Below are positions 1 through 48,435 of a DNA stretch of 48,435 nucleotides, piece after piece. Where the stretch lies: positions 1 through 48,435 of IMG/VR virus record IMGVR_UViG_3300009168_000018; one strand, given 5' to 3'. The stretch's first letter is position 1; each line of letters starts with the position of its first letter. The stretch is from a virus. The notes under the pieces were generated by a model. The model saw only the letters and a list, made by a program, of their open reading frames with translations, was not told the DNA's origin and searched no databases. Position numbers and translations under genes: made by a program.

Positions 1-276
1 GGGCGCGTTGGCCTCTACACCGCCGGCCTGACGAAACGCGAGTGGCTTATCGGCCAGGCGTTGCCGGCGATCATCCTCGATTGGATGCAGACCCACGAGT
101 GGAAAAGCGGCGACGCCGTCGAAATAGCCAATCGCGCCGCGGATGCGGCCGACGCCGTTCTCGGGCTGCCGGACTACCGCACGCTTTGCCGGCGGGCGCT
201 GGGCGTAATGAAAGATAGCCGAGACCCAAACGAGTTGGAGGCGGTGATACGGGACTTGCGGGATGCGTTGAAGTAA
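1..276 (+). CDS. Hypothetical protein, C-terminal part of a gene crossing the junction
   Basis: The reading frame is open from base 1 and continues the gene that starts at 48274 near the other end of the window. Joined across the 123-base overlap it gives a protein of about 105 residues starting MENMHEPAFPIPEGRVG. It is small, soluble and mixed helical, with an Ala/Asp-rich stretch (NRAADAADAV) and a charged C-terminus. I do not recognise the family. It lies in the array of small early genes. An internal TTG at 61 should not be taken as the start, because the upstream codons are open and well formed. Confidence 0.8.
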   Translation, partial: GRVGLYTAGLTKREWLIGQALPAIILDWMQTHEWKSGDAVEIANRAADAADAVLGLPDYRTLCRRALGVMKDSRDPNELEAVIRDLRDALK

Positions 277-296
277 CCCTTTTTCAGGAGGTTGTG

Positions 297-521
297 ATGA
301 AGATTGAAATCGACGTTGAAACTGGCGAGAAGGTCGTGACGCTCAAAAAGAGCGAGGCGAACGCACTGAGGCTGTCGGAAAAGTTGTGCCACCAACTGAG
401 CGAGCGGCTCGAAGACACGGACGCCGGAGAGGCGGGTGACCTATTGGACGGGATTCTCGGGAACTACGTCAAGGACGGCGAGCCCGAGCCGGAGAAGGTG
501 GAGGCGACGGAAGCGAACTGA
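297..521 (+). CDS. Small acidic hypothetical protein
   Basis: A 74-residue acidic protein (MKIEIDVETGEKVVTLKKS...) ending in a Glu-rich tail. AGGAGG at 286-291 stands 5 bases before the ATG at 297, so this start is preferred over the GTG at 294. The N-terminus looks like a short beta hairpin and the middle like a helix. There is no recognisable domain. It sits between the junction gene and an HNH nuclease. Confidence 0.75.
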   Translation: MKIEIDVETGEKVVTLKKSEANALRLSEKLCHQLSERLEDTDAGEAGDLLDGILGNYVKDGEPEPEKVEATEAN

Positions 522-591
522 GTGAATCACGGCGCGGTTGCTGGCCGGGAGGTCCGGCGGGTGACGGCGGACAAGAACGAAAGGAAAGACC

Positions 592-1077
592 GTGAAAACA
601 TGGGTTCCCTTAGCTCTTCGGATTCTGGATAAAATCGGCCCAGAAGATGACAACGGCTGTTGGCCCTGGCTGGGCATCAAATCGAGCGGTTACGGTATGG
701 TTAGCCGTAACTACCTCGACATCAAGACACGGATGGCTACTATAACCCACCTGGTTTATGAATCGCTTGTTGGACCGATTCCACCAGGCCACGAAATTTG
801 TCACACCTGCGACAATCGTCAATGCGTAAACCCTGCCCATTTGTTCGCGGGAACGCGGAAGGAGAATCTTCAAGATGCCGCAACTAAGGGAAGGATGGGG
901 CGTGATATGCACGGCATCAAAAACGGCAATGCACGTCTCAATGACAAGCAGGTTTTGGAAATTCGTCGGAGATGGGCTGGTGGAGAAAATCAGCATTCAA
1001 TCGCCAAAAGATTTGGAACCACCCCGACAAATGTTTCCATGATTTGCACTCGACAAACATGGAGCCATATCGCTTAA
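592..1077 (+). CDS. HNH homing endonuclease with C-terminal HTH
   Basis: This 161-residue protein has the HNH_3 arrangement: HLVYESLVGPIPPGHEICH, then CDNRQCVNPAHL and a following TRKEN segment (residues about 58-100). The catalytic His pairs with the NPAHL part, and Cys pairs suggest zinc. The last 50 residues (DKQVLEIRRRW ... SIAKRFGTT) form a helix-turn-helix of the kind used by free-standing homing nucleases to bind DNA. It starts at a GTG preceded by AAAGGAAAG. It lies alone between a small gene and the recombination ATPase, a usual place for a selfish intergenic nuclease. The HTH-plus-HNH order resembles 12006-12644, but the sequences are not close copies. Confidence 0.85.
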   Translation: MKTWVPLALRILDKIGPEDDNGCWPWLGIKSSGYGMVSRNYLDIKTRMATITHLVYESLVGPIPPGHEICHTCDNRQCVNPAHLFAGTRKENLQDAATKGRMGRDMHGIKNGNARLNDKQVLEIRRRWAGGENQHSIAKRFGTTPTNVSMICTRQTWSHIA

Positions 1078-1142
1078 GAAACACCGTACCGCAGTCGCGG
1101 CTGGGGGGACCAGTTGCGACGGGTGCTTTTGGAGGTTTGCTT

Positions 1143-2237
1143 ATGATGTTAGAAACTTTTGGAACTGGACAAGGGTATCTCAAGGCTGGATTTCTTGGGT
1201 TTCCAAAGTCAGGGAAAACCTACACCGCAGCTTTGTTGGGATGCGAGGTTCGCAAACGATTCAACCTTTCTGAACCGATAGCGATTTTCGACACCGAAGC
1301 AGGCGGCGAGTATGTCGTTCCGATGATTCGCAAGGCCACTGGAAAACCACCCGTCGGGAAACGCTCCCGGTCGATGAGTGATCTTCTTTCGGTTGCCCGC
1401 GAGTGCGAAGGGGGTGCGGCGTCGGTGCTGATCGTAGATTCCATCACGCACTGCTGGAGAGAGGTCTGTGAAGCATATCTCAAGCAAATGAACGATGTTA
1501 GGTCCGCTCAGGGTCGTCCAATACGAACCCGTCTGGAATTTCCCGATTGGCAAAACATCAAGTCTCGCTGGGCTGTTTGGACCGATTTCTACCTCAACTC
1601 TCGGCTGCACATCATCATTTGCGGCCGTGCCGGTTATGAGTGGAACTTCGAGGAAGTGGACGATTCAGGAAAACGCGAACTCGTCAAAACCGGGGTAAAG
1701 ATGAAGGTCGAAAGTGAATTCGGTTTCGAGCCTTCACTTCTAGTCGAGATGGAACGGGTACAGGTTCCGTCGGAAGGGAAGGACCGTTTTACCTTCACCC
1801 ATCGTGCCCGCGTACTTGGAGACCGTTTTGGCGTGATGGACGCAGCAATTTGCGACAATCCAACCGGCCAGTTTTTCGCTCCTCATTATGATCTACTGGT
1901 TTCCGGTGCATCAAACGTCGTCGATACATCCCTGAAAACTGATATGGGAATTGACGACAGCGGCGATGCGAAATTTCAGGTCGAGAAACGACAGAAGACG
2001 ACGCTCTTGGAAGAGATCCAAGGCGAGATCGTCAAAGCTTTTCCCGGGCAGTCAGCCGCGGAGAAGAAGAACAAGGTGGTCGTCCTCGAAACCATCTTCG
2101 GCACGAAAAGCTGGACGGCGGTCGAGGGGCTCAAGGTCGCGGAATTGGCCGACGGGCTCAACCGTCTCCGGCAGCACCTCGGCGGAGAGCAGACCACCGA
2201 GGAACAAGCAGCCGAAGTTTTCGGCGGAAAGGAGTAG
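1143..2237 (+). CDS. RecA-like AAA ATPase, Sak4-type single-strand annealing/recombination
   Basis: This 364-residue P-loop ATPase has Walker A GFPKSGKT (about residues 19-26) and Walker B VLIVDSITH (about 95-103). The nucleotide core covers roughly residues 10-240, followed by a charged linker and a helical tail. The short core and the position next to an SSB-like gene fit the Sak4/AAA_24 family, which promotes annealing of single strands with SSB in phage recombination. The start is the ATG at 1143, with GGAGG at 1131-1135 seven bases upstream. A longer open frame from 972 would overlap the HNH gene and has no ribosome site. The next gene follows after 6 bases, so the two are probably cotranslated. 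Another RecA-like role cannot be excluded. Confidence 0.82.
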   Translation: MMLETFGTGQGYLKAGFLGFPKSGKTYTAALLGCEVRKRFNLSEPIAIFDTEAGGEYVVPMIRKATGKPPVGKRSRSMSDLLSVARECEGGAASVLIVDSITHCWREVCEAYLKQMNDVRSAQGRPIRTRLEFPDWQNIKSRWAVWTDFYLNSRLHIIICGRAGYEWNFEEVDDSGKRELVKTGVKMKVESEFGFEPSLLVEMERVQVPSEGKDRFTFTHRARVLGDRFGVMDAAICDNPTGQFFAPHYDLLVSGASNVVDTSLKTDMGIDDSGDAKFQVEKRQKTTLLEEIQGEIVKAFPGQSAAEKKNKVVVLETIFGTKSWTAVEGLKVAELADGLNRLRQHLGGEQTTEEQAAEVFGGKE

Positions 2238-2243
2238 TGCAGC

Positions 2244-2804
2244 ATGGCAGACTCAATCATGCCCGGCATCTACCCCGCCGAAATCGTCAAGCACTGGTGG
2301 GAGACGAGCCGTTCCGGAGACCCGGTTCTCGCGTTCACCTTGAACGTCCACGAGCCGGAATGGGGCACGGAATACCCGATGAGCCACCGGGTCTACTTCA
2401 CGCCGAAGGCGGCGGGGATGGCCCGGGCGCAATTGAAGCTGCTTGGCTTCGACTCGGACGCTCAAGACCTGGCCGACATCGGTGAATCGGTGTCGTTCGA
2501 GGGCGTGCAGGTCGAGGTCACGGTCGATGAGCAGACCTACCAGGGCAAGTCGCAGGTCCGTGTTGCCCGGTTCGGCGGCAAGCCGAAGCCGCCCGAGAAA
2601 TCGGCACTCGCCAAGGCCACCCAGGCGTTGCGTGACGCGAAGCGAGTGAACCGGGACGCCTACAGTGATCCGGTGGAGGAAACGCCGCCAGCGAAGCCAC
2701 CGGAGCGTAAGCGGGCAGAGAAGCCGCCCTACCCGGACCCGAACGCGATGCTGACCGAGGCGGAGGCGGCGGCAGAGCAGGCAGGATCAGACATTCCCTT
2801 CTAA
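2244..2804 (+). CDS. SSB-like protein (DUF669-type) with SSB-style C-terminal tip
   Basis: A 186-residue protein. Residues 1-115 look like a beta-rich OB-type fold (FTLNVHEPEWGTEYPMSHRV, then VEVTVDEQTYQGKSQVRVAR). A Lys/Pro/Glu-rich disordered linker follows. It ends in GSDIPF, which matches the acidic hydrophobic tip that bacterial SSB proteins use to dock partners. DUF669-type proteins beside Sak4 are phage SSB analogues, and this gene lies 6 bases after the Sak4-like ATPase. It probably coats single-stranded DNA and loads the annealing protein and host replication factors through the tip. The fold assignment rests on gene order and pattern; the DIPF end is directly visible. Confidence 0.72.
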   Translation: MADSIMPGIYPAEIVKHWWETSRSGDPVLAFTLNVHEPEWGTEYPMSHRVYFTPKAAGMARAQLKLLGFDSDAQDLADIGESVSFEGVQVEVTVDEQTYQGKSQVRVARFGGKPKPPEKSALAKATQALRDAKRVNRDAYSDPVEETPPAKPPERKRAEKPPYPDPNAMLTEAEAAAEQAGSDIPF

Positions 2805-2848
2805 GGAGGTAAGTACCGTAGCGACTCCGGCGGCTCGTAGCCGTCGGT

Positions 2849-2882
2849 GCCCGGGGTAACAGGGTATCCCGCCCCGGGCTTT
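2849..2882 (+). terminator. GC-rich hairpin with short T-run after the SSB-like gene
   Basis: GCCCGGGG (2849-2856) pairs perfectly with CCCCGGGC (2872-2879) and is followed by TTT. An inner GGG-TAT-CCC pairing is possible. It sits 45 bases after the SSB-like stop codon. The T-run is too short for a confident intrinsic terminator, so it may be part of the folded RNA that follows. Confidence 0.4.
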
Positions 2883-2993
2883 GGAGCGTGTGGCGGGCAC
2901 GGCGACCCGCTGAGGAAGTCGGTATGGGACAAACACGGCATGGCGACTCCGAAAGCCTGTTAATAGAAGCCGGTTCGACTCCGGCCCGCTCCA
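2883..2993 (+). ncRNA. tRNA-like structured RNA 1
   Basis: A 111-base element closed by an acceptor-like stem: GGAGCG (2883-2888) pairs with CGCTCC (2987-2992), followed by A. A perfect T-arm, GCCGG-TTCGACT-CCGGC (2969-2985), directly precedes the 3' acceptor strand, and its loop matches the tRNA consensus TTCRANY. A D-arm-like hairpin GCGGG-CACGGCGA-CCCGC lies at 2893-2910. The third arm (GGAAGTCG at 2914-2921 with CGACTCC at 2944-2950) has a 22-base loop, unlike any anticodon loop, so this is not a normal tRNA. No coding frame covers 2805-3026. The 3' end CCGCTCCACTTGGCAG (2986-3001) recurs exactly at 3832-3847. Confidence 0.45.
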
Positions 2994-3026
2994 CTTGGCA
3001 GTAAACTCGCCACGACGGAATGTAGT

Positions 3027-3299
3027 ATGCAACGCAAAGCAAAAACGAACGAATACAGGGACATTCCAACGCTCTGGGTTGGAGTTCGTAATGGTCGCAA
3101 GGCGTTTGAGATCCTGTGGGAGAGCGATGGTCTTAATTGGTTTATTGCAGGAAAGCTGGCGTGTCATAAATACGCTACGAATGAATGGCGACTACTCCTT
3201 CATGGGCGGTCGCTCGGAACGCATGCATACAGCACGTTTCAGGACGCAATGCGGGCCGCGCAACGATTTAAGGCAATTAGGGAAAGGATGGCGAGATGA
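3027..3299 (+). CDS. Hypothetical protein, 90 aa
   Basis: A basic, tryptophan-containing 90-residue protein (LWVGVRNGRKAFEILWESDG ...) with a beta-rich first half and a C-terminal helix. It starts 26 bases after the folded RNA element and overlaps the next gene by 4 bases (ATGA), so the two are coupled. The ribosome site is weak (ACGGAA). Family not recognised. This gene and the next lie between two structured RNA regions. Confidence 0.65.
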   Translation: MQRKAKTNEYRDIPTLWVGVRNGRKAFEILWESDGLNWFIAGKLACHKYATNEWRLLLHGRSLGTHAYSTFQDAMRAAQRFKAIRERMAR

Positions 3300-3601
3300 A
3301 AGAGCCAACGAGGAAGGAATGGACCTGCTACGAACTCACTCACTGTGGGGAAGGAGGGCGAGGCCAAAAGGTTGTGACGAATACTTCCTATTACGTCAGC
3401 CCCCAGGAGGCAGCCGAACTCGCCGCGGAACACTTCGACGAGGAGGAAAAGGCAAAAGAGCGTTGCGGGGACGATTCGTTTGACGGCGGGTTTCGGTACA
3501 TCGAGGTTGTGGACGACGCGGGGAACGCGGCCGGAAGATTCGAGGTGCTTTGCCGCGTCGAGCGGAAGTACAGTGCGGATAGGATGAAGGAGAATCCGTG
3601 A
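3296..3601 (+). CDS. Hypothetical acidic protein, 101 aa
   Basis: A 101-residue protein whose ATG overlaps the upstream stop. The central segment is Glu/Asp-rich (AAELAAEHFDEEEKAKE). The rest could be a small alpha/beta domain (FRYIEVVDDAGNAAGRFEVL). No metal motif or known domain is visible. The structured RNA region begins right after its stop. Confidence 0.65.
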   Translation: MKEPTRKEWTCYELTHCGEGGRGQKVVTNTSYYVSPQEAAELAAEHFDEEEKAKERCGDDSFDGGFRYIEVVDDAGNAAGRFEVLCRVERKYSADRMKENP

Positions 3602-3607
3602 AAACGC

Positions 3608-3677
3608 TCGGGAGACGGGTGGAGTCAGCACGGGTCGCTCCCGTGGGACAGATGCCGTTCGAGTCGGCCCTCCCGAC
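3608..3677 (+). ncRNA. tRNA-like structured RNA 2A, cloverleaf-like
   Basis: A 70-base element. TCGGGAG (3608-3614) pairs perfectly with CTCCCGA (3670-3676). An anticodon-type arm CACGG-GTCGCTC-CCGTG (3629-3645) has exactly five pairs and a 7-base loop with T at the usual position 33; it would read CGC. The T-arm GCCG-TTCGAGT-CGGC (3654-3668) has a consensus TTCRANY loop. The D-arm is only three weak pairs. The base after the anticodon is T instead of a purine. This is the most tRNA-like of the group, but it looks degenerate. Confidence 0.45.
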
Positions 3678-3683
3678 TGACAT

Positions 3684-3771
3684 CCTGGCGCTGCAAGGTG
3701 GTCTTAGACCTGCCCGACCCACCTCTGGTGCAAGTGGGAAAACAATGCCGGTTGGATTCCGGCAGCCAGGA
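3684..3771 (+). ncRNA. tRNA-like structured RNA 2B
   Basis: An 88-base element six bases after element 2A. CCTGGC (3684-3689) pairs with GCCAGG (3765-3770), then A. The T-arm GCCGG-TTGGATT-CCGGC (3747-3763) has five perfect pairs and a near-consensus loop. A hairpin CCCAC/GTGGG (3718-3722 with 3734-3738) takes the anticodon position but has an 11-base loop. GCA-GGT/ACC-TGC (3693-3713) takes the D-arm position. As in element 1, the anticodon-equivalent loop is too big for decoding. Confidence 0.4.
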
Positions 3772-3777
3772 TTTTTG

Positions 3778-3839
3778 GGAGCGGGCCGGGGACGGCACAG
3801 GGCTGCCGCCTGCCGGCGGGCGTCGGAGCCGCCGCTCCA
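3778..3839 (+). ncRNA. Acceptor-closed structured RNA 2C
   Basis: A 62-base element six bases after 2B. GGAGCGG (3778-3784) pairs perfectly with CCGCTCC (3832-3838), then A. Inside are GCCG-GGGA-CGGC (3785-3796, a GNRA tetraloop) and CCGCC-TGCC-GGCGG (3806-3819). No T-arm is visible. Its 3' end and flank CCGCTCCACTTGGCAG repeat those of element 1. The rest of the gap (3840-3969) holds one small hairpin, GCGGC-ACTAC-GCCGC (3911-3925), and no gene. Confidence 0.4.
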
Positions 3840-3969
3840 CTTGGCAGCCGACAACCGTTACTCGTAAATGAAAGGTTTTGCCTGTTCCAGCGAGACAAGG
3901 AAATACACCCGCGGCACTACGCCGCAACGGCTGCCAGTAAAACAAGGATTTCACGCATGAGGCGACAGC

Positions 3970-4767
3970 ATGAAGCGCGGAACGCCTGACCACCCCAAGA
4001 CGAAGCACTTGATCCAACTGCTTGGGATCGCTCGCTATGAGGCGGTCGGAATTCTCGAATCACTCTGGCACTTCGCGGCGAATTACGCGAAGCGCGGAGA
4101 TATCGGCAAGTGGTCAAACCGGGAGATCGCGGCGGCTCTCGACTGGCGTGGAGACCCCGAGGCCCTTATCGAGGCTTTGACCGAGGCCCATTGGCTCGAC
4201 CCGTCGGACGAATTCCGACTCACGATACACGATTGGCCGGACCATGCGGACCAGACAGTCCAGCGGTGCGAAGAGGTTAAAAAACTAGGATATGCTAGCA
4301 AAAACTATAAAATGCTAGCAAATGCTAGCCAGCCAATGCCCTGCCAATGCCCTGCCAAAGCCAATGCCAAAGCCGACAGTCTGACAGTCAGTCCCGTCAG
4401 TCTGTCAGAAACGATTTCTTGGGGAGACTTCGATTGGGCTACCATCCTCCCCAAATGCAGGGAGCTTGCCGCGGTGCTACGAAACGGCAGCGACCCGCTT
4501 TCGCGGAAGGACCGCTCGCTAGTTGCCAAGACAGTGGCTCTCGATGCCGCTGGCATGTTGCCGCCCCAATGCCTTGCTGAGTGCATGGACGCGACAAAGG
4601 AAATCCATCACGGCAAGCCTGCGGCATACTTCACCGGCTGCCTGAAAAAGAGATTCGCGGACGCTGGTTTGGATTTTCCGCGCGTCATGGCCTCGGTGAA
4701 AGTCCCCTCTGGATTTGGCGAACCGGCAAAGTCACAAGGCGGCGGAAACGAATACCAGGACGTGTAG
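3970..4767 (+). CDS. Replication initiator / replisome organiser-like protein
   Basis: A 265-residue protein. Residues 1-100 resemble the winged-helix DNA-binding domain of phage replication organisers (HPKTKHLIQLLGIARYEAVG, then WSNREIAAALDW and a later HDWPDHAD). A low-complexity linker follows (residues about 105-145, rich in Ala, Asn, Lys and Ser), then a helical C-terminal domain (LSRKDRSLVAKTVALDAAGM ... AAYFTGCLKKRF). The linker-coding DNA carries phased direct repeats, the layout of lambda O, where the origin lies inside the initiator gene. The protein probably binds these repeats and recruits host helicase. No phage helicase or polymerase is present. GAGG at 3959-3962 precedes the ATG. 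Confidence 0.7.
   Translation: MKRGTPDHPKTKHLIQLLGIARYEAVGILESLWHFAANYAKRGDIGKWSNREIAAALDWRGDPEALIEALTEAHWLDPSDEFRLTIHDWPDHADQTVQRCEEVKKLGYASKNYKMLANASQPMPCQCPAKANAKADSLTVSPVSLSETISWGDFDWATILPKCRELAAVLRNGSDPLSRKDRSLVAKTVALDAAGMLPPQCLAECMDATKEIHHGKPAAYFTGCLKKRFADAGLDFPRVMASVKVPSGFGEPAKSQGGGNEYQDV
4292..4410 (+). repeat. Iteron-like repeats, candidate replication origin
   Basis: ATGCTAGC occurs at 4292, 4312 and 4322, spaced 20 and 10 bases (helically phased), within an AT-richer patch. CCAATGCC/CCAAAGCC units follow at 4333, 4344, 4355, 4361 and 4367. Then comes a dense GACAGTC/GTCAGTC cluster with an inverted repeat TGACAG...CTGTCA to about 4408. All lie in the linker of the initiator gene. 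I infer an origin by analogy with lambda. Confidence 0.5.
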
Positions 4768-4783
4768 CAGGAGGCGAATTCTG

Positions 4784-5218
4784 ATGGAGAGCATCATCGG
4801 CATTGACCCCGGGGCCTCGGGCGGCATCGCCCTTCTCGGTTCCACGGCGACGGCTTGGAAGATGCCTGAGACCGAGCGGGACTTGTGGGAGCTTTTCCAA
4901 TCGCTGCCCTTGGAGAACGTGTTCGCGTACATCGAATTGGTTCACAGCATGCCGCGGCAAGGCGTGGCGAGTTCGTTCAAATTTGGGAAGAACTACGGCC
5001 TGCTTCGCGGGATGCTCATCGCCTCCTGCCTCCCGTTCGACGAGGTGACGCCTCAGCGGTGGCAGAAGCTCATGGGCTGCCTGAGCCGCGGCGATAAGAA
5101 CACGACCAAAGCCAAGGCCCAGCAGCTTTTCCCCTCGCTCAAAGTGACTCACGCAATAGCGGATGCCCTGCTTATCGCGGAGTACGGTCGACGAACACGA
5201 AATGGAGTTCTAGCATGA
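4784..5218 (+). CDS. RuvC-like Holliday junction resolvase
   Basis: A 144-residue RNase H-fold resolvase. The first strand carries IIGIDPGASGGIAL (Asp8), followed by YIELVHSMP (Glu51) and HAIADALLIAEY (Asp127), which gives the acidic triad of RuvC-type nucleases. SFKFGKNYGLLRGML matches the conserved middle of phage RuvC-like proteins. It would cut four-way junctions left by recombination or replication before packaging. The start ATG at 4784 follows GGAGG at 4770-4774. The stop overlaps the next start (ATGA). Confidence 0.85.
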   Translation: MESIIGIDPGASGGIALLGSTATAWKMPETERDLWELFQSLPLENVFAYIELVHSMPRQGVASSFKFGKNYGLLRGMLIASCLPFDEVTPQRWQKLMGCLSRGDKNTTKAKAQQLFPSLKVTHAIADALLIAEYGRRTRNGVLA

Positions 5219-5565
5219 TCGCCCTCCCCCTTCGCCCCGTAACCTGCCTCGACTGCTCCGCCGAGTTCGAGTCCGTGCGACCGTGGGCCGCGAAATTCTG
5301 CCCGAAGTGCAAGACGAAGCGGAAGACTGCCAGGGCCTACCGGCGAAGACGCGAACGCGAGCAGGGCCTGCCGCCACGTCGGGTGACGCGGCCAGCGAAC
5401 GTCGGCCTCGGCGTGACGCCCCCGGTGGTGCTGGAGACGCCGGAGCCGTGCGACGCAATGCCGGGAACGCTGGCGCGAATGGAAGAGTACACGCGGAGGC
5501 TACAGCGGGGCCATGAACTTTTTGTAACAGGAGACCGCCGTGAGTTCGACACCTTGCCGCTCTGA
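5215..5565 (+). CDS. Zinc-ribbon protein, 116 aa
   Basis: The N-terminus carries a four-cysteine zinc ribbon (CLDCSAEFESVRPWAAKFC then PKCK), followed at once by an Arg-rich helix (ARAYRRRREREQG) that could bind nucleic acid. A Pro-rich linker and a short helical C-terminus follow. It overlaps the resolvase stop (ATGA) and the next gene by 26 bases. A DNA- or RNA-binding accessory role is likely, but the family is not recognised. Confidence 0.65.
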   Translation: MIALPLRPVTCLDCSAEFESVRPWAAKFCPKCKTKRKTARAYRRRREREQGLPPRRVTRPANVGLGVTPPVVLETPEPCDAMPGTLARMEEYTRRLQRGHELFVTGDRREFDTLPL

Positions 5566-5776
5566 GATTTCGACGGGGTACGGGAGCCCGGTGACAAGCG
5601 GATACCCCGAGGATGTTTTCATTCTGAAGGTGGATGGCCGGGACGTGCTTCGCTTGGCTCGCCTCCGCGACGGCTCGCTATCTTTCCGCTGGCTAAAGCT
5701 GAGCGTGGTTGACCGCACACTGACCGCGGCCGAGGCCCGAGAGCTGCGGGAGTGGCTGGAAAGGACGGAGCGATGA
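5540..5776 (+). CDS. Hypothetical protein, 78 aa
   Basis: A GTG start preceded by AACAGGAGACCGCC. The protein has a beta-rich middle (EDVFILKVDGRDVLRLARL) and a C-terminal helix (LTAAEARELREWLERTER), the pattern of many short phage proteins of unknown role. It overlaps both neighbours. Confidence 0.65.
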   Translation: MSSTPCRSEISTGYGSPVTSGYPEDVFILKVDGRDVLRLARLRDGSLSFRWLKLSVVDRTLTAAEARELREWLERTER

Positions 5777-6090
5777 CGAACGACGAACTGATTGAAGACC
5801 TGATTTCCGATATCAAGAGCCTGCGATTTTACCAGCTTCCGTTGGCGGTGGCGACGGTCCATGCGATTGAGTCGCTGCGGGCGATCGTTGACCGCTTGCC
5901 GAAGACGGCGGACGGAGTGTCGATCGTTCCCGGCATGAAACTTAGACGGGAAATTGACAGCGACACCATCCTCGAAATTGAAACCGAGCTATGCATGAGG
6001 AGCCGAAACGCGATCCCCGAGAATACCTGCGCCCTGCTCGGATGGAGCGAGTGGTATTCAGACGAAGCCGCGGAGGCTGCCAAGCGATGA
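5773..6090 (+). CDS. Hypothetical protein, 105 aa
   Basis: The ATG at 5773 overlaps the upstream stop (ATGA) and has GGAG at 5767-5770. The sequence is mostly helical in the first half (NDELIEDLISDIKSLRF). The second half (CMRSRNAIPENTCALLGWSE) contains two cysteines. Not recognised. It is coupled by ATGA to the methyltransferase. Confidence 0.65.
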   Translation: MTNDELIEDLISDIKSLRFYQLPLAVATVHAIESLRAIVDRLPKTADGVSIVPGMKLRREIDSDTILEIETELCMRSRNAIPENTCALLGWSEWYSDEAAEAAKR

Positions 6091-6869
6091 CTGACCGGCC
6101 CCGATGCTACCGCTGCCATGCCGAGATGACGCCGAAGGGCGGGTGCGAGTGTGCGGATCGCTGCACTTTGATCCTGGGCGATTGCCGCGACGTGCTCCCG
6201 CTCTTGGAGCCGGGGAGCGTGGACCTCTGCCTGACCGATCCGCCATTTCCCGGGCTTGTCGGTGGACACGATAGAGACTTCCCCGGTGGAGTTGCGAAGC
6301 GAGCGGTAGTTACCGAGAGCGTCGGCCAGCCGTGGGACATAGGCTTGAACGAGTGGCTTCCGGCATCATGGAACGTGACTCGCTTTGGCGCGATGGTCTT
6401 CTGTTCCTTTCACTCTGTCGTTGACGTTCCCGCAACGATCCCGGCGGCTAAGAAGGTAACGCTTGGCGTCTGGTACAAGCGAAACAGCCCGCCCACGGGA
6501 AAGAATCTGCCGAGATACACCACGGAGTTCATTTGGATGCTGCGGAAGGAGCCGGGGCTTGCATGGGACCGACTGACCACAACGCTGTTTGACGTCCCGC
6601 TTCCGCAAGGCGGGTGTATGGCCCAAGAGCGGATTCTGAACCCTGACGGAACGACGGCCCATCCGACGCAGAAGCCGCTACAGCTTATCCGAGACCTGCT
6701 TGTGGTAGGCGGGGCCATCATCCTCGACCCGTTTGCAGGGGTTGGCACCACTCTTCTCGCCGCGAAGCTGCTCGGCCGCCGGGCCATCGGGGTGGAGATC
6801 GAGGAAAAATACTGCACCATTGCGGCGAACAGGCTAAAGCAAGGCGTAATGAAACTGGAGACCGACTGA
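6087..6869 (+). CDS. DNA methyltransferase (N4/N6, PF01555 type)
   Basis: This 260-residue enzyme has the catalytic motif TDPPF (about residues 50-54) ahead of the AdoMet-binding motif ILDPFAGVGTTLLAAKLLGR (about 214-233), the order of the N4-cytosine/N6-adenine class. HPTQKPLQLIRDLL just before the second motif is typical of the family. The N-terminus adds a small Cys cluster (CYRCHAEM ... GCECADRC), perhaps a zinc-bound target-recognition part. No partner nuclease is adjacent, so it is probably an orphan enzyme that marks phage DNA against host restriction or for regulation. The ATG at 6087 overlaps the upstream stop, with GGAGG at 6072-6076. Confidence 0.85.
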   Translation: MTDRPRCYRCHAEMTPKGGCECADRCTLILGDCRDVLPLLEPGSVDLCLTDPPFPGLVGGHDRDFPGGVAKRAVVTESVGQPWDIGLNEWLPASWNVTRFGAMVFCSFHSVVDVPATIPAAKKVTLGVWYKRNSPPTGKNLPRYTTEFIWMLRKEPGLAWDRLTTTLFDVPLPQGGCMAQERILNPDGTTAHPTQKPLQLIRDLLVVGGAIILDPFAGVGTTLLAAKLLGRRAIGVEIEEKYCTIAANRLKQGVMKLETD

Positions 6870-7243
6870 TGCCCGCCCTAGTCTTCACCGTTTTCGTTGA
6901 CAAGGTAGCGGACGGAACCAAATCTCAAACGATTCGCCCCCACCGCAAGCGGCCGATTCGGGTCGGCGACACGCTCTACCTGAGCAAGTGGGACGGCGCG
7001 CCGTACCGAAGCAAGCGGACCCCGTTGGGCGTCGGGATCTGCACGGAGACGATGCCGATTGAGATAGACGAGGACCGCCGCGCGTTTCTCGATGGCACGT
7101 GTTTTGGGCACTACACGGCGAATGAACTGGCCCGATTGGATGGGTTCACCTGCGCCGCCAAGATGCTCAACTGGTTTGAGGCGACGCACGGGCTGCCGTT
7201 TTCTGGCGACGTGATTCGGTGGAGGCTGACTGATGCAACGTGA
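6869..7243 (+). CDS. ASCH/PUA-like domain protein
   Basis: A 124-residue protein with the ASCH pattern: VADGTKSQTIRPHRKRPIRV (the conserved K-QTIR segment), GDTLYLSKW, a central GVGICTETMPIEI strand, and a C-terminal FSGDVIRWRL. ASCH domains are RNA-binding beta barrels related to PUA. In phages they often occur near DNA/RNA modification genes. The start overlaps the methyltransferase stop by one base, and the next gene overlaps it. Its substrate cannot be told from sequence. Confidence 0.75.
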   Translation: MPALVFTVFVDKVADGTKSQTIRPHRKRPIRVGDTLYLSKWDGAPYRSKRTPLGVGICTETMPIEIDEDRRAFLDGTCFGHYTANELARLDGFTCAAKMLNWFEATHGLPFSGDVIRWRLTDAT

Positions 7244-7499
7244 ACTATTCCAGACCACGGCGGCCGTCGAGGACTGCCGCGTCACCTGTCCGTATTGCGG
7301 CTACGGCAAGGTGCTCGACGACTTCGACAGCCTGGGCGTGTTTGACGAGTTGGGCATGATTTGCCCGGGGTGCCTGTGCGAGTTTGATTCTCCGTTCGCT
7401 GCGGAAGTGGACCGGAGGATGGCTGAGTTGGGCCTGACGGGCGCGGGGGCGAGGCTGATGCTCGAAGTGATAATACGAGAGGAGAGGGAGGGGGAATGA
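7233..7499 (+). CDS. Zinc-finger protein, 88 aa
   Basis: Two cysteine pairs, CPYCGYGKVLDDF and ICPGCLCEF, spaced about 28 residues apart, form a probable zinc ribbon. A helical C-terminus is rich in Glu and Arg. It lies between the ASCH and radical SAM genes with overlaps on both sides, so the three are made together. Confidence 0.65.
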   Translation: MQRELFQTTAAVEDCRVTCPYCGYGKVLDDFDSLGVFDELGMICPGCLCEFDSPFAAEVDRRMAELGLTGAGARLMLEVIIREEREGE

Positions 7500-8317
7500 C
7501 GCAACCTTGGCCGAAGGACATCGTGTGCTGGGAGGATGGCGGAAAAGATTTCGGCCGCCGTCAGTGCATGAGCGTTCCGTTCACTTGGCTCCTGCCTCGG
7601 GCACAGCGAATCATCGACAATTTCCCCGGCGTCTGGCTTGTCGGCGGGCCGGCCATATCGCTGATGCCTGGGTATCTCAAGGGATGCCAAATCGGCTATC
7701 AGTACGATGGCGTCTTACAACGGATCAACCCCGAGGCGACGCGGACTTCCGCCGGATGCCCTCGCAAGTGTACCTTCTGCGGCGTGAAAAACATCAGCGG
7801 CCCGACGCTCCGTGAATTTGCGGTCTGGCCGGACTTGCCGGTAATCTGCGATGACAACCTACTGGCTTGCACTCCGCAGCATTTTAAGGAGGTCTGTCGT
7901 CGGCTTGAGCGGCACGGCTGGTGCGACTTCAACCAGGGGCTCGACTGCCGACTGCTGGCTCGATGGCACGCCGATCAAATTGCGAAAATCAAGAAGCCGA
8001 TCGTGCGACTGGCCCTCGACAGCGACGACCTGCGGGACGTATGGGCAACCGCCCTGGATTACCTCCTGACCGCCGGCTGCGCGAAGCGGCGAATCCGGTC
8101 CTACGTCCTGTGCGGTGTCGGCACTCCCGATGCCGATTGGAAGCGGTGCGGATTTGTCGAGTCGTTCGGCGTGATGGCGCTGCCGATGTGGCGTCACTCG
8201 CTCGGGGCGATGAGGTACAACGAAATTACGCCGACGCAGGAGATAAACGGGTGGACGAAAGAGGAGCAGCGGCGATTGATGCGGTGGCACTACAAGCACG
8301 CAGGGAGCAAGCCGTGA
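7496..8317 (+). CDS. Radical SAM superfamily protein
   Basis: A 273-residue protein with the radical SAM cluster motif CPRKCTFC (Cys88, Cys92, Cys95), preceded by TSAG as in B12-type and MiaB-like enzymes. Before it comes a region with KDFGRRQ and WLVGGPAISL. After it comes a TIM-barrel-like segment: FNQGLDCRLL, IVRLALDSDDL and RSYVLCGVGTPDADW. The predicted role is SAM cleavage at a 4Fe-4S cluster to make a 5'-deoxyadenosyl radical; the substrate is unknown. Its place after a DNA methyltransferase and an ASCH protein suggests nucleic acid modification, which is inference. It overlaps the upstream gene (ATGA). Confidence 0.8.
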   Translation: MTQPWPKDIVCWEDGGKDFGRRQCMSVPFTWLLPRAQRIIDNFPGVWLVGGPAISLMPGYLKGCQIGYQYDGVLQRINPEATRTSAGCPRKCTFCGVKNISGPTLREFAVWPDLPVICDDNLLACTPQHFKEVCRRLERHGWCDFNQGLDCRLLARWHADQIAKIKKPIVRLALDSDDLRDVWATALDYLLTAGCAKRRIRSYVLCGVGTPDADWKRCGFVESFGVMALPMWRHSLGAMRYNEITPTQEINGWTKEEQRRLMRWHYKHAGSKP

Positions 8318-8469
8318 TTTTCTTTCCCCGTCCAACCCTGACCGTGCAACTACAGCGTCCTCCGCTCCGCGTGGAGGCGGCACCGCCAGCGAAGTGGCTG
8401 AGTAACCTATCACGAAAGGAACCGACCGATGAGCAATTATCTTCGCACGATCCATCCTGCCCACGTTGA
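8314..8469 (+). CDS. Small hypothetical protein, 51 aa
   Basis: A GTG overlapping the radical SAM stop (GTGA) opens a 51-codon frame, starting IFFPRPTLTVQLQRPPLRVE and overlapping the next gene by 41 bases. It would otherwise leave a gap of about 110 bases in a tightly packed operon. There is no domain, and the long overlap lowers confidence. Confidence 0.4.
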   Translation: MIFFPRPTLTVQLQRPPLRVEAAPPAKWLSNLSRKEPTDEQLSSHDPSCPR

Positions 8470-8683
8470 CGGCGGCGGGCCAATCGTGGTGGACGTGTAC
8501 AGCGTCTTGGAGGCGTTCGGCGTGGCCTGCCCCGCTCGACAGCACGCGATTAAGAAGCTGCTCTGTGCAGGGCAGCGAGGTAGCAAAACGGAGATGGAAG
8601 ACCTTTGCGAAGCGAAAGTAGCCATCGAGCGGGCTATCGCAATGGTGCTAGCGAGAAAGGATCCAACCGATGAGCGAGATTGA
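8429..8683 (+). CDS. Hypothetical protein, 84 aa
   Basis: MSNYLRTIHPAHVDGGGPIV... The sequence resembles short phage proteins predicted to fold as helix bundles (ACPARQHAIKKLLCAGQRGS). GAAAGGA precedes the ATG. It overlaps the next gene by 14 bases. Function unknown. Confidence 0.65.
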   Translation: MSNYLRTIHPAHVDGGGPIVVDVYSVLEAFGVACPARQHAIKKLLCAGQRGSKTEMEDLCEAKVAIERAIAMVLARKDPTDERD

Positions 8684-8966
8684 CGAAGCCCGCGAGCGTG
8701 AGCGGTTCGAGCACTGGTACGCGACCCCTGGCAACCTGCCCGAGTCCGACGACGACGAGGATTCCGACATCGCCCTTGCACGGGCAGCTTGGATTGCCCG
8801 GGGTCGAGAGGCGGCGGAAGAGCACAAGCGGCTGCGAGCCTTCCGCGATGCCGTGTTGCTCTTCATCGTCGAGAACGCCGGCGGGGACGATTCGTTCGCG
8901 TACATTTGGCAGTCTGAATGGGACAAGATCAAGGCCGCACTGACGGCGGGAGGAAAAGATGCTTGA
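8670..8966 (+). CDS. Hypothetical helical protein, paralogue of the next gene
   Basis: A 98-residue acidic helical protein. Its N-terminal IDEARERERFEHWY and later AWIARGREAAEEHKRLR closely match LDEAKERERFYQWW and IWLAAKREAAEDTRRYL in the following gene, so the pair arose by duplication. It ends AALTAGGKDA, and that tail's DNA supplies the GGGAGG ribosome site of the next gene. Confidence 0.7.
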   Translation: MSEIDEARERERFEHWYATPGNLPESDDDEDSDIALARAAWIARGREAAEEHKRLRAFRDAVLLFIVENAGGDDSFAYIWQSEWDKIKAALTAGGKDA

Positions 8967-9417
8967 CGAAGCGAAAGAGCGTGAGCGTTTCTACCAATGG
9001 TGGCAGAAGCAACTGTCGCACGGCGCGGAGATTCCCGTCGCGGAACTAATCTGGCTCGCCGCGAAGCGAGAGGCGGCGGAAGACACTCGGCGATACCTCG
9101 ACGGTATCCGCGACATGGTACGCGATCGCAACCCAGACGGCTTCACGGCTCTTGATTTCTTCGCCGTCTGGAACGAGCAGTACGAGGACCAGATCAAGCG
9201 CCTGCGGGCCGAGAACGAGCGGCTACTAGCAGAGTCCAAAGCCGATTTCAACGCTACCGAAGACCAACTAGCCGCGAAGGACGCCAAGCACGCCCAACTC
9301 CTGACCGCCCTGGACTTCGCCCTGTCATTCAGTGCCGTCGAGCCGCCGACGAGGGTGTTGGAGCGAGTGCAGGCAACGATTAAAGCCGCCCAGGCGGCAG
9401 GAGGGAAAGGTGACTGA
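8959..9417 (+). CDS. Coiled-coil protein, paralogue of the previous gene
   Basis: A 152-residue protein sharing its first 40 residues with its neighbour. It then extends through a long coiled coil (EDQIKRLRAENERLLAESKA) and ends AAQAAGGKGD. The conserved head may bind a common partner while the coiled coil oligomerises. It overlaps both neighbours by 8 bases. Function unknown. Confidence 0.7.
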   Translation: MLDEAKERERFYQWWQKQLSHGAEIPVAELIWLAAKREAAEDTRRYLDGIRDMVRDRNPDGFTALDFFAVWNEQYEDQIKRLRAENERLLAESKADFNATEDQLAAKDAKHAQLLTALDFALSFSAVEPPTRVLERVQATIKAAQAAGGKGD

Positions 9418-9610
9418 AACAGAAATCAAGGCAAGACTCTTTGAGATTCAAGGGCACGTTTGCAACGGGCGGCTGACAATTCACCCGGACGGCCACCGCG
9501 ACCCAGACGACCACGGTTGCTATGGCTGTGCGGAGTATTTGCGACTGTCGAACGAACTCATGGCGATGATGGCCGCGAAGGCGGCGGGAGGGGTGAATGA
9601 CGCTCAGTGA
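9410..9610 (+). CDS. Small Cys/His protein, 66 aa
   Basis: The GTG at 9410 has GGAGGG at 9400-9405 and overlaps the upstream stop; longer starts would run through the previous gene. HVCNGRLTIHPDGHRD and HGCYGCAEYLRL hold Cys and His residues that could bind one zinc. It ends AAKAAGGVNDAQ, the third copy of the Ala-Gly-Gly tail in this cluster. Confidence 0.65.
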   Translation: MTETEIKARLFEIQGHVCNGRLTIHPDGHRDPDDHGCYGCAEYLRLSNELMAMMAAKAAGGVNDAQ

Positions 9611-9851
9611 AGCGATTGAATTTGTGGAGTCGCTCGCCGAGGCCCTTGACGATGGCGACGACGAGCCGACACAAGAGGCAATCCTCGCGTGCCGCGAAGC
9701 CGCCCGCCTCCAACTCGCCGTGGACGAAGCGACGGCGGCGGGGGTCTGTTTGCGGCTCATGCAAAATGAAGGCGGCGATGTCTGGTACCCGGTCGAATTC
9801 GACCCCGCCGCCATCAGGCGACTGGTCGAGCAAGGAAAGGCGGTGGAGTGA
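9597..9851 (+). CDS. Hypothetical protein, 84 aa
   Basis: An acidic helical first half (LSEAIEFVESLAEALDDGDD) is followed by a beta-rich end (NEGGDVWYPVEFDPAAIRRL). GGGAGGGG precedes the ATG inside the upstream gene. The stop overlaps the start of a tiny membrane protein (TGATG). Not recognised. Confidence 0.65.
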   Translation: MTLSEAIEFVESLAEALDDGDDEPTQEAILACREAARLQLAVDEATAAGVCLRLMQNEGGDVWYPVEFDPAAIRRLVEQGKAVE

Positions 9852-9934
9852 TGACTTTTTCCAGCGTACTCTACGTCGCCATAATCGTGGTGGCTGTAGT
9901 GTTCTGGAGTCTTGCTCTCGGTGATGAGGTATAG
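9851..9934 (+). CDS. Tiny single-span membrane protein, 27 aa
   Basis: MTFSSVLYVAIIVVAVVFWS then LALGDEV: one clear transmembrane helix and a short acidic tail. Its ATG overlaps the upstream TGA, and GGTGGAG lies just before. It is below usual gene-calling size. Such peptides can be accessory inner-membrane proteins; no role can be assigned. Confidence 0.5.
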   Translation: MTFSSVLYVAIIVVAVVFWSLALGDEV

Positions 9935-9937
9935 ACC

Positions 9938-10225
9938 ATGACCGACCGAGCCCGAATCGACGCCGTGGCAGCGTGGATGGGGTGGACGCCGTTCGGCGAC
10001 GGCGACTATTTCACGCCGACTGAACCGCCGATGCCCTGGCGTCCACTGACTCGCCTCGACGACATCGCCTTGGTGGAAGCGGAGATCGAGCGGCGGGGGC
10101 TGATGGACCGCTACTTCAAGCACTTGCTCGACGAATGCGCCACGGCAAGCTGCTTGGCGATCACCGCTCCGGCCGACGTGCGGTTCCGAGCGGTGGAGCG
10201 GGTGATACGGGAAGGAACTAGCTAG
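9938..10225 (+). CDS. Hypothetical protein, 95 aa, last gene of the early array
   Basis: Starts 3 bases after the tiny membrane gene. It has aromatic residues in the first half (AAWMGWTPFGDGDYFTP) and helices after (LVEAEIERRGLMDRYFKHLL). No known domain. A 253-base gap with promoter-like and hairpin elements follows, so it probably closes the early operon. Confidence 0.65.
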   Translation: MTDRARIDAVAAWMGWTPFGDGDYFTPTEPPMPWRPLTRLDDIALVEAEIERRGLMDRYFKHLLDECATASCLAITAPADVRFRAVERVIREGTS

Positions 10226-10237
10226 GCAGGGAGGCCG

Positions 10238-10277
10238 GCCCGGGGCGGTGCAGGAGTGCCCCGAACGACACCCGGGC
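10238..10277 (+). terminator. GC-rich hairpin at the end of the early operon
   Basis: GCCCGGG (10238-10244) pairs with CCCGGGC (10271-10277). The alternative GGGGC (10242-10246) with GCCCC (10258-10262) excludes it, so two forms are possible. There is no T-run close behind (CTGTTTT comes about 10 bases later). This is either a weak terminator or an RNA switch. Confidence 0.35.
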
Positions 10278-10322
10278 TGGCTGACCTGTTTTGCTGGTGG
10301 CGTCTTACGGGGACACACCCTC

Positions 10323-10350
10323 TTGACGCTCTACGGGATTCCCCGATAAT
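10323..10350 (+). promoter_or_regulatory. Candidate late promoter
   Basis: TTGACG (10323-10328), a 16-base spacer, and GATAAT (10345-10350) give a good sigma70-type match. It lies about 130 bases before the first gene of the late, lysis-like block, in the only long gap there. Confidence 0.55.
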
Positions 10351-10365
10351 TGCAGGCAGTCGTTC

Positions 10366-10414
10366 GGCGAGCACTCCGCATGATGCGTGAGGCGGCTCGC
10401 CGTCGCGTTTTCTT
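10366..10414 (+). terminator. Leader hairpin with T-run downstream of the late promoter
   Basis: GGCGAGC (10366-10372) pairs with GCTCGCC (10395-10401); an inner CGC/GCG pairing is also possible. TTTTCTT follows at 10408-10414 after a six-base linker. It is placed like a promoter-proximal terminator overcome by antitermination, but could also be just a leader structure. Confidence 0.4.
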
Positions 10415-10478
10415 GGGCCTCTCCCATCGTGCGGGTGCTCTCCGCACTGCATACACCCCACCAAAAGGAGGCCCTATC

Positions 10479-10904
10479 GTGAGAATTCTGCCGTACATCG
10501 GACCAGTCGTCCGACTTGTCAACGCCGCGAAAGACATCCCCTCAGACTTCCGCGACCAGCCCGCCGATCAGGCTTGGCTGGCGGGCATGGTCCTGCCGGA
10601 GAGCGAGATCCTGGCCTTGGCGGCTGGGGATATCCTCGGGCCGCCCGTGGTGATGGAGACCGTCGAGACTGAAGAGGCCCTCGCCGCCGCTTTCCTTGAG
10701 GCTGGTTGCCCGGAAAACCAGAGGGGCGCCGTGCTCTACGTCGCTACGGAGCTGGCTTCCGCTGCCAGTGGCGAGCCCCTGAAGGTCGAGGCTAAGGATT
10801 CTGCGGTCATTTCCGTCGGCTTCGACCCGGGGACGTGGGCGATGATTATCCAGATCGTGCTGGCCCTGATCGAGGCGATTCGCAAGCGCCGGCAGGGGGT
10901 GTAA
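10479..10904 (+). CDS. Membrane-anchored protein, possible holin-like
   Basis: The GTG at 10479 follows AAGGAGG at 10465-10471 with ideal spacing; an upstream TTG frame lacks any site. The product is 141 residues. It has an amphipathic N-terminal part (LPYIGPVVRLVNAAKD), a soluble middle, and one hydrophobic helix near the end (TWAMIIQIVLALIEAIRKRR) with a positive C-terminus. As the first gene after the late promoter and next to a secreted protein, it may serve in lysis, but no holin family is recognised. Confidence 0.6.
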   Translation: MRILPYIGPVVRLVNAAKDIPSDFRDQPADQAWLAGMVLPESEILALAAGDILGPPVVMETVETEEALAAAFLEAGCPENQRGAVLYVATELASAASGEPLKVEAKDSAVISVGFDPGTWAMIIQIVLALIEAIRKRRQGV

Positions 10905-10905
10905 C

Positions 10906-11526
10906 ATGCGTCTTCGCACTCTCCTAATTCTGATAGGTCTCCTCTGGTTGCTCTGCCCCGGCGGGAATCTGCTCCGCGGGGCGGACTGGAAAATCCAGCC
11001 CTACCAAAAGTGCATCGTGGCCGGCGTCGAGGTGATCCCCGTCCCGGTTCAATCGGGCTGGGTGCTCTTGGCGTGGCCCAGCGGCGAGGCGTGGCTGCTG
11101 AGTCCAGCGGGGAGCCAGCCCCCGCCTCCACCACCCCCGCCTCCGCCTGAATTGACCGGCCTCGCTAAGGACGTGCGGGACTGGGCCAGTGCCGTGCAGT
11201 CTCCGAACCGGGTATACGAGGCCCGGGCTCTGGCCGTGGCCTACCGCTCGGTGGCCGCTGACATAGCCTCGACGCGGCTAAAAACGCTCGGTGACGTGCA
11301 GGCGGCACAGAAGGCGGCCAACCGCAAGGCCCTGGGGATTGCGGACGACGCGGCCGGGGCCAAGAGTCCGTGGGTTCCGTTCATCACGAAGTTGGCGGAA
11401 TTCATCGTGGCGCAGGGCCTCAAGGATCCCAGCCTGCCGGCGGAAACCGGGGGAGTGCCGCCGAAGAATCTCACCATCAAGGCCATTTCGCTTGATGTGG
11501 CAACGGGATTGGAAGGGGTGAAATGA
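10906..11526 (+). CDS. Secreted proline-rich protein
   Basis: A 206-residue protein with a clear signal peptide (MRLRTLLILIGLLWLLCPGG, residues 1-25). A short beta domain follows, then a run of ten prolines (residues about 72-81), then a helical domain (TGLAKDVRDWASAVQSPN ...). The polyproline could span the peptidoglycan, so a spanin-like or envelope role is possible. No lipobox is certain, although Cys17 lies near the signal end. The next ATG overlaps the stop. Confidence 0.65.
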   Translation: MRLRTLLILIGLLWLLCPGGNLLRGADWKIQPYQKCIVAGVEVIPVPVQSGWVLLAWPSGEAWLLSPAGSQPPPPPPPPPPELTGLAKDVRDWASAVQSPNRVYEARALAVAYRSVAADIASTRLKTLGDVQAAQKAANRKALGIADDAAGAKSPWVPFITKLAEFIVAQGLKDPSLPAETGGVPPKNLTIKAISLDVATGLEGVK

Positions 11527-11795
11527 AGCGATTCCACCTTGGCCGCCTCGGCGTCTATTGGTACATGCGGCGGCGAACGCTGTCCTTTGGCTGGGGTTGT
11601 CGGTGGCACTGGCTGCCTGAATACGAATCGGTCGGATGCGATGGTGGGTGGGCGATCTATTGGGGCTGGTTCTGCCTCGAAAACACCCAATGGGCCGAAG
11701 GCGATTCATACGGACAAAAGGCTGCCGACAGCCATGCGACGATCCTGACGTGGCTGGCAGAAGACCTTGAAGCGGCGAAGGGAGGAAAGCCGTGA
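11523..11795 (+). CDS. Trp-rich hypothetical protein, 90 aa
   Basis: An unusually aromatic protein (LGVYWYMRRRTLSFGWGC, WRWHWLPEY-type segments) with an acidic helical tail. The pattern suggests a compact beta domain, not a membrane helix. It overlaps both neighbours by 4 bases. Family unknown. Confidence 0.6.
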   Translation: MKRFHLGRLGVYWYMRRRTLSFGWGCRWHWLPEYESVGCDGGWAIYWGWFCLENTQWAEGDSYGQKAADSHATILTWLAEDLEAAKGGKP

Positions 11796-12013
11796 GTGAA
11801 ACCGGCAACCTCTACTGCTGCGGGCACTGCGGAGCAATTCACGGCGGCACCTGTTCGCGGATCAAGGCCATCGACTACTACCCGGATGGAACGATCAAGC
11901 GAGTGGAATATCACGCGGAATTACCGTTTTCTGCCCAGCTTGATCGCGGCATTCAGAGCGTAACCATCTCCCCGCCGACAACCACGATTCCGATGGAGGT
12001 GGTCAATGGCTGA
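11792..12013 (+). CDS. Small Cys-rich protein, 73 aa
   Basis: A GTG start overlaps the upstream stop (GTGA), with GGAGG before it. The N-terminus CCGHCGAIHGGTC could bind zinc. The remainder is beta-rich, with a conserved-looking YYPDGTIKRVEYH strand pair. It overlaps the HNH gene by 8 bases. Role unknown. Confidence 0.6.
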   Translation: MSETGNLYCCGHCGAIHGGTCSRIKAIDYYPDGTIKRVEYHAELPFSAQLDRGIQSVTISPPTTTIPMEVVNG

Positions 12014-12644
12014 CCTTTCCTCCCTCCCGACCGGCTGGGAATACAACCCGGCCGCCATCGTCGTAGGGAAGCGACAACGAAGCCTGGATAGCCCTCCACC
12101 GCTCCCGGAAATGCCGGGCATGGAGTTTCGGGCGTGCCCCGGATACTTCGGCTATTGCGTGAGCAACACCGGAGTCCTGATGGGCTGCCGCCGGCCGGGA
12201 CCACAAGGTTACTTCTCACGGGAATGGCGATTGATAAACGCCAAGCCGGGGGTGAAGCCGTATATAAAGGCCAGCCTCTTTGATGGCGAGCGTCGCGTGA
12301 CGCGGAACGTCCATGTCCTCGTCTTGGAAGCGTTTGCCGGACCGCGCCCGAACGGCATGGTATGCCGGCACCTAAACGGCAATCCGACTGACAACCGAAT
12401 CGAGAACCTCGCTTGGGGAACGGAATCTGAGAATCAGCGGGATGCTGTTCGGCATGGAACGAGCCCGGGGCTTCAACGCTTCGCGGACAATCACTACTTC
12501 GCCAAGTTCTCGCGGGAGGATGTTGCCACCATTCGTAGTCTTGCGGCCGAGGGCGTCAATCTCGGCGAACTGGCATCGCTGTACGGGACCACACGCGATT
12601 ACGTCCAGAAGATAGTAACGGGAAAGAAACGGAGGCGCGGATGA
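12006..12644 (+). CDS. HNH homing endonuclease with NUMOD4-like and HTH parts
   Basis: A 212-residue protein. Residues about 40-75 resemble NUMOD4 (PGYFGYCVSNTGVLMGC). The HNH_3 core follows (VHVLVLEAFAGPRPNG, CRHLNGNPTDNRIENLAWGT). The C-terminal HTH runs FSREDVATIRSLAAEGVNLG with SLYGTTRDYVQKI. This is the usual build of a free-standing phage homing nuclease. It is embedded by short overlaps between a Cys-rich protein and the papain-like gene, which suggests a long-settled insertion. Confidence 0.85.
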   Translation: MADLSSLPTGWEYNPAAIVVGKRQRSLDSPPPLPEMPGMEFRACPGYFGYCVSNTGVLMGCRRPGPQGYFSREWRLINAKPGVKPYIKASLFDGERRVTRNVHVLVLEAFAGPRPNGMVCRHLNGNPTDNRIENLAWGTESENQRDAVRHGTSPGLQRFADNHYFAKFSREDVATIRSLAAEGVNLGELASLYGTTRDYVQKIVTGKKRRRG

Positions 12645-13612
12645 ACGGAGACCTCTCCCGCTTGAATGAACTCGGCGGATGGGAAGGCCGCCCGGAAACC
12701 GTCGCCCGAATCGTGGGCGACAAGCCATCGTTTTGGGCCGCCCATCCCGAGCTAAAGGACTGTCACAAGGGCAAGACGGTTTTGCTCTTCAAGGCATTTG
12801 ATTCCGTCCTCGGCAAACAACCGAGCTACCGCCCACAGTGGCGCGGAACATGTGTCGGGAGAGGCGGCCGGATCATTGAACTCTTGCAGGCGATGCAAGA
12901 CGCGGTCGGCCTCGGCAAGTTCAAGGCCCTCAACTGCGCGGCTGGAACCTACGGCGGTGCGCGGGTCGAGATTGGCTACGGCGTGCACGGCGGCCGAATC
13001 ACCGGCGACGGGGCCTCGGTTGCCTACGCTGTTGAGTGCATGAGCACGCTCGGCTCGGTCCTCTGTGAGCAGTATGAGACCGGCAAAAAGCTCTGGGATC
13101 TCCGCAAGTCCAGTGATGACGACGATCTAGCCGTGCAATGGGGCGCGAGCGGAATTCCTGACGACTTGGAACCGCTCATCGCTCGCTACAAGGTCCGCGA
13201 TTGGTGGCCCGTGAATGAGGGAGCCGAAGCACAGGACGCCATTGCCAGCGGCCGGCCGGTGATTTTCGGGACTTCGCTCTGCCAGTGGGATCGCGGTTCG
13301 ATCACCCACCGCGACAGGAACGGCATGGCTCGGATCATCGGGACGACGGCCCACTGCTGGCTTGCCGACGGGACCATCGATGACGGCAAGGTCGATGCCG
13401 TGGTCGAGGATAACAAGTCATGGGGTGACGACTGCGTTGACGGGCCGGATCCGTACAACGTCGGCGCGGGCCGCTATCTCGCCTACCCCGACGATTTCAC
13501 GCGGCAGCTTCAATCGACCTACGGCCGCCAGCGGTTTGGCGAGGGCTACGCCTTGGAGTTTTTCGAGGGACTGGAAGCCCAGCAGAAGTTGCTCGATTGG
13601 ATCACGCTATGA
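12641..13612 (+). CDS. Papain-like (C1-type) cysteine peptidase
   Basis: A 323-residue protein with the C1 catalytic set in order: YRPQWRGTCVGRG (Gln66 and Cys71), TTAHCWLADG (His238) and VVEDNKSWGDDC (Asn258, followed by SWG as in the papain NSWG motif). There is no signal peptide. Family knowledge predicts thiol hydrolysis of peptide bonds, perhaps peptidoglycan crosslinks or a host protein. With membrane and secreted genes around it, a lysis (endolysin-like) task is possible but not shown. It overlaps the HNH gene and the following small ORF (ATGA). Confidence 0.75.
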   Translation: MNGDLSRLNELGGWEGRPETVARIVGDKPSFWAAHPELKDCHKGKTVLLFKAFDSVLGKQPSYRPQWRGTCVGRGGRIIELLQAMQDAVGLGKFKALNCAAGTYGGARVEIGYGVHGGRITGDGASVAYAVECMSTLGSVLCEQYETGKKLWDLRKSSDDDDLAVQWGASGIPDDLEPLIARYKVRDWWPVNEGAEAQDAIASGRPVIFGTSLCQWDRGSITHRDRNGMARIIGTTAHCWLADGTIDDGKVDAVVEDNKSWGDDCVDGPDPYNVGAGRYLAYPDDFTRQLQSTYGRQRFGEGYALEFFEGLEAQQKLLDWITL

Positions 13613-13761
13613 CGGACACATCCACGGTGGTTTCAGCGGACACGTTCCGCCGCGTTGTGACGAGCAAAACGACCGGCTGTCTCGAACTCCGCTACACGCC
13701 GCGAAATCCGATTCTCGACGCTCCGAAGACCAGTATGAAGGAAACATCATGCTCCACCTGA
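13609..13761 (+). CDS. Small hypothetical protein, 50 aa
   Basis: The ATG overlaps the peptidase stop (ATGA), and the 50-codon frame (MTDTSTVVSADTFRRVVTSK...) fills the gap to the thioredoxin-like gene, overlapping its start by 13 bases. No domain is seen. Translational coupling is the main support. Confidence 0.5.
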   Translation: MTDTSTVVSADTFRRVVTSKTTGCLELRYTPRNPILDAPKTSMKETSCST

Positions 13762-14594
13762 CCGCCGTTCTCTTCCTCTCCGCGATTGGCTGGGACACCC
13801 TCGGGCCGGACCCGTGCAACTGGGATACGCTGGCATCAGCGACCGTGGTAGTTCCCGCCACCGCCGAGGTCCGCGAGCGGGATGACAGCCTTGGCATCAC
13901 GATGTTTTATTCGTCGGAGTGCTCCGTCTGTATGGCGATGGAGACGGAACTCAAGCAACTTGAGGCGGCCGGATATGTCGTCGGACGTGTCAACATCGCA
14001 GACCCGAAACAGAAGGAGATTGTTCGGCACTATGGGATTACGCTGGTTCCCTACGTCGTGGTCTATCGTGGCCATGAAGCCGTGCAGGAGGTTACTGGGT
14101 TTGTTCGGGCGTTGGACCTGGCTCGTTGGGTGCATCGTGTAGCAAGACTGGAAGGCCCTGTCGGTCGATTCCTTCGTTGCCGTGCTCAAGACGATCTCGG
14201 TCCGGAGGGACGGAAGTACTTGCAGCGGGCAATGTCCGGTCCGAGCTGTCGGATGTTATGGTGCCAGAATGCGAGTCACTGGGCAAGCAATCGAACGATT
14301 GTTGTCGAGGCCGGAACGCTTCCGGTGGGAGCATACCAAATCCCCGGCGAACAACCATTTCTCGCTCCCATGCAGAAGGCCGTGTCGGTCGTTGAGAAGA
14401 CCGCGAAGGCCGTGAAGACCCGCATCGAATACCGCCGGCAATGCGTCAACGGCGTCTGCACGCTGGTCCCCGTCGAGGTGCCCGACGAAACACCGACCGC
14501 AGTCGTTGCGCCGGTAGCCCCCGCCGCGACCGTTCCTCCTCAATCTCCGGCGGCGCGGCGGGGGCTCGGGGGCATTCGAGGGAGGCGATGGTGA
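13749..14594 (+). CDS. Secreted thioredoxin-fold protein with long tail
   Basis: A 281-residue protein. It has a short hydrophobic N-terminal segment (MLHLTAVLFLSAIG), a thioredoxin fold from residue about 45, an active site SSECSVCMAM (Cys58, Cys61) and a cis-proline at YGITLVPYVVVYRG (Pro101). The C-terminal half adds a Cys-containing domain (CRMLWC; CVNGVC) and a Pro/Ala-rich end. The ATG at 13749 is chosen because the upstream open frame overlaps the peptidase out of frame. It is likely exported and acts on disulfides outside the cytoplasm, maybe in host lysis or in folding Cys-rich tail proteins (37457-38416 is Cys-rich); the latter is speculation. Confidence 0.7.
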   Translation: MLHLTAVLFLSAIGWDTLGPDPCNWDTLASATVVVPATAEVRERDDSLGITMFYSSECSVCMAMETELKQLEAAGYVVGRVNIADPKQKEIVRHYGITLVPYVVVYRGHEAVQEVTGFVRALDLARWVHRVARLEGPVGRFLRCRAQDDLGPEGRKYLQRAMSGPSCRMLWCQNASHWASNRTIVVEAGTLPVGAYQIPGEQPFLAPMQKAVSVVEKTAKAVKTRIEYRRQCVNGVCTLVPVEVPDETPTAVVAPVAPAATVPPQSPAARRGLGGIRGRRW

Positions 14595-14788
14595 TGAATT
14601 TGCAAGAACTCGAACTCCAGGCAATTGACGATGCTCATGCGGCGCTCATGCGAACACTTTTCGATGCCTTCTGGTCGAATTCTCTGGACGGAAATTTTGA
14701 AGACGCGGTGGAGAAACTTCGGAGGGGACTGGCTCACGGGCGGCGGTGCCGCTTGGGTATGCGAGTGACCGTAGAGGCGAAGGAATGA
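14594..14788 (+). CDS. Hypothetical helical protein, 64 aa
   Basis: The ATG at 14594 overlaps the upstream TGA and sits 8 bases after GGAGG (14581-14585). The sequence is helical (MNLQELELQAIDDAHAALMR) with a basic C-terminal part. Family unknown. Confidence 0.6.
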   Translation: MNLQELELQAIDDAHAALMRTLFDAFWSNSLDGNFEDAVEKLRRGLAHGRRCRLGMRVTVEAKE

Positions 14789-14958
14789 CGCAAACAGCGG
14801 TAGGGCCACACGCGACGCTTGAGGTTATCGTCCGCTGTCCGAAACAGGCGGTAAAAGCGGAGAGCCGCAGCGTTGTGTTGCCGTTCGAGGCATTGAAACC
14901 ATTTCTTTCGACCAGACCGTTGCGGAGACCGCCGCGAGTGCGATTGGCGAGAACATGA
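14785..14958 (+). CDS. Hypothetical protein, 57 aa
   Basis: The ATG overlaps the upstream stop (ATGA), with GAAGGA before it. It has a beta-strand-like middle (ATLEVIVRCPKQAVKAESR) and an Arg-rich end. It ends overlapping another ATGA. No known domain. Confidence 0.5.
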   Translation: MTQTAVGPHATLEVIVRCPKQAVKAESRSVVLPFEALKPFLSTRPLRRPPRVRLART

Positions 14959-15146
14959 CCCCATCAGCGAAACACCCGCCGGGCGGCGGCACCTATTCGA
15001 CGACCGCAGCGCACGAGGCGCGACGCCCGGCGGACACTGACCAGACGGTTTCCGTCTGGGCCTCCTGGGTCGAGGCAGGTCGCGGGCACTCTACACCCCG
15101 CGGCCTGCCTGCCAGGGTAAACCGTAACACCGCGTGGAGCGGCTAG
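14955..15146 (+). CDS. Hypothetical Pro/Gly-rich protein, 63 aa (uncertain)
   Basis: It begins by an ATGA overlap and runs 63 codons without a recognisable domain; composition is Pro, Gly, Ala and Arg rich. A perfect-looking 13-base-pair hairpin lies inside its 3' half. The stretch may therefore be a structured RNA instead of, or as well as, a gene. Confidence 0.35.
   Translation: MTPSAKHPPGGGTYSTTAAHEARRPADTDQTVSVWASWVEAGRGHSTPRGLPARVNRNTAWSG
15074..15109 (+). other. Long GC-rich hairpin
   Basis: GGCAGGTCGCGGG (15074-15086) pairs with CCCGCGGCCTGCC (15097-15109): twelve Watson-Crick pairs and one T-G pair around a 10-base loop. No T-run follows. It stands 40 bases ahead of the 15150 gene and could pace translation or transcription there. 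Confidence 0.45.
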
Positions 15147-15149
15147 AAA

Positions 15150-15500
15150 ATGGCACCTATGACCGATAACCATGACCAGACCGAACTGACGCGGATCCAC
15201 GAACGCCTCGATCAGGTGATGGAGCAGCTTGGCGATATCAAGGAGACGCAGGCGACGATTAAAGTTGCTTGCAAGCCCTGTCAGGATGCGATCGCTCGAC
15301 ACGAAACGACGCTCTTCGGAAACGGCAAAGTCGGCATCGTCGCCCGCATGGAAGTAGCCGAGTCGGGTCGCACCGACACGCTCTCGATAAAGTCGATCAT
15401 CACGCTCTTGGCGGCCGTCGGTACACTCGCGGCCACGCTGGCCGGGGCGATCGGGGCGATCATTGCAACGCTTGTTACGAGAGGGGGTCCGACACAGTGA
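15150..15500 (+). CDS. Coiled-coil membrane protein, possible holin/spanin-type
   Basis: A 116-residue protein. An N-terminal helix with heptad character (LTRIHERLDQVMEQLGDIKE) is followed by CKPCQDAIARHE, and it ends in one strong membrane span (IITLLAAVGTLAATLAGAIG plus AIIATLV). The build resembles haemolysin XhlA-like phage membrane proteins. The upstream GGAGCGG site supports the ATG at 15150. With the next gene it forms a pair of membrane coiled-coil proteins coupled by TGATG. Confidence 0.6.
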   Translation: MAPMTDNHDQTELTRIHERLDQVMEQLGDIKETQATIKVACKPCQDAIARHETTLFGNGKVGIVARMEVAESGRTDTLSIKSIITLLAAVGTLAATLAGAIGAIIATLVTRGGPTQ

Positions 15501-15973
15501 TGGCAAAACGATCAGTCATCGGAGCCGAACCAACTGAGGTCAACGTGCGGTCGTTGATTACGCAGAGGATTCTGAGTGCCGATACGCTCAAGTGGGCCAC
15601 AAACTTCGGGGTGAGTTTCGTATTCGCCATGCTCTTCTTTCGGATGATTGAAGATGGGCAGCGACGGAGCTTGGATTCCACCGACAAAAATACGCAGGCA
15701 ACCATCGAGATCAAGGAGCAAATCAAGCAACAGTTGGCTGCCGACGTGACCCACGTCGCCCGCGACGACTTGGCCGCCCGACGGATCGACATGATCCTCT
15801 TGAATCAGGGAGACATCGCCAAGGTGCAGCAACAGACGATCGTGCTGCAAAAAGACCTGGTGTCGGCTCAGGCTGAGATTGCGAAGACGTTGGCCCGCTT
15901 GCTTAGGTTGGCCGAGGACCAGAAGGACAGAACTTTACCGCCTCCCGCGAAACCGAGCGGCGGGAGCAACTGA
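15500..15973 (+). CDS. Single-span coiled-coil membrane protein
   Basis: A 157-residue protein. It has a cytoplasmic N-terminus of about 35 residues, one transmembrane helix (FGVSFVFAMLFFRMI), then a long coiled coil (IEIKEQIKQQLAADVTHVA ... VLQKDLVSAQAEIAKTL) and a Pro/Gly-rich end. This topology suits an inner-membrane spanin subunit or another lysis accessory. The ATG at 15500 overlaps the upstream TGA; a longer frame from 15269 is only a shadow. Confidence 0.6.
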   Translation: MAKRSVIGAEPTEVNVRSLITQRILSADTLKWATNFGVSFVFAMLFFRMIEDGQRRSLDSTDKNTQATIEIKEQIKQQLAADVTHVARDDLAARRIDMILLNQGDIAKVQQQTIVLQKDLVSAQAEIAKTLARLLRLAEDQKDRTLPPPAKPSGGSN

Positions 15974-16049
15974 GGAACCCAAACATGATTTCCTTATCAG
16001 CGGCTGTACCTGATCGTTGCCAAGGCCCTGGAGTTGAAGGGCTAGTGCC
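15974..16049 (+). other. Short gap with a possible gene remnant
   Basis: One frame (15994-16044) reads YQRLYLIVAKALELKG followed by a stop and looks like a protein C-terminus, but it has no start codon and a stop lies just upstream. It may be the relic of a gene replaced by the acyltransferase. A 22-codon ATG frame at 15985 is the alternative. Confidence 0.3.
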
Positions 16050-16610
16050 GTGAAGATCCGGGCATTGGACGCCGGCGATACAGAAGGGCTCGCAAGAGTA
16101 TGGCGGCTGACACACGCTCAGTATGTTTGTCGCGGCTACTGCGAGCCTCAGCCGGACGGGCTGTTGCGACACTACCCGGCGCTGGACGGGATACCGGAGA
16201 CAACGGTATTGATCGCGGAGGAAGGGGCTGAATTGAAAGGCACCGTAACCTTGACACTCGACGGCCCGCGAGGGCTGCACACGGACCACGCCTTCCCCCG
16301 GGAGACATCGAAGGTTCGCGGGATGGCTCTTGCGGCTCACGAAGTACTCGCTTCTTCGTGGCGAATCGTGACGGCCTGCCGGAAGCGGCGAGTGGTATTC
16401 GACCTAATCTCCGCGGTTGTTGGCGAGATGGAGCAGCAAGGCGTGGACATCTGCCTGTTCACGTTCCACCCGCGGCACCGGAGATTTTATCAGCGATCTG
16501 GAAACCTGGAAGTGATAGCCGAGTGTGAAAACGATCCGAGCGTTCACGGGAATCCGGCAATTCTCATGCTCGGATACCCGGACGAAATCAAACGAGCGTG
16601 GAAAGGATGA
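16050..16610 (+). CDS. GNAT-type acyltransferase, N-acyl amino acid synthase (FeeM)-like
   Basis: A 186-residue protein with the FeeM/autoinducer-synthase-like GNAT layout. It has an N-terminal segment ARVWRLTHAQYVCRGYCEPQ, a strand ELKGTVTLTLDGPRGL, a pocket region RETSKVRGMAL, and the signature end FTFHPRHRRFYQRSGNLEV followed by VHGNPAILMLGYP. Known family members join an acyl group from acyl-ACP to an amino acid to make long-chain N-acyl amino acids. It starts at GTG 16050; the ribosome site is poor. It stands between membrane proteins and the tail spike, an unexpected place, so it may be a lysogenic conversion gene or a modifier of envelope lipids. Substrate unknown. Confidence 0.7.
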   Translation: MKIRALDAGDTEGLARVWRLTHAQYVCRGYCEPQPDGLLRHYPALDGIPETTVLIAEEGAELKGTVTLTLDGPRGLHTDHAFPRETSKVRGMALAAHEVLASSWRIVTACRKRRVVFDLISAVVGEMEQQGVDICLFTFHPRHRRFYQRSGNLEVIAECENDPSVHGNPAILMLGYPDEIKRAWKG

Positions 16611-16613
16611 GCA

Positions 16614-18653
16614 TTGGCCGCGACTGAGTTTGTTTGCATCATCGATCCTGACGACGCGGCAGGCACGGACTATACCAGCCTGAGCGCGTGGTGGAACGCG
16701 ATGCGCGACTCGGCGGGCTCGGGCACGTTGGACCTGACCAACCGCACGGCCACGAATGTTGTCGCGGGCACGCTTACCCGCGGGGCAATCGGCGATGATG
16801 TGGCTGTGACCCAGACGACTACCGGGGCCACGGCAATCTGTGTGCATCATACCGCCACGCAGATGCTCCTCAAGACGATCGCCACGGCCACGCCAAACGC
16901 GAGCGGGACGTGGTATCCCACGGCGGACGGCAACGACACGACGAACGCTTGGACGCCGACGGATGCGGGAAATCCGGTGTCCATCGTCGCCTCCTGCCGT
17001 GCGTCGTCGGGCACGTCGGACACGACGGCCGTTACGGCGACAGGTATCGTATCGAGCCACCAGAACAAGCTCATTCTCCGCGGCGAACTGACGCAGGCGA
17101 CGGAATGGGACGCGACAAAGTACAACCTGACGGTCGCAAACAACACCCTCCCGATCCTGGCCGCCGCCAGTTCCGCCGTCTGGCTGGAGGGGATGCAGCT
17201 TTACAACAATAGCGGTTCACCAAGCTCGCTTTCGGCGGCGCTGGGGGGAAGGGACGCACTGTACGTTCAAGCCACGAACTGTGTGCTTCGCGGCGGTCGG
17301 TACACCGTAGTCTGTGGAACGAGCTACAACCCGAACATCCTCCTCAAGAAGTGCCTCATCTACGGCGGCTCGCTCGGATGTGTCCGCCCGGCGATTGCCG
17401 CGTCAACCATCGTCGCGGTCAACTGCACCGCGATCGGCGCGACGGACTGCTATTATTCCTCGGGCGTTTGCGTGGCGATCAACTGCTACGGATCGATCGC
17501 TTCCGGGGCGAACGCGGCCTATCGCGCCGCTGCCGGGCTGACGATGACCGTGATCAACTCGGCGTCGTCTGACACGTCCGGGACTGCCGGCCTGCAAGAG
17601 ATTACTCCGGCCGAAGCCTTTATCGATCCCGACAACGGCGATTACTCGATCAACGCTGCCAGCCCGCTTTATAACGTGGGCCAAGACCTCGGGCCGGTGA
17701 CGCGCTGGTTCTTTGACGTTTCCTCGGTGTATTACACCTCGCCGCAGAACAAGAGCACCGGGGCCGTCCTGTTCCTGACGAACAGCAGCACGTCGGCGAC
17801 GATGCGGTTTCGAGATTTCACCAACAACGCATGGCTCTCCGATCCGCCGGACACGACGATCACGCTCCCGGTGGCCTTCAGCGGAACGACGCAGGCCGTC
17901 GCGTTCATTTCCGACATTCATATCGGAGAGGACGGGACTGAGGACGCGACGAAGTTTGCGGCGGTTATTCACGACATCGACGTACACCTGAATCCGGCGT
18001 CGAACATCACCGCTGTCTGCGTGCTGGGGGACTTGGTGCGCGACGATCCATCGTACTACGCCGACTATCTCACGGCGAAGGCGGACTCGGACGTTGCAAC
18101 GTGGTACGAGATCGGCGGCAACCATGACGTGTACAACGTGGAGACGGGCGACGGCCACGGGTTCGAGTACGAACTTGGCTACACCGACGCACAGGGCTAT
18201 CTCAACTTCGACATCAACAACTGCCATTTCTGGCTGGCTGGTCCGCATGGGGACGCAGGAAGCGGAACGCCTGCTACGAACAAGCAGGCCCTCGACGCCA
18301 ATTCGCTCACAAACCTAGCGTCAGAACTCGCCGCTCACGCCGCAGAGAACATGTTTCTCTGCACCCACCTGGAAACTTACGATTATCTCCGCGGCGTGCG
18401 CAATGAATCGACAGCTTGGATTACACCCATCGGTAGCTGGTTGCAGAACATCGCAGCCTACCCGTGGGTGGCTCACATCAGCGCACATTTGCACGGCTAC
18501 AACGTCGATAATCCGTGGTGGGGCAAGGCGCTGACGGAAAGTTTCGCTCCTGATGTCGTTGTGTGGAGCGTGGGGGCGCATGATGGGCCGGAACTGACAG
18601 GGCCCGCCATTCCCGTGTTCATAAACCAGTATCGCCAAAGGTGGTCGGCATGA
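16614..18653 (+). CDS. Tail spike/fibre-like protein with C-terminal metallophosphoesterase
   Basis: A 679-residue protein. Residues about 1-380 are Thr/Ser/Ala-rich repeats of short strands (LILRGELTQATEW, VLRGGRYTVVCG, STIVAVNCTAIGATDC), typical of a right-handed beta-helix. Residues about 425-640 carry the calcineurin-like phosphoesterase motifs in order: FISDIHIGED, CVLGDLVRDD, EIGGNHDVY, CTHLE and ISAHLHGY. These supply the two-metal site. I infer a receptor-binding spike whose enzyme domain cleaves a phosphodiester or phosphomonoester on the host surface. The TTG at 16614 after AAGGATGAGC is the only start giving the full frame. The stop overlaps the next ATG. Confidence 0.75.
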   Translation: MAATEFVCIIDPDDAAGTDYTSLSAWWNAMRDSAGSGTLDLTNRTATNVVAGTLTRGAIGDDVAVTQTTTGATAICVHHTATQMLLKTIATATPNASGTWYPTADGNDTTNAWTPTDAGNPVSIVASCRASSGTSDTTAVTATGIVSSHQNKLILRGELTQATEWDATKYNLTVANNTLPILAAASSAVWLEGMQLYNNSGSPSSLSAALGGRDALYVQATNCVLRGGRYTVVCGTSYNPNILLKKCLIYGGSLGCVRPAIAASTIVAVNCTAIGATDCYYSSGVCVAINCYGSIASGANAAYRAAAGLTMTVINSASSDTSGTAGLQEITPAEAFIDPDNGDYSINAASPLYNVGQDLGPVTRWFFDVSSVYYTSPQNKSTGAVLFLTNSSTSATMRFRDFTNNAWLSDPPDTTITLPVAFSGTTQAVAFISDIHIGEDGTEDATKFAAVIHDIDVHLNPASNITAVCVLGDLVRDDPSYYADYLTAKADSDVATWYEIGGNHDVYNVETGDGHGFEYELGYTDAQGYLNFDINNCHFWLAGPHGDAGSGTPATNKQALDANSLTNLASELAAHAAENMFLCTHLETYDYLRGVRNESTAWITPIGSWLQNIAAYPWVAHISAHLHGYNVDNPWWGKALTESFAPDVVVWSVGAHDGPELTGPAIPVFINQYRQRWSA

Positions 18654-19174
18654 GATACCTGAGACAGAATACAGCCGTTCGTGTTTCTGTTGGGCCGTTT
18701 CTCGATAACACTGACGGAATCACGCCCGAAGTTGCACTGACTGTGACCGGTTGCCACCTGACGCTGACGGTCGATGATGACGACAACTCAGCAGTGAACC
18801 TTATTCTTGACGCCGATGCAACTGCTTCCGGCGGCGATAACGACATGGTTCACATCACCAACGACAATGCCGGCCTTTACGATTTGGAGTTGACCGCCGC
18901 CCAGACGAATTATCTAGGCCGGGCGTTTCTTGCAATCACTGATGCAACCACACACTGCCCGGTGTTCCATGAATTTATGATTATCTCGCAGGGTCTCTAC
19001 GACAAGCTCTTTGGCGCATACTCAACGACCCGCGGCCTCGCGGGAACTGCTCTCCCCGATGCCGCTGCCGATGCTGCTGGTGGACTGCCAATCAGCGATG
19101 CTGGCGGGTTGGATGTGGACGCTGTGAAAAACAACGTGGCGAACCTCGCGTCAATTATCGAGGTAATCCCGTAA
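18650..19174 (+). CDS. Virion-associated protein, probable fibre/baseplate accessory
   Basis: 174 residues. A beta-rich first part (CHLTLTVDDDDNSAVNLILD; LYDLELTAAQTNYLGRAFL) resembles the small beta-sandwich proteins found beside phage fibres. It ends in an Ala/Asp-rich helix (DAVKNNVANLASIIEVIP) that could trimerise. The ATG at 18650 overlaps the spike stop with AAAGGTGG before it. Its beta pattern recalls 21630-22013. Confidence 0.6.
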   Translation: MRYLRQNTAVRVSVGPFLDNTDGITPEVALTVTGCHLTLTVDDDDNSAVNLILDADATASGGDNDMVHITNDNAGLYDLELTAAQTNYLGRAFLAITDATTHCPVFHEFMIISQGLYDKLFGAYSTTRGLAGTALPDAAADAAGGLPISDAGGLDVDAVKNNVANLASIIEVIP

Positions 19175-19175
19175 T

Positions 19176-20648
19176 ATGGCTTACCGATTCAAGACACGCT
19201 CGACGACTCCCGGCGAATACCGCCTCGCAAGCGGCGTGCTGGCGAACCTCATCGCGTTGACGGACCTGCGGAAAACTGTCGGCCGCGGAGACGGTGGAAC
19301 GGGAACTCTTGTCGGCGTGGTCGATAGTGACGGGGCGCAGCACAACTACGGAACGTGCAGCAGCGTCCAGGCGTGGGCCGCCGTGGGCATCATCTACAGC
19401 ACGGGCACCGCAGCCGCGACAGGCATCCTGACCGACACGGGACCGGGGACACGGTATGCAGCTACTGGAGTTTTCGCGGGCGCCGGCAACGCAATTGACG
19501 CATCGACTGGGCTTGTTGTTGGTCAGGTACTCACTGGAATCTCCTGGTATGATTCGGACGGGAGCCATATCGGCGAGGCGATCGAGGAGTCTCATGCGGC
19601 GGGAGAAGTGATCGAGAGCGCGGGTGGAACCTATCACGAAGCTGCCGTCGGAGAAGTCCAAGATGGCGTGACGTTCGGCGCGCTGGAGGCGTTGACGGGA
19701 ACCTACTCGCCGGGTGGAACCTACGCCGAGGGGCAGGCTGCGCAACTCGTCACGGACAAGGCCGAGGTCAACGGGAACGTCGCCAAGATTCAATTGGGAG
19801 AAACCGTGTTGACTGGCTCGAACACCGGCACCTTAGTTGGCATCGTCGATTCCGGTGGTGCGCTGCACAGTTACGGGACATGCGATTCGAGTCAGTCATA
19901 CTCGGAATTCGGTATTATCCATGACTCAGGACTGCCGGCCGATACGGGCACCTTGATCTCAGATGGAAGTTTCGCCGCCAACGGTATCGTCTACAACGAC
20001 ACCTATCACGCGACGACGGGGCTCGCGCTCAACGAGGTCAAGGATACCGTTGCCTGGGACGACGGCGACGGGAGTCATATCGGCAATTACGCGCCGGGTG
20101 GAGGCGGCTACACCTATGGCGATGAGAATGCCGATTACGTTTTGACGACGGCGGCGGGGGCCGGAAACTACGTGGCCCCGGGCGTCGCGGACGTGCGACC
20201 GATTTCTTTTGGTGCGGGCCAGACTGGCACGCTCGCCAACCTCGTTGCAACGGACGGGGCTTATACCACGCTCGAAAACAGCCGCAACAACGACAACGGG
20301 ACGGTGGCAGATGACCTCGACGCGGGCAAGTCAGTCAAGATTAGGAACACAACGATAACAGGTGCTGGCGTGAATGCGACAACAGTTCAAGCGGCGGTGG
20401 CTGGGGCCGCGGTGGTTTTGACTGCTCAAGAGCGGCTCGACCTGGCCGACGCGATTCTCAAGCGGAGCGTTGCGAACTGCGAAGCCACTGCCTCGGAGTG
20501 GTCGCTCGCAACGGTGATTCTCGGCATGTCGCAATTCGATGTCAGCGGCCTCGTCTGGACGATCTACAAGACGGATGGAGCTACCGTTCACGCGGTCAAG
20601 GCGCTTACGAAGGACGCTGCCGCCGTTCCGATCACAGGGGTTTCCTAG
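19176..20648 (+). CDS. Large repetitive fibre-like protein
   Basis: 490 residues, Gly/Ala/Thr-rich and acidic. A domain is duplicated: GTLVGVVDSDGAQHNYGTC (about residue 43) recurs as GTLVGIVDSGGALHSYGTC (about 220), and YDSDGSHIGEA recurs as DDGDGSHIGNY. Between them lie collagen-like and turn-rich segments (GGTYHEAAVG; GGTYAEGQAA). The C-terminal part (VATDGAYTTLENSRNNDNG) looks like a folded beta domain. It is most likely an elongated host-binding fibre. It starts one base after the previous stop codon. Confidence 0.65.
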   Translation: MAYRFKTRSTTPGEYRLASGVLANLIALTDLRKTVGRGDGGTGTLVGVVDSDGAQHNYGTCSSVQAWAAVGIIYSTGTAAATGILTDTGPGTRYAATGVFAGAGNAIDASTGLVVGQVLTGISWYDSDGSHIGEAIEESHAAGEVIESAGGTYHEAAVGEVQDGVTFGALEALTGTYSPGGTYAEGQAAQLVTDKAEVNGNVAKIQLGETVLTGSNTGTLVGIVDSGGALHSYGTCDSSQSYSEFGIIHDSGLPADTGTLISDGSFAANGIVYNDTYHATTGLALNEVKDTVAWDDGDGSHIGNYAPGGGGYTYGDENADYVLTTAAGAGNYVAPGVADVRPISFGAGQTGTLANLVATDGAYTTLENSRNNDNGTVADDLDAGKSVKIRNTTITGAGVNATTVQAAVAGAAVVLTAQERLDLADAILKRSVANCEATASEWSLATVILGMSQFDVSGLVWTIYKTDGATVHAVKALTKDAAAVPITGVS

Positions 20649-21625
20649 TGGCGAGTTCCTATCAAATCTCCGACCGCTACTACGCGACGGGCCTCACGTC
20701 GATGTGTCTGCTTACGGCGTGGGAGTTGTGGTCCGGCGACTGGGAGGGATTCCCCGCGATCGACAAGCTGTCGGTCCCGTCGTCCGAGCGATGCGCCGCG
20801 CTGGTCGCCTATATAGACGGGCGAAAGACGATCCTGGACATCGAGGGAGAGGGAGCCAATTGGGGCTATACGTCCGACGGCCTGCGGACTCAGCAAGAGC
20901 GAGCAGTGGTCGAGCTGTATTATTCTCAGGTCGCCGATTTGATTACGGCATTGAAGGCAGAGAGTGTCGATCCGCTAGAGGTGGCTCTGTACGGGCTGCC
21001 CATGCCTCCCGACACTACGCTGATGGACGCGACGCATTACAACGGATGGGTCGCAGCCGATCAGGCGATGCAGGCTTGGATTGATGACGATTGCGCAGGG
21101 TTGGCTGTCGCGGTGCAGGACTTCGGCTGCTTCGCCGCTTACCCCTGGTCTTACTCTTGGACTGTCAGCCAATGGGCCAAGGCAGCAACGCTCGGGGCTG
21201 GTCGCTGCGCACGGCTGGGCTGGGATTGCTACATCGTGACGCAGCATCGTGATGGTTGGGCCGGTGACCCGCTGCCAATCGCTGATTGGGAGCTTTACCT
21301 AGCACACCTCAACGCGATTTCTGACGGCGTCGTGCTCGCCGATGGGACTACTGTAACTGGCCGGCTTGAGGGCGATTGGCTTGACGCTGTGACAGAAGGC
21401 GTTGGAGCTACTGCTTTAACTTGCGGCTGGGCAAGCGCTCTGCGGGCAGGGGCGCTGTCGATCTCGTCAGCCCGAACACCTTTTGACATCATTCGCGTGC
21501 GAGCCGGAAGCGAGAGCATCACGCGACCATCGCTCAGCGGCGAAGCGCTGACACGTCCAACGCTCTCCGGCGAAGCGTTGACCCGACCGCAACTGACAGG
21601 CGAATCACTCACACTGGCGGATTAG
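20648..21625 (+). CDS. Virion protein, possible glycan hydrolase, with C-terminal repeats
   Basis: 325 residues from the GTG at 20648 that overlaps the upstream TAG. The first 280 residues look like an alpha/beta barrel: KTILDIEGEGANWGYTSDGL has a DIEGE strand end with acidic residues that could be catalytic, followed by ADQAMQAWIDDDCAGLAVAV and RLGWDCYIVTQHRDGWAGD. The tail is a repeat of about 12 residues, TRPSLSGEAL / TRPTLSGEAL / TRPQLTGESL, likely a rigid attachment stalk. A glycoside-hydrolase-like role on host glycans is suggested by the layout and neighbours, but no family is firmly recognised. Confidence 0.6.
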   Translation: MASSYQISDRYYATGLTSMCLLTAWELWSGDWEGFPAIDKLSVPSSERCAALVAYIDGRKTILDIEGEGANWGYTSDGLRTQQERAVVELYYSQVADLITALKAESVDPLEVALYGLPMPPDTTLMDATHYNGWVAADQAMQAWIDDDCAGLAVAVQDFGCFAAYPWSYSWTVSQWAKAATLGAGRCARLGWDCYIVTQHRDGWAGDPLPIADWELYLAHLNAISDGVVLADGTTVTGRLEGDWLDAVTEGVGATALTCGWASALRAGALSISSARTPFDIIRVRAGSESITRPSLSGEALTRPTLSGEALTRPQLTGESLTLAD

Positions 21626-21629
21626 TACG

Positions 21630-22013
21630 ATGGTATTGACACGCGCACAACGCAGGGTGAACGAAGCAACCACGGACCTCTATGAGGCAGTGATCGAGGA
21701 TGAAAACGGCGACGCCATCGCAGCGGCATCGTTGACCACGCTGACGCTGACCCTTTGGGATAAGCTCACGGGAACGGTTATCAATTCGCGCAACGCACAG
21801 AACGTGCTCAACACGAACGGCGTCACGGTCGATGCGAGCGGGAACCTCGTTTGGACGATGACGCCGGCGGATAACGCCCTGACGGGTACGACGTTGACGA
21901 ACGGGCAGATAGAGGAGCACCTAGCAGAGTTTATTTGGACGTGGGCAGCGGGCGTAAAGAAGGGCAACCATCAGGTGCAGATCGACGTGCTAGCACTGGA
22001 CAAGGTGAGCTAA
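21630..22013 (+). CDS. Small beta-sandwich-like virion protein
   Basis: 127 residues with alternating strands (LTLTLWDKLTGTVINSRNAQ; GNLVWTMTPADNALTG; NHQVQIDVLALDKVS). The pattern matches small proteins seen after phage fibre genes. It is coupled to the HNH gene by TAATG. Function not known. Confidence 0.6.
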   Translation: MVLTRAQRRVNEATTDLYEAVIEDENGDAIAAASLTTLTLTLWDKLTGTVINSRNAQNVLNTNGVTVDASGNLVWTMTPADNALTGTTLTNGQIEEHLAEFIWTWAAGVKKGNHQVQIDVLALDKVS

Positions 22014-22369
22014 TGCCAACCGCACCACCGCGAGCGTGTACCAAGGCAGGGTGTAATGGCGTTGTATCAGGTCATACGTGCAGCAAGTGCGGCAAGCAGA
22101 AGCGGTATGGATGGCAGAGCGACAAAGAACGAGGGACAAGACAGGAACGAGGCTACGATGAGCACTGGCTGAAGCTAAGGGCAGCGTACCTAAGCGAGCA
22201 TCTGTTATGCGAACAGTGCGAGCGGCAAGGCAGGGTGACAGCGGCAGAACAGGTGCATCATATCGGTGGCTTCGATGGGTTCGACGACCCGAAGCGATTG
22301 GACTGGTGCAACCTGATGGCGTTGTGCGAGGCGTGTCATGATGCAACGCATAAGGACTTACGACGATGA
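22013..22369 (+). CDS. HNH endonuclease, terminase-associated type
   Basis: 118 residues: an N-terminal Cys4 zinc ribbon (CTKAGC ... HTCSKC), then RGYDEHWLKLRAAYL, and the HNH core CEQCERQGRVTAAEQVHHIG with WCNLMALCEACHDATH. Such HNH proteins encoded directly before the small terminase (HK97 gp74 type) stimulate terminase cleavage at cos. The conserved position here supports that role. It starts at ATG 22013, overlapping the upstream TAA. Confidence 0.85.
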   Translation: MPTAPPRACTKAGCNGVVSGHTCSKCGKQKRYGWQSDKERGTRQERGYDEHWLKLRAAYLSEHLLCEQCERQGRVTAAEQVHHIGGFDGFDDPKRLDWCNLMALCEACHDATHKDLRR

Positions 22370-22496
22370 TTGCCCAGACTACCATAAGGACTTACGGCAA
22401 GCCCCGGGAGGGGGGGTGCAATCCCTGGGGCCTTCGTGGCCCGAACCGTGCTTGGCCCGTTCGCTATTTTCCGTCAAATCACGTAAGGGCGGTTGA
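22370..22496 (+). other. Intergenic region before terminase, candidate cos site
   Basis: It contains a second copy of CATAAGGACTTACG (22383-22396; first copy at 22349-22362 inside the HNH gene end). It also holds an imperfect inverted repeat CCCCGGGA/TCCCTGGGG (about 22401-22429) around a G-run. Between an HNH nuclease and the small terminase this is the usual place for cos in HK97-like phages. No physical ends are visible in a circular assembly. Confidence 0.4.
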
Positions 22497-22925
22497 ATGA
22501 GTAGGCCACGCAAGCCAGTAGAGCTACTGAAACTCGACGGAACGTACCGAGCAGATCGTCACAGCGACCGCTCGGACAATATCGCGCATGGCCGGCCTGA
22601 GCCGCCGGAGTGGCTCGACGATGATGCCCTGTTCGCGTGGGAGATTATCACGGCCAATTTCCACCCGAGCGTGCTGAAGGCCACGGACACGCTCACACTG
22701 GCCGCGGCGTGCAAGTGGTGGTCGAGGTGGCGGCGATTTGATCGGCAGTTGGACGTCCCGGAGGTCGATCCCTACAAGATTTCCGTGATGGCAGCGACCG
22801 CCTGGAAGGCGTGCGAGAAGTGTCTCAGCAAGCTCGGACTGAATCCGACTGACCGGGCGAAGCTGCGAGCCGAGCCCGACGAACAGACAGAAGACCCCAA
22901 AGCTAAATTCTTCAAGACCGGATGA
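22497..22925 (+). CDS. terS: Terminase small subunit, P27 family
   Basis: 142 residues with the P27-like pattern: an N-terminal RPRKPVELLKLDGTYRADRH, then GRPEPPEWLDDDALFAWEII, a helical core (TLTLAAACKWWSRWRRFDRQ) and KCLSKLGLNPTDRAKLR near the end. It binds the packaging site and feeds DNA to the large subunit, with which it overlaps by 4 bases. Confidence 0.88.
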   Translation: MSRPRKPVELLKLDGTYRADRHSDRSDNIAHGRPEPPEWLDDDALFAWEIITANFHPSVLKATDTLTLAAACKWWSRWRRFDRQLDVPEVDPYKISVMAATAWKACEKCLSKLGLNPTDRAKLRAEPDEQTEDPKAKFFKTG

Positions 22926-24625
22926 TTGCCACCCCTCAAGCTCCCTGGAATCTCATTCCCGGCTACGATCCGGCCGCGACGGCTGGCGATTCGTGGTTCG
23001 ATGAGGAGGCTGCGCGGAACGCCTGCGAGTTCTTCCCGGTCTGCCTGAAGCATGTCGAGGGTGCCGTCGCGGGCGAACCGTTCGTCTTGGAGCCGTGGCA
23101 ACAGGCTATCATCGGTAACTTGTTCGGATGGAAGCGGAAGGATAAACGCGACCGGACGATCCGCCGATACCGCCAGGCGTTCATCTACGTGCCAAGGAAG
23201 AACGGCAAGACGCCGCTTGTCGCCGGCATCTCGCTTTACGTCCTCTTCTGCGATCCCGAGCGAGGTCAACAAAACTACATCGCCGCGGCCGAACGGGAGC
23301 AGGCCGGAATGCTGTTCCGCCAAGCGAAAGGCATGGTGGAACAGGAGTCTAACCTCGATTCCCGCTGTCGCATCTATGGCGGGACAGCCAGTGCCGGCCA
23401 GAGCCGGTCCATTGTGCGAGAGGCGGACGGTTCTTTCCTCCGCGTGATTTCCGCTGACGCGGCGACGAAGCACGGGCAGACACCGCACTTGGTTGTGATC
23501 GATGAGGTCCATACGCAGCCGAACCGGGAACTGGTTGACGTGCTCCGTACCGGCTTCGCCTCGCAGAACAGAATGCAGCCGCTTTTCATCGGCCTGACCA
23601 CGGCGGACTACGACCGCGATGACTCGATTTGCAACGAGTGGTATGAGTACGCTTGTCAGGTCCGCGACGGCAAGGTCTCCGATCCAACCTTCCTTCCAGT
23701 GATCTATGACGCGAGCGAGACGAAAGACGACTGGACCGACCCGGCCGTCTGGGCTCGGGTGAATCCGAATCTCAACGTCAGTGTCAGTGAAGAGTACCTT
23801 CGATCGGAATGTGAGAAGGCCAAGGCGAACCCGCGGCTGCAAAACACGTTCAAGCGTTTGCACCTGAACATGCGAACGCGGCAAGACGTCCTCTGGCTGG
23901 ATATGGATGCCTGGCAGGAATGCGAGGTCGAATCGCTTGAATTGCCAGCCAGCGTCCCAGTCTACGGCGGACTGGACCTTTCGAGCAAGATCGATATCAC
24001 GGCCCTGGTCTGGGCGTGGCGGAACGAAAAGAAGATGAGGATCAAGGCCCGCTTCTGGCTGCCTGCGGATCGGATCCGGGAACTGGAAACGAAGCACCAC
24101 GATCCCCGCTTTCGTATTTGGCGGGACAAGGGATTCCTTTTCGAGACGCCGGGAAACACGATCGATTACGAGTTCATCCGGGCGACGATCCTCGGGGAAT
24201 CGAAGGGGCTTTGGCTCGGGGAGATCGGTTACGATCCGTGGAATGCGGCGCAAGTGTGTAACGCCCTTTTCAATAACGACGGTCTGCCGATGGTGGAATT
24301 TCGGCAAGGCTACGTCTCGATGAACGAGCCGTCCAAGGAATTTGAGCGACTGATTGTCGCGGGCGAGTTGGAGCACGAAAAGAATCCGGTGCTCGATTGG
24401 ATGGCCGAGAACGTCATGGTTCGGCCGGACCCGAGCGGGAATATCAAGCCGGTCAAGCCCGACCCGTCGGGCAAATTGAAGATTGACGGCATTGTCGCCG
24501 CGATCATGGCCGTCGGCCGGGCGTCGCTCTCCGACGCGATCGGGTCGGCTTACTCGGATCGCGGCATGCTGTCGGCGGCCGACATTCTGGCGATGGCACC
24601 AGAGGAGGAACCGGCGAATGCGTGA
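22922..24625 (+). CDS. terL: Terminase large subunit
   Basis: 567 residues of the HK97-like (Terminase_1) type. The ATPase part has Walker A PRKNGKT (about 91-97), Walker B LVVIDE (about 190-195) and the family block YIAAAEREQAGMLFRQAKGM. The nuclease part has the first acidic strand YGGLDLSSKIDITALVW (about 340), and the late KIDGIVAAIMAVGRA holds another acidic residue. It powers DNA translocation into the prohead and cuts the genome. Lengths and motifs are normal. The long minus-strand frame over this gene is a codon-bias shadow. Confidence 0.95.
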   Translation: MIATPQAPWNLIPGYDPAATAGDSWFDEEAARNACEFFPVCLKHVEGAVAGEPFVLEPWQQAIIGNLFGWKRKDKRDRTIRRYRQAFIYVPRKNGKTPLVAGISLYVLFCDPERGQQNYIAAAEREQAGMLFRQAKGMVEQESNLDSRCRIYGGTASAGQSRSIVREADGSFLRVISADAATKHGQTPHLVVIDEVHTQPNRELVDVLRTGFASQNRMQPLFIGLTTADYDRDDSICNEWYEYACQVRDGKVSDPTFLPVIYDASETKDDWTDPAVWARVNPNLNVSVSEEYLRSECEKAKANPRLQNTFKRLHLNMRTRQDVLWLDMDAWQECEVESLELPASVPVYGGLDLSSKIDITALVWAWRNEKKMRIKARFWLPADRIRELETKHHDPRFRIWRDKGFLFETPGNTIDYEFIRATILGESKGLWLGEIGYDPWNAAQVCNALFNNDGLPMVEFRQGYVSMNEPSKEFERLIVAGELEHEKNPVLDWMAENVMVRPDPSGNIKPVKPDPSGKLKIDGIVAAIMAVGRASLSDAIGSAYSDRGMLSAADILAMAPEEEPANA

Positions 24626-24773
24626 TATTCTTCCCGACATCCTCGTCTGTTGCGGAGTGCTGGCTGTCGCGTTCGGCGTCGGCTGGCTCTGGCACCCGGG
24701 CGCGGGCGTCGGGATCTTTGGATTGGCGGCGGTGGTAATTGGCCTTGGAATGGCAAGGGGTAGCAAGCGATGA
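24618..24773 (+). CDS. Small membrane protein between terminase and portal
   Basis: 51 residues with two hydrophobic segments (ILVCCGVLAVAFGVGWLW and GVGIFGLAAVVIGLGMA) joined by a short HPGAG turn and ending in a basic tail. The ATG at 24618 lies inside the terL end and follows GGAGGAA. Its stop overlaps the portal start. Such a hairpin membrane protein in this slot might anchor the packaging complex or be a holin; neither is shown. Confidence 0.6.
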   Translation: MRDILPDILVCCGVLAVAFGVGWLWHPGAGVGIFGLAAVVIGLGMARGSKR

Positions 24774-26377
24774 TTGCAGAAGCACTTTCAAGGATGATTC
24801 CCCTTCGGGCCACGAAAGCCCCGGACGACGACTTTTGGTATCACCCGGCTGGCTCTGTTTCGTCGGCGGGCGTGACGGTCAACGCTGATACGGCGATGGG
24901 CGTTGCGGCCTGCTATGCGTGCATCAGCGTCCTGGCGAAGACTCTCGCCTCGCTCCCCTTCCGCGTCTATCGGCAGACCGGGAAGGAAAAAGAGCAGGTG
25001 CCGGACCATGAGTTTTGGAAGTTGCTTCACGATCGCCCAAACGTCTGGCAGACATCTTACGAGTGGCGCGAAATGGGCATGGCCCATATCCTCACTCGCG
25101 GCAACTTCTATTGCCTGATTGCGGATACGAAGTTTGGGACGCAACTGATCCCGCTTCGCCCCGAGCGAATGCAGGTCGAGCAAATGCCAGACTTTCGCAT
25201 CCGCTACAAATACACGCCCCCCGATGGACCTGAGCGGATGATCCAGTCGAACCAAATCCTTCATATCCGCGGGCTGTCGCGGGACGGAATTACGGGCGTC
25301 GGAATCATCGAAAACGCCCGCAACGCCCTCGGGCTCTCCATCGCCCAAGAGACGCATGGGTCCGGGCAATTCAAGAACGGCGGGCTGCCCGCGTTTTACA
25401 TCAAGCGGCCCGAAGGAAAACGATGGGATACCACGGCGATTACGAACTTCCGCGCGGCGTGGCGGAAGATCCATGCCGGCCCAGAGAACGCCGGGAATCC
25501 GCCGATCCTGGAAGACGGGATGTCGCTCGAATCGCTCGGCATGACGAACGAAGATACTCAGTGGATTGAATCGAGGGGCTTCCAGGCGATTGAGATTTGC
25601 CGTTTCTTCGGCGTCCCGCCGCACATGATAGCCATTCTCGATCGGGCCACCTTCAGTAACATCGAGGAACAGGGAATCGACTTCGGCCGGTACACCCTCG
25701 CGCCCTGGTGCGTCCGCTGGGAGCAGTGCATCGGTCGCGATCTAATCATCGATGAGCCCGATATCTTCTGCAAGCTGGTGATCGAAGGATTGCAACGCGG
25801 GAACATCCAGAGCCGTTATGCTGCCTATAACGTCGGCCTGCAAGCGGGGTTCCTGACCCGTAACGAAGTACGGGAGTGGGAAGATCTCAATCCCATCGAT
25901 GGCGGCGACACGCCGCTTGAACCGCTCAATCAGGTGCCGGCCGGGAGCCGGGACCAGGGACAACGGGAAGAGGCGCCGGCGAGCGACCGCCAGGAACGCG
26001 AACCTCCCGATCAGCGCGGGGCCTTCGCGGTTCTGATCGAGGATGCCGCGGCCCGAATTGGTGCTGCCGAAATACGGGGACTTGAAGCACGGGCCGACAA
26101 GGCCGCCGGAGACCGCGAGCGGTGGGGGCAATGGGCCGGTGCCTTTTACCTACGGCATCGGGACTACGTGATCCGCACTCTGACGCCGCTGTGTGCAGCG
26201 TGGAACCACGGCAACGAGCGGAAGGTATCGGCCGATCCGATGGCCGATTCGATCTGTGCCCTCGGTCTGGCGGTCTTGGAGGCGGACGTTCCTGCGGTTC
26301 TTTCCGCTTGGCAGCATACCCGGGCGGGTGAACTCGCCGAACTCTTGAAAGGAGAATTCTTCCGTGAAACGCTATAG
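24770..26377 (+). CDS. Portal protein, HK97 family
   Basis: 535 residues. The portal core includes NADTAMGVAACYACISVLAK, TLASLPFRVYRQTGKEK, HEFWKLLHDRPNVWQTSYEW and the later GVPPHMIAILDRATFSNIEE, where the last block is a hallmark of HK97-type portals. It forms the dodecameric ring for DNA entry and exit. The C-terminal 130 residues are charged and helical. The start overlaps the small membrane gene (ATGA). Confidence 0.93.
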   Translation: MIAEALSRMIPLRATKAPDDDFWYHPAGSVSSAGVTVNADTAMGVAACYACISVLAKTLASLPFRVYRQTGKEKEQVPDHEFWKLLHDRPNVWQTSYEWREMGMAHILTRGNFYCLIADTKFGTQLIPLRPERMQVEQMPDFRIRYKYTPPDGPERMIQSNQILHIRGLSRDGITGVGIIENARNALGLSIAQETHGSGQFKNGGLPAFYIKRPEGKRWDTTAITNFRAAWRKIHAGPENAGNPPILEDGMSLESLGMTNEDTQWIESRGFQAIEICRFFGVPPHMIAILDRATFSNIEEQGIDFGRYTLAPWCVRWEQCIGRDLIIDEPDIFCKLVIEGLQRGNIQSRYAAYNVGLQAGFLTRNEVREWEDLNPIDGGDTPLEPLNQVPAGSRDQGQREEAPASDRQEREPPDQRGAFAVLIEDAAARIGAAEIRGLEARADKAAGDRERWGQWAGAFYLRHRDYVIRTLTPLCAAWNHGNERKVSADPMADSICALGLAVLEADVPAVLSAWQHTRAGELAELLKGEFFRETL

Positions 26378-27266
26378 CAACATCCTCTCGGCAATCTTCG
26401 GCACCGTCTGGGCAATCCAGCCTGAAAAGCTACATGCCATCATGGGCTTCTTGGACGCCAGAATTCGCGGTCTGGCCCTCGACGCTGATACCGTGGAAAA
26501 ACTTGCGGCCTCCAATCGCAACGGGAGTCAGCCGGTCGTCAACCGCTCGGTGGCCGTCATGCCGATCTACGGCACGATCGCAAATCGCGTCGGGCTCCTT
26601 GACGAGGCGTCGGGCGGGATCTCCTCAAAGGAAATCGGCCGGGCCTTCGATGCCCTAGTGGCCGACGAATCGGTCGGAGCGATCGTTATGGACATCGACA
26701 GCCCGGGCGGCGACTACGCGGGCACGCCGGAACTGGCCGACAAGATTTTTGCGGCTCGGGGCACCAAGCCTATTGTGGCCGTCGCTGACTCGCTTGCGGC
26801 TTCGGCTCTCTATTGGATTGGATCGGCAGCCGATGAATTCGTGGTCACTCCCTCGGGCGATGTCGGAAGCGTGGGCGTGGTCGCGGTTCACACGGACTGG
26901 TCCGAGTTTAACGCGGACGAAGGGATCAAGCCCACCTATATTACCTACGGGGAAAACAAGGCGGAATTCAATCCCGACGCTCCGCTTGGCGATTCCGCCC
27001 GGGAGGAATTGCAGCGTCAGGTGAACCTGGCGGGGGAAACCTTCGTCAAGGCGGTTGCTCGCAATCGCGGGACCACGGCCGCAAAGGTAAAAAGCGACTT
27101 CGGGCAGGGCCGTACCTATCCCGCGCGCGAGGCGGTAGAGCGGGGGATGGCCGATCGGGTAGCGACCTTGGAGGATACCATTGCCCGCATGGCTGGCATG
27201 AAAAAGGCCAGCGGGAAGCGGGCCAGGATCGAACGCGAGCGGCTGGCCCTTGACATTTTCCGCTGA
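26364..27266 (+). CDS. Prohead maturation protease, S49 family
   Basis: 300 residues, SppA/ClpP-like. It has a start strand VAVMPIYGTIANR, the oxyanion strand VMDIDSPGGDYAG, the nucleophile region ADSLAASALYWIGSAAD with Ser147, and ITYGENKAEFNPDAP with the likely general-base Lys199. It would trim the capsid coiled-coil domain during maturation. The GTG at 26364 has AAAGGAG nine bases before it. A structured terminator-like element follows in the 220-base gap. Confidence 0.9.
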   Translation: MKRYSNILSAIFGTVWAIQPEKLHAIMGFLDARIRGLALDADTVEKLAASNRNGSQPVVNRSVAVMPIYGTIANRVGLLDEASGGISSKEIGRAFDALVADESVGAIVMDIDSPGGDYAGTPELADKIFAARGTKPIVAVADSLAASALYWIGSAADEFVVTPSGDVGSVGVVAVHTDWSEFNADEGIKPTYITYGENKAEFNPDAPLGDSAREELQRQVNLAGETFVKAVARNRGTTAAKVKSDFGQGRTYPAREAVERGMADRVATLEDTIARMAGMKKASGKRARIERERLALDIFR

Positions 27267-27351
27267 GCGTATAGATTGATTGCGGGTGGACCGACCGGCC
27301 ACGGCTTGTCGGCCGCCTGAGTTTGCAGCACAATCCGATATCCGGCACGTC

Positions 27352-27416
27352 ACGACGGCCGAGAATCGACAACTGAGGGAAACCTCAGAGGTTTATTTTC
27401 GGCCGTCGTTTTTTTC
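27352..27416 (+). terminator. Branched rho-independent terminator between protease and capsid genes
   Basis: The outer stem ACGACGGCCGA (27352-27362) pairs with TCGGCCGTCGT (27399-27409), followed by seven T. Inside, CTGAGG-GAAA-CCTCAG (27373-27388) is a GNRA-tetraloop hairpin. The rest of the gap (27267-27486) has one more hairpin, GGATGC/GCATCC (27441-27458), and no gene. Confidence 0.75.
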
Positions 27417-27486
27417 TGTTCGATCTTCCACGCCTCGGCGGGATGCACGGCAGGCATCCTGACCATCTTTCGTGGGAGTATCCACT

Positions 27487-28824
27487 GTGAATCTCCGTAT
27501 GAAAAAGCTAGAGGCGCGCAAGTCTGCGCTCCTCAAGCAATCGAATGACATCCTCGACAAGGCGAGCACCGAAGACCGCGAGCCGACCGAGGAAGAGGCC
27601 AAGACCCTCGCCACCAACAAGACGGATCTCGCCACCGTCCAGGCCGCCATCCAGCGGGAAGTCGAACTGGCGGAATACGCCATGACAGCGCCCGCCCTTC
27701 CGGCGGACGATTGGGACCAGCCGGTCCACGTCGGAAAGCAGAAGGACGCTTTCGAGGAAGACCCCAAAAAAGGGTTCAAGTCCTCGCAGGAGTTCTTTTC
27801 GTCCGTCCTGGATGCCAGCATGGAAGGCCGCACTTCCGATCCCCGCCTTCTCTTCCTCTCCGGTCGTCGGACGAAGTTTGAGGCCGCTGTCGGCAGCGAT
27901 GAGGCGGGCACCTACTCCGATCCTTATGGCGGCTTTTTGGTGCCGTCCGGATTCTTGCCGAACCTCTTGCAGATCGCGGCCGAGGCCGACCCGACGGCGG
28001 GCCGGACCACCGCGATCCCGATGGCTTCTCCCAAGGTGTCCATCCCGGCTCGCACGGACACAACCCACACGTCCAGCGTCACCGGCGGCCTGGTCGTCTA
28101 CCGACGCTCTGAGACCCAGAGTGTGACCGCGAGCCGCATGGCGGTGGAACAAGTCGAGTTGTCGGCCACGCCGCTGATGGGCCTGTCTTACGCGACGGAG
28201 GAATTGATCGCCGATTCGGCCATCAGTTTTACGGCCCTCATCGAGGCCGGTTTCCGCGACGAATTCGCGTCAAAAATTCTCAGCGAGAAGCTCAGCGGGA
28301 CCGGAGCCGGGACGATGGAAGGCGTCCTGAATACGGCGTGCTGCTTGAGCGTCACGGCCGAGACCGGGCAGGATGCCGATTCGATCGTGTACGAGAACAT
28401 CATCAACATGCGTTCTCGGTGCTGGCGGTATCAGGACGCAATCTGGCTCTACAACCATGACTGTCTGCCGCAACTCATGCAGCTCGTCATGGTGATCGGC
28501 ACCAGCGGTGTCCCGATGTGGCAGACCTCGGCCCGCGAAGGCGAGCCGGATATGTTGCTCGGTCGGCCGGCCTTTGCCACTGAGTATTGCCCGACCGTCG
28601 GCGATGCCGGTGACATCCTCTTGGGCAACTGGTCGCAGTATCTCGAGGGCACCTATCAGCCGCTCCAATCGGCCGAGAGTGTGCATGTTCGCTTTGAGTA
28701 CAACGAGCGAACCTTCCGCTTCATGATGCGGAACGACGGCCGCTGCTGGTGGCGGACTTACCTGACGCCGAAGAAATCGGCCGTCACCCTGTCCCCCTTC
28801 GTCAAGATCGCCGCTCGGGCGTAA
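27487..28824 (+). CDS. Major capsid protein, HK97 fold
   Basis: 445 residues. The first 110 form a charged coiled coil (MKKLEARKSALLKQSNDILD; TEEEAKTLATNKTDLATVQA) that acts as an internal scaffold cut off by the protease. The HK97 core follows: SDPYGGFLVPSGFLPNLLQ, YATEELIADSAISFTALIEA, CCLSVTAETGQD and LLGRPAFATEYCPTVGDAGD, all typical of the family. The GTG at 27487 is preferred over the one at 27472 because GGGAG (27474-27478) lies 8 bases before it. Confidence 0.92.
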   Translation: MNLRMKKLEARKSALLKQSNDILDKASTEDREPTEEEAKTLATNKTDLATVQAAIQREVELAEYAMTAPALPADDWDQPVHVGKQKDAFEEDPKKGFKSSQEFFSSVLDASMEGRTSDPRLLFLSGRRTKFEAAVGSDEAGTYSDPYGGFLVPSGFLPNLLQIAAEADPTAGRTTAIPMASPKVSIPARTDTTHTSSVTGGLVVYRRSETQSVTASRMAVEQVELSATPLMGLSYATEELIADSAISFTALIEAGFRDEFASKILSEKLSGTGAGTMEGVLNTACCLSVTAETGQDADSIVYENIINMRSRCWRYQDAIWLYNHDCLPQLMQLVMVIGTSGVPMWQTSAREGEPDMLLGRPAFATEYCPTVGDAGDILLGNWSQYLEGTYQPLQSAESVHVRFEYNERTFRFMMRNDGRCWWRTYLTPKKSAVTLSPFVKIAARA

Positions 28825-28834
28825 CCCGGTTTTT
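28816..28834 (+). terminator. Small hairpin with T-run at the capsid gene end
   Basis: CGGG-CGTAA-CCCG overlaps the capsid stop codon and is followed by G and five T. Four base pairs only, so a weak terminator or a mRNA-processing end. Confidence 0.35.
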
Positions 28835-28860
28835 CAACCCGTGAAAGGAGTTTCTTTAAC

Positions 28861-29337
28861 ATGGCTTCTGCTGTTGCAACTGACAAAATCGCGTGCAACT
28901 GGTTCATCAAGAACTACGACCACGATCCCGGAACGAACGCCGTCAAGGTGATTTCCGCTGACGGCGGGACTACCGAGAAGTGGATTGACATGCGTGATTA
29001 CGACCAGATCGCTTTCGTCGCCGTTTGCACTGCCGGCACGACGTTCTCCTGCACGCTCTTGGAGATCGTGGCCAGCGAGGCGGAGGACGAAACCGATGCG
29101 AGCGTGACTCAGATCAAAACGTCCGGTGCGCTTACACTGGATTCTCTCGCCAAGGGCGCACTCGTGGAATGCACCGCCGAAGAGGTCGCGCACGCTTGCT
29201 CCTCAACCTACCCGAATCTGCGTTACGTGACGGCTCGCCTGACCCTGGCCGGCCACGCGACCGACAACGAAGGGCAGGTGATTGTGTTTGCTCACTCGCG
29301 TAAGCCTCACGATGCGGTGAGCGCTGCGAGCTGGTAA
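28861..29337 (+). CDS. Probable capsid decoration/stabilising protein
   Basis: 158 residues, mostly beta: KWIDMRDYDQIAFVAVCTAG, TFSCTLLEIVASEAED and RYVTARLTLAGHATDNEGQ. It follows the major capsid gene with a strong AAAGGAG, the slot commonly used by capsid cement proteins. The fold is inferred from pattern and place only. Confidence 0.6.
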   Translation: MASAVATDKIACNWFIKNYDHDPGTNAVKVISADGGTTEKWIDMRDYDQIAFVAVCTAGTTFSCTLLEIVASEAEDETDASVTQIKTSGALTLDSLAKGALVECTAEEVAHACSSTYPNLRYVTARLTLAGHATDNEGQVIVFAHSRKPHDAVSAASW

Positions 29338-29348
29338 CAACCGTAACG

Positions 29349-29378
29349 GCCGGCCCGTCTGAGATACGGCGGGCCGGC
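29349..29378 (+). terminator. Strong hairpin after the decoration gene, no T-run
   Basis: GCCGGCCCG (29349-29357) pairs perfectly with CGGGCCGGC (29370-29378) around a 12-base loop. TTATCACTT follows, so termination would be weak. It may protect the capsid/decoration mRNA 3' end. Confidence 0.45.
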
Positions 29379-29407
29379 TTATCACTTACGAACCGAAAGG
29401 AAAAAAC

Positions 29408-30328
29408 ATGAGCGTTCGATCTTCTCTCTACTATCGCCGCGGCGCCGGTGGCAAGGTCGCTATTGAGGACATGAGGATGTCCACGGGTGCCCGGTTTTTC
29501 GTCTGTTCCCTTACCGGCACGGACGGAGCAGCTTACGGGTTCACCCCCGACAAACCGTATGCCACGCTGGATTACGCCGTCGGGAAAACCACCACAAGCA
29601 AGGGTGACATCATCTACCTGATGCCCGGCCACGCCGAAACGATTTCCACCGCGACGGCGGCGGTGCTGGACAAAATCGGAACTCAGGTGATCGGCATCGG
29701 AACAGGCAGCCTACGTCCGACGTTCACCCTTGGTGCGGCGGCGGGAACCATCAGCATCACGGGCGCGAATTGCCTGATTGAGAACGTGCTGATCGTCAGC
29801 AACTTCCTCAACGTGACCACCAGCGTTACGGTTGGCGCGGATGCCGACGGGCTTACACTTCGCAACGTCGAGTTTCGGGACACGTCGGTGATTCTCGGCT
29901 CGCTGATCGGAATCACGGTTGCTGCTGGTGTTACCGATCTCTCGATCATCGGATGCAAGTATTACGGCATCGCCTTGACCGCACCGGCGACCGATTTCAT
30001 CCAGGCGGCCGGAGCGGTCAGTCGTCTCGTGGTGAAGGATTGCTACGTCAAGGGCGACTTCTCTGGCGGGGTTATTACCGCAACGGCCGCTCAATCGCTG
30101 GACGTGCTCTTTCAAGACTTGCTCATCATCAATATGAGCGAGACCGGAAAGGGCATCCAGCTTGAAGCGACGACCACGGGTGCTGCCGATAACGTCATGG
30201 CCTACCTGGAAGACCAGACTGGCAACGAGAAGGCCATCACCGGCGCGGCCTTGTTTATGACGGATCGCGTCAAGCAAACGAACGTCGTTACGGCCAGCCC
30301 GTACCTGTGCATCGCCGCAGACTCCTAA
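29408..30328 (+). CDS. Beta-helix head-associated protein
   Basis: 306 residues. YGFTPDKPYATLDYAVGKTT is the opening typical of phage-borne pectate-lyase-like beta-helices, and rungs such as IVSNFLNVTTSVTVGADADG and LTLRNVEFRDTSVILGSLIG follow. Its place in the head operon suggests a capsid-surface decoration or fibre rather than a tail spike. It has a strong ribosome site (GAAAGGAAA). Confidence 0.65.
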   Translation: MSVRSSLYYRRGAGGKVAIEDMRMSTGARFFVCSLTGTDGAAYGFTPDKPYATLDYAVGKTTTSKGDIIYLMPGHAETISTATAAVLDKIGTQVIGIGTGSLRPTFTLGAAAGTISITGANCLIENVLIVSNFLNVTTSVTVGADADGLTLRNVEFRDTSVILGSLIGITVAAGVTDLSIIGCKYYGIALTAPATDFIQAAGAVSRLVVKDCYVKGDFSGGVITATAAQSLDVLFQDLLIINMSETGKGIQLEATTTGAADNVMAYLEDQTGNEKAITGAALFMTDRVKQTNVVTASPYLCIAADS

Positions 30329-30343
30329 TCGTGAGGGCGATCC

Positions 30344-30931
30344 ATGTCGCGGTACAAGCAGACTGTCGCTCCGACCGGCGCCACCGTGGTCACGCTCCAA
30401 GAGGCGAAAGACCAGCTTCGCATTACCAGCGAAGATGACGACGTTTATCTTGCCGGTCTAATCGACAAGGCAGAGCAATATGTCGAACGCCAGACGGAGC
30501 GACAGCTTCGTACCGCGACGTGGACCCTTACGCTCGACGAATTCCCAGACGAAATCGAGCTTCGGGTATTGCCGATCGCCACGATTACCAGCATCGTTTA
30601 CACCGATTCCAACGGGACAAGCCAGACGCTCGCAGCGGCAAGCTATCAAACCGAGAAGACAAGCCCCGATGTTCCCGCGAGAATCCAGCCGGCCTACGGC
30701 CTAACCTGGCCGTCCACGCGGAGCGACACGCTCGGCGCGGTCGTAGTCACTTTCACGGCCGGATACGGAGCGGCTTCGGCGGTCCCGGTCCTCTACCGAC
30801 ACGCGATCCTGCTGGTAATCGCACACTGGTTTCAACTTCGGGAGCCGCTGAATATCGGGAACATCGTCAACCCGCTTCCGCATGCCCTCGACTCACTTCT
30901 TTCGCTCGGCTCATGGGGGTCTTACGCATGA
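30344..30931 (+). CDS. Head-tail connector (gp6-like)
   Basis: 195 residues starting with VTLQEAKDQLRITSEDDDVY and LAGLIDKAEQYVERQTERQL, the two-helix signature of the gp6-like connector family, then a beta region and a C-terminal helix (LYRHAILLVIAHWFQLREPL). It makes the ring below the portal. Confidence 0.87.
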   Translation: MSRYKQTVAPTGATVVTLQEAKDQLRITSEDDDVYLAGLIDKAEQYVERQTERQLRTATWTLTLDEFPDEIELRVLPIATITSIVYTDSNGTSQTLAAASYQTEKTSPDVPARIQPAYGLTWPSTRSDTLGAVVVTFTAGYGAASAVPVLYRHAILLVIAHWFQLREPLNIGNIVNPLPHALDSLLSLGSWGSYA

Positions 30932-31248
30932 TCCGCGCGGGAGAACTGCGAAACCTCGTCACGATTCAGACGCCGACCGTTACGGTGACCAACGGCGACC
31001 CGGCGACGACTTGGGCCACGTTCTCGCAAGTATGGGCCAAGGTCGAACCGCTCTCGACGGGCGAGCAACAGCGGGCCGCGATGGTCGAGGCGCAACTCAG
31101 CCACCGGATCACGATCCGCTATCTGTCTGGCGTGTTGCCGACAATGCGAATACTCTGGGGCACGCGGATTTTCTATCTCGTTGGTCCGCCGCGGAACGTC
31201 GAAGAGCGGAATGAGATGCTGGAACTGGTCTGCAAGGAGGCCGTCTGA
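30928..31248 (+). CDS. Head closure protein (Phage_H_T_join)
   Basis: 106 residues: MIRAGELRNLVTIQTPTVTV, TTWATFSQVWAKVEPLSTGE, HRITIRYLSGVLPTMRILWG and PRNVEERNEMLELVCKE all match the SPP1 gp16-like head-tail joining family, including its length of about 105 residues. It overlaps both neighbours. Confidence 0.9.
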   Translation: MIRAGELRNLVTIQTPTVTVTNGDPATTWATFSQVWAKVEPLSTGEQQRAAMVEAQLSHRITIRYLSGVLPTMRILWGTRIFYLVGPPRNVEERNEMLELVCKEAV

Positions 31249-31787
31249 TGGCGGTGGGATGGAAGGCTGAGCTATCGGGCCTCCAAGTCACGCTTGAAGC
31301 GATGGGAAAAGCCTCCGACAAAATTTTCCGCAAGTATGCCCGCCGCGGATTTGAGAAGGCCGCGCGCGTTGTGGCGAAGGAAGTCAAGGCCCATCTTGTT
31401 CCGGGCCACGGCGTAGAAACAGGACTTCTCAAAGCATCGATTGGGCAGAAGGTCTGGTCGAAAAAGACGGGCGATCAATTCGCCGTCGGCGCCGTGATCG
31501 GCCCTCGCAAGAATTTCAAGCAGTCGGTTCGGCGCCGTGGCGGGCGTGGGGCGAAGCGGGCACAGTTCCGCCGATTCTCTGCCAAGGAAAAAGCGGCCGG
31601 CGCGACGAGCCAGGTCTACCGCGACCCCGTGAAATACGCCGCCCTTGTGGAGTTTGGCCACGGTGGGCCGCACCCGGCTGGGCCGAAGCCTTTCATGCGG
31701 CCCGCGTTTGGGGCGACGAAAGGGGCTGCCCAGGAGATCGTCGCTCAGGAGATCGCCAGCGGGATCGAGCGGGAGGGCGTCAAGTGA
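31248..31787 (+). CDS. HK97 gp10-like tail/neck protein
   Basis: 179 residues with VTLEAMGKASDKIFRKYARR, a basic middle that includes KAHLVPGHGVETGLLKASIG, and AALVEFGHGGPHPAGPKPFM near the end, the YAxxVEFG...P...PFMRPAF pattern of the family. It acts at the head-tail interface. Confidence 0.87.
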   Translation: MAVGWKAELSGLQVTLEAMGKASDKIFRKYARRGFEKAARVVAKEVKAHLVPGHGVETGLLKASIGQKVWSKKTGDQFAVGAVIGPRKNFKQSVRRRGGRGAKRAQFRRFSAKEKAAGATSQVYRDPVKYAALVEFGHGGPHPAGPKPFMRPAFGATKGAAQEIVAQEIASGIEREGVK

Positions 31788-32221
31788 GCTTGGAAACGAA
31801 CCTAATCGCCTATCTGCTCTCGCAATCCCCGGTCACGGCCCTGGTGGGCACCAGGATTTACAAGGTCCGCCGGCCGCAAGCGACGACGCTCCCGGCAATC
31901 ACGGTCAGCAAGGTCGGCCAAGAACCCTCGTTTTACCAGGCGAAGGCGTCGAGTGCAGCTACGGCCCGATTCCAGATCTCTTGCTGGGGCGCGACTCAGG
32001 ACGCCGCTCGCTCCGTCGCGGAGGCTGTTCGCGGTGAATTGGACGGCTACCGCGCGGGAACGTGGGGCAGCGGCGGCACGGCGACGACGATCCTCTGCGC
32101 GGACCACCTGGACGATTACGATCTGGCCGATGAGCCGAACGACGGGAGCGATATAGCGACGTATCAAATCGCTTCAGATTACACCGTTTCGTATCGGAAA
32201 ACAGTTCCAACCTTTGCATAG
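31784..32221 (+). CDS. Tail completion/terminator protein (DUF3168-like)
   Basis: 145 residues: LETNLIAYLLSQSPVTALVG, TRIYKVRRPQATTLPAITVS and RFQISCWGATQDAARSVAEA fit the DUF3168 tail-terminator family, which caps the tail tube. The GTG overlaps the upstream stop (GTGA). Confidence 0.85.
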   Translation: MSLETNLIAYLLSQSPVTALVGTRIYKVRRPQATTLPAITVSKVGQEPSFYQAKASSAATARFQISCWGATQDAARSVAEAVRGELDGYRAGTWGSGGTATTILCADHLDDYDLADEPNDGSDIATYQIASDYTVSYRKTVPTFA

Positions 32222-32229
32222 GAGTAAAC

Positions 32230-32616
32230 ATGGTGGTTACAGCGTATGTTGCTACCGGGATTACCGCGACATTCGGAACGCTCACCGGGGAACTGGTGGA
32301 CGTGAAACAGACCGGCGAGAAGGCCGACGCGGTGGACGTTACCAAACAGTCGTCTACGAACAAATGGCGGGAATTCAAGGCCGGACTTCTCGACGGCGGC
32401 GAGTGGACTCTGACGATGAATCACGATCCCGATGCCATTTTCGACACGATGGGGACCGCCGGAACATTGCTCGTTACCTGGCCGTCCGGAGCAACGCGGA
32501 AGTTTACGGCATCGGCTATCTTCGTCGGGCGCACCGCTTCTGCGTCTCTCGGACAGAAGATGGTCGCCGACTTTACGTTCAAGATCACGGCCGCGCCAAA
32601 CTGGCTGTATACCTAA
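32230..32616 (+). CDS. Major tail tube protein
   Basis: 128 residues, all beta: AYVATGITATFGTLTGELVD, VKQTGEKADAVDVTKQSSTN, EWTLTMNHDPDAIF and ASLGQKMVADFTFKITAAPN, the gpV/HK97 tube pattern in a short form. The ribosome site AGGAG is strong, as expected for an abundant protein. Confidence 0.82.
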   Translation: MVVTAYVATGITATFGTLTGELVDVKQTGEKADAVDVTKQSSTNKWREFKAGLLDGGEWTLTMNHDPDAIFDTMGTAGTLLVTWPSGATRKFTASAIFVGRTASASLGQKMVADFTFKITAAPNWLYT

Positions 32617-32638
32617 TCCTTGATTATCAGGAGGAACG

Positions 32639-33046
32639 ATGGGCGCAATCATGCCCGACGAAGCACCGCCGAACGTCAACGGCGAATTACCTGAACTCAG
32701 CCGCGAAGCGATCGAGGCGGCGGACGACCGGCCGCTTGTGGCCCTCGATATCCCCGAGTGGAAAGGTCGGGTCTGGATCCGGCCGCTCTCAGGAGAGGAG
32801 CGGGATCAATACTGGAATTCGCTATTCGTCGGAGACGGCCCGGCCCGAACCCTCGAAATGAAGCTGGCCCGTGCGAAAGCGGCGGTGCTTTCGTGCTGCA
32901 AGGCGGACGGATCGCTGATGTTTTGCGACCACGATATCGAGTGGCTTGCTAAGAAGGCATCGAAGCCGCTTGAGCGAATCTACCAACTGGCGGATCGGCT
33001 CTCGGCAATCAGTCCAGGCTCGTTGGAGGATCTCGTAAAAAACTGA
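32639..33046 (+). CDS. Tail assembly chaperone, upstream (G-like) product
   Basis: 135 residues. LDIPEWKGRVWIRPLSGEER and LARAKAAVLSCCKADGSLMF resemble the N-terminal chaperone of siphoviruses. It ends V-K-N-stop at the slippery heptamer AAAAAAC. Most ribosomes stop here; a minority shift back one base into the next frame to make a longer chaperone. It coats the tape measure during tail assembly. Confidence 0.85.
   Translation: MGAIMPDEAPPNVNGELPELSREAIEAADDRPLVALDIPEWKGRVWIRPLSGEERDQYWNSLFVGDGPARTLEMKLARAKAAVLSCCKADGSLMFCDHDIEWLAKKASKPLERIYQLADRLSAISPGSLEDLVKN
33037..33043 (+). promoter_or_regulatory. Programmed -1 ribosomal frameshift site
   Basis: A AAA AAC lies in the zero frame just before the TGA at 33044-33046. 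This is a canonical slippery heptamer, and slippage joins the two chaperone frames. Confidence 0.85.
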
Positions 33047-33381
33047 AGCGGGACCAGTGGAGACAATTCCTTTTGCGGCTCGCCCTAGAACTTCGGTTCC
33101 CGTCGGTTGACGCGATGCTGGCTGACCCGCAAATGACTTCACTGGCCCTTTCCGAGTGGCAGGCGTTTGAGGCGCTCAATGGCCCGATTGGTCCGGCCAA
33201 GTTTGACGACCTGTTCCGATTCCTGGCGGCCGCGGTGGGGCAAGTGAAAAACCTTGACGACTTTATTCCGCACTGGTGGAAGACGCGGGTTGTGACTGTG
33301 GAGGAAATGACGCCGCGGGAATACATGGACGCGGTGATACGCAAGCGGGAAGAGATTCGGGCGGCCTTCGCCGGGAGGTAA
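33043..33381 (+). CDS. Tail assembly chaperone, frameshift extension (T-like)
   Basis: This -1 frame is open from the slip point and adds 112 residues (LKRDQWRQFLLRLALELRF ... DAVIRKREEIRAAFAGR), for a fused product of 247 residues. The conserved pair lies just ahead of the tape measure, with one inserted gene between. A free product from TTG 33073 is unlikely, having no ribosome site. Confidence 0.82.
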   Translation: MKRDQWRQFLLRLALELRFPSVDAMLADPQMTSLALSEWQAFEALNGPIGPAKFDDLFRFLAAAVGQVKNLDDFIPHWWKTRVVTVEEMTPREYMDAVIRKREEIRAAFAGR

Positions 33382-33383
33382 TC

Positions 33384-34082
33384 GTGCTGACGATCGAAAT
33401 GACGATTGCGATCAACCTCGCACGGCGGCCCGATCGGTGGGACGACTTGCAGCGGGAGCTTGCCGCGACCGAGTGGCCGTTGCCGAGACCGATTCGCTAT
33501 CTCGCACAGGACGGCCGCGACTTGGAGCCGCCCGACTGGTGGCAACTCAAGTATCCGCACTCGCGTTGCGGGCAATACGGCTGCTTTCTCTCGCACGCCG
33601 AGTGCATTCGCTGGGCGGCCCAATTCGATTGGGACTCGGTGCTGATTCTTGAGGACGACGCCTTTTTCTGCCCCGGCTTCCGCGAGCGGTATTACCAGTT
33701 TGCGGCGATGGTCCCCGACGACTGGGATCTGGTGTACTTTGGCGGCAACTGGCAAGACCCGGACTGTGAGCCGCCAGAGGAAATCCAGCCCGGCCTCCTC
33801 CGTCTGCACGGCTGCCTGACGACCCACGCCTACGTGGTGCGATCCACGATCTACAGCCGCTTGACGCAGGTGCTCAGTTCGCCCGCGGCCTTGCAGACGT
33901 TCCCGATTCATACGATTGACCGCATCCTTTGCGCGATGGGCCGTCGCGGGGACTTCACTTCGTACGCGCCGCGCCGCTGGTTGGTCGGGCAATCGGGCAG
34001 CCCGAGCGACCTCTTGACCGGGTGCAGCCTGGCACCGCGGTACTGGAACGCAGAACTCCCGTCGAAAGCTGAGGTGCAGTAG
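33384..34082 (+). CDS. Glycosyltransferase family 25-like
   Basis: 232 residues from the GTG at 33384, with GGAGG at 33374-33378. Motifs in order: TIAINLARRPDRWDDLQREL, GCFLSHAECIRWAAQFDWDS and VLILEDDAFF (the EDD acid triplet, about 90-92), then LHGCLTTHAYVVRSTI. These are the GT25 (LPS-type galactosyltransferase) hallmarks. It lies between the tail chaperones and the tape measure, where no glycosyltransferase belongs in standard siphoviruses. It may glycosylate a tail or capsid protein, or alter host surface sugar. It overlaps the tape measure by one codon. Confidence 0.82.
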   Translation: MLTIEMTIAINLARRPDRWDDLQRELAATEWPLPRPIRYLAQDGRDLEPPDWWQLKYPHSRCGQYGCFLSHAECIRWAAQFDWDSVLILEDDAFFCPGFRERYYQFAAMVPDDWDLVYFGGNWQDPDCEPPEEIQPGLLRLHGCLTTHAYVVRSTIYSRLTQVLSSPAALQTFPIHTIDRILCAMGRRGDFTSYAPRRWLVGQSGSPSDLLTGCSLAPRYWNAELPSKAEVQ

Positions 34083-35728
34083 TGGCGAGCATCGGCGAAC
34101 TGGCGATTAAGTTGCGGATGCAAGACGAGTTCTCGGCGAATCTCGCCAAGCAACGGAACGCTTTGGCACAGTGGGGCCAGAGTGTGCAAACGGAGGCGGC
34201 AAACTGGACGCGGCAAATGGACGTGGATCGCGCTGCGAACAGCATCGGTTCTCGACTCTCCGCAGGATTGGCTAAGTATGGCCCGATCATTGGCGCGGCA
34301 GTCACCGGGGCAGCTATCTCCGGCATCACGGCGGCGGGATATGAAATCCTCAACAACTGGGGCGCGGCGATGGACAAATTCGCCGCAAGCAACAAGCTCT
34401 CCAAGATTCTCGGGGCAAACCCCGAAGAGATTGGCCGCTTGGCGTATGCGGCGAAGATCGCGGGAGTGGATTTCGATTCCTTCGCGCAGGCGGCCAAGCG
34501 GTTCGAGAAGAATCTAGGCGAAGCGGCGGCTGGATCGAAAGATCAAGCCGAGGCATTCCGCGACCTTGGACTCGACGCGGCTACGCTGCAAGGCAAGTCC
34601 TTCCAGGAGCAATGGACCGCTGTCGCCCGATCGCTAGAGAATGTCCACGCGCCTAGTGAGCGGATGCGGCTGGCAATCTCTGCGATGGGACGGCAGGCAG
34701 CGGACATCCTTCCAATGCTTGAAGGGCTCGATGAGCGACTCAAGAGTATGGGCACGCCGATGACCGCGGAGCAAGCCGCTTGGGCCTCCGCGCGAAAGAA
34801 GGCGGGGCGCATCAGTGAGGAGTACGGCGAAGATTTCGCCGCGAACGTACTGGGACTGCCAAAGTTTGCGACGAAATGGCACGAAGCCAAGGCAACGCTC
34901 TATGCGATGTTTTCAGGCGACTACGAGGGGGTCCAGCGAATCGAGGAAGAGTTCAAGAAGCTCTACCATGCTGCAAGCGAGGCGGGGACTGCCGAGGCCG
35001 AGGCCCATCGGAAAGCTGAGCGAGCAGCTCAAGATCACGTCAACGGAATCAAGAGACTTACCGAAGCATTTAAGCCCCTCAGAGACATCATTCGCGGCGT
35101 CGATGACGAGCGGGCGAAAATGGCGATCGGTCAACGCGGAATGCTTGAGGCAAAATTCTGGCAAGAGGCAAGCAAGCAAGGACTCACCGGGTCGCAGGCA
35201 TGGCCGGCATTTATGCGCCTCAAGCAATCGCTGGACGATAATGAGGAGGCGAAGAAGTTTGCCGAGAGGCGACAGAAGCGGGACCGCGATTCGATGCAGG
35301 CCGAAGAGGATGCACGCAACAAGCGGATTCAATGGGAATCGCAGCAGAAGCAGCAGGCCGGATCGCTATTCGATCAGTCGCTTGATCCGCTGGGCAAGTA
35401 TGTCAAGAGCATGAACGAACTACAGCGGATGTTGAACGCGGGCCGAATTGACGAGGGAACCTACGGCCGACTGAAAGAGCAGTACGTTCGCGGATACGGC
35501 CAATCGCTCCCGCAGCAACGCCAGCCTTCTTTTCTCTCTGATACTTCCATCGGTTCCGCCGGCTGGTATCGCTCGCTGTTTGCCCAGCAGTCCCCGATCA
35601 AGAAACTTGAGGACATCGAAAAGGAGGCCCTTGACAAGATGAAAGAGCAGACGGATTACGTTCGCCAAATCTGGAATCGTGTAGAGCAAATGAACGCCGA
35701 ACCGGATAACGTAGCGAGCCTCAACTAA
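34082..35728 (+). CDS. Tape measure protein
   Basis: 548 residues, predicted largely helical. The N-terminus SIGELAIKLRMQDEFSANL opens like many tape measures. A membrane-like helix pair follows (YGPIIGAAVTGAAISGITAA), then long charged helices. ANPEEIGRLAYAAKIAGVDF is a common tape-measure block. At about 0.15 nm per residue the tail would be near 80 nm long. GTG start overlapping the glycosyltransferase stop. Confidence 0.87.
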   Translation: MASIGELAIKLRMQDEFSANLAKQRNALAQWGQSVQTEAANWTRQMDVDRAANSIGSRLSAGLAKYGPIIGAAVTGAAISGITAAGYEILNNWGAAMDKFAASNKLSKILGANPEEIGRLAYAAKIAGVDFDSFAQAAKRFEKNLGEAAAGSKDQAEAFRDLGLDAATLQGKSFQEQWTAVARSLENVHAPSERMRLAISAMGRQAADILPMLEGLDERLKSMGTPMTAEQAAWASARKKAGRISEEYGEDFAANVLGLPKFATKWHEAKATLYAMFSGDYEGVQRIEEEFKKLYHAASEAGTAEAEAHRKAERAAQDHVNGIKRLTEAFKPLRDIIRGVDDERAKMAIGQRGMLEAKFWQEASKQGLTGSQAWPAFMRLKQSLDDNEEAKKFAERRQKRDRDSMQAEEDARNKRIQWESQQKQQAGSLFDQSLDPLGKYVKSMNELQRMLNAGRIDEGTYGRLKEQYVRGYGQSLPQQRQPSFLSDTSIGSAGWYRSLFAQQSPIKKLEDIEKEALDKMKEQTDYVRQIWNRVEQMNAEPDNVASLN

Positions 35729-36627
35729 TGTCCGCGACCTACACCGGGATCAAAGCCCTCTCACTGACCGCTGACCGCGGCTTCGGGGAGCGGAGCTACA
35801 CGTACACCGCTTTGGTCGTGACCACCGGCAACGAGGGACCGCTCGCAGTCTGTTCGGCGGCCGGCCTACCTGTTCCTGAGACAACCGCCTTCCAATACCT
35901 GAGTGAGAACGATCAGGGAGCCGTCTGCCGGAAACTGACGCCGCGGCAAGTCGGGCCGACGGACTGGGAGGTAATCTGCCAGTTCTCGACGAAGCAGGCG
36001 GACCCGAAGACCAGCGACCCCAGCTACACGGACAACCCGTTTGCGGACCCGCTTGAGATCACGGGGAGCCCGCAGTTTCATCCGTTCTCGTTGCCGTATG
36101 ACCAGGACGGAAAACACTTCGTCGCCAGCAACGGCGAACCCTATGACGAATCGGTCGCACAATTCGACATCGCTGATCTAGAGCTTCGTGTCACGAAGAA
36201 CGAGCCGTATTGCGACTTCTCCCTGTGGTATGACTACCAAAACTCGGTCAACGCCGATGGGTTCTACATGGCACCGGCCCGAACCGCCCGGTTCCTTGTT
36301 CCCGACTTCAGCTTGCAGCGTCGAGCGGGGGTAGCTTATTGGCAGGTCGTCTATCACTTCCTGATTCGTGCGGCGGTTATCGCTGGCCTCACCTACTCAT
36401 GGGATACAACGGTACTCGATGAGGGCACCTTCTACCTGGACGGTGCCGACAAGCGAATCTGGCTTGACGCCAACAAGATGCCCACCAGCGGAAAGATTTT
36501 TCTCGACGGCGAGGGCGGATTGTTGACTTCAACTCCCGAACAGGTCTACACCGGCGCTGTCACGCCGATTTATAACACGTTCCGCAAGTACAAGACCCGC
36601 GACTTCTCAGCACTTGGCTTAGGGTAA
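35728..36627 (+). CDS. Tail tip / distal tail protein, unrecognised
   Basis: 299 residues, beta-rich, with DRGFGERSYTYTALVVTTGN, WEVICQFSTKQADPKTSDPS and CDFSLWYDYQNSVNADGFYM. The place directly after the tape measure is that of distal tail or baseplate hub proteins, although no Dit signature is clear. It overlaps the tape measure stop (TAATG). Confidence 0.62.
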   Translation: MSATYTGIKALSLTADRGFGERSYTYTALVVTTGNEGPLAVCSAAGLPVPETTAFQYLSENDQGAVCRKLTPRQVGPTDWEVICQFSTKQADPKTSDPSYTDNPFADPLEITGSPQFHPFSLPYDQDGKHFVASNGEPYDESVAQFDIADLELRVTKNEPYCDFSLWYDYQNSVNADGFYMAPARTARFLVPDFSLQRRAGVAYWQVVYHFLIRAAVIAGLTYSWDTTVLDEGTFYLDGADKRIWLDANKMPTSGKIFLDGEGGLLTSTPEQVYTGAVTPIYNTFRKYKTRDFSALGLG

Positions 36628-36631
36628 AGAC

Positions 36632-37099
36632 ATGGCAGACAACACGATTCCCATTCCTTCGGGCAGCATTACGGAAGCGGCGCTCAAGAGCACTTTTCGC
36701 CTGCCGGCGGCCAAAGGCATCCACCATTTCGGCAAGGAGCATCGCCAGCTTGGCGGTGCGGACGTGGCCGCTAAGACCGACCTGATTCATATCGCTAGCT
36801 ACGCTGGCTCGGTCGTCGCGTTTAAGGTGGTGACAATCACAGCCCCAACCGGCGGCGACAAAGCGTTTACGGTGGACCTCAAGAAGTCAACCGGTGGCGG
36901 GGCTGTGGCGACGATCCTTTCCGCGGTCGTCACAGTCAACAGTACCTCGACCTCGCTCGTGGTGCAGTCCGGTACAATCAGTTCCGCTGACTACGTGGCC
37001 GGCGACATCTTTGAGGTGGTCGTTGCCGTCAGCGGTTCGACCGGCTCGCAGGGTCAGGGCGTGATTGCGGAAGCCTTTTTCGATGAGTACGCTGCATGA
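36632..37099 (+). CDS. Tail protein, 155 aa
   Basis: A beta-sandwich-like protein (FRLPAAKGIHHFGKEHRQLG; VVAFKVVTITAPTGGDKAFT; ATILSAVVTVNSTSTSLVVQ). Its regular strands suggest a receptor-binding or tip decoration domain. ATGA overlap with the next gene. Confidence 0.58.
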   Translation: MADNTIPIPSGSITEAALKSTFRLPAAKGIHHFGKEHRQLGGADVAAKTDLIHIASYAGSVVAFKVVTITAPTGGDKAFTVDLKKSTGGGAVATILSAVVTVNSTSTSLVVQSGTISSADYVAGDIFEVVVAVSGSTGSQGQGVIAEAFFDEYAA

Positions 37100-37455
37100 G
37101 CAAGTGGCATCTCGACGATAACTTTGTCCGCACGCTGCGCTCAATGGTCGCTTGGTGGCGCACGTGGATGGGAGAGGGCGGCGGGTCTTCTTCCGGGAAC
37201 GGCCCCGCTCGCGTGTGGGAGTATTACGGCAAGATGGATGAGGCCGTCGCCTCGACGGACCTTACCACCAGTCGGACCATGAGTATCTACTATTGGGACG
37301 GAAATTCTTGGGAAGACACCACGGAAAATCTGGAAGTCTATCCCCCGCCTCTGCTCACGTCGGGGAGCATCGCTAGCGGCAAGTGGGTCCGTGTCCGTTG
37401 GATCGATGGCCCTTATGGCTCCGGCCGATGGGAAGTCAACGGCGCGGAGTGCTGA
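37096..37455 (+). CDS. Tail protein, 119 aa
   Basis: Trp-rich (WHLDDNFVRTLRSMVAWWRT) with a Ser/Gly linker (GGGSSSGNGP), then a beta domain ending YGSGRWEVNGAEC. The linker-plus-head layout would suit a small tail appendage. Not recognised. Confidence 0.55.
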   Translation: MSKWHLDDNFVRTLRSMVAWWRTWMGEGGGSSSGNGPARVWEYYGKMDEAVASTDLTTSRTMSIYYWDGNSWEDTTENLEVYPPPLLTSGSIASGKWVRVRWIDGPYGSGRWEVNGAEC

Positions 37456-37456
37456 T

Positions 37457-38416
37457 ATGGCCGGAACATTCCGCTTCGAGCCATGCCCGACTTGCTGCGA
37501 GGGCTGCACCTACTTCCTGGACGACTTCAACCGGGCGGACATTGGCGACGATTGGACGGTTGCTGTCGGGACGGCGGCGATCGTTTCCAATGAACTGAAA
37601 TTCACAACGGCCGTTTCGCGGGCCGACTGCCTGATAGAAAACCCCGAGGCCGACCCGGAATTGCGATTGGTGGTCAAGGTGAAATTGACGGCCAACTCTG
37701 CCCTCGCGGAAATCTACCTGGACAATCTGAGTGCTCTTCTTGAGCTAGAGCGACTCGACACCGACCACGCGGAAATTCGCCTCACCACTACGGGAACGGC
37801 AACGGAGACCGTCGCATGGGACACGGTTGAGCAGAAGACTATAACGGTCTGCGTGGGGACGGAACGGATCGCGGTGATGGTTGGCGCATCGCTGATTCAC
37901 TCCGCCACCTATACCGCTACATCGTCGCTCGTTTCGGTGGGGTCAGCCGGGACAAACAACTCGGTTTTCTTCGACGATTTCCAGCTTGATTATAATCACG
38001 AACTACATCCCCAGTGCCCAGCGTGCGACTATCCATGCGACCCCTGTACCTCAACCGCCCCCGCACAACTCAAGGTCGTGATTTCGGGCGTCACCGCCTA
38101 TGCACCGTATTGCTGCAATGATCTGAATGGCACGTTCTACCTCGACATAGTTGACGCCTGCACGTGGGCCTACGATTTGCCGAGCGATCTATGCGACGAC
38201 ACGGCTGCATGGTATCGATTGGTTGTGGTTCTAACTGGCGAGATGCTAGCAGTACAGTGGTTGCCTCGGTCCTATGGCTATGGAAGATGTACGTGGATGG
38301 ATTTAACTCCCGACCTTTCCTGTGCGGACTGGTCGGATTACAGCGTAGCGATGTATAATCCTCTTGGTGCAGCTTGCAATCACGCTAGCTCAACATGTCT
38401 GTTATCGGCAGTTTAG
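37457..38416 (+). CDS. Cys-rich tail protein with LamG-like domain
   Basis: 319 residues from the ATG at 37457. It starts with a Cys cluster (CPTCCEGCTYF). LDDFNRADIGDDWTVAVGTA follows, a typical entry to a concanavalin/LamG-like beta-sandwich that runs to about residue 190. Another Cys cluster (CPACDYPCDPC) and a Cys-rich C-terminal domain follow. More than 15 cysteines suggest disulfides or metal sites in the virion. Probably a host-contact protein of the tail tip. Confidence 0.65.
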   Translation: MAGTFRFEPCPTCCEGCTYFLDDFNRADIGDDWTVAVGTAAIVSNELKFTTAVSRADCLIENPEADPELRLVVKVKLTANSALAEIYLDNLSALLELERLDTDHAEIRLTTTGTATETVAWDTVEQKTITVCVGTERIAVMVGASLIHSATYTATSSLVSVGSAGTNNSVFFDDFQLDYNHELHPQCPACDYPCDPCTSTAPAQLKVVISGVTAYAPYCCNDLNGTFYLDIVDACTWAYDLPSDLCDDTAAWYRLVVVLTGEMLAVQWLPRSYGYGRCTWMDLTPDLSCADWSDYSVAMYNPLGAACNHASSTCLLSAV

Positions 38417-38766
38417 ATTGTATTCTTACACCGCTCGACGATGCCCGCGGCTATTGCCCAGCCTGCGATCCCGACCGCCGTCGGCCGATCGAGCTATGGG
38501 CTCATCGCAACTGCCGAGCGGTCGATACCGAGCGGCAATTCGTCGCACGCCAGAAGGCCGCGAGCATGCGAGGCTTGGTTGCCAGTGAGCGAGCGAAGCA
38601 CACGGGGCCGCTCCGCTCCGAGGCGGAAGTCGCTGCGATCCTCGACGTCTGCGAGGCCCGCGGAGCGTGGCCGTGCACGGCCTATGACAAGATGCAAGCC
38701 TGGCTGGCCGACGTGCTCAGTCCGGCGGCGTGGCGGCCGGAGTGGGGGAAGAGGTGTCCGCATTGA
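38395..38766 (+). CDS. Hypothetical protein, 123 aa
   Basis: It overlaps the previous gene by 22 bases. CPACDPDRRRPIELWAHRNC may hold zinc. The rest is helical (RSEAEVAAILDVCEARGAWP; DKMQAWLADVLSPAAW). It lies at the end of the tail operon next to a methyltransferase. Role unknown. Confidence 0.6.
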   Translation: MSVIGSLDCILTPLDDARGYCPACDPDRRRPIELWAHRNCRAVDTERQFVARQKAASMRGLVASERAKHTGPLRSEAEVAAILDVCEARGAWPCTAYDKMQAWLADVLSPAAWRPEWGKRCPH

Positions 38767-39302
38767 TCCACCCGCGCGGCTACTGGCTCTGGCCGGACGC
38801 CCGGGAGCATCTTTTCGACGCCGGGCTTTGCGGGGCACTTGCCCTTTTCTTTCGCGGCCGGTCGGTGATGGACCTCGGGTGCGGTCCCGGGTTCTACGTC
38901 CGCCAGCTTCGGGCGGCCGGAATCGACGCCCGGGGAATCGACGGCGATCCCGGACTGAGCGAGCCCTATTGCCGGATTGCCGACCTGACGGAGCCGGGTG
39001 CGATTGGGCCGGGTGACGTGGCGGACTGGGCGTTGTGCCTTGAAGTCGGCGAGCACGTCTCCGCCGAATTTGAGGCGGTCTTCCTGGCGAACCTCCACGC
39101 GGCGAACCGCCGGGGCGTCGTTCTTTCATGGGCGCCGCCCGGCCAAGGTGGGACCGGGCACGTCAACGAGAGGTCGAGGGAGTACGTCGCGGAGAGGATG
39201 CACGCGGCGGGCTACTGGGAGGATGCCGACGCCACGATCGATCTCAGGGCCGCGGCTTCGCTGACATGGCTCCGGAGGAACCTCAGCGTTTGGCGTCGAT
39301 GA
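38754..39302 (+). CDS. Class I SAM-dependent methyltransferase
   Basis: 182 residues (start at GTG 38754 after GGGGGAAGA; a TTG at 38763 is also possible). Motif I VMDLGCGPGFYVRQLRAAG binds SAM. GIDARGIDGDPGL holds the acidic ribose-binding residue, DWALCLEVGEHV is motif II/III, and VVLSWAPPGQGGTGHVNERS is a later block seen in sugar/lipid O-methyltransferases. With the GT25 enzyme in the same operon, a joint glycan-modifying task is conceivable but not shown. Confidence 0.8.
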   Translation: MSALIHPRGYWLWPDAREHLFDAGLCGALALFFRGRSVMDLGCGPGFYVRQLRAAGIDARGIDGDPGLSEPYCRIADLTEPGAIGPGDVADWALCLEVGEHVSAEFEAVFLANLHAANRRGVVLSWAPPGQGGTGHVNERSREYVAERMHAAGYWEDADATIDLRAAASLTWLRRNLSVWRR

Positions 39303-39828
39303 GATCACGGGCTGTGCCGCGAGTAAGCGGCGGGCGGCCGTTCTGTTTCGATTGCGCAAACCGATCGAATCGATCCCAATAGGTCCGGGCATCGGCAAGC
39401 ACTTCATTGGTGCGAAGGACGGCGCCTTTGTGTACTTCCATTCCCTTGAACGGACGGAGCTTGGCGAGCGACTGGATTGACTTGACCTCTCCCGCTAGTT
39501 TGGCGATTTGTTGGGCATCCCGTTGACCGATGGCCTGTCGCCGTTGTTTTTCCAGGGCTGGGATTCGCTCGCGGACTAGGGTGCGGACGTGTGCCTCGAC
39601 CGCTGCGCGGCGCTGCTCTTGTGCCGCCCCTTGCTCCTCTTCGTCCAGGATCGATTCCCGGGCAGCCCGCTCGCGTATTGCCCGAGCCGATTCCAGCCAG
39701 GCTTCCTGCCCCTGTTGCCGAAGCTCATTGAGGCTGCTCGCCCATTGTCGCGTTCCGACGGTCCCGGGTGCCGGCAATCGATCGCCGGGAAGCTGCCCCA
39801 CCGCCACCAGCAAAATCAGCGTGTACAT
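39283..39828 (-). CDS. Secreted coiled-coil protein, lone leftward moron
   Basis: The only leftward gene in the window. The ATG at 39826-39828 is preceded on the minus strand by AAAAGGAGGTGGAGCC, an ideal ribosome site. An upstream ATG in frame has none. The product is 181 residues: signal-like MYTLILLVAVGQLPG, then a long charged helix (RAIRERAARESILDEEEQGA; ALEKQRRQAIGQRDAQQIAK). It has its own promoter (39851-39879) and its stop overlaps the convergent methyltransferase gene by 20 bases. Independent transcription and export suggest expression from the prophage, affecting the host envelope. No family recognised. Confidence 0.7.
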   Translation of the reverse strand: MYTLILLVAVGQLPGDRLPAPGTVGTRQWASSLNELRQQGQEAWLESARAIRERAARESILDEEEQGAAQEQRRAAVEAHVRTLVRERIPALEKQRRQAIGQRDAQQIAKLAGEVKSIQSLAKLRPFKGMEVHKGAVLRTNEVLADARTYWDRFDRFAQSKQNGRPPLTRGTARDLIDAKR

Positions 39829-39850
39829 GGCTCCACCTCCTTTTCCCTCC

Positions 39851-39879
39851 GCTATACCCTCTTCGCTTCCCGCCGTCAA
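39851..39879 (-). promoter_or_regulatory. Promoter of the leftward moron
   Basis: On the minus strand: TTGACG (39879-39874), a 17-base spacer and TATAGC (39856-39851). The start would fall near 39844, just ahead of the ribosome site. The gap 39829-40137 also carries the rightward promoter and an inverted repeat. Confidence 0.6.
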
Positions 39880-39980
39880 CTCTTAGCTCCCCACGCCCCG
39901 CCTCCCGCGTTCCTCCGGCCCCGGTCGATATTCTACCCATACCCCGCTCCGACGCCTTAGCGGGGGCGTGGCGAATTGCC

Positions 39981-39998
39981 TCAGATATAGTTGTCTGA
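39981..39998. promoter_or_regulatory. Inverted repeat, possible operator
   Basis: TCAGATATAGTTGTCTGA has seven-base arms with one mismatch. It lies between two divergent promoters and differs from the Xre operator sequence. Confidence 0.35.
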
Positions 39999-40064
39999 AA
40001 TGGGGCGGGAATCCCCCCTTCTTAGCCATTTTGGAAATTCGGGCGGAATTCTTGTCAGGAACGG

Positions 40065-40094
40065 TTGACCGGCGGCCTATATATGGTGTAGACT
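40065..40094 (+). promoter_or_regulatory. Promoter of the 40138-42276 operon
   Basis: TTGACC (40065-40070), 18 bases, TAGACT (40089-40094). Transcription would begin about 38 bases before the first ATG. Confidence 0.55.
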
Positions 40095-40137
40095 GTGGAT
40101 GCTGACGGACGATAAAGAACATTGGAAGGGAAAAGAA

Positions 40138-40533
40138 ATGAGCCGAATCGAAAAGAAAATCGCCTGGACGACGAAAGGCGGCAAGCCGGCCCGGATTACG
40201 ATTCAGCTGGAAACCTCAAAGGAAGTCGAAGCCGACGGCGACATGTGCGAGGTGCCGTGCTGCGAACTGCAGATCGAGGCAGAGGTTGCCGGCCTCCCGC
40301 AAATCGGCCCGATCGCTCGCCGCTCGGTAACGGTGGCCGGCGACACCTACCCGGCCACGATCGGCAAACTGGTAATCCCGGCCGCCCAGTTGGCTCAGGT
40401 GGATACCGCCCTGTCCGAAATCTACGCCACGCCCGAGTGGCAGGCGAAGCTGGCGGCCGAAGCCGCTGACGCGGCTGCCGAGTGGAAATACGCGGAGCAC
40501 GCCACGGCGATGCGGCGGCACATGGCAGAGTGA
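40138..40533 (+). CDS. Hypothetical protein, 131 aa
   Basis: The ATG at 40138 follows GGAAGGGAAAAGA. It has a beta-rich front (KPARITIQLETSKEVEADGD; CCELQIEAEVAGLPQIGPIA) and a helical Ala-rich end (WQAKLAAEAADAAAEWKYAE). First gene of its operon. Not recognised. Confidence 0.7.
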   Translation: MSRIEKKIAWTTKGGKPARITIQLETSKEVEADGDMCEVPCCELQIEAEVAGLPQIGPIARRSVTVAGDTYPATIGKLVIPAAQLAQVDTALSEIYATPEWQAKLAAEAADAAAEWKYAEHATAMRRHMAE

Positions 40534-40558
40534 GTTCCTTTTTCTCAGGAGATGACGC

Positions 40559-40762
40559 ATGAGCGCGAAGAACCCCGGGGCCGGCTGGTATTTCTCGATT
40601 CACACGATGAGCGGCTGCGGAATTTCCAGCGGCACGAGCACGCGGGGGCCGTTCGAGAATGAGCTTGAGCGATTCGAGGAAATGGCCAAGCACATCAAGG
40701 CTGGCAGCACGATCACCACGTACAGGATCCACGAGGATGGATCTGAGAAAGAGGGAGTGTAG
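40559..40762 (+). CDS. Hypothetical protein, 67 aa
   Basis: Starts after CAGGAGATGACGC. Contains GWYFSIHTMSGCGISSGTST and an acidic helix (ENELERFEEMAKHIKAG). No known motif. Confidence 0.6.
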   Translation: MSAKNPGAGWYFSIHTMSGCGISSGTSTRGPFENELERFEEMAKHIKAGSTITTYRIHEDGSEKEGV

Positions 40763-40764
40763 AA

Positions 40765-40968
40765 ATGAGCAAGAAGCCCCAGTCAATCGATTTCAAGGCC
40801 CGCCTTCGCGGGCGTGAGCGTTCGCCTGCGGCCGAGCGGCGAACCGAGACCGTAAACGTGCTGCTCACTCCGGCCGAGCGTGAGCGACTGAACGAACTGG
40901 TCTTGGCGGCGGACCTGACGGTGACCGAGTTCTGCCGCCGGCGGATTTTTGCGGAGACTGACCGATGA
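40765..40968 (+). CDS. Ribbon-helix-helix-like DNA-binding protein
   Basis: 67 residues. After a basic front the sequence ETVNVLLTPAERERLNELVL then DLTVTEFCRRRIFAE has the strand-helix-helix plan of Arc/MetJ-type regulators. It is probably a small transcription factor or plasmid-like accessory protein; its sites are not identified. It overlaps the next gene by ATGA. Confidence 0.62.
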   Translation: MSKKPQSIDFKARLRGRERSPAAERRTETVNVLLTPAERERLNELVLAADLTVTEFCRRRIFAETDR

Positions 40969-41150
40969 GAGAGCCAAAAGACTTCACCCGGCGGCGAAAG
41001 GGCGGGAACATCGTGCTCTGCCAGCAGTGCGGCCGCAAGGGCTGGCTCCGACAGTACCGCGACGGGTCGGCCGAGGTGATCCACCGGATTGAGTACCGCG
41101 GGATAATGCCGATCGTCGCGGACCATTGCACGCTAGAACGAGTCCACTAA
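40965..41150 (+). CDS. Small zinc-binding-like protein, 61 aa
   Basis: CQQCGRKGWLRQYRDGSAEV and a later DHC give a Cys/His set for one zinc. It is basic and coupled to the RHH-like gene. Function unknown. Confidence 0.55.
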   Translation: MREPKDFTRRRKGGNIVLCQQCGRKGWLRQYRDGSAEVIHRIEYRGIMPIVADHCTLERVH

Positions 41151-41179
41151 CCGCGGCACTGCCGCAGAGGAGGGAGAGA

Positions 41180-41527
41180 ATGGCACGCGCAAAAAACCTA
41201 AAAAACCTGATGATCTACAACGGCGTGGACCTGCGCGAGATGCTGGCCGTGGATGGCGACGGAATGGAGGTGGATTCTTCGTGGATCGGCTATCGCGAGG
41301 GAGGCGACACACGCGCCCACGTGCGGCGAATGGATGATCGCGGATCGACCGACGAGGTAAGCGTAATCGCGCTTGAGGCTGACGCGGACAGCTTGCTGGT
41401 CGGCGAATTAGTATTCGCCAGCGATTTGGCACTTGCCCAACTCAAGCGGAAGCTGCACATGCTATCCGAGTGCTGTTCGGCTGGCACGCTCGCCTGCGAT
41501 GCCGGCGTGTACGATTTTTGGTTCTAA
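41180..41527 (+). CDS. Hypothetical protein, 115 aa
   Basis: The ATG at 41180 has AGGAGGGAGAGA before it, next to a small GCGGC-ACT-GCCGC hairpin (41153-41165). The protein is acidic (LREMLAVDGDGMEVDSSWIG) and ends with a Cys-containing, aromatic tail (CCSAGTLACDAGVYDFWF). Not recognised. Confidence 0.6.
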   Translation: MARAKNLKNLMIYNGVDLREMLAVDGDGMEVDSSWIGYREGGDTRAHVRRMDDRGSTDEVSVIALEADADSLLVGELVFASDLALAQLKRKLHMLSECCSAGTLACDAGVYDFWF

Positions 41528-41560
41528 CCGCGGCCACGCCCGCAAGAGGAGGAGATTGAG

Positions 41561-41743
41561 ATGAGCGAGGTTACGATTATCTGCGACTGCGGGTACTGCA
41601 CAGACATCAGCCTGATTAGCGAGACCAATCCACGCCGCTGCTCAAAATGCGGCGGGGAATTGAAAATCAGCGGGACAGACGATCCGGTGTACGTGGACGG
41701 CGAATACAACCCGGTTTTGTTCTCGGACAAGGACGCTGAGTAA
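41561..41743 (+). CDS. Small zinc-ribbon-like protein, 60 aa
   Basis: CDCGYCTDISLISETNPRRC then SKCGGEL forms two CxxC-type pairs. Its leader (CCGCGGCCACGCCCGCAAG before AGGAGG) resembles that of the upstream gene. Confidence 0.6.
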   Translation: MSEVTIICDCGYCTDISLISETNPRRCSKCGGELKISGTDDPVYVDGEYNPVLFSDKDAE

Positions 41744-41794
41744 CCCACTCCCGCCCACCCGGGCGGCACGCCCGGGGCGGAAGAAAGGACGAAC

Positions 41795-42052
41795 ATGAAC
41801 GACATACGTGAAGCATTGAAACGCCTGAGCAAGCTGCCTGACGCCTGGAACTGGTGTATCGAAAACTCCAAGCTAGGCATAGTCGTAACCGTAAACACGC
41901 TCGGCGACGGCTGGCTGTATTACCAGGAAATCGTGCAGACGGTTGACGAAATACCGACCGCTATCAATCTGGTGTTGGAGCGAGTCGAGCGGCGGGATCC
42001 ATCGGACCCGATCCCGGCGCGGCCGCGGCCGAAAGAAAGGACGAAGCGATGA
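41795..42052 (+). CDS. Hypothetical protein, 85 aa
   Basis: Has GAAAGGAC before the ATG and a CCCGGGC/GCCCGGG hairpin (41757-41775) in its leader. Mixed alpha/beta (LGIVVTVNTLGDGWLYYQEI) with a basic Pro/Arg-rich end. Unknown role; overlaps the next gene. Confidence 0.6.
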   Translation: MNDIREALKRLSKLPDAWNWCIENSKLGIVVTVNTLGDGWLYYQEIVQTVDEIPTAINLVLERVERRDPSDPIPARPRPKERTKR

Positions 42053-42276
42053 ACAACGACCATTACCGCCTCGAAGGCGAGCGAGAACTGCGGGAGGCTA
42101 TCACGTCGAGTCTCCACGCTCGCATCGCGGCGCTCGAGGAACTGGTGCGAAGGCTGCGGGAAACCGACGAATACGGGTTGCTCCTTTCGTGCCCGAGCAA
42201 GCTCGCCGCCTACAACGCCGAGACGGAGCGGATGATCTCCCAGTGTGGGCAGACCGCCCCCAGCAAATCAGTCTGA
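42049..42276 (+). CDS. Small coiled-coil protein, 75 aa
   Basis: A helical protein (REAITSSLHARIAALEELVR; RLRETDEY) with a short Cys-containing end. Last gene of this operon; GAAAGGAC precedes its ATG. Confidence 0.55.
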   Translation: MNNDHYRLEGERELREAITSSLHARIAALEELVRRLRETDEYGLLLSCPSKLAAYNAETERMISQCGQTAPSKSV

Positions 42277-42346
42277 CCCTGCCCCGGGTCACCGGGCACG
42301 CACGAAGCCGCCTCTGCTCTCCGGAGCACGCGGCTGACGGCGTTTC

Positions 42347-42375
42347 TTGCCAAGGTGCGGCCGCTCCGCTATAAT
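42347..42375 (+). promoter_or_regulatory. Consensus promoter of a small RNA gene
   Basis: TTGCCA (42347-42352), exactly 17 bases, TATAAT (42370-42375). This is the best sigma70-type match seen in the window, and no protein gene follows it. Confidence 0.75.
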
Positions 42376-42381
42376 TCGGGT

Positions 42382-42507
42382 GAATTGAAGCCCGAAAGGG
42401 CCTCTGGGATGCCGGCGCCGAGTCCGGCGTGAATATCGCGGCATGAGCCGCAACAACGATTTTGCCTTGAACAACCCCGGGTCTGCTCCCGGGGTTGTTC
42501 GTTTCTT
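42382..42507 (+). ncRNA. Small noncoding RNA beside attP
   Basis: Predicted transcript of about 125 bases from the consensus promoter to a strong terminator. It would fold as four hairpins: GCCC-GAAA-GGGC (42390-42401), GCCGG/CCGGC (42411-42428), GCGGC-ATGA-GCCGC (42438-42451) and the terminator. Unpaired AACAACGATTTTGCC (42452-42466) could be a seed for pairing. Only a 28-codon frame without ribosome site exists here, so a regulatory RNA is more likely. It lies between the small-protein operon and the repressor. Confidence 0.65.
42469..42507 (+). terminator. Strong rho-independent terminator
   Basis: GAACAACCCCGGG (42469-42481), loop TCTGCT, CCCGGGGTTGTTC (42488-42500): 13 perfect pairs, then GTTTCTT. 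It ends the small RNA and shields the attP/immunity region. Confidence 0.82.
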
Positions 42508-42523
42508 GGGCACTCTGGCCGTG

Positions 42524-42542
42524 CGCTAGGTTCAGCCTAGCG
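42524..42542. repeat. Inverted repeat next to attP
   Basis: CGCTAGG-TTCAG-CCTAGCG, a perfect 7-base inverted repeat 22 bases before the tRNA-like core. It could be an integrase arm site or a hairpin. Confidence 0.4.
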
Positions 42543-42563
42543 ACCCTAATCTAAGCCTGACAG

Positions 42564-42607
42564 TTCGGGACCAAGAGGCCGGAGGTTCAAATCCTCTCGC
42601 CCCGACT
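42564..42607 (+). other. attP core: 3' half of a tRNA-Pro gene
   Basis: The sequence begins at an anticodon loop TTCGGGA (anticodon CGG) and the 3' anticodon strand CCAAG. AGGCC follows, then a T-arm GGAGG-TTCAAAT-CCTCT (42581-42597), acceptor strand CGCCCCG (42598-42604) and A. It matches the form of bacterial tRNA-Pro(CGG) from anticodon loop to discriminator, and the 5' half is missing. Tyrosine integrases commonly use such a copy so that integration restores the host tRNA. It lies 650 bases before the integrase gene. Confidence 0.78.
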
Positions 42608-42679
42608 CGACGTAAACCGCTGGTACGGCGGGTGATTCGTCGCTTTGCCGACGTTCGGTTCACAACGTGTCGATTTCTC

Positions 42680-42708
42680 TTGACCGTTAGGAACCATCCT
42701 AATATATT
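42680..42708 (+). promoter_or_regulatory. Repressor promoter with embedded operator O1
   Basis: TTGACC (42680-42685), 17 bases, TATATT (42703-42708). The spacer is almost wholly the palindrome TTAGGAACCATCCTAA (42687-42702). The start would be at or next to the ATG at 42715, so the message should be leaderless. The operator position implies autorepression. Confidence 0.75.
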
Positions 42709-42714
42709 GGGGGC

Positions 42715-42951
42715 ATGAGCACCGTGGCATCCGACCTCCAGTTTGTGTTTGGGCAGCGAATCAGGGCAGAGCGAGAGCGGCAGGGCATCAGCCAAGCCGA
42801 ACTCGCAAGGCGGCTCGATATGCATCAGCCGGACCTCTGCGATCTTGAGAAGGGCCGCCATTCTGCGACCCTCGAAACGGTCGAACGGATTGCGATTCAG
42901 CTTGCGGTTCCGCCTTCGACCCTTCTAAACTCGCCACAGCCAACGGCTTAG
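42715..42951 (+). CDS. Xre-family repressor (cI-like HTH)
   Basis: 78 residues, almost entirely one HTH_3 domain: FGQRIRAERERQGISQAELA, RRLDMHQPDLCDLEKGRH and ATLETVERIAIQLAVPPSTL. Residues about 28-50 form the helix-turn-helix. It lacks the C-terminal cleavage/dimer domain of cI, so induction must work differently. No ribosome site precedes it, fitting a leaderless mRNA. It probably binds the TTAGGA-N4-TCCTAA palindromes at 42687, 43000 and 43019. Confidence 0.82.
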   Translation: MSTVASDLQFVFGQRIRAERERQGISQAELARRLDMHQPDLCDLEKGRHSATLETVERIAIQLAVPPSTLLNSPQPTA

Positions 42952-42991
42952 GAAATTTCCGAATTTCTTGCCGTTCCGGGCTGATTCTCCA

Positions 42992-43034
42992 TTGACATCT
43001 TAGGAACGTTCCTATAGATTAGGACACGTCCTAA
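42992..43034 (+). promoter_or_regulatory. Integrase promoter with operators O2 and O3
   Basis: TTGACA (42992-42997), 17 bases, TAGATT (43015-43020). O2 TTAGGAACGTTCCTAT (43000-43015) fills the spacer, and O3 TTAGGACACGTCCTAA (43019-43034) covers the start point. Binding at either would block transcription of the integrase. Confidence 0.75.
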
Positions 43035-43042
43035 GATTCATC

Positions 43043-43062
43043 CCGGGGGTACGATCCCCCGG
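43043..43062 (+). other. Leader hairpin resembling a tRNA T-arm
   Basis: CCGGGGG-TACGAT-CCCCCGG, followed by CCTACTCCA, looks like a tRNA 3' end, but the loop is six bases and there is no 5' partner. It is probably a leader hairpin in the integrase mRNA or an accessory att element. Confidence 0.4.
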
Positions 43063-43228
43063 CCTACTCCATGCCTCGGAGGGCTCGGCCCGTGGAGTTG
43101 TGGCGGCACGGCGGCATTCTAGACAATTTATCTGGCAGTTCCATCATGCGGACTGTCGGATTAGATTGGCACACCTACGGATGGTGCAAGACGTACTGCG
43201 GGTCGCGCGCCCGCACGGAAGGCACTAG

Positions 43229-43256
43229 CACGGCCCGCCCATTACGGGAGACCGTG
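43229..43256 (+). promoter_or_regulatory. Hairpin over the integrase ribosome site
   Basis: CACGGCCCG (43229-43237) can pair with CGGG (43245-43248) and CCGTG (43252-43256). This would bury part of the GGGAG (43246-43250) that serves the integrase ATG at 43261. Translation may be held low. The rest of 43071-43228 holds no supported gene. Confidence 0.4.
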
Positions 43257-43260
43257 CAAC

Positions 43261-44151
43261 ATGATCTTGCCTCTGAGTGTGTCCGACTTCGCCGCCCGCG
43301 TGTATCTGCCTCACCACCCCTCGATCTCGCCGACCTGGCGGGCCGAGATTCTGAGGACCGCCCGACTGATCGAGGAATGGAGCGGCGAGCCGCTGTCGAT
43401 CGGGGAGTTGACGGACGACCTGATTGCCGACTGGCTCCTGATGAGCAGCGGCCGCTGGTCCGCCAAGACGCTCAACAATCGCCGTATGACGATCTTGACG
43501 CTCTGGCGGTTCGCCCACCGCAAGGATCACCACGCGGGCCTGCCCCGCGACGTGCCGCGATGGCCGGAGATTCAGCGTGTGCCCGAGGCGTGGACGCTCG
43601 AGGAGATCGAGCGGCTGCTGGTCACCTGCTCGCGTCTTGTCGGCCGGGTCGGTCAGGTGCCCGCGTCTTGCTGGTGGCCCGCGCTCTTGCTCACGCTCTA
43701 TTGGAGCGGTGCCCGGATCTCGACGGTGCTCGCAATCGAGCCGGCGGACTTCAATCCGGCCGAGGGCTACGTCGTCGCCCGGCACACGAAGAACCGACGC
43801 GAGAAGCTCTACCCGTTGCACGCTCAGGTGGTCGAGGCCATCGCCCGGATATTCGACCCGGCGGCACCACGGCTGTTCGTCTGGCCGTACTGCCGGCGGC
43901 AATTATGGGCGCAGTTTCGCAAGCTGGTGGTCAAGGCCGGGCTGTCGATCGGCAAGGGCGGGATGCAGTTATTCCACCGACTCCGACGATCCAACCTCTC
44001 GTACTGCGCGGTGGCCGACGTGAGAATCGCCCAGAGGCAGGCGGATCATTCCTCGGAGGCATTGACCAGGGCAAGGTACATCGATCCGCGAATCGCACCG
44101 GAGCGGTCGGCGGTGGACGTGCTGCCAGTGCCGCGATTTCACGCGGCGTAA
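43261..44151 (+). CDS. int: Tyrosine recombinase integrase
   Basis: 296 residues. A SAM-like core-binding domain occupies residues about 8-95. The catalytic domain holds R152 (SGARISTVL), K177 (HTKNRREK), H239 and R242 (FHRLRRSNLS), H263 (QADHSSEALT) and nucleophile Y273 (RARYIDP), so the full active-site set is present. It inserts the phage at a tRNA-Pro gene if the attP assignment is right. Expression is likely controlled by the Xre operators upstream and a leader hairpin. A 475-residue open frame in another phase overlaps it and is a shadow. Confidence 0.92.
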   Translation: MILPLSVSDFAARVYLPHHPSISPTWRAEILRTARLIEEWSGEPLSIGELTDDLIADWLLMSSGRWSAKTLNNRRMTILTLWRFAHRKDHHAGLPRDVPRWPEIQRVPEAWTLEEIERLLVTCSRLVGRVGQVPASCWWPALLLTLYWSGARISTVLAIEPADFNPAEGYVVARHTKNRREKLYPLHAQVVEAIARIFDPAAPRLFVWPYCRRQLWAQFRKLVVKAGLSIGKGGMQLFHRLRRSNLSYCAVADVRIAQRQADHSSEALTRARYIDPRIAPERSAVDVLPVPRFHAA

Positions 44152-44494
44152 TTCAGGGTGGCCGTGACGTCGGGCCGGTGACAATCCCTCTTGGCCGAGG
44201 AGGAGTTGCTGGCCCGGCGTCGTTTCTTGTTCACGAGCTTCGTCCGGGTGTGTGTCCCCGGACCACGAGCCGGTCGGTGCATTCCCTTTCGGGCTCTCCC
44301 GGCCGGCGTTTTTCTACGGGGCCAGCGGCCCGGCCTGTCTCAAGGATCCCGCGGGCCGGGATGCGGCACGAAGAGGCAAACCAACCGTGCAGCCGGTGCA
44401 AGCCCGGCCTGGCCCCTTCTCTTCTCTCCCCCGCGTCCTGCGTGTTACCCGATTGCGGGGCGCGGGGGGTCTTTTTTAAGCAGGAGGCTGACGG
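44152..44494 (+). other. 343-base gap with structured DNA and no supported gene
   Basis: GC-rich, with several short palindromes (GAGCC/GGCTC and CCGGCCGG near 44265-44316, followed by TTTTT at 44309-44313). Open frames here lack ribosome sites and recognisable products. A terminator closes it at 44428-44477. It may hold the end of the integrase transcript and a start site for the early operon, though no convincing promoter was found. Confidence 0.4.
44428..44477 (+). terminator. Terminator before the early operon
   Basis: CCCCCGCG (44428-44435) pairs with CGCGGGGG (44461-44468), followed by GTC and six T. It stands only 18 bases before the next start codon, so if that gene is transcribed from upstream, this hairpin must be read through. 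Confidence 0.65.
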
Positions 44495-45526
44495 TTGACT
44501 AACGCCCTTGTTCCCGCCGAAGCGAAGCGGCACCTTGCTATCCTCGACAAGGCTCGCCAACAGCTTGCTGAAGCCCGGTCTATTTCCGAGGTCAAGGAAA
44601 TTCGAGCCAAGAGCAAGGCCCTCTTCGACTACTTTAAGAGCCAGCGGGAAATGGGCCGGGAATCCAGGAACCATGCTCAGAAGATTATGTTTCTGGCGGA
44701 GATCCGAATCGGCGAAATGATAGCGGACACGAAGCTAAAGACCAACCAACACGGTGCCAGTAACGACGTGTTACCGGCATTGACGGACCTTGGTGTTACC
44801 AGAATCGAATCCTCTCGCTTTCAGGCTATGGCTCGTGTGGAACAGCAGACGTTTGACGATTGGTTTGACGGCGAATGTGGAGCAGGTCGGGAACCGACAA
44901 GGGCCGGACTCGTCAAGCTCGGCCGCCAGTCGCACCGGAAAGACTGGGCGGAAGATCCGCTTGAGCCCATCGAAGGCGTCTGTACCGACCTGCGTGAGCT
45001 TGTCGAGGCGGGCAGCAAGTTCCGTTGTATCTACGCGGATCCGCCCTGGTCCTACGACAATCAGGAGACACGGGCCTCGACGGACAATCACTATGGCACG
45101 ATGACGGTGGAGCAAATCTGCGAAGAGCCCGTCTTGGAGCTGGCTGCCGACGACGCCCACTTGCACCTTTGGACGACGAACGCTTTTCTCTTCGATGCCC
45201 GAGCCGTTATGGCAGCGTGGGGATTTACCTACAAATCGTGCTTTGTCTGGGTGAAAAATCAAATGGGCATCGGGAACTACTGGCGGGTGTCCCATGAATT
45301 TATGTTGCTCGGAGTCCGTGGCAACGCGACCAACTTCCTCGCAAACGACCAGATGAGTTGGATCTGCACGGATCGGACAAAGCACAGCCGGAAGCCCCGC
45401 GAGGTTCGGCAGATGGTCGAGAAGGTAAGCCCCGGTCCTTACCTCGAAATGTACGGCCGGGAGGTCATTGACGGATGGACTGTTTATGGAAACCAGATTG
45501 AACGGAGTCCGCTCCTTGGAGATTGA
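44495..45526 (+). CDS. MT-A70 family adenine methyltransferase with helical N-terminal domain
   Basis: 343 residues. Residues 1-150 are helical and resemble phage ParB/DUF3102-type segments (ISEVKEIRAKSKALFDYFKS; AQKIMFLAEIRIGEMIAD). The C-terminal MT-A70 domain has YADPPWSYDNQ (DPPW 182-185), HLHLWTTNAFLFDARAVMA and KSCFVWVKNQMGIGNYWRV. It transfers methyl from SAM to N6 of adenine, in DNA for most phage members. TTG start with GGAGG (44483-44487) seven bases upstream. It overlaps a nuclease-like gene, so the two may work as a pair. Confidence 0.85.
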   Translation: MTNALVPAEAKRHLAILDKARQQLAEARSISEVKEIRAKSKALFDYFKSQREMGRESRNHAQKIMFLAEIRIGEMIADTKLKTNQHGASNDVLPALTDLGVTRIESSRFQAMARVEQQTFDDWFDGECGAGREPTRAGLVKLGRQSHRKDWAEDPLEPIEGVCTDLRELVEAGSKFRCIYADPPWSYDNQETRASTDNHYGTMTVEQICEEPVLELAADDAHLHLWTTNAFLFDARAVMAAWGFTYKSCFVWVKNQMGIGNYWRVSHEFMLLGVRGNATNFLANDQMSWICTDRTKHSRKPREVRQMVEKVSPGPYLEMYGREVIDGWTVYGNQIERSPLLGD

Positions 45527-46133
45527 CGACGCCCGCGGGCGATTTCTACGGATGGGCTCGGCCGAGTTGGGTCGCTTTGGCGAGGCCCTTTGGTCTGCGG
45601 TATTCAGTGCGTCGGGGGTGCGGTACGTCCCGCTATGCAGAATCGAGAACGGCGGCGCGCCAATGCTTGAGGGAAACGGGCGGATTGTCCTGCCTGACTT
45701 TGACGCCTACGGAAAAGGCTGGACGGCGTTCATTGACTCCAAGGCAAAGACGAACGTGGTCCGGTTCAATCTCGCCAAGGAACTCCGACACGGCATCGAC
45801 AGGCGGAATTGGGAAGAATACCTACGGTGCGGTGTGGTCGCACGGAAGAAGACCGGGATCGCCATCGTCGAGGTCTTTGGCGAAACCAAGAGCGAATGGT
45901 CTGGGGCCTTGCTCATTGAATCGCTGCGAAACCTGAATCCGCCAATCGCCGGGTTCTCCAATCAAGAGCACATGGTCTATTGGCCCCGCAAGCGATTCGT
46001 TGAACTCGACACCCTAAATCCTCTTGAGCTTTTCGAGGTCGCCAAGAACGTGCGGCCGGCCCCGTCCTACCGAGAGGAGTTGCGGCAGATTTTCAATTTT
46101 GACGCGGAGTTTCAAGGGGACTTGTTTCAATGA
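45486..46133 (+). CDS. Putative PD-(D/E)XK nuclease
   Basis: 215 residues from ATG 45486, which lies within the methyltransferase end. It has SAELGRFGEALWSAVF, then LPDFDAYGKGWTAFIDSKAK, giving PD (70-71) and DSK (84-86) in the right spacing for the PD-(D/E)XK fold, followed by a helix with RFNLAKELRHGIDRR. It could be a restriction-type enzyme paired with the MT-A70 methyltransferase or a recombination/processing nuclease. The core motif is visible; its specificity is not. Confidence 0.65.
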   Translation: METRLNGVRSLEIDDARGRFLRMGSAELGRFGEALWSAVFSASGVRYVPLCRIENGGAPMLEGNGRIVLPDFDAYGKGWTAFIDSKAKTNVVRFNLAKELRHGIDRRNWEEYLRCGVVARKKTGIAIVEVFGETKSEWSGALLIESLRNLNPPIAGFSNQEHMVYWPRKRFVELDTLNPLELFEVAKNVRPAPSYREELRQIFNFDAEFQGDLFQ

Positions 46134-46138
46134 CCCCC

Positions 46139-46200
46139 GGCACCCCGCCACACGGGACGATTGACAACTTCCCGTTTCGTGGCGACACGGGCGGGGTGCC
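46139..46200 (+). terminator. Branched hairpin after the nuclease gene
   Basis: GGCACCCCGCC (46139-46149) pairs with GGCGGGGTGCC (46190-46200), and an inner hairpin ACGGG/CCCGT (46152-46156 with 46171-46175) sits within. GCTTTAA follows, so the T-run is weak. Confidence 0.5.
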
Positions 46201-46218
46201 GCTTTAACGGAGAACGAA

Positions 46219-46440
46219 ATGTACACCTGCAATGGTTCGCCTCACGGCTGCGAAGGCGAGCGGTTTGGCGGCTGTGAATTTCACGAAAGAAACGACCCGA
46301 TGCACGGAGTCTACCTGACGAAACATCCGCCGGTCTGGTCGCGGCTTTTCGCGTCGCATTATCGGTGGGCTGGCGTGATTTGCCTGTCGCCGTGCGGGGA
46401 CGAATGGCAACTGGCAGCGGCGTTCATTACAGGAGCATGA
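46219..46440 (+). CDS. Small Cys/His-rich protein, 73 aa
   Basis: GGAG before the ATG. Cys and His residues crowd the front (YTCNGSPHGCEGERFGGCEFH), suggesting zinc. The second half is hydrophobic and aromatic. Unknown role. Confidence 0.6.
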   Translation: MYTCNGSPHGCEGERFGGCEFHERNDPMHGVYLTKHPPVWSRLFASHYRWAGVICLSPCGDEWQLAAAFITGA

Positions 46441-46444
46441 CGAA

Positions 46445-46762
46445 ATGGCTTGGACCCTAATCGCCTTGAGCTTCGTCGCCTGGTGCGTCTGTGCTGTCTG
46501 TGCGTGGTGGGAAATCCGCCGGGCGCCCGTGCTGCCGGTCGAGCCGCGACAGCCGAAGCGGGTCAAGGTCTTGGCGGTCCCGCGGGGAGCCGAAGTCTAC
46601 GTGGTGGTCTACCGCCCGGACCAGGTGGACCAGGCTGCCAACGTACTGGCCCGCTGGGCGGCGGATAGCGAGTTGTCGTTCGATTGGGGAGATGCTTGTT
46701 GGGCAGGGCGGATGCTTAATGAGGAACGGGCAGAGGCGAAAGGAAGGAGGTGCAGGGTATGA
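46445..46762 (+). CDS. Membrane-anchored protein, 105 aa
   Basis: One N-terminal membrane helix with cysteines (LIALSFVAWCVCAVCAWWEI), then a cytoplasmic or external beta-alpha domain (VKVLAVPRGAEVYVVVYRPD; AANVLARWAADSELSFDW). Possibly a superinfection-exclusion or sensor protein; that is a guess. Confidence 0.6.
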   Translation: MAWTLIALSFVAWCVCAVCAWWEIRRAPVLPVEPRQPKRVKVLAVPRGAEVYVVVYRPDQVDQAANVLARWAADSELSFDWGDACWAGRMLNEERAEAKGRRCRV

Positions 46763-46980
46763 ATGAGGAATGTTTGGTAGATGAATGTAACCGCTACGTA
46801 CACAGTCGCGGACTATGCAGACTCCACTATCAAGAGCTGTCCCGCGAGGTGCGGGAAGGGAACACATCATGGACGGAGCTTGAGGAACTCGGACTCGCTA
46901 TTCCGTCTCGGAAATACCGAAAAGGGCGCAGCGGGATGGAATTGATTGAGGCTGCTCGGTTGCGAAAGACACAAGGATAA
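46759..46980 (+). CDS. Small zinc-motif protein, 73 aa
   Basis: The ATG at 46759 has GGAAGGAGG before it. CLVDECNRYVHSRGLCRLHY is the common phage motif with Cys, Cys, Cys, His for one zinc. A helical basic tail follows. Such proteins accompany HNH and DNA-binding genes in many phages; the role is unknown. Confidence 0.65.
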   Translation: MNEECLVDECNRYVHSRGLCRLHYQELSREVREGNTSWTELEELGLAIPSRKYRKGRSGMELIEAARLRKTQG

Positions 46981-47018
46981 TGCCCCGCGAGCAGCGGGCA
47001 ATTTACACGGAGGGAACC

Positions 47019-47180
47019 ATGTTAGTGATTTCCAGGAAGGCAGGCGAAACGATTCTGATTGGGGACGTGACGGTGAAGATTCTGAGCACCCAGCCGTCCC
47101 GGGTGAAAGTCGGGATTGAGGCGGATAGGGACGTGCGAGTTGTGCGAGGCGAACTAGAAAAGGAGGAGGAGAAGCCATGA
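47019..47180 (+). CDS. csrA: CsrA-family RNA-binding regulator
   Basis: 53 residues: MLVISRKAGETILIGDVTVK and SRVKVGIEADRDVRVVRGE match CsrA along its whole length, including the first-strand MLVxSRKxGE and the RNA-binding VxVxRxE end. CsrA dimers bind GGA-containing loops near ribosome sites and block or stabilise mRNA. The ATG at 47019 follows GGAGGGAA; the longer frame from 46980 is not used. A phage copy could rewire host carbon, motility or envelope control, or time its own early mRNA. Confidence 0.9.
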   Translation: MLVISRKAGETILIGDVTVKILSTQPSRVKVGIEADRDVRVVRGELEKEEEKP

Positions 47181-47500
47181 TTTTAGCGTACACGCTTTCG
47201 ATGCCGCGGAACAACGCTTGGAATGGCAAGTGGAGCGGAGAGGGCCAGTTGTATGTTCGGGTGCGGTCCTACCGCAAGGGCCAAGTCGCTCAAAAGATTC
47301 TGGACAACCAGCCCTATCCCTACAACTTCGGCGATGGCTGGGTTGCTCGCATCGACGTGCGAGAAGTCACGTCGGCCGAGGCTAGAAAACTCCGGAAAAA
47401 GTCAGCCGGGTTCTGCGGCTATGACTGGATGATCGACACGATCGTGCTGTACGGCAAGCCGCTGGCGAACGACGAAATTCCCGAGGCAGTAAAAGCATAG
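47177..47500 (+). CDS. Hypothetical protein, 107 aa
   Basis: Its ATG overlaps the csrA stop, so it is coupled to it. ILAYTLSMPRNNAWNGKWSG and DGWVARIDVREVTSAEARKL, then CGYDWMIDTIVLYG, form a compact alpha/beta protein seen as a type in phage early regions. No function is known to me. Confidence 0.7.
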   Translation: MILAYTLSMPRNNAWNGKWSGEGQLYVRVRSYRKGQVAQKILDNQPYPYNFGDGWVARIDVREVTSAEARKLRKKSAGFCGYDWMIDTIVLYGKPLANDEIPEAVKA

Positions 47501-47510
47501 GAGAGCGAGC

Positions 47511-47846
47511 ATGGCGACGACTGAGACGGTGGGGTGGGTGGACCGGCCAGAGCGGCAGACGCCTCCGCTCGAACCGGAAACAGAATTGCGACTGACCGAC
47601 CAAGCGGGGATCCACGTTTATTTCTACTCCTTCGGCACGATGGGCTGCTTCTATGTTCGGCTCGCTAACACGATTGGCGAAGCACTGCCGAGCGAGCACG
47701 AAGCCGCAAAGGCAGAGGCGATTCGTCGAGCGATCCCTGCCGTCGAAGAGGCCCTCGCTCGCCTCCGCGAGATCGCGGGGAGGCAACCGCTCGATATGAC
47801 CGCCTACGCGAACCGGGTGCTGGCGGGGCCGGGAGGTGGGGAGTGA
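47511..47846 (+). CDS. Hypothetical protein, 111 aa
   Basis: GGAGAGCGAGC precedes the ATG. The front is Pro/Glu-rich; the middle (IHVYFYSFGTMGCFYVRLAN) is beta; the end is helical (AEAIRRAIPAVEEALARLRE). Not recognised. Confidence 0.65.
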   Translation: MATTETVGWVDRPERQTPPLEPETELRLTDQAGIHVYFYSFGTMGCFYVRLANTIGEALPSEHEAAKAEAIRRAIPAVEEALARLREIAGRQPLDMTAYANRVLAGPGGGE

Positions 47847-48070
47847 CCGCCTACGTGAAAGAATCCTGTCGCAAGATATGCACAGCCCTGGTGCATCTCT
47901 GGATTGCGGGAACGTACTGCGAGAAAGACGACACCGGGAAAGCCAACACGCTTCCCGAGACCACGATGTTCTACGTCTACCCGGACGATTTGTGCTGGGG
48001 GAAAAAGATACTCGGCAAGTCTCGGATCCGTGTCGAGTTGACACTCGAAAAGGAGCCATATTACCAATGA
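47843..48070 (+). CDS. Hypothetical protein, 75 aa
   Basis: GTG overlapping the upstream stop (GTGA), with GGAGGTGGGGA before it. AYVKESCRKICTALVHLWIA and TMFYVYPDDLCWGKKILGKS make a small alpha/beta protein. Unknown role. Confidence 0.62.
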   Translation: MTAYVKESCRKICTALVHLWIAGTYCEKDDTGKANTLPETTMFYVYPDDLCWGKKILGKSRIRVELTLEKEPYYQ

Positions 48071-48264
48071 CCCACTGCTCGAACTGCGGCGAACTCTACC
48101 CGGAAGCCTGCATGACGATCACAGAGGCGGGAATTCTCTGTCTGGACTGCCTGTGCGACTACCGCGAGGCCCAACGCCGTTATGCCGCGTCGCTCACGTT
48201 CCCGCAGAGGCACGCGGAGGGGCTGGATAGGGCGGGCGTGGATAGGCCGAGTGACCAAGTTTAG
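48067..48264 (+). CDS. Small zinc-finger protein, 65 aa
   Basis: The ATG at 48067 overlaps the upstream TGA. CSNCGELYPEACMTITEAGI then LCLDCLCDY gives two CxxC pairs for a zinc ribbon. Helical Arg-rich end. Confidence 0.62.
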   Translation: MTHCSNCGELYPEACMTITEAGILCLDCLCDYREAQRRYAASLTFPQRHAEGLDRAGVDRPSDQV

Positions 48265-48273
48265 GAGATGACA

Positions 48274-48435
48274 ATGGAGAACATGCACGAACCTGCGTTC
48301 CCGATTCCCGAGGGGCGCGTTGGCCTCTACACCGCCGGCCTGACGAAACGCGAGTGGCTTATCGGCCAGGCGTTGCCGGCGATCATCCTCGATTGGATGC
48401 AGACCCACGAGTGGAAAAGCGGCGACGCCGTCGAA
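48274..48435 (+). CDS. N-terminal part of the gene that continues at base 1
   Basis: The ATG at 48274 is six bases after GGAG (48264-48267). An ATG at 48268 touches the ribosome site and is less likely. The frame stays open to the window end and enters 124-276 through the terminal overlap, giving a protein of about 105 residues. Family not recognised. Confidence 0.8.
   Translation, partial: MENMHEPAFPIPEGRVGLYTAGLTKREWLIGQALPAIILDWMQTHEWKSGDAVE
48313..48435 (+). repeat. 123-base terminal overlap with 1-123
   Basis: Bases 48313-48435 are identical to 1-123. Because a single gene reads across without a break, this is best explained as an assembly overlap of a circular or permuted genome of 48,312 bp. 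Confidence 0.9.

What the first reader, a model, noticed from the sequence alone, without database searches (positions are those of the whole stretch)
2849..3847. Array of tRNA-like RNAs with abnormal anticodon arms
Elements at 2883-2993, 3608-3677, 3684-3771 and 3778-3839 are each closed by a 6-7 base-pair acceptor-like stem. Three of the four carry a T-arm with a consensus or near-consensus T-loop. The last three are separated by exactly six bases, like a tRNA operon. Two have an anticodon-equivalent loop of 11 or 22 bases, and one lacks a T-arm. Elements 1 and 2C share the 3' end CCGCTCCACTTGGCAG. They may be tRNA mimics or decoys (for example against host anticodon nucleases or tRNA-processing enzymes), or decayed tRNAs. 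The folds are read by eye; the function is inference.
Basis: partly seen in the sequence, partly recalled or inferred. Interest (0 to 1): 0.68.

Follow-up and report, generated by a model that had tools for sequence, protein, structure and literature searches.

The report
Phage tRNA-like RNAs with remodelled anticodon arms
A virus of bacteria (probably of planctomycetes) carries RNA genes that keep the top half of a transfer RNA but replace the part that reads the genetic code; a matching RNA in another virus and a look-alike family in E. coli/Salmonella phages suggest a poorly catalogued kind of tRNA-mimicking viral RNA.

Summary
Elements E1 (2883-2993), 2A (3608-3677) and 2B (3683-3772) each pair a 6-7 bp acceptor stem with an abutting T arm. 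They fill the only two sizeable gaps between genes in this stretch. Shuffling rarely reproduces them (gap 1: 75/20,000; two in gap 2: 1/12,000). ARAGORN at default settings and Rfam miss them. 2C is weaker: a 7-bp stem plus a 16-base 3' end identical to E1, no T arm.

E1 is the solid case. A second phage contig (L113:14743-14877) carries an RNA with the same acceptor, T arm and ACTTG trailer and the same arm order. Its D stem shows a compensatory change, and its anticodon stem is entirely different yet paired. A model built from that RNA alone ranks E1 first outside itself. Nearest phage relatives lack the insert. No protein is conserved across 3598-3867.

Two comparable cases turned up: tRNAs with expanded anticodon arms in a related phage's tRNA array, and an almost unannotated ~126-nt tRNA-like RNA with strong covariation in 92 phage records and 170 E. 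coli genomes.

Best reading: non-decoding, tRNA-shaped RNAs made to be handled by host tRNA machinery. Decoy function is inference. Decay remains possible for 2A-2C. New variant of a known kind.

The parts
2883..2993 (+). E1: extended tRNA-like RNA (111 nt including the discriminator A)
   Evidence: 6-bp acceptor + T arm; homolog L113:14743-14877; R1 model 36.3 bits, E=2e-5 over 204 kb
2893..2910 (+). E1 D-like arm GCGGG-CACGGCGA-CCCGC
   Evidence: sequence; homolog has GCGTG/CACGC at the same place, a compensatory change
2914..2950 (+). E1 remodelled anticodon arm (GGA-AGTCG...CGACT-CC with inner TATG/CATG)
   Evidence: fold; homolog has CCTGTAG/CTACAGG enclosing two hairpins
2969..2985 (+). 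E1 T arm GCCGG-TTCGACT-CCGGC
   Evidence: scan
2986..3001 (+). E1 acceptor 3' strand, discriminator A and trailer CTTGGCAG; first copy of the 16-bp repeat
3608..3677 (+). 2A: short tRNA-like element; 7-bp acceptor, reduced D region, 5-bp/7-nt anticodon-position hairpin 3629-3645, T arm 3653-3669
   Evidence: scan and shuffles; R2 full-model hit 10.7 bits at 3573-3678
3683..3772 (+). 2B: tRNA-like element; 7-bp acceptor, D-like hairpin 3696-3711, 11-nt loop at the anticodon position (3718-3738), 6-bp T arm 3746-3764
   Evidence: scan and shuffles; second-best R1 and R2 hit in the 1.4-kb stretch
3778..3839 (+). 2C: element closed by GGAGCGG/CCGCTCC, no T arm; tentative member
   Evidence: shares the 16-nt 3' end with E1; fold z -1.4
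3832..3847 (+). second copy of CCGCTCCACTTGGCAG
2244..2804 (+). flanking gene, ssDNA-binding-protein-like (weak PHROG match); ends 78 bp before E1
   Evidence: phrog_378 at E=0.069; 45% identical to the L001 homolog
3970..4767 (+). flanking gene, replication-initiation protein; follows 2C. In relative L001 it follows the upstream gene directly, without the RNA insert
   Evidence: phrog_9474 at E=2.4e-23; L001

Best explanation
E1, and probably 2A and 2B, are genes for small non-coding RNAs that keep the upper half of a tRNA (acceptor stem stacked on a T arm, with a D-like arm) but have swapped the decoding arm for something else. Shown: the geometry, its rarity by chance, its place in gaps between genes, a homolog of E1 with conserved fold, and the absence of a usable anticodon loop in E1 and 2B. 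Inferred: they are transcribed with the early/replication genes, cut and CCA-tailed by the host's tRNA-maturation enzymes, and persist as stable tRNA-shaped molecules that cannot decode. The most likely use is in trans, as a mimic that occupies a host protein recognising the acceptor/T elbow of tRNA (a tRNA-cutting or tRNA-tail-cutting defence nuclease, or a tRNA-processing or modifying enzyme). The free arm may hold or discriminate the target. I put about 0.65 on 'selected tRNA-like RNA' for E1, and about 0.3 on the decoy/mimic mechanism.
For: Shuffle tests. Position in gaps, with no coding signal there. E1 homolog L113:14743-14877: identical 29-nt 3' run GCCGG...CTTG, 7-bp acceptor, D stem GCGTG/CACGC against GCGGG/CCCGC, anticodon stem CCTGTAG/CTACAGG against AGTCG/CGACT, z -2.67. 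R1, built from that homolog alone, gives E1 as the best match outside itself in 204 kb (36.3 bits, E=2e-5) and E1 then 2B as top two of the 1.4-kb stretch; R2, built from unrelated enterophage RNAs, gives E1, 2B, 2A as the top three there. Two tRNAs with long anticodon-arm insertions in the array of a related phage (L097:7146-7257 and 7265-7357; Rfam tRNA 24.5 and 32.5 bits). The enterophage RNA shows that such RNAs can be under selection: 95.8% of cells paired, covariation 0.339 against 0.161 shuffled, 0/500, in the inserted helices too. Its anticodon-position loop CAGCGCA lacks U33.
Against: E1 has one homolog; 2A-2C have none. The homolog was found through its T arm/acceptor, so that identity is partly selected for. 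Ordinary planctomycete tRNA-Ser genes score as high with R1 (up to 37.3 bits), so the score shows tRNA-likeness rather than unique kinship, and CTTG trailers follow ordinary tRNAs too. In the whole window, two other sites outscore 2B with R1. E1's best-energy fold pairs the D-side strand with the variable region rather than forming a clean cloverleaf. No RNA-seq, and no gene for a tRNA ligase, nuclease or Ro60 in the window to point at a partner.
Confidence: 0.5

Rival explanations
1. Decayed tRNA genes: the phage (or an ancestor like the tRNA-array phage G008:C135) once had ordinary tRNAs, and the elements are remnants.
For: A phage with a related terminase carries a tRNA array in which ARAGORN tRNAs. 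2A has an almost normal anticodon hairpin but a shrunken D region; 2C has no T arm. No relatives of 2A-2C were found.
Against: Acceptor and T stems are nearly perfect while the middle is unlike any tRNA, whereas random decay would hit all arms. E1 has a homolog with the same architecture and compensated stems.
Confidence: 0.25
2. Functional but unusual tRNAs (reduced D arm or small intron) that still decode, e.g. 2A with anticodon CGC.
For: 2A can form a 5-bp/7-nt hairpin GTCGCTC with U33 and CGC. ARAGORN in intron mode at very low cutoff reads E1 as tRNA-Ala(GGC) with a 25-nt intron.
Against: The same settings call hundreds of false tRNAs. E1 and 2B have no 7-nt anticodon loop; the A3:U70 pair in E1 and 2C lacks alanine's G3:U70; bacteria have no enzyme for short tRNA introns (general knowledge).
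Confidence: 0.08
3. Processing or structural elements within a polycistronic mRNA: tRNA-shaped RNase P/RNase Z cut sites separating early genes, or leader structures, with no trans role.
For: They sit between co-oriented genes; tRNA-like ends recruit RNase P and RNase Z (general knowledge).
Against: Elaborate internal arms would be unnecessary. The enterophage look-alike sits in three different contexts and both orientations, which argues for a trans role in that family.
Confidence: 0.12
4. Chance structures in GC-rich spacer or in a small protein gene (ORF 3598-3867).
For: The ORF starts at GTG overlapping the previous stop; z-scores are modest.
Against: Shuffle tests; codon log-odds -0.115 and flat GC by codon position for the ORF, against about +0.1 to +0.26 for confident genes; no family match.
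Confidence: 0.05

Closest known systems
Canonical phage tRNAs and arrays
   Same: Acceptor and T arm geometry; tandem arrangement; no encoded CCA, as in many planctomycete tRNAs seen here
   Different: No recognisable anticodon arm in E1 and 2B; below Rfam tRNA detection; not called by ARAGORN at default
Phage tRNAs with anticodon-loop changes that evade tRNA-cutting defences (PMC10264068; see also PMC11555353 on retrons)
   Same: Phage-encoded, anticodon region altered, possible counter-defence role
   Different: Those are functional tRNAs with point changes; here the whole arm is replaced
tmRNA and its tRNA-like domain (RF00023)
   Same: Acceptor + T arm with the anticodon arm replaced; the T arm of E1 scores weakly
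   Different: No tag frame or pseudoknots; E1 and 2C have A3:U70 rather than the G3:U70 alanine signal; E1 has a D-like stem
YrlA bacterial Y RNAs (RF02553)
   Same: tRNA mimicry by a non-coding RNA; YrlA-like RNAs occur in phage contig L098/L114
   Different: YrlA is permuted (T arm before D arm, acceptor closed by a loop; read from L098); the window elements are in normal tRNA order and no Ro60 domain was found
Pseudo-tRNA tRNA-Other of Bacillus cereus (PMC3399842)
   Same: tRNA-shaped, does not function in translation, yet has a phenotype
   Different: Bacterial chromosomal gene beside a genomic island; no sequence relation tested
T4 stable RNAs C and D in its tRNA cluster (from memory)
   Same: Small stable RNAs of unknown role beside phage tRNAs
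   Different: Not compared here

Membership tests
Canonical tRNA | 7-bp acceptor abutting a 5-bp T arm with TTCRANY loop | tested here: met
   E1 (6 of 7 acceptor pairs), 2A (4 T pairs), 2B (6-bp T arm, one loop mismatch); not 2C
Canonical tRNA | 5-bp anticodon stem with 7-nt loop and U33 | tested here: not met
   E1 and 2B fail; 2A can form one; 2C has a 4-nt loop (sequence)
Canonical tRNA | Recognised by ARAGORN default or Rfam RF00005 | tested here: not met
tmRNA | Full Rfam tmRNA match with tag reading frame | tested here: not met
   Only 17 positions of the T arm, 9.8 bits
YrlA Y RNA | Rfam RF02553 match, permuted order | tested here: not met
   No YrlA match in the window stretch at E<=10
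YrlA Y RNA | Ro60/TROVE protein encoded nearby | tested here: not met
   Not among the 25 of 27 Pfam families shown for 74 ORFs; indirect
tRNA pseudogene | No conservation of structure in relatives | tested here: inconclusive
   E1: conserved in one homolog; 2A-2C: no relatives found
E1/L113 tRNA-like RNA | GGAGCG acceptor, 5-bp D-like stem, remodelled anticodon arm, GCCGG-TTCGACT-CCGGC T arm, ACTTG | tested here: met
Enterophage ~126-nt tRNA-like RNA (HK75 type) | Sequence homology; D arm AGCTC/GAGCT; extra domain between the D arm and an ATCGG-CAGCGCA-CCGAT hairpin | tested here: not met
   Architectural resemblance only; R2 finds E1 at 19.3 bits, E=0.0043 over 104 kb, below ordinary tRNAs
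Decoy for tRNA-targeting defence | Binds or is cut by a host tRNA nuclease and protects the phage | not testable with these tools
   Needs experiment

The most novel reading that the evidence does not exclude
Diverse phages (planctomycete-type, lambdoid, virulent Salmonella siphoviruses) carry a largely unannotated class of selected, non-decoding 'extended tRNA-like' RNAs: tRNA acceptor/T/D domains with an inserted or swapped decoding-side domain. They act in trans on tRNA-recognising host or defence proteins, and the window holds a local cluster of them.
Probability: 0.4. Interest if true: 0.82.

Novelty: new variant of a known kind. Interest (0 to 1): 0.62.

Why it matters
Standard tRNA finders drop these RNAs, so they are largely invisible in phage annotation. 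If they are tRNA mimics they offer a direct, RNA-only route to counter tRNA-targeting immunity, a fast-moving subject. The enterophage family puts the question into E. coli and Salmonella, where deletion and pull-down are easy.

Tried and rejected
Exact 16-mer CCGCTCCACTTGGCAG in viral contigs: 7 hits, none followed by tRNA-like context, chance. Homologous position in relatives L001/L009, L010, L011: no elements, insert absent or replaced. Small ORF 3296-3601: no relatives. Element DNA against 50,697 phages and 294 planctomycete genomes: only short T-arm/acceptor matches or chance. The 29-mer with 3 mismatches in 392 planctomycete genomes: none. MAFFT alignment of E1 with its homolog misaligned the 5' end, so a model from the homolog alone was used instead. 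attP idea (tRNA 3' end at an integration site): considered and set aside because each element also has the 5' acceptor strand; not tested further. Ro60/Y RNA idea: no YrlA match and no TROVE domain shown. P22B sncRNA (PMC13397905) lies upstream of the N homolog, like BIS08P22's tRNA-like RNA, but its printed sequence is different; not claimed as the same. SaltySpitoon hit: an ordinary tmRNA.

Full report
What was claimed. Four tRNA-like elements at 2883-2993, 3608-3677, 3684-3771 and 3778-3839, with acceptor-like stems, three T arms and abnormal anticodon arms; proposed as tRNA mimics, decoys or decayed tRNAs.

Setting. The window is an IMG/VR virus record of 48,435 bases. It has terminase, portal, head-protease, major head and tape-measure genes, a Holliday-junction resolvase and replication-initiation gene, methyltransferases and a CsrA homolog. 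Terminase relatives include planctomycete MAG contigs, so the host is probably a planctomycete; this is inference. The elements lie in two gaps between co-oriented genes: 2805-3026, after a gene weakly like an ssDNA-binding protein, and 3602-3969, before the replication-initiation gene. In relative L001 (66% identical AAA protein) the two flanking genes are adjacent, so the block with the RNAs and two small ORFs is an insertion. The small ORF 3598-3867 that overlaps 2A-2C has no family match and non-coding codon statistics (-0.115 per codon, against about +0.1 to +0.26 for confident genes).

Are the structures real? Reading the sequence gives E1: GGAGCG(T)-GTG-[GCGGG CACGGCGA CCCGC]-TGA-[GGA AGTCG...CGACT CC]-18 nt-[GCCGG TTCGACT CCGGC]-CCGCTCC-A-CTTGGCAG. 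2A: TCGGGAG...CTCCCGA with a T arm around TTCGAGT. 2B: TCCTGGC...GCCAGGA with the T arm TGCCGG TTGGATT CCGGCA. A scan for a T arm directly abutting a 7-position acceptor found exactly these three in the region. In shuffled gap 1 such an element appears in 75 of 20,000 trials (4 with a perfect loop); two or more appear in 1 of 12,000 shuffles of gap 2. 2C has a 7-bp stem and a 16-nt 3' end identical to E1, and no other direct repeat of that length exists there, but no T arm. Folding energies by themselves are not remarkable. ARAGORN at default and Rfam find no tRNA.

Relatives of E1. A scan of viral contigs with the T-arm/acceptor 24-mer CCGGTTCGANTCCGGCCCGCTCCA found three loci, and ARAGORN calls an ordinary tRNA at none of them. 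L100/L113 (an 87.6-kb viral contig) carries GGAGCGG-CG-[GCGTG GAGGGTGTA CACGC]-TT-[CCTGTAG ... CTACAGG]-17 nt-[GCCGG TTCGACT CCGGC]-CCGCTCC-A-CTTG: the order, arm lengths and ends of E1, with a large two-hairpin domain in place of the anticodon arm (z -2.67). The D stem differs by a compensatory pair; the anticodon stems share no sequence, yet both pair. A covariance model from this single RNA finds E1 as its best match outside itself in 204 kb of assorted sequence (36.3 bits, E=2e-5), above the tRNAs of two arrays. Caution: planctomycete tRNA-Ser genes reach 37.3 bits in whole genomes, and CTTG also follows ordinary tRNAs, so the score measures tRNA-likeness. The evidence for kinship is the joint match of arms, ends and trailer. 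The other two loci are a YrlA-type Y RNA and tRNA array (L098/L114; 47.7 bits to RF02553, below its cut-off) and a minimal tmRNA-like RNA (L099, 45.7 bits to RF00023, just below its cut-off).

Parallels. A Pirellulales MAG contig (G008:C135) with a terminase relative of this phage holds a tRNA array in which ARAGORN tRNAs. Between tRNA-Val and tRNA-Asp sit two elements that ARAGORN misses, with normal acceptor, D and T arms but 34-42 unaligned bases in the anticodon arm (Rfam tRNA 24.5 and 32.5 bits). A marginal blast match of E1's T arm led to a lambdoid phage, HK75. Between its late promoter region and the holin gene it has a 126-nt RNA with a 7-bp acceptor, D arm, inserted domain, an ATCGG-CAGCGCA-CCGAT hairpin and a T arm. 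Its relatives number 92 phage records and 170 of 5,426 E. coli genomes. One record labels a fragment of it tRNA-Ser and a few list overlapping proteins; most have nothing. Nine sequences show all six helices kept (95.8% of cells), 30 cells with double changes against 10.8 shuffled, and none of 500 shuffles reaching the covariation score. Its settings differ: the Q-holin gap, just upstream of an N-like gene, and beside tail genes on the other strand. That family is not a sequence relative of E1, but it shows that phages do maintain tRNA-shaped RNAs with a rebuilt decoding side. A model of it ranks E1, 2B and 2A as the top three matches in the 1.4-kb stretch, mostly through the T/acceptor end.

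How it probably works. The acceptor/T elbow is what RNase P, RNase Z, the CCA-adding enzyme, T-loop modifying enzymes and several defence nucleases recognise (general knowledge; Cas12a3 cuts tRNA tails, PMC12851939). Keeping that elbow while giving up a usable anticodon loop fits an RNA that is treated as a tRNA without decoding. The most likely role is a trans-acting mimic or decoy; phage tRNAs are already linked to escape from tRNA-cutting defences (PMC10264068, PMC11555353). The step from shape to target is inference. Decay remains the main rival for 2A-2C.

Verdict. Observation confirmed, with small corrections (2B starts at 3683; spacers are 5 and 5; E1's big loop is itself paired). E1 is best seen as a selected, extended tRNA-like RNA; 2A and 2B probably similar; 2C doubtful. 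New variant of a known kind. I found no paper describing this class in the open-access library searched, which does not cover most subscription journals.

Noticed in passing
L117:305-430 (HK75, NC_016160.1 about 33746-33871); also L119:616-739, L120:616-742, L121:603-729, L122:601-727, L123:601-727, L124:616-741, L125:616-741, L126:615-740: Almost unannotated, covarying ~126-nt tRNA-like RNA in 92 phage records and 170 E. coli genomes, absent from Rfam 15; in some prophages it lies just upstream of the N antiterminator gene.
   Followed up: partly
L097:7146-7257 and L097:7265-7357 (G008:C135): Two tandem tRNAs with expanded anticodon arms sharing GGCTCGGGCACCGCGG...CCGTGGTCGC, inside a large tRNA array of a planctomycete phage contig; missed by ARAGORN.
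   Followed up: partly
L114:1396-2480 (viral contig IMGVR_UViG_3300021170_000011): Apparent array of YrlA-type Y RNAs (repeats of GTTGCGAAGGCCACGGATACTTC) beside 27 ARAGORN-called tRNAs in a 100-kb viral contig.
   Followed up: partly
L099:2683-2602 (minus strand): 82-nt minimal tmRNA-like RNA with the G3:U70 pair and no tag frame in a viral contig (45.7 bits to RF00023).
   Followed up: no
L116:152-432 (Streptomyces phage SaltySpitoon, ON260819.1): Unannotated full tmRNA (84.4 bits).
   Followed up: no
L113:13918-14063 and L113:14885-15021: Two further stem-closed elements near the E1 homolog: one with a 9-bp acceptor-like stem and T arm, one lacking a canonical T arm (compare 2C).
   Followed up: partly
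L097 spacers in 5809-8403: Spacers of the tRNA array carry a repeated GGCCAGAGG-type inverted-repeat motif.
   Followed up: no
window, exact ORFs not resolved: CsrA and FeeM-like (N-acyl amino acid synthase) Pfam matches among the phage's ORFs, unusual cargo; seen only in the tally over 74 ORFs.
   Followed up: no
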